A stretch of DNA of 36,461 bases from a virus. Numbering within the stretch: position 1 is the first letter of the stretch; every line of letters begins with the position of its first letter. The position numbers and the translations under genes were made by a program. The stretch lies in IMG/VR virus record IMGVR_UViG_3300021963_000345, positions 1 through 36,461 of that record, one strand, 5' to 3'. The notes below the pieces were generated by a model. It saw only the letters and a list, made by a program, of their open reading frames with translations, ran no database searches and was not told where the DNA came from. Below, in pieces: positions 1-36,461 of the stretch.

Positions 1-1
1 T

Positions 2-259
2 CCAAGCAAAGTCAGCGTACCTGATCGGAACTACTATATTCCTCCTGTACCTGTGGCTCCTCCTGCTCCTAGTAAATCGCTGGGGGAAGACGTAATGGGC
101 TGGGTTGCTGCGTGTTTTTTGATTGCTTTGCTTTTGCCCCTAATGGGCATGTTGTACATGGATATTTTGGAAGCCAAGCGCGAGGTTAAGACGCAGGTGG
201 AGAAGGTAGAAAAACTTAGGCGTAATCTTGAACAGAAAGAACGTGAGGAGAAAAAATGA
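2..259 (+). CDS. Partial membrane protein with C-terminal coiled coil (5' end outside window)
   Basis: The reading frame is open from the first bases of the window, so the true start lies upstream; the GTG at 53 is only an internal in-frame codon. The visible part has a proline-rich stretch, one hydrophobic membrane segment (from about base 95 to 165) and a highly charged Lys/Glu C-terminus that looks like a coiled coil. The stop overlaps the next ATG as ATGA, so the two are probably translationally coupled. It lies directly upstream of lysis genes. I do not recognise the family; a phage membrane accessory or lysis-regulating protein is possible but unproven. Confidence 0.6.
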   Translation, partial: PSKVSVPDRNYYIPPVPVAPPAPSKSLGEDVMGWVAACFLIALLLPLMGMLYMDILEAKREVKTQVEKVEKLRRNLEQKEREEKK

Positions 260-609
260 GTGAAGAAAAAATTCAAGCAATGGAAACTAAAAGCGCTTTA
301 GTTGAGAAAATCACATTTGCTTTGTTGCCTCTTTTATTTTCGTGTGTGGTTTACCTCATGTCAGCGTTGTCCAATCTGTCGCATGAAGTAACTATCCTCA
401 ACAGCAAAATCAGTTTGGTCGTGACCTCTGACAACAAACAAGCCAGCAACACGGGGGCTGAGTTGGCAAGGGAAAAGTTGCGCCAAGACTTGGAAAAAGA
501 AATTCAGCGCAACCGTGACCAGATCGCAGAGAACCGAATGCACATTGCCATCTTGGAAGAAAAAACTACAGTCAACAAACCCATAAAAACCCTGACAGGG
601 AAGGAGTAA
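256..609 (+). CDS. Small membrane protein with coiled coil, lysis region
   Basis: 117 residues. One membrane segment lies at about residues 19-41, followed by a long charged heptad-like region at about 60-105. The start overlaps the previous stop and has a good ribosome site (GAGGAG) a few bases upstream. Its position just before the holin candidate and spanins suggests a lysis-associated or superinfection membrane protein. No catalytic motif is visible. It could equally be a regulatory antiholin-like protein; the sequence alone does not decide. Confidence 0.65.
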   Translation: MSEEKIQAMETKSALVEKITFALLPLLFSCVVYLMSALSNLSHEVTILNSKISLVVTSDNKQASNTGAELAREKLRQDLEKEIQRNRDQIAENRMHIAILEEKTTVNKPIKTLTGKE

Positions 610-612
610 ATT

Positions 613-888
613 ATGTTTGACGTTACAGCCATAAGCCCAGATGACAAAACCGCCAAGCACTTCATTTATTACTTTGCTTGGTTCTGGTCAACGACCTCAG
701 TCATTTACTTTTTTTGCGTGACGTTTGTCCAACTGCCAGAGGGCGGTAGAGACTTTGCCAACATTATTTTGGGCTTCTTGCTGGGTACAGCAGTTGCCAC
801 CATTATTTCGTTCTTCTATGGGTCGAGTAAGTCAAGCAAAGACAAGACTGATGCCATGATGAAAGCCGATGATGTTAAGCCTGTTTAA
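613..888 (+). CDS. Putative holin (two membrane segments)
   Basis: 91 residues with two hydrophobic segments (about 16-39 and 47-70) and a short lysine-rich tail with the pattern FFYGSSKSSKDK. Small size, two membrane spans, charged C-terminus and position immediately before the spanins and endolysin fit a phage holin, which would permeabilise the inner membrane at the timed end of infection. GGAGTAAATT before the ATG is a good ribosome site. The assignment rests on topology and context, not on a diagnostic motif. Confidence 0.6.
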   Translation: MFDVTAISPDDKTAKHFIYYFAWFWSTTSVIYFFCVTFVQLPEGGRDFANIILGFLLGTAVATIISFFYGSSKSSKDKTDAMMKADDVKPV

Positions 889-1342
889 TCCTTGGGTGAT
901 TCTTGGTGTTGTCCTTGCCTTGATTGGCAGTTTTGGTAGCGGGTACTACAAGGGCGAACAAGATGAGTACGAGCGCCAGCAAATTGAGATTGCCGCCTTA
1001 AATGCCAAGGCACGGGAAACAGAACAGCGTATGGGGGAAGTTGCCCAAACATACGCCCAAACTTTAAGGAAAGCCAACGATGTTGCACGCATTAAAGAAA
1101 CTAAGCTTCGCACTGATCTTGCCTCTGGCACTCTCAGCCTGCGGGTTCCTATCAAAACGCCCGTCTGCCCCGTATCAGCCGCCGGAGATACCCCCGCTCC
1201 CAGCGGAGATACAGAAACAAGAGCCGAGCTTGACGGACGAGTTGCTCAAGCTCTTGTCGATCTCACCAGCCGGGGAGACCAAGCCATCCGCAGCCTCAAC
1301 ACCTGCATCGACCAATACCAAAAAGTAAGGAGCATGAAATGA
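869..1342 (+). CDS. Rz: i-spanin, Rz-like inner-membrane lysis protein
   Basis: 157 residues. An N-terminal membrane anchor (about 8-28) is followed by a long charged periplasmic helix, the usual architecture of Rz-type i-spanins. These pair with an outer-membrane lipoprotein to fuse inner and outer membranes in the last step of lysis. The start overlaps the holin candidate by 20 bases, and the stop overlaps the endolysin start as ATGA. The call is strengthened by the lipoprotein gene lying wholly inside this gene in another frame, the classical Rz/Rz1 arrangement. Confidence 0.85.
   Translation: MMLSLFNPWVILGVVLALIGSFGSGYYKGEQDEYERQQIEIAALNAKARETEQRMGEVAQTYAQTLRKANDVARIKETKLRTDLASGTLSLRVPIKTPVCPVSAAGDTPAPSGDTETRAELDGRVAQALVDLTSRGDQAIRSLNTCIDQYQKVRSMK
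1080..1328 (+). CDS. Rz1: o-spanin, Rz1-like lipoprotein nested in Rz
   Basis: 82 residues, encoded in the +1 frame relative to Rz and contained entirely within it. The N-terminus has a short basic region, a hydrophobic stretch and the lipobox LALSAC with Cys21 as the lipidated residue. The mature protein is proline-rich (PYQPPEIPPLP), typical of Rz1-type o-spanins. Two prolonged frames, one with a textbook lipobox, exclude a chance shadow. It should sit in the inner leaflet of the outer membrane and contact the i-spanin. Confidence 0.88.
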   Translation: MLHALKKLSFALILPLALSACGFLSKRPSAPYQPPEIPPLPAEIQKQEPSLTDELLKLLSISPAGETKPSAASTPASTNTKK

Positions 1343-1806
1343 CCCAACTTACAGCCAATTTTTCCCTGTACGAACTGACCAAATCAGAGACTGCCCTGCG
1401 CATGGGCTTTGACAATACCCCCGGTGAGGTCGAGATTGCGTCCTTAAAGCTCTTGGCGGAGAAAATTCTTCAGCCCGTGCGCGATCACTTTGGCAAGGGT
1501 GTAAAGGTGAACTCAGGCTATCGCAGTCCTGAGTCCAATGCAGCGGTGAAAGGGTCTCGTACCTCAGACCATTGCAAGGGCCAAGCAGCCGACATAGAGA
1601 TTCCCGGTGTAGCAAATGCTGACTTAGCACAGTGGATCATGGACAATCTGGACTACACGCAACTCATTCTCGAGTTCTACACTCCGGGTATACCCGATAG
1701 CGGCTGGGTGCACGTATCCTATGACCCGGAGAACCTCAAGAAACAAGAGTTGACCGCCATGAAAGTCGCTGGTAAAACACAATATGTCCCTGGATTGGTA
1801 GCCTGA
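1339..1806 (+). CDS. Endolysin, peptidase M15 family (peptidoglycan peptidase)
   Basis: 155 residues, the usual size of single-domain M15 endolysins. Zinc-peptidase motifs are visible: the SGYRS motif near residue 56, SDHCKGQAADIE (S-x-H-x-x-G-x-A-x-D pattern) near 72-83, and WVHVSY near 124-129 supplying the last His. Such enzymes cleave peptide bonds in the murein stem peptide. There is no signal peptide, so release depends on the holin. AAGGAG precedes the start, which overlaps the Rz stop. Confidence 0.9.
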   Translation: MTQLTANFSLYELTKSETALRMGFDNTPGEVEIASLKLLAEKILQPVRDHFGKGVKVNSGYRSPESNAAVKGSRTSDHCKGQAADIEIPGVANADLAQWIMDNLDYTQLILEFYTPGIPDSGWVHVSYDPENLKKQELTAMKVAGKTQYVPGLVA

Positions 1807-1807
1807 T

Positions 1808-1966
1808 ATGAAAACAAAACCCGTTTGGAATAAACCACGGCCCAAGAGCCTTGGTAAACCCGCCGCTTTGACACCTGCCAAAAAGGCAAAAGCCAAGGCT
1901 GCTGCCAAAAAAGCTGGCCGTCCCTACCCTAATTTGGTGGACAACATGCGGGCAGCCAAGTCATGA
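1808..1966 (+). CDS. Small basic Lys/Ala/Pro-rich protein
   Basis: 52 residues, very rich in Lys and Ala (KKAKAKAAAKKAGRPYP), ending in a short amphipathic segment. The stop overlaps the next start (ATGA at 1963), so it is coupled to the cysteine-rich protein. The composition suggests nucleic-acid binding, or a small virion/assembly factor. I infer a real gene from the tight packing between endolysin and the next gene. Function unknown. Confidence 0.6.
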   Translation: MKTKPVWNKPRPKSLGKPAALTPAKKAKAKAAAKKAGRPYPNLVDNMRAAKS

Positions 1967-2397
1967 AAGTCCAAAAAGCAGCCATTGGCGAAGAGATCAA
2001 AAAATCCTATGCAGGCGGAATGAAGTCCTGTCCCACTTCGACCATGGATGTTTCTTTGAACTTGAAAAACCGCAATCATGCGATCAAAGAGTATGGTTAT
2101 GGGCCCTTGAACCCCGAGGAGCCCTCTACGGAATTTTGGGACAAAAAGGCATCCATGTGGGAAGTGACTCCAGTAGAGGCCAAGAAGTCCCGTTGTGGGA
2201 ACTGCTCGGCGTTTATCGTTACACCTCAAATGGTTGAATGCATGACCAAAGGAATTCAGGGCGACGAACCAGAGGATGAAAGTTACGCCCCGGAAGTGAT
2301 TGCTTCCGGTAAACTAGGATACTGCGAGTTGTTTGATTTCAAATGCGCGGGTTCTCGCACCTGCGATGCATGGATTGTTGGGGGTCCGGTGAAATAA
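1963..2397 (+). CDS. Cysteine-rich conserved phage protein, possible metal or Fe-S site
   Basis: 144 residues. Cysteines cluster as C78-x2-C81, C93, C121, C128 and C134, with W137 and GGP at the end. The spacing is reminiscent of high-potential iron-sulfur proteins (C-x2-C, C, C, then an aromatic residue), but I cannot tell Fe-S from structural zinc. It sits just upstream of the tail protein, so it may be a virion or assembly component. Cys23 is an additional, isolated cysteine. Confidence 0.7.
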   Translation: MKVQKAAIGEEIKKSYAGGMKSCPTSTMDVSLNLKNRNHAIKEYGYGPLNPEEPSTEFWDKKASMWEVTPVEAKKSRCGNCSAFIVTPQMVECMTKGIQGDEPEDESYAPEVIASGKLGYCELFDFKCAGSRTCDAWIVGGPVK

Positions 2398-2399
2398 TC

Positions 2400-4253
2400 A
2401 TGGCACTTGCACGAATAGTTCTCAAACCTGGTGTAGACAAACAAAACACTGAATATGGCGCTGAAGGCGGCTGGATTGATTCGGACTACGTGCGCTTTCG
2501 CTATGGTCTGCCCGAGAAGGTAGGTGGTTGGACCCAGTTCAATGACACCGCTGCCTATTTAGTGGGCGTGGTCAGCGAGATTTACACCTGGAATGGCCTA
2601 GATGGCGCGCCCTACATGATTGTGGGCACCAATAGGAAACTGTATGCCTTGTACGGCGCTTTGTGGGGAGACATCACCCCTATTCGTAGAACAGCCGTTG
2701 GAGTTACCTTTGACACGATCAATCTCTCTACCACTGTCACAGTAAATGACACTGCGCATGGTTGTATTACCGGGGACTTTGTTACGTTCTCCACCGTCAC
2801 AGGAAACCCTGGAGGCATTTCTAACGCAAGTCTGACTGGTGAATTTGAGATTCAATTCATCACAAATGCCAATGAATACACCATCATTTCCCCTGCTGCT
2901 GCCACGTCAACCGTTAACGCCGCAGGCACTGCAAATGCTGCATATCAGATAAACGTAGGAACCGCTGTAAGTACAGCGGACTATGGATGGGGCGTTGGCA
3001 CGTGGGGCGCGAGCACCTGGGGAACACCAAGGCCCGCGTCTACTTCCGTGGCCCTTGATTCGCGGGTATGGCAATTTGATAGTTTTGGCGAAGACGTTGT
3101 ATGCCAGCTTGTGGATGGCGGCATTTATTTGTTTGACACCAGTGCCGGTATTACAACCCGAGCAACGGCCATTGCTGGTGCGCCCACGAAGAGCACTTAC
3201 GCAGTGGTGTCCACCCCGGACCGGCACTTGGTGTGCTTTGGCACGGAGTCCACGATTGGCACACCATCAACACAAGACCCGATGTTTGTGCGGTTCTCCA
3301 ATCAGGAGGACATCAACAGTTTTGTTGAGAGTGCGACGAACACGGCCGGCGGACAACGGCTCACCGACGGCAACCACATCGTCTCTGCCGAACGGTCCAG
3401 AGGACAGATTCTCATTTGGACAGATACCGCTTTGCATGGCATGCAGTACATCGGGCCACCCTATACCTTTGGCTTCCAGCAACTGGGTTCAAACTGTGGC
3501 CTGATCGGTCCCCATGCCTCTGCTGACGTAAATGGCGTGGCCTTTTGGATGGGCAAGGACGCGTTCTTCATGTTCGACGGAACAGTGAAGAAGCTTGCCT
3601 GTACGGTGCAAGACTACGTGTTTAAAGACATCAATGTTGTCCAAAACTCCAAGGTAAATATCGGAGTTAACACGCAATTCAATGAAGTAACCTGGTGGTA
3701 TTGCTCATTCACCTCTGACTATATTGATAGGTTTGTCACGTTCAACTATCTAGAGAATGTCTGGTCAATTGGCACCATGGCTCGTACTGCATGGACAGAT
3801 TTGGGGACCTACGCCAAGCCAACTGCTGCTGAGTATTTCCCAAATAGCACTGAGACAACCATCACCACAATCAACGGACTCACAGCAGGCCGCTCACTGA
3901 TATACAACCAAGAAGACGGTAAGAATGGCAATGGAAGTGCAATCACTGCTTATGTGAAGTCTGGCTACTTTGACATTGGAGACGGTGACCAAATGCTCTT
4001 CATGAAGCGTTTCATCCCTGACTTCAAGAACCAAGAGGGCAACTTGACAGTGCATTTACTGTTGCGCCCCTATCCACAGGCCACAGCCAGCCCGAGCTCT
4101 TTGGACCCATATGTCATTACCCCAAACACCCAGAAGGTAGACACTCGCGCGCGTGGAAGGCAGATCAGTTTGCGTGTTGAGAGCACTGCGATAGACACTA
4201 ACTGGCGCTTTGGAACGTTACGTGTTGACATCCAGCCTGATGGATTGAGATGA
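2400..4253 (+). CDS. Tail / DNA-stabilisation structural protein
   Basis: 617 residues from ATG 2400; an upstream in-frame ATG at 2343 lies inside the previous gene and is unlikely. The N-terminus (GGWIDSDYVRFRYGLPEKVGGW) starts a long beta-rich protein with many Trp/Gly repeats, as in propeller-like podovirus tail or packaged-DNA stabilisation proteins (P22 gp10-like group). It probably forms part of the tail hub or head-tail junction. The end overlaps the next start (ATGA). Structural role is likely; the exact position in the tail is inferred. Confidence 0.7.
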   Translation: MALARIVLKPGVDKQNTEYGAEGGWIDSDYVRFRYGLPEKVGGWTQFNDTAAYLVGVVSEIYTWNGLDGAPYMIVGTNRKLYALYGALWGDITPIRRTAVGVTFDTINLSTTVTVNDTAHGCITGDFVTFSTVTGNPGGISNASLTGEFEIQFITNANEYTIISPAAATSTVNAAGTANAAYQINVGTAVSTADYGWGVGTWGASTWGTPRPASTSVALDSRVWQFDSFGEDVVCQLVDGGIYLFDTSAGITTRATAIAGAPTKSTYAVVSTPDRHLVCFGTESTIGTPSTQDPMFVRFSNQEDINSFVESATNTAGGQRLTDGNHIVSAERSRGQILIWTDTALHGMQYIGPPYTFGFQQLGSNCGLIGPHASADVNGVAFWMGKDAFFMFDGTVKKLACTVQDYVFKDINVVQNSKVNIGVNTQFNEVTWWYCSFTSDYIDRFVTFNYLENVWSIGTMARTAWTDLGTYAKPTAAEYFPNSTETTITTINGLTAGRSLIYNQEDGKNGNGSAITAYVKSGYFDIGDGDQMLFMKRFIPDFKNQEGNLTVHLLLRPYPQATASPSSLDPYVITPNTQKVDTRARGRQISLRVESTAIDTNWRFGTLRVDIQPDGLR

Positions 4254-4915
4254 GCAAGATTACCAACGTTCGTCTGCCGAATGCATCAGCCACCTTTGAT
4301 CCATCGCAGTTCAACCAGCTTGTTCGTTCGCTTGAGCAGATTATTCTTCAACTCAACAATACCTATACGCCTACTACAAGCGACAACTTTAACCAAGCGG
4401 TTTCGTTTTACGAAGGCGGGGGCAGTAACCTGGCAGTCAGCGTTGGGCAAAGCGCCTTACTTCCCCATGGGGCGTTTCACGACACCACTACACAAACCGC
4501 AGCCGTAATCAACACTGCTTATGCGGTTACGCTTAACACGACAGACCATGCTTATGCTGTTTACATAGGAACTCCGACATCAAGGGTCTATGTTGATGTG
4601 GCGGGTGTCTATAACTTTGAATTCTCAATGCAGCTTGATAAGACAGCAGGCGCTACTGGTATTATTTTTGTATGGGCACGCGTTAACGGAACAGACGTCC
4701 CTGCCAGCGCCACGCGTTTAGCAATCCAAGGCACGGCGGCAGAGGTTGTTCCAGCTTGGAACTTTTTGCTCGACCTTAACGGAGGGGATTACTTTGAGTT
4801 AATGTGGGCGGCAGACGATACTCGCATTCATATTCAAGCAGAAGCGGCCACGGCGTTTTGTCCCTCCATTCCATCCGTCATTTTGACTGTTACTTATGAA
4901 TCGGCACTGGGGTAA
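4250..4915 (+). CDS. Virion protein with C1q/TNF-like jelly-roll C-terminus
   Basis: 221 residues. Residues 1-60 are a Gln/Asn-rich helical or attachment part. Residues about 75-221 alternate beta strands with the pattern GVYNFEFSMQLDK, IIFVWARVNG and GDYFELMWAADD, which resembles C1q/TNF-like jelly rolls on phage tail or decoration proteins. Such domains commonly trimerise and can bind receptors. The start overlaps the tail gene. Fold is inferred from the strand pattern; the ligand is unknown. Confidence 0.65.
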   Translation: MSKITNVRLPNASATFDPSQFNQLVRSLEQIILQLNNTYTPTTSDNFNQAVSFYEGGGSNLAVSVGQSALLPHGAFHDTTTQTAAVINTAYAVTLNTTDHAYAVYIGTPTSRVYVDVAGVYNFEFSMQLDKTAGATGIIFVWARVNGTDVPASATRLAIQGTAAEVVPAWNFLLDLNGGDYFELMWAADDTRIHIQAEAATAFCPSIPSVILTVTYESALG

Positions 4916-4917
4916 AC

Positions 4918-5250
4918 ATGGCCAATAAATATTTTAGAAAAGCACTGATACCAAGCGCGGCAACCGAGACGTTGATATATGCTGTTCCTACGGGGAATAT
5001 GACGATTGCAAAGTCGCTACGAGTGACCAATGCCAACGCCGCACGGGCCACGATTACTGTTTCTCAGTATGACGATGGAGCAGGCGCGGAGCATTTTCTG
5101 CTCAAGGGCTACATCCTGGCCCCCAATGCGACCATTGATGTATTCAATGGCGTACCGCTGGTTTTGGACGATTTGGACGAGCTCCGGGTGGAATCTAGCG
5201 TTGCAACCGTGCATTTCTATCTGTCCTATCTAGAGATAGACAGGAACTGA
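4918..5250 (+). CDS. Small beta-rich virion protein
   Basis: 110 residues, dominated by short beta strands (ITVSQYDDG, HFLLKGYIL, HFYLSYLEI) with no membrane segment. Its place between a jelly-roll protein and the large ejection proteins suggests a tail or collar accessory. Ribosome site is GGGG upstream of ATG 4918. Function not recognised. Confidence 0.6.
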   Translation: MANKYFRKALIPSAATETLIYAVPTGNMTIAKSLRVTNANAARATITVSQYDDGAGAEHFLLKGYILAPNATIDVFNGVPLVLDDLDELRVESSVATVHFYLSYLEIDRN

Positions 5251-5254
5251 TGAA

Positions 5255-5335
5255 ATGCGACATAATTACAGCCATATTCGCGTCCTTTCCCGACGCGCGG
5301 CCCATGAGGCCTTTGGCATCAACTGGAAAGGATAA
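5255..5335 (+). CDS. Possible 26-residue basic peptide
   Basis: A very short frame (start MRHNYSHIRVLSRR) fills the gap between two structural genes. It ends three bases before the next start and has AGGA about nine bases upstream. A competing frame starting at 5250 would run into the next gene and is less tidy. The peptide is Arg/His-rich. Existence is supported only by spacing and ribosome site, so treat as tentative. Confidence 0.35.
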   Translation: MRHNYSHIRVLSRRAAHEAFGINWKG

Positions 5336-5337
5336 TC

Positions 5338-7935
5338 ATGGCGAATGAAGGCATCATGGCGGCTCCCATGCCCATGCAAAAGAAACAACAGCAGCCCCCA
5401 CAGGGCTACGTCTCAAGCTTAGACGCGTACAACGCGGCATCTTCTGCTATGCAGGAGACCAACCCGCAGGCCTTTGGCGAATACAAGACTGCCATTGGCT
5501 CTAAGCTCTCGCAACTTAATCTCAAGCCCAGCGAGATAGAGGCCTTTGTCACGCTGCTTGAGTACATGATGCAGTACCCAGACCAGTACAAGGAAATCAT
5601 CCGTGCTGGTATTGAAGCGGGTGCGATCGAGGAAGGTGACTTCCCTGCCGAGTTTGATCAATCATTTGTTTCCACCCTATTGGCGGCGTTGAACGAACAA
5701 CGCATTCAACAGGCACAGAATGTCTCTCCAGAGGCCATGGGCCCCGGGCCACAAGAACCCATGGCAATGAACAGCGGCGGCCTGGCAGATGCTGCCAAGG
5801 CACTGCAAGCCAAAGGCCGTGGACGAGACACCATGCTTGCCCATATCACACCACAAGAAGCCGAAATGCTGCGCAAAGCTGGTGGCCTTGGCACACGTAA
5901 CCCATATACAGGACTGCCAGAGTACGGATTCTTTAGCGACGCATGGAAAGCGGTCACTGCGCCTGTAAAAGCAGTTGTAAACGTTGTAAAAGATGTTGCC
6001 AGCAGCCCTATTGGGCGAATTGCTTTGACAATTGGCGCGACCATGGCTCTGGGTCCAATTGCAGCGGGATTTGGTATTGGCACCGCCGGCACGGCAGCAA
6101 TTGTTGGTGGCGGCATGGCCGCATTAACTGGTGGAAACCTACAAGACGTGCTCAAGGGTGCGGCTATGGGCTACATCGGTGGAACAGTCGCTCCATACGC
6201 CAGTCAGTACCTGCCTGGTGCGGCCGGTAGCGTGCTTAATCAAGGCCTCACAGGTGCGGCGTTGGGCACGGGCTTTGGTCTTGCGACCGGCATGTCTGCA
6301 AAAGACGCACTGAAAGCAGGCGCAGTTGGTGGCCTGACTGGAGCAGGCGTGGCCTATGGCCAACAGCAGGGTTACTTACCGGGCGGCCAGGCTGCCGGAT
6401 CACGGACCACGGCTTCTACCGATGCAGCAGCAAATGGATCAAACCTGTCTCTTGCCCCAATTGAAGGCACAGGCACTGTTGGCACTGCCACAGAGAATTT
6501 AACACCTGTCATGCGCCAAGATGCTTTGACTGGACAGCAGTTCTCTATTGGCATGGACGGGAAAGAATATCTTGTCTACAAAGATGCGGCTGGAAACAAT
6601 CAGTATGTCCGTGCTGATGCAGTAAACCCATCACAGCCAATGGCTCCACGTGTGGCACCAAGTAATCTTTCTGTGGCAGACAAGTACTCTCCCTATTACA
6701 CAGGAGAACCTGCTGCGCCTGCGGACAACTTCTTGATCTCACAGGCACAAGCTAATCAAGTAGCTAGTGCGCCGGGATACACCCCAGAGTTGTCTGCGCA
6801 GTCACAGTACTTGATGAAGACTCCCCCTGACTATTCTTTAAATACCAGTCCTGATTACTTACAGGCCCGGGCAATGTCTCCAGGGGCCGGATCAGGCCTA
6901 CAGCCTTCACAACCCGTATCTCTGTCGGGAGGATTCAACGCACCTCCCGGAGGCGTAGGCCTGTTGAGTGCTGGCGCAGGCAACGCACCGGGCTTAATTA
7001 TTCCCCAAGGGGCTGGATATGCTCCTGGTTCGGATTTTGTGCCCACAGAAACCGGTACTGCAATGCAACTGGGAGATGCTGTAGGCAGCCGACAAGTCGG
7101 GGAGAACTCTTTTGTAGCGGGCGCTAAGGGCTTGTACAACAAGGTAGCGGATACAGTGGTTGGTGGATACGATGAATATTTTTCTCCAAACCGCCCCAGC
7201 ATGCAGCAAGGTGAGCAGAATGCGCTCTTGAAGGCAGACCAGGCCGTAGCAGATTACCAAGCAAATTCTCCCAGACCTACTCAGGCCGGAGCAGAGGCTG
7301 CATGGAAAGCTGCATACGATAGCAATTCTCCAGGCTTCTTCAGCAAATATGCTCCTATAGCCGGAGCCACATTGGGTGCAACGTATTTGGCCGGTGGTTT
7401 TGATAAGCCCACTACCCCTGGAGATAACACGCCTGTATACGATCCTGCTTACACAGGAACAAACTACATGACGGATAACCCTCAGTTGTTCTCTGGTAGC
7501 TTGTACAACTATCAGTCCCAAGGCGCAGGATCATACGACCCCACTCGTGCAACCACATATGCAGGTGGACAAGGGGCTGCTGCTCCAGGTGTTGTTGCTC
7601 CTACTGGAATCATGCAGGCGCAGTACTCTCCTGAGTATGGTCGTCGTCGCATGCAGCAATCAGTCCAGCGGTATTACTCTCCATTTATTGGCACAGCAGA
7701 ACCAGTAATGGCGGCCAAGGGTGGATCAATCAGAGAGTTCCCTCGTAAGTCAGGTCCGATCAACGGACCAGGAACAGGCACTTCAGATGATATTCCTGCT
7801 ATGTTGTCAGACGGTGAGTTTGTATTTACCGCCAGGGCCGTGCGCAATGCAGGGGGCGGAAGCCGCCGTAAAGGTGCTGCACGGATGTACAAACTTATGA
7901 AATCGCTTGAAAAAGGCGGAATGGTGAAAGGCTGA
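5338..7935 (+). CDS. Large virion protein, putative DNA-ejection protein
   Basis: 865 residues. The N-terminal ~110 residues are helical. A motif around 164-200 (TMLAHITPQEAEML, GTRNPYTGLPEYGF) recurs in phage internal virion proteins. Residues ~205-345 are Gly/Ala-rich and hydrophobic with GxxxG-like repeats, suited to insertion into a membrane. The C-terminus carries GTGTSDDIPAMLSDGEFVF followed by a basic Lys/Arg tail. First of four consecutive large virion proteins. An ejection role (forming the DNA channel through the cell envelope) is inferred from composition and order. Confidence 0.65.
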   Translation: MANEGIMAAPMPMQKKQQQPPQGYVSSLDAYNAASSAMQETNPQAFGEYKTAIGSKLSQLNLKPSEIEAFVTLLEYMMQYPDQYKEIIRAGIEAGAIEEGDFPAEFDQSFVSTLLAALNEQRIQQAQNVSPEAMGPGPQEPMAMNSGGLADAAKALQAKGRGRDTMLAHITPQEAEMLRKAGGLGTRNPYTGLPEYGFFSDAWKAVTAPVKAVVNVVKDVASSPIGRIALTIGATMALGPIAAGFGIGTAGTAAIVGGGMAALTGGNLQDVLKGAAMGYIGGTVAPYASQYLPGAAGSVLNQGLTGAALGTGFGLATGMSAKDALKAGAVGGLTGAGVAYGQQQGYLPGGQAAGSRTTASTDAAANGSNLSLAPIEGTGTVGTATENLTPVMRQDALTGQQFSIGMDGKEYLVYKDAAGNNQYVRADAVNPSQPMAPRVAPSNLSVADKYSPYYTGEPAAPADNFLISQAQANQVASAPGYTPELSAQSQYLMKTPPDYSLNTSPDYLQARAMSPGAGSGLQPSQPVSLSGGFNAPPGGVGLLSAGAGNAPGLIIPQGAGYAPGSDFVPTETGTAMQLGDAVGSRQVGENSFVAGAKGLYNKVADTVVGGYDEYFSPNRPSMQQGEQNALLKADQAVADYQANSPRPTQAGAEAAWKAAYDSNSPGFFSKYAPIAGATLGATYLAGGFDKPTTPGDNTPVYDPAYTGTNYMTDNPQLFSGSLYNYQSQGAGSYDPTRATTYAGGQGAAAPGVVAPTGIMQAQYSPEYGRRRMQQSVQRYYSPFIGTAEPVMAAKGGSIREFPRKSGPINGPGTGTSDDIPAMLSDGEFVFTARAVRNAGGGSRRKGAARMYKLMKSLEKGGMVKG

Positions 7936-7937
7936 TC

Positions 7938-9047
7938 ATGGCAGATACCACAACAACACAACAAATCGTCCGGGAAGCCCCGGAGATTGAAGCCTATAAG
8001 CTTGACCTACTAAAACAAGCCAAACAACTGGCCTTTAACGAGGGCCGTACGCCTTTGGCTGAACAGCTTCCAGGGTTCAACGTTGCGGGCTTTGCGCCTG
8101 CACAGCAGACTGCCATGAACGCGGCCATTGGTCAAGGCATTGGGGCTTTTGATCCCTACCTGACCTCTGCCAATCAAGCAGTAACCCAGGCCTACGGAAC
8201 AACAGGCGAAGCGGCTAATGTCTTGCGTGGAGCAGACACCAGGGACCAGTATGGCGAGGCCCAAAATGTCTTGACTGCGGGTATTGGAGCCTTGACGCAA
8301 GGCGGTGGTCAATACGACCCCACCATGGCAACACAGTTCATGAATCCGTATCAGGCCCAGGTCACGCAACAGGCCTTGGCAGAAATGCGCCGTCAAGGCG
8401 ACATTGCACGTCAGGGCGCGGCGGCTCAAGCTGTTAAGTCTGGAGCTTTTGGCAGTACCCGTGAAGGCGTACAGCGTGCGGAGATGGAGCGAGGCCTGCA
8501 AGACGTTATGTCGCAGCGCATCATGCAAGACTACGCACAGAACTATGCCCAAGCTCAACAGGCGGGCATGGGTACCTTTGAGGCGGCCAAACAAAGACAA
8601 ATGGCCATGGGACAAGGGCTTGGCCAAGCAGCCGCAGGTATTGGCTCACTGGCTGGCCAAGAGTTTGGCCAAGGCGCACAACTGGCCACAGGACTTGGAC
8701 AAATGGGCGCACAAATGGGTCAACTGGGTATCCAACAAGGTGCTCTCGGCCAGACAGCACAGGCTATGCGACAAGGCGACGTTAACTTCTTGTACAACGT
8801 CGGTCAGTCACAGCAGGCGATGAACCAGCAACAACTGGATGCACAACGTGCGACTGAGTTGCAAAAGGTGTACTCGCCTTACCAACAAGCAGGCTTCTTG
8901 TCAGACATTTACAAAGGCGCACCATCGACTCAGATGTCAACGGCGGCGGTCAGCCAGCCTTCCGCAAGCCCATTCCAACAAGCTTTGGGAGTGGGACTAG
9001 GTGTGTTATCAACTGCCGCTGGGGCAAAGAAAGCTGGACTCTTTTAA
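7938..9047 (+). CDS. Gln/Ala-rich internal virion protein
   Basis: 369 residues, almost entirely helical in composition with very high Gln, Ala and Gly. There is a repeated GQ/AQQ pattern between about residues 190 and 300, and a hydrophobic Gly/Ala C-terminus. It resembles small helical ejection proteins of podoviruses (T7 gp14-like in role, not shown to be homologous). It begins three bases after the previous stop. No enzymatic motif seen. Confidence 0.6.
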   Translation: MADTTTTQQIVREAPEIEAYKLDLLKQAKQLAFNEGRTPLAEQLPGFNVAGFAPAQQTAMNAAIGQGIGAFDPYLTSANQAVTQAYGTTGEAANVLRGADTRDQYGEAQNVLTAGIGALTQGGGQYDPTMATQFMNPYQAQVTQQALAEMRRQGDIARQGAAAQAVKSGAFGSTREGVQRAEMERGLQDVMSQRIMQDYAQNYAQAQQAGMGTFEAAKQRQMAMGQGLGQAAAGIGSLAGQEFGQGAQLATGLGQMGAQMGQLGIQQGALGQTAQAMRQGDVNFLYNVGQSQQAMNQQQLDAQRATELQKVYSPYQQAGFLSDIYKGAPSTQMSTAAVSQPSASPFQQALGVGLGVLSTAAGAKKAGLF

Positions 9048-9056
9048 GAGGGCAAT

Positions 9057-11099
9057 ATGAAGAACAAAATGATGGAACAAGACGTCGAAAACATGGGCAT
9101 CATGGCCGGTTTCAAAGACATGATGGAGATGGAAGACGACGATACGGAAGACACGAACGAAGAGGACCGTGTTGCCTCTGAGGTCATGGGCCGTTCGCCA
9201 AAGTCTCCTGAAATTTTGATGAACAACTTACGTGGAGACATGCGCTCAGTTGAAGCGCGTATTGATGAGTTGGCGGACATGGTTGGATACCGTGCTGCCA
9301 AGGACACACCACAAGAAGTGCTTGCTCTTTTGCAACCCGTGCTTGCCCAACAGCAAGGCATCGGTGCTGCTCCTGCTTCAGCCGAACTGATGCAAGGGCC
9401 ACAGCCTCCAATGGCTCCTCCCCCTGGAATGCCTCCTGGCGCTCCTGGCGGCGCTCCCGGGACTGCCCCCGGTGGTATGCCTCCCGAACTTATGGCAATG
9501 ATGGCCGGTGGCCCACAGGGCATGGCTGGCCCCCCTCCGCCTGAGACAGGTGGTATTGCTGGCGCTCCTCCCATGGCCATGGCAAGAGGCGGCTATGTTC
9601 AAAATTTTCAGGCGGGGTCTACTGAGGACGGAGTGACCCCTGCCGATGAAACAGTCCCTGGTGAAAAAGAAGAGCCTTTGCTCAAATATCCAACTGACAT
9701 GGTTGCTGCGGCCAAACAAGGCATGCAAGAGTTGATCTCAAGGGGTCCAGCAACGATCCCTGATTTGGCAGCATTGGCCCGTCAGCGTGAGCCCGCGTAT
9801 CGCACAATTCTTGGTGACACTCGGGGCGCGAGTGAGGCACAGATGTTGTTTTCTCTCGGCCAACGGGCCTTTGGTTTTGGTGCAAACGTCGATGACCAAG
9901 GTCGTCCATTGCGTGGAAGCTTTATTTCTCGCTTGTCTGGCGCAGTCAGAACCTTGCCTCAGGACATGATGGCCCGTGTAGCGGATATTGACAAAGGCGA
10001 GCGCGCAATCAAACTGGCTGCACTACAGGCCTCTGAGAAGGATATTGATCAACTCCAGTCAGCAAACAGCGAGCTCACAAGACAGAAGAGGGCCTTGTTT
10101 GGAGACATCATCAAGTCCGAAGCACGAATTGAAGCAGAGAAACAAAAGAACCTCAACAAGCCACCAAGAGGTCCTTTTGGAACAGGTCGTGAAGCTGAAA
10201 TCTTAAATATGTTTACAAGGAGTGCTTCGCTGCTTGCCCAAGGAAAACTTTCCGACGAGCAGAAAAGTCAACTAGATGTCGCAGTAACCGATTACACGCA
10301 GGAGAAGACTGAACGAGAAGAGAGGACCGACCCGCTTACAGGAAACAAGAGTTATCTGACGGTGATAAACAAAAAACGACTACCTCCCGAATTGATTACA
10401 GCATATCAGTTGGTAGGAAGACCTATTCCATACTACACAGGTGGTACACCGGTTACATCTGGAAAATCCGGAGCAACAACACCTCCCGCTGCCTCTGCCG
10501 TTGCCTCTCCCGTTGGAGACATCAGCGGGGCCCCCGGAACAATTCCTGCCGAGGTGCCTGCCGAGGCAAAAGATGCTTACCTGTCTCTCAAGGTACCTAA
10601 GGGTGAGAAGACACTGTGGAATCAACGCGGACTGGTTGCTGGCCCTGTTCAGTACATCAAGACACTGCCTGTCTTGCGTGTCTTTGGCCAAGTGGACGCC
10701 AAGGCAGATGAGGCGCGCACATTCTTTGATTCAGCAAGACGCTCTCTGATCAAAGCGTTGGCAGCAAATCCACGCTACCCTGTTTCAGAAATGCAAGCAA
10801 TTGAAAAAGAAATAGATATTGCTCCAGCGTTTTTTGACAATCCAAATTCTTTGGGTAACCGTTTGATTGGTATTGAGGATTTCCTTAACCAACGGTTAAA
10901 AGCTGCTGAGAAAGATGCGGTCAATCCAAATTTCCCTGTAGCATCTAGACAAGCCGCATTGGATGAAATAAAAGAGCTCAAGAACTTTAACAAAGTAGCT
11001 GGAATACCTCCACGGGTGTATACCATTGAAGAGGTGCAAGCACTTCCAAGTGGCACAAACTTTTTGTGGAATGGTAGAGAATCAAAGTGGAAGAAATAA
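9057..11099 (+). CDS. Large virion protein with acidic N-terminus and Pro/Gly linker
   Basis: 680 residues. Residues 1-45 are Met/Asp/Glu-rich. Residues ~113-175 are a Pro/Gly/Ala linker with repeated PPG and GAPG. A short ARGGYVQNFQAGS motif near 178 is a type often seen in phage internal proteins. The rest is mainly helical and charged. AGAGGG precedes the ATG. Third in the block of likely ejection proteins. Function is inferred from neighbours. Confidence 0.6.
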   Translation: MKNKMMEQDVENMGIMAGFKDMMEMEDDDTEDTNEEDRVASEVMGRSPKSPEILMNNLRGDMRSVEARIDELADMVGYRAAKDTPQEVLALLQPVLAQQQGIGAAPASAELMQGPQPPMAPPPGMPPGAPGGAPGTAPGGMPPELMAMMAGGPQGMAGPPPPETGGIAGAPPMAMARGGYVQNFQAGSTEDGVTPADETVPGEKEEPLLKYPTDMVAAAKQGMQELISRGPATIPDLAALARQREPAYRTILGDTRGASEAQMLFSLGQRAFGFGANVDDQGRPLRGSFISRLSGAVRTLPQDMMARVADIDKGERAIKLAALQASEKDIDQLQSANSELTRQKRALFGDIIKSEARIEAEKQKNLNKPPRGPFGTGREAEILNMFTRSASLLAQGKLSDEQKSQLDVAVTDYTQEKTEREERTDPLTGNKSYLTVINKKRLPPELITAYQLVGRPIPYYTGGTPVTSGKSGATTPPAASAVASPVGDISGAPGTIPAEVPAEAKDAYLSLKVPKGEKTLWNQRGLVAGPVQYIKTLPVLRVFGQVDAKADEARTFFDSARRSLIKALAANPRYPVSEMQAIEKEIDIAPAFFDNPNSLGNRLIGIEDFLNQRLKAAEKDAVNPNFPVASRQAALDEIKELKNFNKVAGIPPRVYTIEEVQALPSGTNFLWNGRESKWKK

Positions 11100-11102
11100 G
11101 CC

Positions 11103-14100
11103 ATGGCAACTCCTGAAGAAATCCAAAAGCAACTTGATGCATTGACACTGCCTGACACGGGAGGTGGCCAGCCGCCTCCTGACCTGTTACAGGGCCGTCG
11201 TCCTGTTCCCGCTGCCAACGCAGCAGACCAGTTAAAGGCATTGAATCAGATTTCTCAGTCAGAGTTTCCAACACTTGGCGAAAAGGGCGAGGCTCTTGGC
11301 CAGGGTGTCAAGATGGGGATGCGAGAAAGCGCCCCCATTTCCGCTGGTGGCATGCTTGGCCTGCGGGCAGGTACTGCTGTTGCTCCTTTCCTGGGCCCGG
11401 CCGCACCTCTTGGTCCTCCTTTAGGGTTTGTTGGTGGCGTCTTGGGTGGTATGGGTGTCAACTACGCCTTAGAGAAGATGTTCCCAGAGGAGTACGAAGA
11501 GCCTGCGTTGCGTGAAGACCTGGTCCCCATGCGTGAAGGTGGCCGCACGTTCGGCACATCCATTGCGTTTTCTCCATCTCTGTACTTTCTGCCCAAATAC
11601 ACCGGGAACCGCGTCTCACGGTTCATCTCCTCCATGGGCGAGTCTGCTCGCAAGTCCCCAATTAGCTTTGGTACTGCTGAAACAATCGCGGCCACCGGAT
11701 CAGGAACAGGAGCATTCTTTGCAGAAGAGCTTTTCCCTGGCCAAAAGGGCGTGCGTTTTGGCGCGGAAGTGATGGGCGGTATCTTTGCTCCTGGGCGCTT
11801 CGTCGTTAATTCAGTTGGCGACGTGACCGACTGGGCAAAGAACCTTAGAAACTCCACAAGTGCTTCCGCCAAAGAGGGAAAGGCAGCTGCTCGCTTGTAT
11901 GACATTTTGGAAGGCACAGGACAAAATATTCCTTTGCTTATTCGTCGCCTGGAAGAAGCCGTTCCGGGTGGAGCTACGCCAACAGCCGCGCAGAAAACAG
12001 GCAACATGACTTTGTCTGCCTTGGAAACGTCGCTTGCTCGCACCAATGCAGAGTTCTCTGGCCAAACAGTCAAGCAGGGTGAAGACTCCCTAATGGCGTA
12101 CAAGTTGTTGGTTCAGAAGCTGCGAGAAATTGGCACTCCAGATGCTTTGCGCAAAGCAGCACAGATGCAACAAGATGCCCATACTGCCATGCTCAATGGC
12201 CGTCTTGCGGCGGCAGATGCAACAGCGGCGGCCAAGATTGCCAAAATCTCCAAGGACACTCCCGCTGCTCGCCGGGAAATTGGCGACATCGTAAAGACAG
12301 AAACAGAAATCGCTCTGCGCCAAGCACGGGACATGGAGTCAGAGTTGTGGGCCGAGGGCCTGCGTCAGATCGCCCCTGTCAAACGTGTCCAAGCGCCTCC
12401 AAAAAAGGTTCCTATGGAGGGACCAGAGGCTGAAAGAATCTATCAAAAAACAGGCCAATGGCCCATGATCACTCTGCGCGAGACAGTGGTCAAGGGTGCC
12501 GAGATCAAGCCTACCAACACAAGCCGTGCGTTCTTGGACTCAACCCTGAACATCGCCGATGTCGTGTACAAGAACACCACTCCAAAGATAGTCAAGGACA
12601 TCATTCGCACTTTTGGTATTGATGATGCCTCTGTCATGAAGTACAAACTTGGCCGAAACACGGACGAGTTCATGGAGACAGGACAGGTTCCTGACCGCTT
12701 TGTTCCAAGGTTAAATGAGATGGATGTTGGCGAGATGGTCAACTACCGCAGCAACCTCTTGTCTCTTGCGCGTGAAGCCGCAGGCAAAGGCGAGATGGGT
12801 GACGCAAAGTTCTACGGCACACTCGCCGAGGGTATCCTCAAGGACTTGGAGACATTAAAGGCTCCTGCGTTTGATCAGGCAAGAGGTTTTTCCAAGGCCT
12901 TGAACGACACGTTTACCCGCACCTTTGCTTCTGATGTAAGCATCTCTGGACCAGGTGCAAAAACTGTAGGCGGAGCAGAGCGCATGCCCGCAGAGATACT
13001 GGTGTCAAGAGCATTTGGCTCCAACGCTGACGTGACTGCCATGCGCATGAACGAGATTGAAGATGCAGTCAAATTCATGCGTACTCAATACGATGATGCA
13101 GTCAGCAAGTTTGGCAAACGCAGCAAACAGGCTTTGGCTTTGAAGCCTCAAGCAGATTTGGCAGACATTAACGTAGCCTCTATTCGAGATGCACAAGACC
13201 GTGTGTATCGATTGGCGGCGGCAAAAGCAATTGATCCTGTAACAGGCCGCTTGAATCCCCGCATGCTGGAGAAGTTTGCTGCTGAGAACCAGCCTATGCT
13301 GGAGAAGCTCGGCATCTACGCTGACTTACAAGACGCCAAAAAAGCTGAACTTGCGTTCCGTGCAATACAAGACCAAAACAGCGAGATCAACAAGACCATT
13401 GCAAACCAATCCGCGTTTGCGCAACTGTTGAAGTTTGAGAACCCAACCAATGCTGTCATTGATGCGCTCAACAGCAAGTTCCCGGTCAAGAACATTTCCA
13501 ACATGGTCAAACTTGCAGGTGCAGGTGGGCCAGATGCAGTCAATGGATTGAAATCCACTTTGTTTGACTATGCTTACACCAAAGCAGGTGGAGATGGCCG
13601 CTTCAGCATCCAGGCGTTTAACGATGCATTGTTAAAGCCCTTGGCAACTGGTCAGCCCTCGCTTGTCAACATCATGCGAAGTCAAAACCTCATCACCCCA
13701 CAAGAGGTGAACAATCTCAAGCGTCTGATGCTTCCAATGATGCGTGTTGAGAAAGCCATGGGCAACAAGAACGAGCTCAATAAAGTCTTGGACGGTGCTG
13801 GCGCTGTAGAAGAATTGGCCATGCGCATCGTCGGTGCCAATATTGGTACCTCCGTGTCCGGTGGCGGACCAGGCTCCCTGATCGCGGCCTCTGCCGGCTC
13901 GAAGTACGTGCGGGAAATCTTTGACAAGATGCCTAACTTTATGGTGCGAAGTACCATAGAAAAGGCTTTGCAGGACCCGCAAATGATGGCCGCTTTATTG
14001 CGTCGTGGCGTGAACAAACAGCAAGAGTCGGGCTTCGTGGAAAACTTTGCTCAATTGCTCGGTCGTACTTTGGCCACGCGCATTCCAGCGCCTTTGAGCA

Positions 14101-14357
14101 TCTACGAGAGTGAAGTCCCACGAGCAAACCTAATCCAAACTGGGCCTCCTGGTAGTTCTGCGCCACCAATGCGCAAATTGCCACCAGCGGCACCGTCCAA
14201 AGGCGTCCCTGGCCTCTTTGACAAGAAGCCGGGTGCACAGGCCCCTGCTCCCGGCGCTCAGTCGTCAGCCAGCCGTGCGATGTTCCAGTCACTCTTTCCC
14301 AATGACGCTATCAGCCCGATGCTGGCGTCTCAGGGAGCGGTACCGCCTGCTGCCTAA
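11103..14357 (+). CDS. Very large virion protein, putative ejection protein
   Basis: 1084 residues, the largest gene in the window. A Gly/Pro-rich hydrophobic segment at about 70-125 is followed by about 900 residues of predominantly helical, charged sequence and a Pro/Ala-rich C-terminus. I see no clear lysozyme or transglycosylase motif. The 3' end overlaps the convergent exonuclease gene by 47 bases, leaving no room for a terminator between them. Size and position match the largest internal virion protein of podoviruses. Confidence 0.6.
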   Translation: MATPEEIQKQLDALTLPDTGGGQPPPDLLQGRRPVPAANAADQLKALNQISQSEFPTLGEKGEALGQGVKMGMRESAPISAGGMLGLRAGTAVAPFLGPAAPLGPPLGFVGGVLGGMGVNYALEKMFPEEYEEPALREDLVPMREGGRTFGTSIAFSPSLYFLPKYTGNRVSRFISSMGESARKSPISFGTAETIAATGSGTGAFFAEELFPGQKGVRFGAEVMGGIFAPGRFVVNSVGDVTDWAKNLRNSTSASAKEGKAAARLYDILEGTGQNIPLLIRRLEEAVPGGATPTAAQKTGNMTLSALETSLARTNAEFSGQTVKQGEDSLMAYKLLVQKLREIGTPDALRKAAQMQQDAHTAMLNGRLAAADATAAAKIAKISKDTPAARREIGDIVKTETEIALRQARDMESELWAEGLRQIAPVKRVQAPPKKVPMEGPEAERIYQKTGQWPMITLRETVVKGAEIKPTNTSRAFLDSTLNIADVVYKNTTPKIVKDIIRTFGIDDASVMKYKLGRNTDEFMETGQVPDRFVPRLNEMDVGEMVNYRSNLLSLAREAAGKGEMGDAKFYGTLAEGILKDLETLKAPAFDQARGFSKALNDTFTRTFASDVSISGPGAKTVGGAERMPAEILVSRAFGSNADVTAMRMNEIEDAVKFMRTQYDDAVSKFGKRSKQALALKPQADLADINVASIRDAQDRVYRLAAAKAIDPVTGRLNPRMLEKFAAENQPMLEKLGIYADLQDAKKAELAFRAIQDQNSEINKTIANQSAFAQLLKFENPTNAVIDALNSKFPVKNISNMVKLAGAGGPDAVNGLKSTLFDYAYTKAGGDGRFSIQAFNDALLKPLATGQPSLVNIMRSQNLITPQEVNNLKRLMLPMMRVEKAMGNKNELNKVLDGAGAVEELAMRIVGANIGTSVSGGGPGSLIAASAGSKYVREIFDKMPNFMVRSTIEKALQDPQMMAALLRRGVNKQQESGFVENFAQLLGRTLATRIPAPLSIYESEVPRANLIQTGPPGSSAPPMRKLPPAAPSKGVPGLFDKKPGAQAPAPGAQSSASRAMFQSLFPNDAISPMLASQGAVPPAA

Positions 14358-15015
14358 ACTGCTCGACACGCTTCATCCAAGCATCCTTGTGGTTCTGAAA
14401 TTCACGGCCAGTGGTCGTGAATTCCTGCGTCGTGCCGTTTTGAACGCTCACCAGGATGGCTCCAAAATCGATATTCGTGCCGTGGATGATGTCATGGGCC
14501 AAAGCATAGGCGGCAAGTTGATGGAAATAGTCCTCAATCCACTCCGCCCGCTTAGGTTTGACTGACTGCTTAAAGTCAACAATGGCTGGCCGCCCACGGT
14601 ACACGCCCACAAAGTCTGTTGTCCCTGCATATTTCCCAGGGTAATAAAGAGATACCTCTGACCCCCATATTTCTGACATATAGGGAAAGTAAGTGTTAAC
14701 CAACCTGTACCCCATCTCATAACCTTTAGTCATAAGCCAGTTGGTTGGACGTGGTAAATCCCTATAAGCAATCATGCGCTCGATGACGTTGTGCATGTGG
14801 GTGCCCACACTGGCGGCTTCGTTTTTGATACGCTCCGCTTCCGCCTCACCAACCCTCGCGGCCCACGCGTCAAGATGCGCCCGGTCCTTGGTGGCGGACA
14901 GAATCCGGGTGACGCTGGGCAATCTGTCGTCGCCGTAGACACGTCCCTCTGGTGCGTTTATTTGCTCGAGCTTTTCGTACACGTAGAGCTTGCGAATGGG
15001 GATCAAATCAACCAT
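14311..15015 (-). CDS. PD-(D/E)XK exonuclease, RecB/Cas4-like
   Basis: 234 residues. Nuclease motifs in order: GTHMHNVIE (His75 region), GSEVSLYYPG (Glu120), AGTTDFVG (Asp134), AIVDFKQS (Asp147-x-Lys149) and YFHQLAAYA (Gln166, Tyr170). This is the RecB-family arrangement seen in Cas4, lambda-exonuclease-like and mitochondrial MGME1-type exonucleases. It starts inside the helicase gene (13-base overlap), so the two are coupled and probably act together on DNA ends in recombination or host DNA breakdown. Partner and polarity are not visible. Confidence 0.85.
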   Translation of the reverse strand: MVDLIPIRKLYVYEKLEQINAPEGRVYGDDRLPSVTRILSATKDRAHLDAWAARVGEAEAERIKNEAASVGTHMHNVIERMIAYRDLPRPTNWLMTKGYEMGYRLVNTYFPYMSEIWGSEVSLYYPGKYAGTTDFVGVYRGRPAIVDFKQSVKPKRAEWIEDYFHQLAAYALAHDIIHGTNIDFGAILVSVQNGTTQEFTTTGREFQNHKDAWMKRVEQFRQQAVPLPETPASG

Positions 15016-16457
15016 TGTTTAAAGTCCTCTCCCATCACCTGGGTGGCAATGTCGATTTTGTCGCGCAAGGCCTTGACGATCTTCTCGTCCACGGTGCCAA
15101 CGGCAATCAAGTCAATGTAGGTCACGTTCTTTGTCTGGCCAATGCGGTGCGCGCGGTCTTCCGATTGCAGGCGCTTTTCCAAGTCAAAGCTGTTGCTGTA
15201 GTAGACCATGGTGTGGGCAGCGGTCAGGGTCAAACCATAGCCGCCCGTGCTTGGGTTGCCAACAAAGAAACGCATCTCGCTATTCGGTTTTTGAAACTCC
15301 TCCAAGACGCGCTTTCGCTCGTCATCAGGTGTGTCGCCGTAGTACATACCTACCGAGTTCATGCCGTACTCCTTGGACAAGGCCAGCTTGATGGCTTCGA
15401 TGTCATGGCGGTAGTTGGCCCAGATGATGATCTTGCCGTCAGTCTCCTCGACAACAGACAGGAGCTCACCAATGCGGTTGTTGGGCAACTCAATGACTTC
15501 GCCATTGTCTAGCTTCACATGCCCACAGACAATCTGATGCAAGCGCATCAGCTGTGTAAGTGCATTGACAGTGCTGGTGACGCCCTCCTTAAACTGGGAC
15601 AGCGCCATGGACTTCATCTGCAAGTACGCACGTTTTTGCTCGTCAGTCAGGTCCACTTCACGCTTGACGTACAGTTTGTCGGGCAGGTCCAGGCATTCCT
15701 CTTTGGTTACCCGAAAGCTGAAGCGGTCGAGCTTCTCCTTGAGCTCATCCAGCCGGCGGTATCCAACGACCTGTTTGAAGCTGTGAGTCGCCACACTGCG
15801 CTCAATCACAACGGCGTAGCGCGCCTGGAACGAGTAATAGCTTGCCGCATTTAAACAGTTGGGGGACAAAAAGGCACATTGCTGGTACAGGTCCATAGGT
15901 GACTTGGTCACCGGGGAGCCCGTAGCAATGCGCTTGAACCGCGCACCACGGCCCACCTTCTCAGTGCTCTTTGACCTAGCCGAGGTGGGCGTCTTGATGG
16001 TGGTGCTCTCGTCAATCACCATCATCGCGTCGTGGCACAGCAAAAACCGGCTGGCGTATTTCGACCCCTTGGTCGTGGAAAACGCCTCAATGTTCATGAC
16101 CAGGATTTTCAAGTCCTCGGTGATGTCAAACAAGCTGTTCAAGGCCTGCTCTTCAGCCTTCCTGGGTTGCGGATTCCATATCGCCATGCGATATTGAACA
16201 TGTTCGGGTATATGCTTAGGAATCTCCGTGTCAAACCAGTTTCGGTAGACGCCTTTCGGTGCTACTATCAACACCCCGTTTAGCAATCCCTTGTCGTAGA
16301 GCATGGAGAAATTGTTGATGAGCATGTAGCTCTTCCCAGTTCCCATATCTGCAAACAAAGCTGCTACTGGGGCGCTCCAGTGGCGTTGAAGATAGGCCTG
16401 TTGATGGACAAAAGGCTTGTTCCTAAAGGGATAAGTTTCTAAAAAGTTATCAGTCAT
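15003..16457 (-). CDS. SNF2-type superfamily 2 helicase/ATPase
   Basis: 484 residues from the ATG at 16457, chosen because a purine-rich ribosome site (AAGAAAGAAAG) lies just upstream; a longer frame to 16505 would run through it. Motifs: I ADMGTGKS (36-43), II VIDEST, III ATGSPV, V NPSTGGYGLTLTAA, VI SEDRAHRIGQT. The RAHRIGQ box is diagnostic of SNF2-like translocases. The phage role may be remodelling protein-DNA complexes during replication or recombination. It is encoded opposite to the rest of the replication genes, from a divergent control region. Confidence 0.9.
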   Translation of the reverse strand: MTDNFLETYPFRNKPFVHQQAYLQRHWSAPVAALFADMGTGKSYMLINNFSMLYDKGLLNGVLIVAPKGVYRNWFDTEIPKHIPEHVQYRMAIWNPQPRKAEEQALNSLFDITEDLKILVMNIEAFSTTKGSKYASRFLLCHDAMMVIDESTTIKTPTSARSKSTEKVGRGARFKRIATGSPVTKSPMDLYQQCAFLSPNCLNAASYYSFQARYAVVIERSVATHSFKQVVGYRRLDELKEKLDRFSFRVTKEECLDLPDKLYVKREVDLTDEQKRAYLQMKSMALSQFKEGVTSTVNALTQLMRLHQIVCGHVKLDNGEVIELPNNRIGELLSVVEETDGKIIIWANYRHDIEAIKLALSKEYGMNSVGMYYGDTPDDERKRVLEEFQKPNSEMRFFVGNPSTGGYGLTLTAAHTMVYYSNSFDLEKRLQSEDRAHRIGQTKNVTYIDLIAVGTVDEKIVKALRDKIDIATQVMGEDFKQWLI

Positions 16458-16477
16458 TTCTTTCTTTCTTCCTGGGG

Positions 16478-16506
16478 TTGCGGTCCAAGTTTTTGTAGTG
16501 TACACT
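16478..16506 (+). promoter_or_regulatory. Promoter for the rightward replication operon
   Basis: TTGCGG at 16478-16483 and TACACT at 16501-16506 are separated by exactly 17 bases, matching a sigma70-type promoter. The -10 hexamer is the same as at 24376. It lies between the divergent helicase and the first rightward replication gene. Prediction from sequence only. Confidence 0.5.
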
Positions 16507-16507
16507 A
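16496..16507. promoter_or_regulatory. 12-bp perfect palindrome between divergent genes
   Basis: TAGTGTACACTA is a perfect inverted repeat that covers the rightward -10 and places the same TACACT on the opposite strand, facing the helicase gene. It may be an operator, a shared bidirectional -10, or both. The leftward -35 (TTTCTT) is poor. Confidence 0.45.
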
Positions 16508-16534
16508 GTCGCTCATCTTAAGAAAGGAGAATTT

Positions 16535-16894
16535 GTGGCAACCGAAAAAAGCGCAACTGTCTACGTAATTCAGGAGACATTGCAGCACAACATATCAGGC
16601 GCAATGGCATATGGAAGCATTGAAATCATGCTTCCTGATAATGCTCAAATCGCCTTTTCAAGCGTGCCAACAGTGCGAAGAATTCAGCGTAAACTGGAGA
16701 AGTTCAGTGATGCTGATTATCTGCTGTTGATTGGAGACCCGTCTGCAATTGGTATCGCATGTGCAGTGGCCGCTGCAAAAAATAATGGCCGATTCAAGTG
16801 TCTCAAATGGGATAAACGAGAAAAACGTTACATACCAGTTGAGGTTGATTTATTTAAGAAAGGAGAACCATATGAGTCTTACGACCCAGTTTGA
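16535..16894 (+). CDS. Conserved phage protein of the replication region
   Basis: 119 residues, starting at GTG 16535 with an AAGGAG ribosome site. Mixed alpha/beta composition with a hydrophobic core stretch (DYLLLIGDPSAIGIACAVAAA). It is the first gene behind the rightward promoter and ahead of primase and polymerase, so it is probably made early. No catalytic motif recognised. Confidence 0.65.
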   Translation: MATEKSATVYVIQETLQHNISGAMAYGSIEIMLPDNAQIAFSSVPTVRRIQRKLEKFSDADYLLLIGDPSAIGIACAVAAAKNNGRFKCLKWDKREKRYIPVEVDLFKKGEPYESYDPV

Positions 16895-17426
16895 ACAAGA
16901 TGCAGATGCACTTAAGATACAGGACAGCGATTTAGTCGGTGTTGCTGCAATGGCCAAGCGCGCAAAAGAGCTTGAGAAAGAGCTTGAGGACCTTGAGGAG
17001 ACTGTGAAAGAAAGAAAAGCACAGTTTCGCAAGTTGACCGAAGAATCTATTCCAGAGGTGCTGGCGCAGATGAATCTGAGGTCATTCAAAATGTCTGACG
17101 GCTCTTCAATTGAGGTCAAGCCTTTCTACAGCGCATCGATTCCAGAAGCACGCCGTGCTGAGGCCTTTCAATGGCTTCGCGAGCGTGGCATGGATGACAT
17201 TATCAAAAACACTGTCAGCGTCCGTTTTGGGCGCGGCGAAGACGAGCTTTGCTCTCGTCTATTGAATCTGCTTGGTGAGTCCGGCTACCCTGCCGAACAA
17301 GCCGAGAAGATAGAACCCATGACTCTCAAGGCATGGGTTAAAGAACAGGTGGAACGAGGAAACGAGTTTCCCACCGAACTTTTTGGCGCATTCATTGGCC
17401 AAAAGGCAACCATTAAATCTGCTTAA
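16872..17426 (+). CDS. Coiled-coil protein of the replication region
   Basis: 184 residues from ATG 16872, chosen because AAGGAG lies just upstream. Residues ~25-65 form a strong Lys/Glu coiled coil (AKELEKELEDLEETVKE). The rest contains SFKMSDGSSIEVKPFYSASI and NTVSVRFGRGEDE. This layout recurs next to phage replication genes. A Gam-like DNA-end-binding role is conceivable because of the coiled coil but is not demonstrated. The start overlaps the previous gene by 23 bases. Confidence 0.6.
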   Translation: MSLTTQFEQDADALKIQDSDLVGVAAMAKRAKELEKELEDLEETVKERKAQFRKLTEESIPEVLAQMNLRSFKMSDGSSIEVKPFYSASIPEARRAEAFQWLRERGMDDIIKNTVSVRFGRGEDELCSRLLNLLGESGYPAEQAEKIEPMTLKAWVKEQVERGNEFPTELFGAFIGQKATIKSA

Positions 17427-17447
17427 ACGAAAAAAGGAAATCGAATC

Positions 17448-18221
17448 ATGGCTAAAAACGACTTAGCAACCAAGGACTCATCCACTGCAATCGCAATGGT
17501 GAGTAATTTTGAGCAAGATGCGGCATCAAGCTTTGCCGGCATGGGCCAGGAAGACTTTGCGCTTCCGTTTCTGAAACTGCTCACCAACACTTCCCCCGAA
17601 GTAGGTGAGATTGAGGGTGCCTTACCTGGCATGATCTACAACTCTGTCACAGGCGAGTTGTATGACGGCAAGAAGGGCATCACCGTGGTCCCTTGCGCTT
17701 ATGTACGTCAGTACATTGAGTGGGCTCCACGTGGCAGTGGTAGCAGTGGTGCACCTATCCATATCTATCCTGCAACGAGCGACGTCTTGACAAAGACGCA
17801 CCGCGATCCAAGCGACAACAAAGAGTACTTGGACAACGGCAACTACATCGAGAATACCGCCAATCACTATGTGATGGTGATTGATTCTGCGGGCGTCCCA
17901 AGCCCTGCATTGATTGTGATGAAGTCCACGCAACTCAAAAAGTCGCGCAAGTGGAACAGCATGATGCAGTCGGTCAAGATGCAGGGAGCGAACGGCATGT
18001 TCACGCCTCCTATGTACAGCCAGATGTACCGTCTAAGTACAGTTGGTGAATCAAACGACAAGGGTAAGTGGTTCGGTTGGGAGATTGAGCGTATTGGCCA
18101 AGTGGACAAAGACGACATTTATCTGAGTGCAAAAGCTTTCTCGACTCAGGTGAGCGTTGGCGACGTCAAGGTCAAGCATGAAGGTGATGCTGAAGCCTCA
18201 GGAAACAAAGCGCCATTCTGA
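17448..18221 (+). CDS. Replication-region protein, candidate ssDNA-binding protein
   Basis: 257 residues. The central part is beta-rich with aromatic residues (ITVVPCAYVRQYIEWAPRG, GKWFGWEIERIGQ). The C-terminus is short and acidic and ends in APF, reminiscent of the C-terminal tips with which SSB proteins recruit replication partners. The gene precedes primase, helicase and polymerase. An SSB role is inference only; no clear OB-fold signature can be proven by eye. Confidence 0.5.
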   Translation: MAKNDLATKDSSTAIAMVSNFEQDAASSFAGMGQEDFALPFLKLLTNTSPEVGEIEGALPGMIYNSVTGELYDGKKGITVVPCAYVRQYIEWAPRGSGSSGAPIHIYPATSDVLTKTHRDPSDNKEYLDNGNYIENTANHYVMVIDSAGVPSPALIVMKSTQLKKSRKWNSMMQSVKMQGANGMFTPPMYSQMYRLSTVGESNDKGKWFGWEIERIGQVDKDDIYLSAKAFSTQVSVGDVKVKHEGDAEASGNKAPF

Positions 18222-18314
18222 AATTCGGGGCCAAAAGCGGATGCTGCGTGACTCTGAAGTGAAGCGCATAGTAAGCAGTGCAGCGAGTAGGCCCCACCTA
18301 CCCGAGAAAGCAGA
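18222..18314 (+). other. Spacer with inverted repeats and a possible 25-residue frame
   Basis: The 93-base gap has an outer inverted repeat (GGGGCC 18227-18232, GGCCCC 18290-18295) and inner pairings (GCTGC 18243-18247 with GCAGC 18280-18284; TGCG 18245-18248 with CGCA 18265-18268, alternative to the first). It also holds a frame at 18241-18318 whose stop overlaps the primase start as ATGA. Either a folded mRNA segment or a leader peptide would fit; no strong ribosome site precedes the frame. Confidence 0.4.
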
Positions 18315-19844
18315 ATGACCGACATCACACGGTTCAAGGCCATATTCTCTGGACTAGATATTGCCTATGGAACATACAAAATTGAAGGATCGCGCGGGGA
18401 TGGCAAACAGGCAGGAAAAGCAGTTGTTGTCCGCAAACCTCCCACCGACGATCTCTGGGAAAAACATCTCACAGGCGTTGAGCCAAGTCTTGGAATTATC
18501 CCAATCAGGGCGGATAACTCCTGCATCTGGGGCTGTATTGATATTGACCAGTATCCATTGGATCATGCTGGCCTAGTCAAGAAAATAAAAAGCCTGGAGT
18601 TACCTCTTGTTGTTTGTCGCAGCAAGTCTGGTGGCGCGCATGTCTTCTTGTTCACCAAGGAGCCTATTGTTGCCGCACGCATGCAAGAGTACTTGAAGGC
18701 TTCTGCCGCATTGCTGGGAGAAGCTGGGCGAGAAATCTTTCCGAAACAAGCTGAAATACTTGTGGACCGTGGCGACACGGGCAACTTCCTTAACCTGCCG
18801 TATTTCGGTGGCGACCAGACCATGCGCTACGGCATCAAGGAAGATGGCAGTGCCGCTACCTTGGAAGAGTTCTATGAGATGGTCGAGGCCAACATACAAG
18901 GCACTGACCTGGTTGTGCCGCAACCCCCAAAGAAGGCCGAGCAAGTCATCCCAGACGGCCCTCCGTGTCTTCAAGCCCTTTGCACGCAAGGCATCCCTGA
19001 AGGCGGGCGAAACAACACCTTGTTCAACGTGGGAATCTATCTTAAGAAGATTCACCCTGTGAATTGGGAGAACCCGCTCATTGAACACAACTTCAAGTAC
19101 GTCCATCCTCCGCTGCCAAACAACGAAGTACAGATACTGGTCAAGCAACTCAACAAGAAAGACTACCGGTACAAGTGCAAGGACGCACCGCTTAATTCTT
19201 TTTGCAACTCTGGACTTTGCAGGACTCGCAAACACGGGGTCGGGGCCAACGGACCTGATGCACCACAGCTGTCTTCTTTGTCAAAGTACAACTCCGAGCC
19301 ACCACTATGGTTCTTGGATATCAATGGCAAGCGCATCGAGCTCGATACCGATCACCTCTACAACCAAAACATGTTTCAAAAGGCTTGCGTAGACAAGATC
19401 AACGTCTTGCCTCCCACGTTGCGCAAACAAGATTGGGAGCAGATGCTCAACGCGTTGCTCAAGGAAATGGTCGAGTCAGAGCAGATACAAGAGGCCACTG
19501 ACGACACAAGTATCACAGGGCGCTTTGTGGACTTGTTAGAGGAGTTCTGTACCCACTTGCAACAGGCCATGGACCGCGATGAGATTTTGCTTGGCCGCCC
19601 ATGGACAGATGAAGAAGAGGCGAAGACCTATTTCCGCATGAAGGATTTGGAAGCGCATTTAAAGCGCAACAACTTTGTGGGCCTGACTGCACCAAAGATG
19701 GCACAACGATTACGAGACCTGGGTGGAGAACCCATTCCACTGTTTCTCAAAGGCCGCGCAACACGGTGCTGGAGACTGCCAGGATTCAAGAAGCAAGACG
19801 CACCTTTTAACACCCCTGAACAAAAGAAACGGAGCCCATTTTGA
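18315..19844 (+). CDS. Archaeo-eukaryotic-type (AEP) DNA primase
   Basis: 509 residues. The catalytic region shows GCIDIDQY (Asp76, Asp78), SKSGGAHVFLF (Ser105, His109) and ILVDRGDTGNFLNLPYF, the hDhD, sxH and third motifs of AEP primases. A PriCT-like segment follows (GIPEGGRNNTLFNVGIYLKK). Cysteines near residues 289-303 may bind zinc. The C-terminal 150 residues are helical. It would make primers for the PolA encoded downstream. Start ATG 18315 overlaps the stop of a possible leader peptide. Confidence 0.82.
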   Translation: MTDITRFKAIFSGLDIAYGTYKIEGSRGDGKQAGKAVVVRKPPTDDLWEKHLTGVEPSLGIIPIRADNSCIWGCIDIDQYPLDHAGLVKKIKSLELPLVVCRSKSGGAHVFLFTKEPIVAARMQEYLKASAALLGEAGREIFPKQAEILVDRGDTGNFLNLPYFGGDQTMRYGIKEDGSAATLEEFYEMVEANIQGTDLVVPQPPKKAEQVIPDGPPCLQALCTQGIPEGGRNNTLFNVGIYLKKIHPVNWENPLIEHNFKYVHPPLPNNEVQILVKQLNKKDYRYKCKDAPLNSFCNSGLCRTRKHGVGANGPDAPQLSSLSKYNSEPPLWFLDINGKRIELDTDHLYNQNMFQKACVDKINVLPPTLRKQDWEQMLNALLKEMVESEQIQEATDDTSITGRFVDLLEEFCTHLQQAMDRDEILLGRPWTDEEEAKTYFRMKDLEAHLKRNNFVGLTAPKMAQRLRDLGGEPIPLFLKGRATRCWRLPGFKKQDAPFNTPEQKKRSPF

Positions 19845-20113
19845 ATGATGAAGAACGCCCATTGAAGATGGATAACTTTGAAGATTGCTTCATAGGCACT
19901 TGCTGCACATGGCACGGCAACCAAAGAGTAGAGCGGCTGATATACAGCGGCGACAAGATGGTGGACAAGCTTACAACAGACGACAGCATGGACATAAATG
20001 ACGCCTTGGAGTACATCGAGTTCAATATCGAAGGTGCCTACGTAGGCCCGCACACTCCGATCATCTTGTGGGAATGCACGCTGGAAGATATCGAGGAACG
20101 TTATGGAGATTAG
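19841..20113 (+). CDS. Small acidic phage protein
   Basis: 90 residues from TTG 19841, which overlaps the primase stop and has GGAG six bases upstream; ATG 19868 is an alternative start. It is acidic, with a cysteine pair (FIGTCC) and the C-terminal pattern IILWECTLEDIEERYG. Placed between primase and helicase, so it is probably part of the replication operon. Family not recognised. Confidence 0.6.
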   Translation: MNDEERPLKMDNFEDCFIGTCCTWHGNQRVERLIYSGDKMVDKLTTDDSMDINDALEYIEFNIEGAYVGPHTPIILWECTLEDIEERYGD

Positions 20114-21605
20114 AAAAATCTTCGGCCCTCCAGGCTCTGGCAAGACAACGTTCTTACTGAACATCGTTGAGCAGGAACTGGGAGACGGCGTTCCATCTTT
20201 GAACATTGGCTACTTTTCTTTCACTAGAAAGGCTGCCAACGAAGCACGGGACCGCGCCATCACCAAGTTCCCTAACCTCAACCCGGACCTTGACTTCCCC
20301 TGGTTTCGCACACTTCACAGTCTGGCCTACCGCTGTCTTGGCATCGGCACAAAAGACATGATGTCGCCAGAAGACTACAAGGCCTTTGCCAAAGAGGCAG
20401 GCATTGAGCTCTCCATTGAGAACGGTGACGAGGACTTCATGGTGAAGGTGGACAACCCAATCCTGAACGAGATCAACATCGCACGGATCAAGGGCCTGGA
20501 CCTGCGCACCCACTACAACCAAAGCAGCATGGACATTGAGTGGTTCCACTTTGAGTTTGTGGAACGCGCTTACCGGCACTACAAGCAAAGCCATGCGCTC
20601 TTGGACTTCACTGACCTGCTCGAGCAGATCGTGCATCAGCCAGAGAGATTGCCAAAGTTGGATGCGCTGATCATTGACGAGGCACAAGACCTCTCCCGCT
20701 TGCAATGGGACCTGGTGACAGAGTTGGCCAAGAGGTCTAAGCGTTCTTTTTTAGCCGGGGATGATGACCAGGCCGTCTACAACTGGGCAGGGGCCGACGT
20801 CGATAGTTTTCTAAACTTTAGCGGCGCAATCACCATCCTCGATCAATCCTATCGCGTGCCTGCCAAAATCCACGCGATCGCAAACACAATTGTGCACCGC
20901 ATCAAAAAGCGCCAGCCAAAGGTTTGGAAAGCTCGCGCTGAAGAGGGGCACATCCATTACTACAACGACTTCTCGCATGTGGACATTACCCATGGCAACT
21001 GGCTAATTCTTGCCAGTACCAACTACATGCTCTCTGAGATGCACACGTGGATCAAGAGCCAGGGCCTGCTGTTCGAGCGCCACGGACAACGGAGCATTTC
21101 AGAAGGCATCCTGTCTGCCGTCCTGGGCTGGGAAAACCTAAGACGCGGCAAAGAATTGCCGTTCCCTGTTGTGAAGAACGTCTACAAGTATTTGGGCTCC
21201 GATTTCATCAAGCACGGGTACAAAGGACTACGGCTCGCGGACCCCAACGGCGCGTACAGCATGGAACGCCTGAGACAAGAACAAGGGCTCTTGGCCCCGG
21301 ACATCATCTGGCACGAGGCACTGCTCAAGATCGGTGAGGACAAACGGGACTACATCATCGCCCTCTTGCGACGCGGCACAAAGCTCACGGGCAACATCCC
21401 CATCAAGCTGTCCACGATCCACGGAGCCAAGGGCGGAGAGGCGGACAACGTGCTACTGCTCGGGGACCTCTCTACGCGCTTTGCCAAGGAATACGAGCGT
21501 AACTCGGACGACGTGAACCGATTGCTGTATGTGGGCATCACCCGCGCCAAGCAAGCATTGCATTACGTGCTTCCAAAGAATGAATTAAAGGGGTTTCGCC
21601 TGTGA
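20103..21605 (+). CDS. UvrD/Rep-like superfamily 1 DNA helicase
   Basis: 500 residues. All SF1A motifs are visible: I GPPGSGKTT (8-16), Ia TRKAANEARDR, II IIDEAQD (190-196), III GDDDQAVYNWAG (219-230), IV DQSYRV, V STIHGAKGGEADNV (437-450), VI LLYVGITRAKQ (474-484). It is shorter than cellular UvrD (about 720 residues), lacking most of the 1B/2B insertions. The 3'-5' polarity usual for this family would unwind DNA ahead of the polymerase. No DnaB-type helicase is seen in the window. The start overlaps the previous gene by 11 bases and the stop overlaps the polymerase GTG. Confidence 0.9.
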   Translation: MEIRKIFGPPGSGKTTFLLNIVEQELGDGVPSLNIGYFSFTRKAANEARDRAITKFPNLNPDLDFPWFRTLHSLAYRCLGIGTKDMMSPEDYKAFAKEAGIELSIENGDEDFMVKVDNPILNEINIARIKGLDLRTHYNQSSMDIEWFHFEFVERAYRHYKQSHALLDFTDLLEQIVHQPERLPKLDALIIDEAQDLSRLQWDLVTELAKRSKRSFLAGDDDQAVYNWAGADVDSFLNFSGAITILDQSYRVPAKIHAIANTIVHRIKKRQPKVWKARAEEGHIHYYNDFSHVDITHGNWLILASTNYMLSEMHTWIKSQGLLFERHGQRSISEGILSAVLGWENLRRGKELPFPVVKNVYKYLGSDFIKHGYKGLRLADPNGAYSMERLRQEQGLLAPDIIWHEALLKIGEDKRDYIIALLRRGTKLTGNIPIKLSTIHGAKGGEADNVLLLGDLSTRFAKEYERNSDDVNRLLYVGITRAKQALHYVLPKNELKGFRL

Positions 21606-24268
21606 AAACAATGCCTATGTTTCCGACGCTCACCGAGTGGGTGCCGCCGGAGACTTTCCCTAACCTGTCCACCGCCAAGGAGATTGCAATTGACTTGGAG
21701 ACTTGTGACCCGCATATGGAATCTTTTGGGCCGGGATGGCCCCGTAATGACGGCTTCATTGCTGGTTACGCTGTGGCTGTTGACGGTTGGAGCGGATACT
21801 ATCCTGTTGCTCACAGCGGTGGTGGCAATCTTGATAAACGTCTTGTTGAGCGGTGGGTAAAAGATGTCCTGGCTACTGACGCTGACAAGATCATGCATAA
21901 CGCGGCTTATGACTGCGGTTGGCTCAGGGCCAACGGTTTCACTATCAACGGCCGAATTTGCGACACCATGCTTGCCGCCCCGCTTCTCGACGAGAACCGC
22001 TTCTCGTACAGCCTCAATGCGCTTGGCTTCGATTACCTTAAAGAGGTCAAGTCAGAGGCCGCTCTCAAACAGGCTGCTGCCGACTTTGGCGTTCATCCCA
22101 AGAAAGAATTATGGAAGCTACCCGCCATGTACGTCGGGGAGTACGCCGAGCAAGACGCGGCGCTGACTTTGAAACTGTGGCAACACTTCAAGACCAAGAT
22201 GCGCCAAGACGAGGTCGAATCCATCTTCGACCTGGAGACAGCGGCCTTTCCCGTGCTGTTGGAGCTCACCTTGAAGGGCATCCGCTTTGACCGGGAAAGG
22301 TGCGAGAAAACTATCCACAAACTTGTCCAACGGGAGAAGGCCATCTTTGCAGAGCTCAAGTCTTTGTGTGGAGGAACTGTGGATATCTGGGCGGCCGCCA
22401 GCATTGCCCATTCGTTTGACAAGCTGGGGATTGCTTATGGCAAGACCGCCGCCGGCGCGGCAAGCTTCACAAAAGGCTTCCTCGATTCCTGTGACCATCC
22501 TGTGGCCAAGCTGATTGTTGAAGCGCGAGAGACCAACAAGACCCACAGCACGTTCTTGCAGCCTTACCTCGACTTCAGCGCCAAGACAGGAAGAGTTCAC
22601 CCGCATGTGAATCAGATGCGCAACGACGAAGGCGGCACGATCACCGGCCGTCTGTCCATGAACAGCCCCAACCTCCAGCAAGTGCCCGCTCGCCACGAGA
22701 TCATCGGGCCCATGGTGCGCTCGCTCTTTTTACCGGAAGAAGGTCAACTGTGGGCGGCCAACGACTTCTCCTCCCAAGAACCACGGCTCTTGGTGCACTA
22801 CGCCACGCTCTTGGACCTGCCCGGTGCAGAGAAGATGGCTGAGGCCTATAGGGAAAATCCCGATACCGACTTCCACCAAATGGTTGCCGATATGGCAGGG
22901 ATCAAGCGAAAGGATGCCAAGACCATCGGCCTTGGTCTTTGTATTGCGGAGGGCGAAATGGTCCTTACGGACAGCGGCCTTGTTCCAATTGAGAACGTGA
23001 CGGAAGTGCATAAAGTATGGGATGGGGTAGAATGGGTAGCACATGAAGGAGTGGTCTTCATGGGAACCAAAGAGGTCCTCACTTATGGCAATCTCACAGC
23101 AACACCGGACCATGACGTCTGGACAAACGAATCAGGGAAAATTCCTTTCCGGCTCGCAGCATCAAGACTGGATGCACTTGTTTTCACCGGAGATGCTGAA
23201 CAAGCAGTTCGGTATGTGGACGGTCATCAGCAGGGAGGTTCAGCGCGTAGGAAAGCATCAATACGCGAAGGTGCGCTGCGCTTGTGGGGCCGAGGACTGG
23301 AAGCTCTTAGACAACTTGAAGAGTGGAAAATCTACAATGTGCAAGCCCTGCACTATGCGAAAGCAGCATGCGGGGAGGGGGCACTTGATTGTGGATTCCA
23401 ACGAGATGAAATCCCTGCAAAGAAGGGCCACGGCGGCGATGCAGAGATGCCAAAATCCCAAAGACAAGGGCTGGAAACATTATGGTGGCCGTGGAATTCA
23501 ATGCGAGTTTCCCTCAGTAAAGGCGTTTGTGGAATATTTGACGTCCTTGCATCCTGCTTCAGATTGGGAGGGCATGACCATAGACCGGATCAACAACGAG
23601 GGGAACTACGCAGTCGGGAATATCCGAAAGGCTTCCTACCGAAAGAACAACCTGAACAGAAGAAATACTCGAAAGTCTATGACATCGTAAACGCGGGGCC
23701 TAGACATCGTTTTACTGTGTCCAATGTCCTGGTGTCTAACTGCTACGGTATGGGCAAGGCAAAGCTGGCCCATGAGTTGGACTTGCCTATGGAAGAGGCC
23801 AGCGAGCTAATTGGCATCTTTCACACTAAGGTGCCTTTTCTTAAAGGCACCATAAACGCGGTCATGAAACGGATTGAACACCCTGCGTCTGGTGGGTCCA
23901 TCAGGACGCTACTTGGACGCAAATGCCGCTTCCCGCTGTACGAGCCCGTACAGTGGGGCGTGAACAAGGCGCTTCCCTACGAGCAGGCCATCGTGGAATA
24001 CGGCCCAAGGATCAAGCGCGCGGCCACCTACAAGGGCCTGAACAAACTGATCCAGGGGTCAGCCGCCGACCAGACCAAGGCGGCCATGGTGGCGTTGCAC
24101 AAGGCTGGGTTTCACTTGATGCTTCAGGTTCACGACGAGATTGCCCTGAGCGTCAACACAGAGAAGGAAGCACGCGAAGCGGCCCATATCATGGCGACCG
24201 CCGTTGACCTGGAGGTTCCCTCCCGGGTGGACGTGGAGATGGGCCCAAGCTGGGGTGAAGCCAAGTAA
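21602..24268 (+). CDS. polA: Family A DNA polymerase precursor containing an intein
   Basis: 888-residue precursor; 621 residues after removal of a 267-residue intein. GTG 21602 is chosen because AAGGGG lies nine bases upstream and it overlaps the helicase stop. The N-terminal DEDDy 3'-5' exonuclease has DLE (31-33), Asp104 and Tyr181-x3-Asp185. Polymerase motif A is NDFSSQEPRLL (Asp388). Motif B/O-helix is KRKDAKTIGLGL joined to CYGMGKAKL after splicing. Motif C is QVHDEIA (His844-Asp845-Glu846, precursor numbering). There is no 5'-3' exonuclease domain. It ends the replication operon before a terminator. Confidence 0.92.
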   Translation: MKTMPMFPTLTEWVPPETFPNLSTAKEIAIDLETCDPHMESFGPGWPRNDGFIAGYAVAVDGWSGYYPVAHSGGGNLDKRLVERWVKDVLATDADKIMHNAAYDCGWLRANGFTINGRICDTMLAAPLLDENRFSYSLNALGFDYLKEVKSEAALKQAAADFGVHPKKELWKLPAMYVGEYAEQDAALTLKLWQHFKTKMRQDEVESIFDLETAAFPVLLELTLKGIRFDRERCEKTIHKLVQREKAIFAELKSLCGGTVDIWAAASIAHSFDKLGIAYGKTAAGAASFTKGFLDSCDHPVAKLIVEARETNKTHSTFLQPYLDFSAKTGRVHPHVNQMRNDEGGTITGRLSMNSPNLQQVPARHEIIGPMVRSLFLPEEGQLWAANDFSSQEPRLLVHYATLLDLPGAEKMAEAYRENPDTDFHQMVADMAGIKRKDAKTIGLGLCIAEGEMVLTDSGLVPIENVTEVHKVWDGVEWVAHEGVVFMGTKEVLTYGNLTATPDHDVWTNESGKIPFRLAASRLDALVFTGDAEQAVRYVDGHQQGGSARRKASIREGALRLWGRGLEALRQLEEWKIYNVQALHYAKAACGEGALDCGFQRDEIPAKKGHGGDAEMPKSQRQGLETLWWPWNSMRVSLSKGVCGIFDVLASCFRLGGHDHRPDQQRGELRSREYPKGFLPKEQPEQKKYSKVYDIVNAGPRHRFTVSNVLVSNCYGMGKAKLAHELDLPMEEASELIGIFHTKVPFLKGTINAVMKRIEHPASGGSIRTLLGRKCRFPLYEPVQWGVNKALPYEQAIVEYGPRIKRAATYKGLNKLIQGSAADQTKAAMVALHKAGFHLMLQVHDEIALSVNTEKEAREAAHIMATAVDLEVPSRVDVEMGPSWGEAK
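22940..23740 (+). other. Intein in DNA polymerase motif B
   Basis: 267 residues. Block A starts at Cys1 (CIAEGEMVLTDSG). Block B carries TPDH (residues 55-58; His58). Block F is VYDIVNAGPRHRFTV and block G ends VLVSN before the +1 Cys of the C-extein (CYGMGK). Splicing would restore the O-helix. The penultimate residue is Ser rather than the common His. The linker between blocks B and F, from about 23193 to 23650, is the out-of-frame shadow of an HNH endonuclease gene, with no recognisable endonuclease in the intein frame itself. All residues needed for class 1 splicing except the penultimate His are present. Confidence 0.92.
23043..23690 (+). CDS. HNH homing endonuclease nested out of frame in the intein
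   Basis: 215 residues at most, in the +1 frame relative to the polymerase. The recognisable protein begins near Met51 (base 23193): MLNKQFGMWTVISREV, then zinc-ligand-like C79-x-C81 and C100-x2-C103, HYGGRGIQCEF (146-156), and TIDRINNEGNYAVGNIR (179-195), followed by an Asn/Arg-rich tail. This is the HNH pattern of phage homing endonucleases. Possible starts are ATG 23043, ATG 23085 (AGAGG nine bases upstream, best spaced) and ATG 23193 (GGAG directly adjacent, poorly spaced). It would cut intein-less polA alleles. Its end overlaps intein block F. Confidence 0.85.
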   Translation: MKEWSSWEPKRSSLMAISQQHRTMTSGQTNQGKFLSGSQHQDWMHLFSPEMLNKQFGMWTVISREVQRVGKHQYAKVRCACGAEDWKLLDNLKSGKSTMCKPCTMRKQHAGRGHLIVDSNEMKSLQRRATAAMQRCQNPKDKGWKHYGGRGIQCEFPSVKAFVEYLTSLHPASDWEGMTIDRINNEGNYAVGNIRKASYRKNNLNRRNTRKSMTS

Positions 24269-24320
24269 AAGGTATGATTGAAGGGAAGCTTCTTGCAGTT
24301 GCTTCAGTCAGTCTCCTTTA

Positions 24321-24351
24321 TAGGCTAGGGTAACTCCTAGCCTATTTTTTT
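24321..24351 (+). terminator. Rho-independent terminator after polA
   Basis: A perfect 9-bp stem, TAGGCTAGG (24321-24329) with CCTAGCCTA (24336-24344), has a 6-base loop and is followed by seven T residues. It closes the replication operon. Confidence 0.88.
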
Positions 24352-24352
24352 G

Positions 24353-24381
24353 TTGCAAGTCTTAAAGATTTTCGATACACT
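24353..24381 (+). promoter_or_regulatory. Sigma70-like promoter for accessory operon
   Basis: TTGCAA (24353-24358), a 17-base spacer and TACACT (24376-24381), directly after the terminator. TTTTCGATAC (24369-24378), a motif shared with other control regions here, overlaps the -10. Confidence 0.6.
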
Positions 24382-24409
24382 GCAAGCCAGATCACAGAAA
24401 GGAGAGTCA

Positions 24410-24733
24410 ATGACTTTAAAGAAACCAGGAAGAAACATCCCGCCAGTACAGCGTCTTAAGCCTTGGATGTCTGTTGCCATTCGCATGGAGACCTACGCTA
24501 AGTTGAGAGAGATGAGCGAGTTCTACGGCAGGGGAATGGGGGACCAGATGCAAGTCTTGGTAGACCCGGCGTTCGAGATTGCATTAAAAGCGGCCGAAGA
24601 ACGAGAGGCCATCATCGAGAGTGGCGAAACACCCCCACCAAAACCCAAGCCAAAAACCCGCCTCAAAAAAGGTAAACAGGTTGCCAAACATGTACAAGTC
24701 AAACGTCCAGTTGTCCGTAAATATTATCTTTGA
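24410..24733 (+). CDS. Small basic protein, possible ribbon-helix-helix
   Basis: 107 residues from ATG 24410 with AAGGAG upstream. The central pattern SVAIRMETYAKLREMSEFYGR resembles a ribbon-helix-helix DNA-binding core. The C-terminus is a Pro/Lys-rich basic tail (PPPKPKPKTRLKKGK). As first gene of the accessory operon it may be a regulator. The fold call is tentative. Confidence 0.6.
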   Translation: MTLKKPGRNIPPVQRLKPWMSVAIRMETYAKLREMSEFYGRGMGDQMQVLVDPAFEIALKAAEEREAIIESGETPPPKPKPKTRLKKGKQVAKHVQVKRPVVRKYYL

Positions 24734-24938
24734 TATGTTGCCTCCTATGGAGGTTGACGGCTCATGGCTCCCGGAGCAAGTGGAGATCAAGTCCATCTAT
24801 TTGGATGCGAATTCTGTTCGCAGCAAGAGTGGTCGTGGGCGAATAGACATCACACGTGCATTCAGTCAAGATGAGCTCATAAACTTTGAAGACGAGATTG
24901 CCAGTCGGCAATATCAATTGCCTTTTGAGGAAAACTAA
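24690..24938 (+). CDS. Hypothetical phage protein
   Basis: 82 residues from ATG 24690, overlapping the previous gene by 44 bases. It contains IKSIYLDANSVRSKSGRGRIDIT and an acidic C-terminus (LPFEEN). A longer in-frame version begins at 24621 but lies deeper in the upstream gene. No family recognised. Confidence 0.55.
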   Translation: MYKSNVQLSVNIIFDMLPPMEVDGSWLPEQVEIKSIYLDANSVRSKSGRGRIDITRAFSQDELINFEDEIASRQYQLPFEEN

Positions 24939-24940
24939 AA

Positions 24941-25210
24941 ATGATTGTTAACAGACTAATGCATGTGTCTCAGATGACACGTGACAAGGACCTGTCAGCC
25001 CTGCTGAAAGAAGCAGCGGATTTGATAGATAACTTGCAGACATGGAAGATACGTTGGGCTGAAAGAGACTTGGCTTATCAGCATCTGTATGACGAGTACA
25101 GACTGGCTTGTGCGCAACTCAACCCTGAACAGATCGATTCCATCGGCACAATGGTCAAGTATAAAAGGATGCACGAGGAATTAATGAAACAAGAGGAGAA
25201 TAAGTCATGA
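24941..25210 (+). CDS. Hypothetical helical phage protein
   Basis: 89 residues, helical and charged, with a heptad-like stretch near LSALLKEAADLIDNLQTW. It starts three bases after the previous gene and its stop overlaps the next start (ATGA at 25207). Such coiled-coil proteins are common in phage accessory operons; role unknown. Confidence 0.6.
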   Translation: MIVNRLMHVSQMTRDKDLSALLKEAADLIDNLQTWKIRWAERDLAYQHLYDEYRLACAQLNPEQIDSIGTMVKYKRMHEELMKQEENKS

Positions 25211-25407
25211 AGATTTCTCAAGTTCGATTCGACGAGTTTATCGGCCCACGGACCTTTGCTGATGACCACGGGTGGTCTGCTGTTGTTTGGCAACACGCAT
25301 GGGAGGCCGCTCTTGAAGAGGCCGCAAAAAGATTCGATACAATGCCCACAGCGGATAATTCTGGTGTATCATCCGCTCAATACCTAAGAAAGATGAAAGG
25401 AGAATGA
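25207..25407 (+). CDS. Hypothetical small phage protein
   Basis: 66 residues. Contains WQHAWEAALEEAAKRFD followed by a short SAQYLRKMK end, a pattern I associate with widespread small phage accessory proteins. Coupled to the gene before by ATGA. Bases 25331-25340 inside it carry the GATTCGATAC motif seen in control regions, with TACAAT next to it. Confidence 0.6.
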   Translation: MKISQVRFDEFIGPRTFADDHGWSAVVWQHAWEAALEEAAKRFDTMPTADNSGVSSAQYLRKMKGE

Positions 25408-25408
25408 C

Positions 25409-25711
25409 ATGCCATTTAAGCCACTGCTTCGCGCATTTCCAAGTGTTCTTGTGAGAGACAGTAAGGGAATGTTGCTGAGAGATTATTTTGCTGCTGGTAT
25501 CGCAAGTGGCTACGTTTACTTCATGGGTTGCGACCCGGATGCGAGAGGCCAGATATGCGATCTACAGAACGCTGACAACAACGCTGAGGCCATTGCACGC
25601 AGTGCGTACAAGATTGCGGATGCGATGTTGAGAGTGCGTGAAGAGAAACAAGAAACGCAAGAGCCCGCCGTCCCTCCCGGCACCTTAGTCGAGACAGGGA
25701 GTGAAGAATGA
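25409..25711 (+). CDS. Small phage protein of the MxLRDYFAA type
   Basis: 100 residues. N-terminal GMLLRDYFAAGIA and C-terminal AYKIADAMLRVREE match the ends of the protein at 28343-28588, so the two look like distant paralogs. The family is common in phages but has no known function. A good ribosome site (AAAGGAG) precedes it; the stop overlaps the next start. Confidence 0.65.
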   Translation: MPFKPLLRAFPSVLVRDSKGMLLRDYFAAGIASGYVYFMGCDPDARGQICDLQNADNNAEAIARSAYKIADAMLRVREEKQETQEPAVPPGTLVETGSEE

Positions 25712-25953
25712 ATTGCCCGGAATGCGGAGCCTGGACCACGATCAGCGAGACACGCCTGACAGTTATGCGCTACAGGCGCAGACGAGAGTGCGGCAACGGA
25801 CACAAATTCACGACCGAGGAGGTCGTGGTTTCACAAGAACAACTCAACTCAGAGTTGAATGGGCGCTTGAAGGCCTTTCGAGAGAAGGAGCCCAAAGGCA
25901 ATCCCACAGAGAAGAGCAACTGCAACAACCAACCACAAAGGAGTTTCACATGA
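25708..25953 (+). CDS. NrdR-like zinc-ribbon protein
   Basis: 81 residues. The first 40 residues copy the zinc ribbon of NrdR: CPECG (Cys3, Cys6), then RRRRECGNGHKFTTEE (Cys28, His32). The ATP-cone that follows in real NrdR is absent, so this is a stand-alone ribbon with a hydrophilic tail. It could bind DNA or compete with host NrdR; that is inference. Translationally coupled to the previous gene. Confidence 0.72.
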   Translation: MNCPECGAWTTISETRLTVMRYRRRRECGNGHKFTTEEVVVSQEQLNSELNGRLKAFREKEPKGNPTEKSNCNNQPQRSFT

Positions 25954-26450
25954 GTACCAAGATTTCCGCTAAAGCCCAAAAGGTCTATGAGTTTTTTAGA
26001 AAAAATCCCTCCGCAAGTGCCTCTGCGACAGCGGCCAAGCACAAGATGAGCATCTCCAACGTCTACAAGATGCGCGCCCGCGCCTTGGAAGACCTGAAGA
26101 ATTTTGTCGCCCCCGAGATGTTGCCCATGCCCGAGGTCAAGTCCTCTTGGCAGAAGGTTGTCGAGGAGGTTGAGAGCGTGAGCGTGGACAAGACCCTTGA
26201 CGCACGGGCAGAGATGTATGGCAAGTTCAAGGATGGTGCGGCGTTGATGCAGTCCATCAAACGCACCTTGGCAGACCACGCGGCGAAGCATGGTAAGACC
26301 TTTGCCGATGACCAATGGGAAGCTCTTGAGATGATCGTCCACAAGATCGGGCGCATTGTCAACGGAGACCCCGACGTCACCGACCACTGGGTGGACATTG
26401 CCGGCTACGCCACACTGATCGCCGAGAGGCTTGAAGGTAACGCCCGTTAA
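25950..26450 (+). CDS. Helix-turn-helix plus DUF6378-like protein
   Basis: 166 residues from ATG 25950 with AAAGGAG upstream. Residues ~8-48 look like a helix-turn-helix (SASASATAAKHKMSISNVYK). Residues ~85-163 match the DUF6378 pattern: RAEMYGKFKDGAALMQSIK, EALEMIVHKIGRIVNGDP and WVDIAGYATLIAERL. DUF6378 proteins are common in phages and have unknown function. Start overlaps the previous stop. Confidence 0.7.
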   Translation: MSTKISAKAQKVYEFFRKNPSASASATAAKHKMSISNVYKMRARALEDLKNFVAPEMLPMPEVKSSWQKVVEEVESVSVDKTLDARAEMYGKFKDGAALMQSIKRTLADHAAKHGKTFADDQWEALEMIVHKIGRIVNGDPDVTDHWVDIAGYATLIAERLEGNAR

Positions 26451-26452
26451 TC

Positions 26453-26635
26453 ATGATCGAGGTCGTTCGCGCCTACATGGGCATTGCCCGGGGCACCCAT
26501 GGGGAGCGGTGGGTCAGGATCAAAGAGAGTATGGTCTACCGCTGTACAGAATGTAAACAGGCCTGGGACTCACGGACCACGGCCCAGGGACACAGTTGTC
26601 CAAAGAAAGAAACAACGAACAAGGAGACATTATGA
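26453..26635 (+). CDS. Small zinc-finger-like protein
   Basis: 60 residues. The C-terminal half holds YRCTECKQAW and GHSCPKK, giving Cys-x2-Cys and His-x-Cys that could hold one zinc. It follows the previous stop by two bases. Role unknown; a DNA- or RNA-binding adaptor is possible. Confidence 0.6.
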   Translation: MIEVVRAYMGIARGTHGERWVRIKESMVYRCTECKQAWDSRTTAQGHSCPKKETTNKETL

Positions 26636-26787
26636 ATTGGGGCGCACTTATCGGGCTAACGTGTTTTATCGCATGGCTCACGCACATCTTTACCTGCTTT
26701 GCGCATGCAATGTGGGGGTTCTTGGTCGCCGGGGCAATTTTCTTTCCGATTGGAATCTTGCATGGTTTCTATCTTTGGTTTCATTGA
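26632..26787 (+). CDS. Small membrane protein, two spans
   Basis: 51 residues, almost entirely hydrophobic, with two likely membrane helices (about 4-22 and 27-49). AAGGAG lies just upstream of ATG 26632, and the start overlaps the previous stop. Possible roles include holin, antiholin or superinfection exclusion; nothing decides between them. Confidence 0.6.
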   Translation: MNWGALIGLTCFIAWLTHIFTCFAHAMWGFLVAGAIFFPIGILHGFYLWFH

Positions 26788-26796
26788 GGAAGAGAG

Positions 26797-27603
26797 ATGA
26801 CTGAGAATATTTTGGAATCATTTTCACTAAATTTTGACCGTGGTAGTCCTGACGATTACACGTGGATTGACCTTGGTAATTTTGACAACTTATCACAAGA
26901 GGAGGAGGATCGGTTGGCGGATAAATTTCCCTGTTTATTTACTAACCGTCCTGATGAGTTGTTTTTACCGTTTGAGAAGATAGGTTTTGTTCGTAAGGTG
27001 GGCGGAAGCAAGGGAAACGCGTTGTCAATAACGGTAGAGCGTATTGGGGATGAGTTGCTTGGAGTGCTCAGGGGGAGAGCAGGGGATATTGCTGAAATTT
27101 GGCATGTACATACGGATGAAGTGCGTGTTCGCTTAACAGAGAACTTTAATGTAGAAAACTACTTAAGGACCATGACAGGCGAAGAGCAAGAGGAAAGAAT
27201 CAAAACGCATGGCTCTATTGAGCAGTATCTTGGAGTTGCTTGGAAGTGCATGATTAATGCGCAGTATTTGCAATACATGCGGGTATCGGTGGATATGCGT
27301 GAAACGATAACGGCGTATACGGCGCTGCCCTCTGCGGCCAATGCAAAGCGGGTGCGTAAAAACAAGAAGCCTATCTACAGTTGGACGGTGATTGACGTGA
27401 CAGCGCAACATGAAAAAGAAGAGATTGTGGCAACAGGCAATGGCCACGCAAGTCCTAGAAGGCACAGAAGACGTGGGCACTTCCGCCAGTATTTAAGTGG
27501 CCGTAGAACGTGGGTCAATGAGATGATGGTGGGGAAAATTGAATTTGGGTATGCGCAACATAGTTACACGGCACATTCAAAAAAAGAGTCAGTAAATGGA
27601 TGA
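26797..27603 (+). CDS. Conserved phage protein with basic RRGHFRQYLSG motif
   Basis: 268 residues, the longest in the accessory operon. The N-terminal part is acidic. A strongly conserved-looking basic segment near residues 217-250 reads GHASPRRHRRRGHFR then RRTWVNEMMVG, and is a type found in many phage hypothetical proteins. The basic block suggests nucleic-acid contact. The stop overlaps the start of the next gene. Function unknown. Confidence 0.65.
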   Translation: MTENILESFSLNFDRGSPDDYTWIDLGNFDNLSQEEEDRLADKFPCLFTNRPDELFLPFEKIGFVRKVGGSKGNALSITVERIGDELLGVLRGRAGDIAEIWHVHTDEVRVRLTENFNVENYLRTMTGEEQEERIKTHGSIEQYLGVAWKCMINAQYLQYMRVSVDMRETITAYTALPSAANAKRVRKNKKPIYSWTVIDVTAQHEKEEIVATGNGHASPRRHRRRGHFRQYLSGRRTWVNEMMVGKIEFGYAQHSYTAHSKKESVNG

Positions 27604-27784
27604 GGATACAAAACTGGTCCTTGAGGCGTGGCGCGTGCTGCTGGTAGAAAACCAAGCGTTGCGCGAACGCATTCATCTTTTGGAGAAAGAGCATGTTAGA
27701 GAACGTATTCGTGTTGACGATTCTTTTGCTGATTGGCGGCGCACTGGTAGTCGTCGTCGGCGCAATGATGATAGCGATGATTGA
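27596..27784 (+). CDS. Small charged coiled-coil protein
   Basis: 62 residues, start overlapping the previous gene by eight bases. The N-terminal half is helical (LLVENQALRERIHLLEKEH) and the C-terminus is Arg/Asp-rich. The last 30 codons are also read in another frame by the membrane protein beginning at 27693. Role unknown. Confidence 0.5.
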   Translation: MDEDTKLVLEAWRVLLVENQALRERIHLLEKEHVRERIRVDDSFADWRRTGSRRRRNDDSDD

Positions 27785-27818
27785 TTTTTTACAGAATGGA
27801 GACAGAGATGGACAGTGA
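27693..27818 (+). CDS. 41-residue membrane protein nested in the previous gene
   Basis: Frame +1 relative to the gene at 27596. It encodes MLENVFVLTILLLIGG and then a strongly hydrophobic Val/Met stretch, giving one clear membrane helix at residues 5-30, then a short polar tail. GGAG lies about seven bases before ATG 27693. The hydrophobic run is too coherent for a random shadow. It overlaps the next start. A tiny phage membrane protein of unknown role. Confidence 0.5.
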   Translation: MLENVFVLTILLLIGGALVVVVGAMMIAMIDFLQNGDRDGQ

Positions 27819-28035
27819 TAACAAATTTTGGTTATGCGCGTGGGGCATGGGGTTGGTGGCGCTGATTACGTTGATAGTGTGCATCACCATCAATGCCCAC
27901 GGAAAGCGGGACAAGTGGGAGAAGGCTGTCAGTAATGGCGCTGACCCAATGGTGGTAGCTTGTGCATTGGATGGCGTAAACGGTCATGCAGAAGCGGCTA
28001 TCTGTTCGATCTTGGCGCAGGGGAAGGCGAGATGA
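27808..28035 (+). CDS. Small membrane-anchored phage protein
   Basis: 75 residues from ATG 27808, which has GGAGA at the right distance; ATG 27796 is an alternative. One membrane segment (about 7-28) precedes a soluble part with GADPMVVACALDG, a pattern recurring in small phage membrane proteins. Stop and next start overlap. Confidence 0.6.
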   Translation: MDSDNKFWLCAWGMGLVALITLIVCITINAHGKRDKWEKAVSNGADPMVVACALDGVNGHAEAAICSILAQGKAR

Positions 28036-28346
28036 TTGAACCAACAACACCAGATGAAGACGAAGCGTTCAACGAGATTGAGCGCATGGCAAAGCAACGC
28101 ATGGCAGCTGTGAGGGCGCAGATCGAAAGCCAAGAGCCAACTGGCTATTTGTGTGAAAACGCAGTGGGTCATAAATACTTTCGGTGGAAGAAGCCGTCCA
28201 GTACATACAAACCGATTGCTCTTTACGCCCAACCAACAAGAAATGATGTCATCGAAGAAGTGGCACAGCACATTGAGAAGCTGACAGGTTTTGGACAAGA
28301 CACCATCAGTTCGTTTGCAATCTATATCAGGGGGATGAAGAAATGA
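28032..28346 (+). CDS. Hypothetical phage protein with EPxG...PLYxxP-like domain
   Basis: 104 residues from ATG 28032 (ATGA overlap). After a helical N-terminus, ESQEPTGYLC to PIALYAQP resembles the EPVAWFRY to QPLYTQ block of the protein at 28803, pointing to a shared small domain common in phage accessory proteins. Function unknown. Confidence 0.6.
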   Translation: MIEPTTPDEDEAFNEIERMAKQRMAAVRAQIESQEPTGYLCENAVGHKYFRWKKPSSTYKPIALYAQPTRNDVIEEVAQHIEKLTGFGQDTISSFAIYIRGMKK

Positions 28347-28588
28347 GTGATGAGCAACAAGCCTTTCCGGACGGACTACTGAACCAAGATGGCATGACTT
28401 TGCGTGATTACTTTGCGGCAAGGGCAACTGAAGAAGACATCAAGCATTACGAGCGAAGCGAAGATGGGGAAATGGTAGGGGTAGACACACTGGGTACAGA
28501 ATGGAGACGACCTCGAATCATTTACCACACACGAGAGGAAGCCAAATATCGGTACGCAGACGCAATGTTGAAAGCGAGGGAGCAATGA
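28343..28588 (+). CDS. Small phage protein of the MTLRDYFAA type
   Basis: 81 residues. GMTLRDYFAARA near residue 20 and YRYADAMLKARE at the end match the protein at 25409-25711, so this operon carries two divergent copies of the family. Acidic overall. ATGA overlap with the gene before and coupled to the one after. Confidence 0.65.
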   Translation: MSDEQQAFPDGLLNQDGMTLRDYFAARATEEDIKHYERSEDGEMVGVDTLGTEWRRPRIIYHTREEAKYRYADAMLKAREQ

Positions 28589-28806
28589 GTTTCAGAGAAT
28601 CAACAATCAAATACATCAAAGATGTAATGCGAGCAAGAACCATCCATGAGGTCATTGCCAAAGAGTTGCACGAAGCACACCTACGCAAGCTGGAAGCTGA
28701 GACTGCGGCTGAGTATGCGTATGCGGCTATCCAATACAACGAGCAACGTATTGCTCGGTTGACTGCACGTCTGACTGAACACACGGAAGAAGGGGACTAC
28801 GCATGA
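28585..28806 (+). CDS. Small coiled-coil protein
   Basis: 73 residues from ATG 28585, overlapping the previous stop. Nearly all helical with a heptad-like middle (EAHLRKLEAETAAEYAYAAI). Coupled to the next gene by ATGA. No family recognised. Confidence 0.6.
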   Translation: MSFRESTIKYIKDVMRARTIHEVIAKELHEAHLRKLEAETAAEYAYAAIQYNEQRIARLTARLTEHTEEGDYA

Positions 28807-29270
28807 TTGAAGTATTGAAACAGGCGCTTGAGGCGTTGGAAACTGAGGTGTCTATCGACTGGACAAACAATGATGAGTTTAATGCGTCAGCAGAAAAAAT
28901 GCACGATGCCATCACATCCCTGCAACAAGCCATTGCAGAGTTGGAAAGCCAAGAGCCTGTGGCGTGGTTTAGATACCAACAAGGAAGTCGTGTTTATTAC
29001 GACACAAAAAAGTGGGATGACTGCCAACCTCTCTACACCCAGTCTGCATCAGACTACGAACGTGGGTTCATTGATGGGATGCAAAAGCAAATGCAGTCCA
29101 GTGTGGACAAGGCGGTCAATGCCATGTCACAGCGCACATGGGTGGGGCTGACGGCGGATGAAAAATCTTTTGTTTACGATCAAGTCAAACAAATTGTTGA
29201 CAGCAAGCCGTTTTGGGTGAGGTTTGCAGATGCCATTGAAGCCAAATTAAAGGAGCGCAACAATGCTTGA
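28803..29270 (+). CDS. Mosaic small-domain phage protein
   Basis: 155 residues. A helical N-terminus (LKQALEALETEV) is followed by ESQEPVAWFRYQQG to PLYTQ, the block shared with the protein at 28032, and by RTWVGLTADEKSF, a motif frequent in short phage accessory proteins. It looks like three small modules joined. Function unknown. Confidence 0.65.
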   Translation: MIEVLKQALEALETEVSIDWTNNDEFNASAEKMHDAITSLQQAIAELESQEPVAWFRYQQGSRVYYDTKKWDDCQPLYTQSASDYERGFIDGMQKQMQSSVDKAVNAMSQRTWVGLTADEKSFVYDQVKQIVDSKPFWVRFADAIEAKLKERNNA

Positions 29271-29475
29271 CCGACTCATTCTCAGTGCGGTGTTAACCAC
29301 AGTGGGGTTCAATGGTTTATTCCCTGACCCGCCACCGCCACCCGCACCGCTGACGCTGAAACAGAAAGCAAAGAACAAATCTGTCAGTGCGGTATGTAAC
29401 CGCAAGAAAGGGCAAAAGCAAAGCAAGACAGTCAAAGAAATGTGCGAGAAATGGGAGAGACAACGCAATGGATAA
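29263..29475 (+). CDS. Small protein with hydrophobic N-terminus and Pro-rich linker
   Basis: 70 residues. The first 20 residues are hydrophobic (possible signal or anchor), then PDPPPPPAP and a Lys-rich tail with two cysteines (CNRKKG, MCEKW). It could be exported. Overlaps the previous gene by eight bases. Role unknown. Confidence 0.5.
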   Translation: MLDRLILSAVLTTVGFNGLFPDPPPPPAPLTLKQKAKNKSVSAVCNRKKGQKQSKTVKEMCEKWERQRNG

Positions 29476-29635
29476 CCACGCAACAAAAGACACCATCGGA
29501 GACAAAACTGTCTATCTCGAAGAAGGGTGGTACACTCTTGACGAGCTCCAGGCCTATGTCGATAATGTCAAACGAGTTGAACAAGCAAACCCTAGAAAGG
29601 AAGAAAGTAATGAAGACAATCAAGAGTTATTCTGA
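29468..29635 (+). CDS. Small acidic phage protein
   Basis: 55 residues from ATG 29468. It has a compact YLEEGWYTLDELQAYVDNV region and an acidic tail. Start overlaps the previous stop. Function unknown. Confidence 0.5.
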   Translation: MDNHATKDTIGDKTVYLEEGWYTLDELQAYVDNVKRVEQANPRKEESNEDNQELF

Positions 29636-29717
29636 AGTACTGGCCCTCACCACGTTGTGGGTCTACGCTATGGCAATATTCGCCGTGGCAATGGACATCT
29701 TTGTTTGGAGGGCCTAA
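29610..29717 (+). CDS. 35-residue single-span membrane protein
   Basis: ATG 29610 follows the purine-rich site CCTAGAAAGGAAGAAAG, a leader type recurring in this genome. The peptide is one membrane helix (LTTLWVYAMAIFAVAMDIF) with short ends. It overlaps the previous gene in another frame. Small size lowers certainty, but the ribosome site is strong. Confidence 0.5.
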   Translation: MKTIKSYSEVLALTTLWVYAMAIFAVAMDIFVWRA

Positions 29718-29720
29718 ACA

Positions 29721-29975
29721 ATGGAACAATACTATTTTGTTTTTTATTGCGACGAGCTCTGCGTAGACCTGGAGTGCGAACTGGAGTACGAAGGAGCCGA
29801 GCCCGAAGTGGGCCTCAAGGACTCCATGACCCTGGTCAGCGCCATACCAAAGAACGCGCCAGGGTCCGCCACCAGTTCAAACCTGGATATCCTGCCCATC
29901 ATGAAGCTCGAGTTGGTGGACGAGATCGAGGCGGCCGCGCTTAAAGACATACACGACACAGAAATGGACTTTTAA
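29721..29975 (+). CDS. Acidic hypothetical phage protein
   Basis: 84 residues, strongly acidic (ELEYEGAEPEVG, LVDEIEAAALKD). It starts three bases after the previous stop. No motif recognised; acidic small phage proteins sometimes inhibit host enzymes or mimic DNA, but nothing here proves that. Confidence 0.55.
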   Translation: MEQYYFVFYCDELCVDLECELEYEGAEPEVGLKDSMTLVSAIPKNAPGSATSSNLDILPIMKLELVDEIEAAALKDIHDTEMDF

Positions 29976-29977
29976 TC

Positions 29978-30160
29978 ATGAAACCAGCAATTTTTACAAC
30001 AGACGAGCCGCCCGTGCACATCGACGACATCCAGGTCAAGGAGTACATCCTGGAACTCAGACGCCGCATCGAAGTCATGAATGTGCAGATGGAGACCCTG
30101 GTGAGGCAACTCCACTCAATCAAGGAGCGGGTTAATGAACTCACCAAAGGACAAGGGTAA
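29978..30160 (+). CDS. Small coiled-coil protein
   Basis: 60 residues with one long helix (KEYILELRRRIEVMNVQMET onward) and a charged end. It starts two bases after the previous stop and overlaps the next gene by 26 bases. Function unknown. Confidence 0.55.
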   Translation: MKPAIFTTDEPPVHIDDIQVKEYILELRRRIEVMNVQMETLVRQLHSIKERVNELTKGQG

Positions 30161-30410
30161 ACCCGAGAATACTCAGTACCTGCCTGAGTTTGACAAGCTC
30201 ATGTCGAGTTTGATGCAAATGTACCTACTTAGGATTAACGGGGAGGACATCGTCCTCTTCGGACCAATGTTGGGTTGGCCTGAGGAAAAAGACATTGAAG
30301 TGGAAAGTATTGGATTTGGGGACCTGGTCAGGGTGGCAGACGTGATAGAGATGCTACAGCGGATGAATGGGCGGGGTGGCGAGGGAAGTGTGATGGGTAA
30401 ATTACAATGA
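30135..30410 (+). CDS. Hypothetical phage protein, last of accessory operon
   Basis: 91 residues. Mixed alpha/beta with LRINGEDIVLFGPMLGWP and a glycine-rich end. Last gene before the AT-rich spacer. Start overlaps the previous gene; no family recognised. Confidence 0.5.
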   Translation: MNSPKDKGKPENTQYLPEFDKLMSSLMQMYLLRINGEDIVLFGPMLGWPEEKDIEVESIGFGDLVRVADVIEMLQRMNGRGGEGSVMGKLQ

Positions 30411-30735
30411 ATAACGGACCACGGACTACGGACAAAGGATTAAAAAATGAGTTTTTCGCATCTATATAGACTTTTTGACCAAAAGAAAAAAATAATTTAT
30501 TTTTTTTATTTTAGACGTAATAGATGTAATGGTGTAATAACGTAATGTAATCAACGAGTTATGAGAGTACAGTACATTACAGGGTGTGTATAGGAGTAAT
30601 TTATATAAAATGCGCGCGCAACTTTTTTTTTGAAAAAAAAAAAACTTACTCTTGGGTAAAAAGTCCTTACTGGAACGCTACAAGTACACAGAAATGAAGG
30701 TTGATTAAGTTAGAAGGTTTAAAAAGGAGATAGAG
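30411..30735 (+). other. Gene-free AT-rich spacer with short repeats, possible origin or pac region
   Basis: No convincing gene in about 325 bases. In order: a near-perfect A/T inverted repeat (AAAAAAATAA 30486-30495, TTATTTTTTT 30497-30506); five GTAAT repeats at 30517, 30526, 30534, 30542 and 30547, with a sixth at 30596 and an inverted ATTAC at 30576; a palindrome TTTATATAAA (30600-30609) next to alternating TGCGCGCGCA (30611-30620); then nine T, one G and twelve A (30623-30644). The 3' end supplies AAAAAGGAG for terS. Iterons beside AT-rich DNA suit an origin; the position before terS would also suit a packaging or regulatory site. Confidence 0.55.
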
Positions 30736-31437
30736 ATGGCATTGAAGGACGTTTACAACAAGGCTCCGGTGGCCCAAAAGAAGCTGAATCAGCGCCTGGC
30801 CAAGCCGGTGAAGCCCTTGAATCAGCAAAAAAAGCCCTTGACGCCCCTGGAATGGAAGTTTGTTCAGGAGTTGGTATCGGGCGCGGGATCGGTCAGCCCT
30901 ACTGAAGCGGCCAAACGGGCCGGGTATGCTGAAAAGTCTGCCGCAGTCAAAGGGTATACCCTGACAAACCCTGAATACCACCCCAATGTGGTGGCCGCGA
31001 TCCAGGAATACCGGGCGGAACTGGCCCTGAAGTACGGAACGACCTACGAGAGGCACATGAAGGACATGCAGACCATCAGGGATGCCGCCCTGACCGCAGG
31101 GGCCTATGGGGCCGCTGTACAGGCCGAATACCGCCGTGGACAGGCCCTGGGCACCATCTACATCGATCGCAAGGAGATAAGGCACGGAACGATCGATTCC
31201 ATGAGTAAGGAGGAGGTTGTGCGCAAACTGGAGGAAATCAAGAAGCTGTACGGAGGCCCGCCCCCGACTGCGATCCTGGAAGTCCAGGCCACCGAAGTGG
31301 CGGCCAGCGTGGAGCATGATCCTGAATTCGACCCGAATGCTATTTTGAAGGAAACCAAAAATGCCAGTCAAGCCCGAGAGCGCGCTATACAAGCGGATAA
31401 AGGAAAACCTACTGAATTGCCGGATAACGAGGCTTGA
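30736..31437 (+). CDS. terS: Terminase small subunit
   Basis: 233 residues. An N-terminal basic/Pro region is followed by LEWKFVQELVSG and EAAKRAGYAEKSAAVKGYTL, a helix-turn-helix that should recognise phage DNA. Next comes a conserved block RDAALTAGAYGAAVQAEYRRG to DSMSKEEVVRKLEEIKKLYG. This arrangement is that of phage small terminases, which bind the packaging site and regulate the large subunit. AAGGAG precedes the ATG. No large terminase lies in the window. Confidence 0.82.
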   Translation: MALKDVYNKAPVAQKKLNQRLAKPVKPLNQQKKPLTPLEWKFVQELVSGAGSVSPTEAAKRAGYAEKSAAVKGYTLTNPEYHPNVVAAIQEYRAELALKYGTTYERHMKDMQTIRDAALTAGAYGAAVQAEYRRGQALGTIYIDRKEIRHGTIDSMSKEEVVRKLEEIKKLYGGPPPTAILEVQATEVAASVEHDPEFDPNAILKETKNASQARERAIQADKGKPTELPDNEA

Positions 31438-31777
31438 GTCCAGGGTAGGCCTGGGGATTCCGGATTGCCTGATTGCATTTCCTGGAAAGTGGGTGATGTT
31501 GGAGCTCAAGGTGGTCAAGCGCGGCAAGAAGGTCAGCCTGAGTCCGCATCAGATCGCCTTTCACCTGGTGCATGCGGAAATGCGGGTACCGACCTTTATC
31601 CTGGTCCAGTACTTTGCACCCGGGGTCACCCAGGGAGGCCGGACTGAGCTACTGCTTTTCAAAGGTAGCCAGGCAGAGGAACTTCACCAGTTGGGCGTGG
31701 ATGCGGAGCCGCACGACAGCTGGGTTTTGACCGGGCCGGTTTGGCACATGCTCAGACTGAGATTAATTGAAGGTTAG
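31361..31777 (+). CDS. VRR-NUC domain nuclease
   Basis: 138 residues in a different frame, overlapping the 3' end of terS by 77 bases. PD-(D/E)XK core: Glu26, GIPDCLIAF (Pro34-Asp35) and WVMLELK (Glu48-x-Lys50), then LSPHQIAFH (Gln64), the VRR-NUC pattern. Such phage enzymes act as structure-specific or Holliday-junction nucleases. Position beside terS suggests clearing branched DNA before packaging. Confident on fold, less so on substrate. Confidence 0.8.
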   Translation: MPVKPESALYKRIKENLLNCRITRLESRVGLGIPDCLIAFPGKWVMLELKVVKRGKKVSLSPHQIAFHLVHAEMRVPTFILVQYFAPGVTQGGRTELLLFKGSQAEELHQLGVDAEPHDSWVLTGPVWHMLRLRLIEG

Positions 31778-31787
31778 GGAAAGCACC

Positions 31788-31816
31788 TAGAGACGTATCG
31801 AAAAAACATGTACAAT
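31788..31816 (+). promoter_or_regulatory. Possible promoter with good -10 and weak -35
   Basis: TACAAT (31811-31816) is a good -10; the -35 position holds only TAGAGA. An inverted copy of the shared TTTTTCGATAC motif (GTATCGAAAAAAC, 31795-31807) fills the spacer. It opens a unit whose leader matches that of the stronger promoter at 33084. Confidence 0.4.
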
Positions 31817-31822
31817 GCGATC

Positions 31823-31846
31823 CACCAGGCGAATGTTTCCCTGGTG
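31823..31846 (+). promoter_or_regulatory. Leader hairpin
   Basis: CACCAGG (31823-31829) pairs with CCTGGTG (31840-31846), a 7-bp stem with a 10-base loop, in the transcribed leader. It is followed by CAACCTAGAAAGAGAGAAAG and the start codon. It lacks a T-run, so it is a leader structure rather than a terminator. Confidence 0.6.
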
Positions 31847-31849
31847 AAT

Positions 31850-31870
31850 CAACCTAGAAAGAGAGAAAGA
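31850..31870 (+). repeat. Leader repeat, copy 1 (identical copy at 33145)
   Basis: A 21-base element beginning CAACCTAGAAAG and ending AGAAAGA is identical at 31850-31870 and 33145-33165, each time just before a start codon. It contains the ribosome site. Looser copies precede 32809, 34402 and 29610. Confidence 0.75.
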
Positions 31871-31871
31871 T

Positions 31872-32123
31872 ATGCCAGTTTCATTGAAGAAGCGCGATAA
31901 GTACGAAGAGGTTTATCGCAAGCGGTTGGCTACAAACAAGGCCGCCTTTGACCAAATGACAGAGGAGCAACAAAAAGTTGTGCGGGACACCCAAGTGGCG
32001 TTACGCAGTTTTGTTTCTGACTTTTCTGATTCGTTTGACGTGACCACAAGCACCGCACGTGAGTTGCAGGATTGCTTTTGGCGCATGAACAATGCGTTTA
32101 GGACAGAGGAGGATTCAGAATGA
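31872..32123 (+). CDS. Hypothetical helical phage protein
   Basis: 83 residues, highly charged and helical (KYEEVYRKRLATNKAAFDQM). First gene of the unit behind the hairpin leader; stop overlaps the next start (ATGA at 32120). No family recognised. Confidence 0.6.
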   Translation: MPVSLKKRDKYEEVYRKRLATNKAAFDQMTEEQQKVVRDTQVALRSFVSDFSDSFDVTTSTARELQDCFWRMNNAFRTEEDSE

Positions 32124-32335
32124 AAGTTAATCTCCAATTGCGCGCCCAGTATGGACTGGGAACTGTCCATGCATACCGGAAACTCATTGGCCGTGAGGGC
32201 CCAGTTGATGAGGATGCTGTGACTGACATGCTCACCGATGTTTGGCACATGTGCGAGTCTCTGAACATCGACATGCGTAAATGCCACACCGCCGCGTTAC
32301 TTCACTTTTGTGCAGAGAAAGAAGGTGCCCAATGA
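32120..32335 (+). CDS. Hypothetical phage protein
   Basis: 71 residues with a basic N-terminus (LQLRAQYGLGTVHAYRKLIG) and two His/Cys-containing helices near the end (RKCHTAALLHFCAEK). Coupled at both ends by ATGA overlaps. Function unknown. Confidence 0.6.
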   Translation: MKVNLQLRAQYGLGTVHAYRKLIGREGPVDEDAVTDMLTDVWHMCESLNIDMRKCHTAALLHFCAEKEGAQ

Positions 32336-32646
32336 AGGAACAGATTAGAGAACTATTGAAGGAGTGGCACCCTGCTGAAATAGGTCGCCTGGTTGGGATA
32401 CCAGGTAACGATGCCAAGAAAATTGTTCGGGAGATTTATTTTGAGTGGGGCTATGACGATCCGGACGATTGGGAGGTGCAAGAGGTGGGGGATTGTCAGT
32501 TTGTCTTGTTTCTAAAACAAGGTGACGAGTGGATCGACGAGAATGGCGACTACCGGTTTTTTGACACAGCGGAACAGGCGCGTATTCACCTGCATTTTTC
32601 GTTGAAGTTGTGGCATGACCAGGTGGCCTTGAACACATTTTCTTGA
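32332..32646 (+). CDS. Hypothetical protein with helix-turn-helix-like N-terminus
   Basis: 104 residues from ATG 32332. The N-terminus (LLKEWHPAEIGRLVGIPGNDAKKI) looks like a short helix-turn-helix. The C-terminus is acidic and aromatic with YRFFDTAEQARIHL. It may bind DNA; tentative. Confidence 0.55.
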   Translation: MKEQIRELLKEWHPAEIGRLVGIPGNDAKKIVREIYFEWGYDDPDDWEVQEVGDCQFVLFLKQGDEWIDENGDYRFFDTAEQARIHLHFSLKLWHDQVALNTFS

Positions 32647-32659
32647 AAGCTAAAAACCA

Positions 32660-32794
32660 ATGCGTCAATCAAAACTACCTGATCGTTACAGAAAAGTTGA
32701 TCAGCCGCCCAGGCCACCACCTGGGCCGTTCAAGCTGAGAGATATTTTTAAATTAGCCATGATGGCTTTTGTCAACAACGTGATTAAGAAATAG
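32660..32794 (+). CDS. Possible 44-residue Pro/basic peptide
   Basis: An ATG at 32660 opens a 44-codon frame with DQPPRPPPGPFKLRDIFK and a hydrophobic end (LAMMAFVNNVIKK). It fills the gap between two genes, and its stop lies within the next leader. Only a weak ribosome site is seen. Confidence 0.4.
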   Translation: MRQSKLPDRYRKVDQPPRPPPGPFKLRDIFKLAMMAFVNNVIKK

Positions 32795-32808
32795 AAAGCG
32801 AGAAAGAA

Positions 32809-33087
32809 ATGAAAGTTAAACAGTTGATTGAAATTCTGATGGAACAACCCGCTGATGCGGACATGTCTGTTTGGATCGATGGCGAGCGCCTCGAGCTGCT
32901 CGACGTGGACGTGTCATTTGTTGATGAGCACAATTTTGTAGAACTGAACGCGGGGGAAGATAAATACGTGCATTGTCTTAAATGTGATCATGTGTGGAAT
33001 GAATCACAGTCACCAAGTGTTTGCTCGCATTGTGGAAATACGGACATGCAACAAACTGTTTATCAGCTCGCCCAGACATTTAGTTGA
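32809..33087 (+). CDS. Small protein with C-terminal zinc ribbon
   Basis: 92 residues. The N-terminal part (QLIEILMEQPADADMSVWID and following) resembles a small phage domain found in many hypothetical proteins. The C-terminus carries Cys56-x2-Cys59 and Cys72-x2-Cys75, a zinc ribbon. The ribosome site is TAGAAAGCGAGAAAGAA. Fusion of the two parts is notable; function unknown. Confidence 0.65.
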   Translation: MKVKQLIEILMEQPADADMSVWIDGERLELLDVDVSFVDEHNFVELNAGEDKYVHCLKCDHVWNESQSPSVCSHCGNTDMQQTVYQLAQTFS

Positions 33088-33112
33088 CAAGATTTTTCGA
33101 TACGTGTTATAT
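33084..33112 (+). promoter_or_regulatory. Strong sigma70 promoter
   Basis: TTGACA (33084-33089), exactly 17 bases, then TTATAT (33107-33112). The spacer contains TTTTTCGATACG (33093-33104), the motif seen inverted at 31795. The -35 lies at the very end of the upstream gene. It drives the gene at 33168. Confidence 0.75.
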
Positions 33113-33120
33113 TTCACCCA

Positions 33121-33143
33121 GGTCATGCGATTCGCGCGTGGCC
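33121..33143 (+). promoter_or_regulatory. Leader hairpin with G.U pairs
   Basis: GGTCATGCG (33121-33129) pairs with CGCGTGGCC (33135-33143), a 9-bp stem including two G.U pairs and a 5-base loop. It lies one base before the leader repeat, the same order as at 31823. Confidence 0.55.
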
Positions 33144-33144
33144 G

Positions 33145-33165
33145 CAACCTAGAAAGAGAGAAAGA
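33145..33165 (+). repeat. Leader repeat, copy 2
   Basis: Identical over 21 bases to 31850-31870 and placed directly before ATG 33168; includes the purine-rich ribosome site. The flanks differ, so this is not a recent tandem copy of the whole region. Confidence 0.75.
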
Positions 33166-33167
33166 AC

Positions 33168-33593
33168 ATGGAAACATTGAATCCAATTTTGAACGCCCTG
33201 GTGCAAGACATTGTGCGCCAGTTGACCCCGGTTGTTGTGCAAGCGATTGCTAAGGACCTGGAAGATTACCGGCTCCAAACCGATCAGAAAATTTCTGATG
33301 CGTTAGACGTTAGCCGCAACTGGGTGCGCCAGGTTGTGGGTGAAATACTGGACGAGGATCTGCGCGGCCGCGTTGCAGATGTTATTGAAACCATGGACGA
33401 TCAACACATTATTGACGTTGACGCGATGGCCGCCCGAGTGATCGATAACCTGGACATGGGCGACCTGGCCGAAAAAGTGTTTGAAGAAGTAGACCTCACC
33501 GACCTGGCCGAAAAAGTAGTTGACGAGATCGACCTGGAAGACAAAATCAAAGAGTTTTTCAACGATAACTCATTCTCTGTTTCTCTGTCTTAA
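33168..33593 (+). CDS. Acidic repeat-containing phage protein
   Basis: 141 residues. The C-terminal half consists of imperfect acidic repeats of about 15 residues: LDMGDLAEKVFEEV, VDLTDLAEKVVDEI and IDLEDKIKEF. The N-terminus is helical. Driven by the strongest promoter in the window, so it is likely abundant. Acidic repeats could mimic nucleic acid or mediate oligomerisation; both are inference. Confidence 0.65.
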   Translation: METLNPILNALVQDIVRQLTPVVVQAIAKDLEDYRLQTDQKISDALDVSRNWVRQVVGEILDEDLRGRVADVIETMDDQHIIDVDAMAARVIDNLDMGDLAEKVFEEVDLTDLAEKVVDEIDLEDKIKEFFNDNSFSVSLS

Positions 33594-33602
33594 GGGGCCG
33601 AC

Positions 33603-33791
33603 ATGGGACTACTTAACGAAACACAAAGTGCGTTGTGCGACATGTACGACGTGCGCCGTGCAGTACCTGACAAAATAAAAAATCAACCTAAAGACAACGA
33701 GGGAACAGAAATCACAGTTGGCCAATGCATCGATGACGTGATCTTATTTTTGGAAGAGCTCGAAACCATATACCAGGAGAAAACGCTATGA
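33603..33791 (+). CDS. Hypothetical small phage protein
   Basis: 62 residues, charged, with a short C-terminal helix (CIDDVILFLEELETIYQE). It follows the acidic repeat protein by a few bases, and its stop overlaps the next start (ATGA at 33788). No family recognised. Confidence 0.55.
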   Translation: MGLLNETQSALCDMYDVRRAVPDKIKNQPKDNEGTEITVGQCIDDVILFLEELETIYQEKTL

Positions 33792-33994
33792 ATAAATCGA
33801 ACGTAGAAAAAATTCAAGAACTGATGACACGTAGCCCGGCCGGGCCGCTCATGCAAGCTTTTATTCTTGAGGCCGTGCGCCGTTATGCGGAGGACATACT
33901 GCGCGAAGATGAGCCCGAAGATAACCCCCGCGCGCTGATATCACCGAAGGCCTGGTATGCATGCGCCGAAGTGGCATATCTTGAATTGAACTAA
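33788..33994 (+). CDS. Small conserved phage protein
   Basis: 68 residues. SPAGPLMQAFILEAVRRYAE then WYACAEVAYLEL resembles short helical proteins common in phage accessory regions. Coupled by ATGA. Function unknown. Confidence 0.6.
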   Translation: MNKSNVEKIQELMTRSPAGPLMQAFILEAVRRYAEDILREDEPEDNPRALISPKAWYACAEVAYLELN

Positions 33995-34006
33995 CTGGAG
34001 AAAAAA

Positions 34007-34264
34007 ATGCAACAACTGAAACCTTATGCGCTGATGACTTTAAACGAGCGCGCCACCTGGAACCACCGCGCCGCGCAGATGATGGAAAAAATAGGCGGCG
34101 GGTTCGCGGCCGCCCTGGCCCTGGCTTATTTTCGCGGAGACGGGACAAACCAGGCGCGCATTTTGGGCGCGTTTGGTGACCTTTTCGAAGTGTATAGAAA
34201 CCGGGCTTTTGAACAGCTTGAGCTCGAAGACCAGGCCCGCCAGGCCCTGGCCGCTCAGGAATAA
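34007..34264 (+). CDS. Small conserved phage protein
   Basis: 85 residues, helical, with IGGGFAAALALAYFRGDGTNQ and ILGAFGDLFEVYRN, a layout I associate with widespread small phage proteins. GGAG lies upstream. A strong terminator follows 20 bases after the stop, closing this unit. Confidence 0.62.
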   Translation: MQQLKPYALMTLNERATWNHRAAQMMEKIGGGFAAALALAYFRGDGTNQARILGAFGDLFEVYRNRAFEQLELEDQARQALAAQE

Positions 34265-34282
34265 AAAAATAATTCTCTATTC

Positions 34283-34308
34283 ACCCGGCCGCGCGCCGGG
34301 TTTTTTTT
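34283..34308 (+). terminator. Rho-independent terminator
   Basis: ACCCGGC (34283-34289) pairs with GCCGGGT (34295-34301) around a 5-base loop; the T-run is 34301-34308. A very GC-rich stem with eight T residues. Confidence 0.88.
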
Positions 34309-34317
34309 GTGGGGTAC

Positions 34318-34345
34318 TTGCAATTTTTTTGTTTGTGTGTAATAT
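34318..34345 (+). promoter_or_regulatory. Sigma70-like promoter
   Basis: TTGCAA (34318-34323), a 16-base spacer and TAATAT (34340-34345), directly after a terminator. The -35 equals that at 24353. Confidence 0.6.
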
Positions 34346-34353
34346 CACAAACA

Positions 34354-34374
34354 CCGGGGCCGTGGTGGCCTTGG
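34354..34374 (+). promoter_or_regulatory. Leader hairpin
   Basis: CCGGGGCC (34354-34361) pairs with GGCCTTGG (34367-34374) through 8 bp including two G.U pairs, with a 5-base loop. It is followed by a purine-rich leader (AAGAAAGCGAGAAA) and ATG 34402. Third example of this promoter-hairpin-leader order. Confidence 0.5.
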
Positions 34375-34401
34375 AATCAGAAAGTAAGAAAGCGAGAAAT
34401 T

Positions 34402-34680
34402 ATGCAAACCCTTAAACTGAACTACTTCACCGATCCGGGCCATGGTTGGGTTTCGGTAAAGCTTGAAACCCTTAAAACCCTGGGCATCGCGGAGAAAATT
34501 AGCGGGTACTCTTACATGCGCGGAGCTAGTGCATACCTGGAAGAGGACTGCGACCTGGCCGCACTTTTTGCGGCGTGCGATTCCCAGGAAATAAAAATAG
34601 AACTGCAAACTAAACACACCGACCGCCGGAGCCCGATCCGCTCATATGCACCATACCGCGCGGGGGCCGTCCATGCTTAA
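34402..34680 (+). CDS. Small conserved phage protein
   Basis: 92 residues from ATG 34402. It has a beta-rich start (KLNYFTDPGHGWVSVKLETL) and an acidic middle (YLEEDCDLAALFAACD). Overlaps the next gene by eight bases. First gene of the last visible operon. Function unknown. Confidence 0.6.
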   Translation: MQTLKLNYFTDPGHGWVSVKLETLKTLGIAEKISGYSYMRGASAYLEEDCDLAALFAACDSQEIKIELQTKHTDRRSPIRSYAPYRAGAVHA

Positions 34681-35377
34681 AACAATCCGCCAAAGTAGCA
34701 ACAAAAAAACCGGACCGATCGCAACAACGTACCGGGCCGGACAGCATCACACGTTCGGCACGTGCCCGAAAACGTGCGCGTTAAACCCGAACGGGCAACA
34801 TGCGGCCGCCCTGGTGGATCGCGACTATGTGGCCGCCTTATATAACGCGGTACCGCGCAACGGCCAGGCGTGGACGTATTCGCATTTTCACTTTGAAAAC
34901 CTACCGAAACCCGCCCCCGGTAAAACAACGATTAATTACAGCGCGGACACAATGCCCCAGGCCGTGGCCGCCGTCCGGGCCGGTCACCCGGCCACAGTGG
35001 CCGCCCCGGCCGGTACTGTTTGGCCTTACACGTTCGACGGGGTGCAGTTTGTCCAATGCCCCGAACAATTGAGCCCTGAAAATTCCGGGTTTACGTGTGC
35101 ATCATGTGGCAACGGCCGCCCATTGTGTGCACGTGGTGATCGTGATTATGTGATCGTGTTTGTGGCGCATGGTACCCAGGCGCGAAAAGTGGCCGCCGGT
35201 GCGGACGATCCCGGCGGGTGTTATGCGGGCCAGGGTCACGCCGCGATCGCGTGGCATGCCACCAGGAAAACCGGCGCGCCTGATGACGCGGCCGCCGTGG
35301 CCGCGTTCGCTCGATCGCTCCCGCCTGGTTCCCTGTTACGTCATCACATCGCGGGAGACCTGGGCCGTGCTAATTAA
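34673..35377 (+). CDS. DUF7227-like conserved phage protein, cysteine-rich
   Basis: 234 residues from ATG 34673; an in-frame ATG at 34646 exists upstream. The N-terminus has SSNKKTGPIATTYRAG, then CPKTC; the centre has FTCASCGNGRPLCARGDRDY. The cysteine pairs may bind zinc. This resembles the DUF7227-type proteins that phages carry near DUF932 genes; my family call is from memory and needs a profile search. High GC with many GGCC runs compared with the upstream operons. Confidence 0.55.
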   Translation: MLKTIRQSSNKKTGPIATTYRAGQHHTFGTCPKTCALNPNGQHAAALVDRDYVAALYNAVPRNGQAWTYSHFHFENLPKPAPGKTTINYSADTMPQAVAAVRAGHPATVAAPAGTVWPYTFDGVQFVQCPEQLSPENSGFTCASCGNGRPLCARGDRDYVIVFVAHGTQARKVAAGADDPGGCYAGQGHAAIAWHATRKTGAPDDAAAVAAFARSLPPGSLLRHHIAGDLGRAN

Positions 35378-35555
35378 TCCCGCCTTATCCCTGGCCGCCG
35401 TGGTGGCCCGGGCGTATACTAGGATTTTCCCTAGTATTGAAAAAAATAATTTCATTATTTTAAAGTTACCGCGTAGAATTCAAACTGCCAGGCCTCGAGC
35501 CCGGCACCGCCGCCGGTAGGTCACCGGTTTAGAAACTTAGAATTGGAATTTAATC
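35378..35555 (+). promoter_or_regulatory. Control region before the DUF932 gene
   Basis: No gene in this 178-base gap. An 8-bp inverted repeat, ATACTAGG (35416-35423) and CCTAGTAT (35430-35437), is followed by an AT-rich stretch (TTGAAA at 35437-35442, a poor -10 near 35458). A small hairpin follows, CCGGC (35501-35505) with GCCGG (35512-35516), and then a purine-rich leader. Promoter and operator are plausible but unproven. Confidence 0.45.
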
Positions 35556-36461
35556 ATGTCTACACTCTCCCAAGCTTCGAAACAATGGGCCACACGTCCC
35601 GCCGAAGAACGTTTCACATCATTACCCGGCATGTTAGCTATGCTTGAAACCCAGCGCGCGATTAGTCGCGCCGCCGTTGTTTCATCGCGCAAACTGCGCG
35701 CCGTCCCGCTCGACGATAACCAGGGCCTGGTTATCGAGGGCCCGAACGGCCACGGGTATTCACCGACGCATTGGTCATTCGGCCAGGCCGCGCAGTTGAC
35801 CGGCGCGCCCGCCGGTTATCTCCGCGCCTTACCGGCCCCCCTGGCCGCCGATTGTCTTAATTATGGTTTTCAGGTGGACCGCTCCGCCCAGGATATCGGC
35901 GTTTTACTTTCAAACAATGGGACGCCGGAGCTCCGCGCGATGACCGGGCCGCGTTATGGCCGCATTTGGAATGATGACGTAGTCCGCGAATTAATGGATC
36001 GATTCGGGGACGGCGTAACCGGGGACTTCAAAGTACCGGGCACCTGGGGCCGCCCGCTCGATCAAGTGGACATTAAAAATACCACGTTGTACGCCGGTGA
36101 CCGGGATATGTTTGTATTCCTGGCCGATGAAACTAACCGGATCGAGCTCCCAGGCCGCCGGGACGGGAAAACGGGCGAGCTCGCTCGCGGGTTTTTTATC
36201 AGTAACTCAGAGACCGGCGCGGGCACGTTACGCGTGAAAACGTTTTTGTTTGACTACGTGTGCGCGAACCGGATTGTTTGGGGAGCTCATGAGCTCGAAG
36301 ATATCGCGATCCGCCACACCGCGAGCGCGCCGGATCGTTTTATCGACGAAGTGGCCCCGGCATTATTGGCCTACAGTAACGCGGCCGCCGGTAACGTTAA
36401 CCAGGTACTGCGCGGAGCCCAGGCGTCGAAAATTGACAAAGTAGATAAATTCCTGGCCACC
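35556..36461 (+). CDS. DUF932 family protein (3' end outside window)
   Basis: 302 residues are visible from ATG 35556 with no stop before the window ends. The middle and C-terminal part show the DUF932 pattern: RGFFISNSETGAGTLRVKTF followed by CANRIVWG, and earlier PELRAMTGPRYGRIWNDDVV. DUF932 proteins are widespread in phages and plasmids; their function is unknown. The start has a weak ribosome site (GGAATTT). Codon use is GC-rich like the gene before it. Confidence 0.8.
   Translation, partial: MSTLSQASKQWATRPAEERFTSLPGMLAMLETQRAISRAAVVSSRKLRAVPLDDNQGLVIEGPNGHGYSPTHWSFGQAAQLTGAPAGYLRALPAPLAADCLNYGFQVDRSAQDIGVLLSNNGTPELRAMTGPRYGRIWNDDVVRELMDRFGDGVTGDFKVPGTWGRPLDQVDIKNTTLYAGDRDMFVFLADETNRIELPGRRDGKTGELARGFFISNSETGAGTLRVKTFLFDYVCANRIVWGAHELEDIAIRHTASAPDRFIDEVAPALLAYSNAAAGNVNQVLRGAQASKIDKVDKFLAT

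Follow-up and report, generated by a model that had tools for sequence, protein, structure and literature searches.

A phage DNA polymerase intein that probably encodes its HNH nuclease as a separate protein in an overlapping reading frame

The DNA polymerase gene (polA) of the phage analysed here is interrupted by an 801 bp element that is, with high confidence, a composite selfish unit: a splicing mini-intein in the polymerase frame combined with a separately started HNH nuclease in the +1 frame that presumably homes. According to this proposal, the mini-intein would splice itself out of motif B and restore the polymerase, carrying between its two splicing halves a disordered loop of about 140 residues. 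In the +1 frame, a complete HNH nuclease would be produced as a protein of its own from an internal Shine-Dalgarno (SD) sequence and an ATG at position 23085, both located within the N-terminal splicing half. This nuclease would presumably cut intein-less polA genes near motif B, and repair of the break would copy the whole element into the cut gene. Splicing and cutting would then very probably be carried out by two proteins made from overlapping genes, an interpretation already put forward in an earlier note on this DNA and now supported by selection on both frames, by a conserved SD and start codon, and by suppression of synonymous change. The computational evidence comprises the exact insertion point, the predicted intein fold, the dual-frame selection, the start signal, the recurrence of the layout and a discordance in divergence between intein and host gene. 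All coordinates refer to the window, i.e., the whole stretch of 36,461 nucleotides that was analysed (IMG/VR record IMGVR_UViG_3300021963_000345).

The polymerase intein and its empty site

The polA reading frame (21602-24268, plus strand) encodes 888 amino acids and has no internal stop. Its GTG start overlaps by four bases (21602-21605) the stop of an upstream gene for a UvrD-like helicase, and the same gene order is found in the intein-less phage DSL-LC04. Alignment with the empty site of this phage defines the two exteins: the N-extein (21602-22939, plus strand) ends with KRKDAKTIGLGL in what we take to be motif B of family-A polymerases, and the C-extein (23741-24268, plus strand) begins with the +1 Cys (CYGMGK). 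Once spliced, the window polymerase would have 622 codons including the stop, exactly as in DSL-LC04; the two proteins share 76% of their residues, and the DNA around the insertion point agrees at 94 of 120 bases. DSL-LC04 provides an exact empty site, GLGL being followed directly by MYGMG where the window reads GLGL, the intein and then CYGMG. The Met of the empty gene in place of the Cys of the occupied one is expected if the residue required for splicing arrived with the element. The insertion is thus in frame, within an intact host gene for which an empty allele exists.

The intein itself (22940-23740, plus strand; 267 residues, 801 bp) carries the features of class 1 inteins (Cys or Ser at position 1, TxxH in block B, a C-terminal Asn and Cys, Ser or Thr at +1) as Cys1, TPDH in block B, the block F/G sequence VYDIVNAGPRHRFTVSNVLVSN, Asn267 and the +1 Cys. 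The penultimate residue is Ser266, where most relatives have the common, not obligatory, His. The N-terminal splicing half (residues 1-85; 22940-23194, plus strand), identified by alignment, contains Cys1 and blocks A and B, and is modelled by AlphaFold with pLDDT above 90 over most of its length. The C-terminal part (residues 241-267; 23660-23740, plus strand), identified by alignment and by the model, contains blocks F and G and the terminal Asn. Both parts are mostly confident in the model and together form a HINT fold, which superposes on the Mtu RecA intein with a Z score of 16.6 over 116 residues at 2.1 Å. Searches with the intein found no match among PDB sequences and no usable domain in Pfam or NCBIfam. 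Collectively, motifs, model and empty site confirm that a class-1-type intein interrupts motif B of a phage family-A polymerase and bear out the polymerase-frame intein that the earlier note had placed at exactly these coordinates; splicing itself is predicted from the sequence.

Between the two splicing parts, intein residues 93-232 (23216-23635, plus strand) are free of stops and predicted to be disordered, almost all of them having pLDDT below 50. The element resembles mini-inteins such as the Mtu RecA splicing domain and the Ssp DnaB mini-intein in its HINT fold (Z about 15 to 17) and differs from them by these approximately 140 additional intein-frame residues that lack a predicted fold and whose DNA encodes the HNH protein.

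Two side observations concern the polymerase. Its top NCBIfam match is DpoZ, an aminoadenine-incorporating polymerase, at 331 bits even when spliced; this lies below the cut-off of 500 bits, and the use of aminoadenine is not claimed. Pelagibacter phage HTVC023P has a related polymerase without an intein and a free-standing endonuclease gene that overlaps the end of polA (L181:3320-3742).

The overlapping HNH gene and its probable translation start

The HNH gene (23085-23690, plus strand) lies in the +1 frame, as the earlier note had stated, within an open reading frame spanning 23043-23690; from the ATG at 23085 to the TAA stop (23688-23690) it encodes 201 amino acids. Its product matches the HNH profile PHROG_374 (E 1.1e-27), as do 40 of 40 aligned members. 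Thirteen residues are invariant among the 40 HNH relatives, including Cys65, Cys67, Cys86, Tyr133, Arg136, Asp167-Arg168 and Asn179 (numbered from ATG 23085), and all 13 are present in the window protein together with its four cysteines, the YGGRGI sequence and the DRIN...GNY...GN motif. The protein therefore combines the profile and the conserved core of a phage HNH endonuclease, and the core is intact, as had been claimed. The earlier placement of the HNH between blocks B and F holds for the domain proper, which has zinc-ribbon-like cysteines (23193-23687, plus strand; 165 residues); the protein probably starts 36 codons earlier, so that it overlaps intein block B as well.

The core is of a D-R...N type and does not show the textbook His-Asn-His. 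AlphaFold folds the protein well (mean pLDDT 85.7), and PacI (3LDY) ranks first among the solved structures compared, with a weak match (Z 6.5, 81 residues, 2.6 Å). Sequence searches of the PDB with the HNH protein found no match, plain Foldseek with the HNH model returned no HNH enzyme among the matches listed, and no domain could be assigned from Pfam or NCBIfam, apart from weak HNH_3 matches in four relatives. In PacI, Asp and Asn are metal ligands and a Tyr is the probable general base (PMC4081073). The conserved D-R...N and Tyr fit these ligands and this base, and may by analogy have the same catalytic roles; PacI, unlike the window protein, is a restriction enzyme.

The probable signals for a separate start lie within intein codons 44-50. 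An SD-like sequence, AAAGAGGT (23069-23076, plus strand), is embedded in the Lys44-Glu45-Val46 codons at a distance of 8 nt upstream of the ATG at 23085, which is itself formed by the Tyr49 codon (TAT) and the following G. This arrangement, with GAGG-type bases inside the Lys-Glu-Val codons, is found in most relatives inserted in motif B. Relative to the codon usage of each locus, both codons are biased: TAT encodes Tyr49 in 56 of 64 cases (28.6 expected), and GAG encodes the Glu in 47 of 56 (26.7 expected). In one locus (L012), His replaces Tyr and the ATG is still there (CAT-G). Several loci without this ATG have another one 12 nt upstream, formed by His-Val or Asp-Val codons and usually preceded by AGGAG; five (L101, L126, L079, L096 and L073) have no ATG at either position. 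The mean predicted energy of anti-SD pairing is -9.1 kcal/mol for the conserved ATG (-6.5 in the window), compared with -2.5 for ATGs overall and +0.5 for the later ATG at the start of the domain. In the six elements of the second, APSE-1-type insertion group the start is found at one position, occupied by GTG, ATG or TTG with G-rich bases upstream. The group with the HNH in the +2 frame (Salmonella phage f18SE and relatives) has a candidate start position with a weak SD, occupied by ATG, GTG or TTG in five of six and by CTG in f18SE.

Synonymous change in the intein frame follows the same boundary. Within the clade of the window, it drops from 0.49 in codons 1-44 to 0.17 in codons 49-84. The ratio of synonymous change in codons 63-84 to that in codons 1-44 averages 0.39 in nested inteins (0.25-0.53 in equal-sized subsamples) and 0.80 in mini-inteins without an HNH (n = 17); codons 49-62 taken alone show no clear separation (0.66-0.89 in nested inteins, 0.86 in the mini-intein control). 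The ATG is still found in 18 of 19 mini-inteins without an HNH, which weakens the start-codon argument on its own, and its presence there could be an inheritance from nested ancestors. The in-frame ATG at 23193, often present in relatives, was rejected as the start, as it has no SD and the synonymous suppression begins at about 23085. The HNH thus probably starts at the conserved ATG 23085 with an SD located inside intein codons. Codon-position rates (see below), the conserved SD and start, and the stronger suppression of synonymous change where an HNH is present together indicate that the HNH is translated as its own protein.

The same overlap might instead be read by a programmed +1 ribosomal frameshift that fuses the HNH to the N-terminal part of the intein, the HNH having no start of its own. 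The HNH frame is indeed open ahead of the domain, where it overlaps block B, and a frameshift just upstream of 23085 would likewise produce synonymous constraint from about that point. This mechanism is nevertheless improbable, given that many relatives have stops in the HNH frame shortly before the ATG, that codon usage does not account for the conservation of the ATG and SD codons, and that loci lacking the ATG often have a replacement 12 nt upstream with its own SD.

Recurrence, selection and signs of mobility

Relatives with a nested nuclease of this kind were sought in viral and cellular genome collections and in phage records with three queries: the whole intein, the HNH, and intein residues 1-69, the last of which makes no demand for an open intein frame beyond residue 69. 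All three frames of each locus were then scanned with one HNH profile. The searches yielded 142 fetched loci with a full-length nested HNH, some of them overlapping fetches of one contig, which clustered at 80% identity into 78 representatives on which the statistics were computed; the nested layout, for which the earlier note had proposed looking in other phages, is far wider than reported. Among the representatives, the HNH lies in the +1 frame in 77, in the +2 frame in one and in the intein frame in none. In-frame relatives, which the earlier note had named as evidence that would count against its reading, were likewise absent from all 142 loci when every frame was scanned with this profile. 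The arrangement of canonical nuclease inteins, in which the endonuclease belongs to the same polypeptide as the splicing domain, was accordingly not found.

The layout also occurs in host genomes, in Gardnerella, Streptococcus, Anaerococcus and Peptoniphilus (isolate genomes included) and in Corynebacterium, spirochaetes and Synergistales. Beyond the one +2 representative, the HNH also lies in the +2 frame in Salmonella phage f18SE, Escherichia Pubbukkers, Pseudomonas MR14, Vibrio 97.13 and EBPR siphovirus 2. The +2 group (L004, L038, L025 and L030-L032) shows zero intein-frame stops and may represent an independent origin of the nested layout. The flanks tested with Pfam are DNA polymerase A, save for two loci (L073 and L097) in which they are an SF2 helicase. 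In this phage helicase, the nested intein lies at GRG.R...GK..^CLVLDF (^ marks the insertion point), and a third locus (L177) has the identical junction. Related nested inteins in polA are found at the junctions GLGL^CYGMG, AKT^C[ST]L, AEL[AS]^CGYGG, GKVA^CLALGYQG and TYGGKL^CEN, i.e., at several insertion points, some of them five codons apart (22939/22940 in the window; L006-L012, L046 and L050; L077 and L111; L003, L020 and L021). Three loci (L109, L150 and L170) have a mini-intein of 121-138 residues and, some 320-500 residues further downstream, an HNH that is out of frame, which suggests a second nested intein within one gene. In the phage records inspected, the HNH is mostly unannotated and the gene is labelled 'DNA polymerase' alone, APSE-1 being an exception.

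Selection is evident in both frames. Over the 78 representatives, the intein frame contains no stop where 620 were expected from synonymous-codon shuffles of the HNH, and the third frame contains 869, which argues that the overlap is not due to chance. In the +1 layout, an HNH codon ending in T before AA, AG or GA would create an intein-frame stop; T is found at 0 of 3936 such positions, compared with 24.5% elsewhere. Over the overlap, substitutions between the window and either of two related loci (L005 and L006) track HNH codon positions (0.26/0.19/0.45 for L006). Protein identity to L005 and L006 is 90% and 72% in the HNH frame, 70% and 47% in the intein frame, and 67% and 47% in the third frame. 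As the HNH is better conserved than the intein frame, and the latter is close to the third, the intein frame over the HNH domain appears to be kept open and otherwise little constrained, in agreement with the disorder predicted for residues 93-232. The HNH is under purifying selection, and a dead HNH was ruled out by this selection.

In several pairs, the intein is less diverged than its host gene, which supports horizontal movement. Third-position divergence between the window and L005 is 0.23 in the intein and 0.61 in the exteins; the corresponding values for another pair (L124 and L085) are 0.37 and 0.75, and their polymerases are only 28% identical. This discordance is consistent with homing, for which empty-site cleavage by the HNH would be needed. 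Degenerate forms also exist: the Javan422 intein is 141 codons shorter than that of Javan255, most of the HNH having been deleted with the intein frame kept, and mini-inteins are found at the same kind of site in Ruminococcus phages and S. sciuri. We interpret nested, deleted and mini forms as resembling a homing cycle in which the element is gained, decays and is lost.

These data bear on the reading in which the nested HNH is real and expressed, has lost its homing role through adoption of another role or weak catalysis, and leaves the intein as a passenger. The D-R...N core in place of His-Asn-His and the modest similarity to PacI would agree with it; the purifying selection on the HNH with its 13 invariant residues, the lower divergence of inteins than of host genes, and the HNH-deleted and mini forms at the same kind of site, as a homing cycle predicts, make it quite unlikely. 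Phage group I introns commonly carry HNH genes, and an intron removed from the RNA would account for such an insertion, yet this is very unlikely for an element whose length is a multiple of three, which is open in the polymerase frame (as it is in the 78 representatives), contains intein blocks with a confident HINT model, and in whose region (22600-24100) Rfam gives nothing relevant at E values up to 10. An in-frame HNH displaced by assembly or sequencing indels, the artefact against which the earlier note had cautioned, found no support and has a negligible probability, since two compensating indels would be required in each of 142 loci from many projects, isolates included, and the HNH is in frame in none.

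Relation to known systems and implications

The composite of a splicing mini-intein and a separately started HNH shares with canonical inteins of the PI-SceI type, which have an in-frame homing endonuclease, the position of the nuclease between blocks B and F, and differs from them in the frame of that nuclease. The Synechocystis GyrB intein, for instance, is an HNH intein with the nuclease in frame. A nuclease encoded in another frame should be a separate protein and not be released by splicing. One possible reason why it was never found in frame is that its dose is thereby uncoupled from the amount of host protein; another is that interference with the splicing fold is avoided.

A closer parallel is the ShiLan domain, a published case in which an HNH is inserted out of frame into a mycobacteriophage DNA methylase (PMC11855218). 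In both systems the insertion has no stop in the host frame and encodes, in a different frame, an HNH protein with zinc fingers; both also show a patchy distribution suggestive of homing (PMC11855218). Whereas ShiLan has neither splicing motifs nor an intein fold, the host frame here encodes an intein, with its blocks and HINT model. For ShiLan, the proposed start is a GTG at which no ribosome-binding site is detectable, in contrast to the conserved SD and ATG described here. On the subject of overlapping reading frames, that paper cites a 2025 preprint by Gosselin, Arsenault and Gogarten about actinobacteriophage inteins of 'non-canonical architecture' and the 'Non-canonical inteins' of Gorbalenya (1998). 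To judge from these citations, both papers may describe inteins of this kind, and priority is therefore uncertain; the literature search, whose reach did not extend to these two, found no description of an out-of-frame nuclease inside an intein.

The layout contradicts the assumption that the nuclease of an intein must be in frame, a rule applied in the Felix O1 genome paper, which dismissed inteins on the grounds that its HNH ORFs did not share the frame of the flanking sequence (PMC3185647). On balance, we lean towards regarding inteins with overprinted nucleases as a widespread unrecognised class, with a hidden internal start, two relative frames, several polA sites and at least one SF2 helicase site, and cycling between nested, deleted and mini forms. 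They would offer a clean case of dual coding in which mini-inteins serve as a natural control. As splicing and cutting are separated within one mobile element, mutations can target one and spare the other; the internal start can be abolished by changes that leave the intein protein as it is, so that the dependence of homing on nuclease dose can be tested directly.
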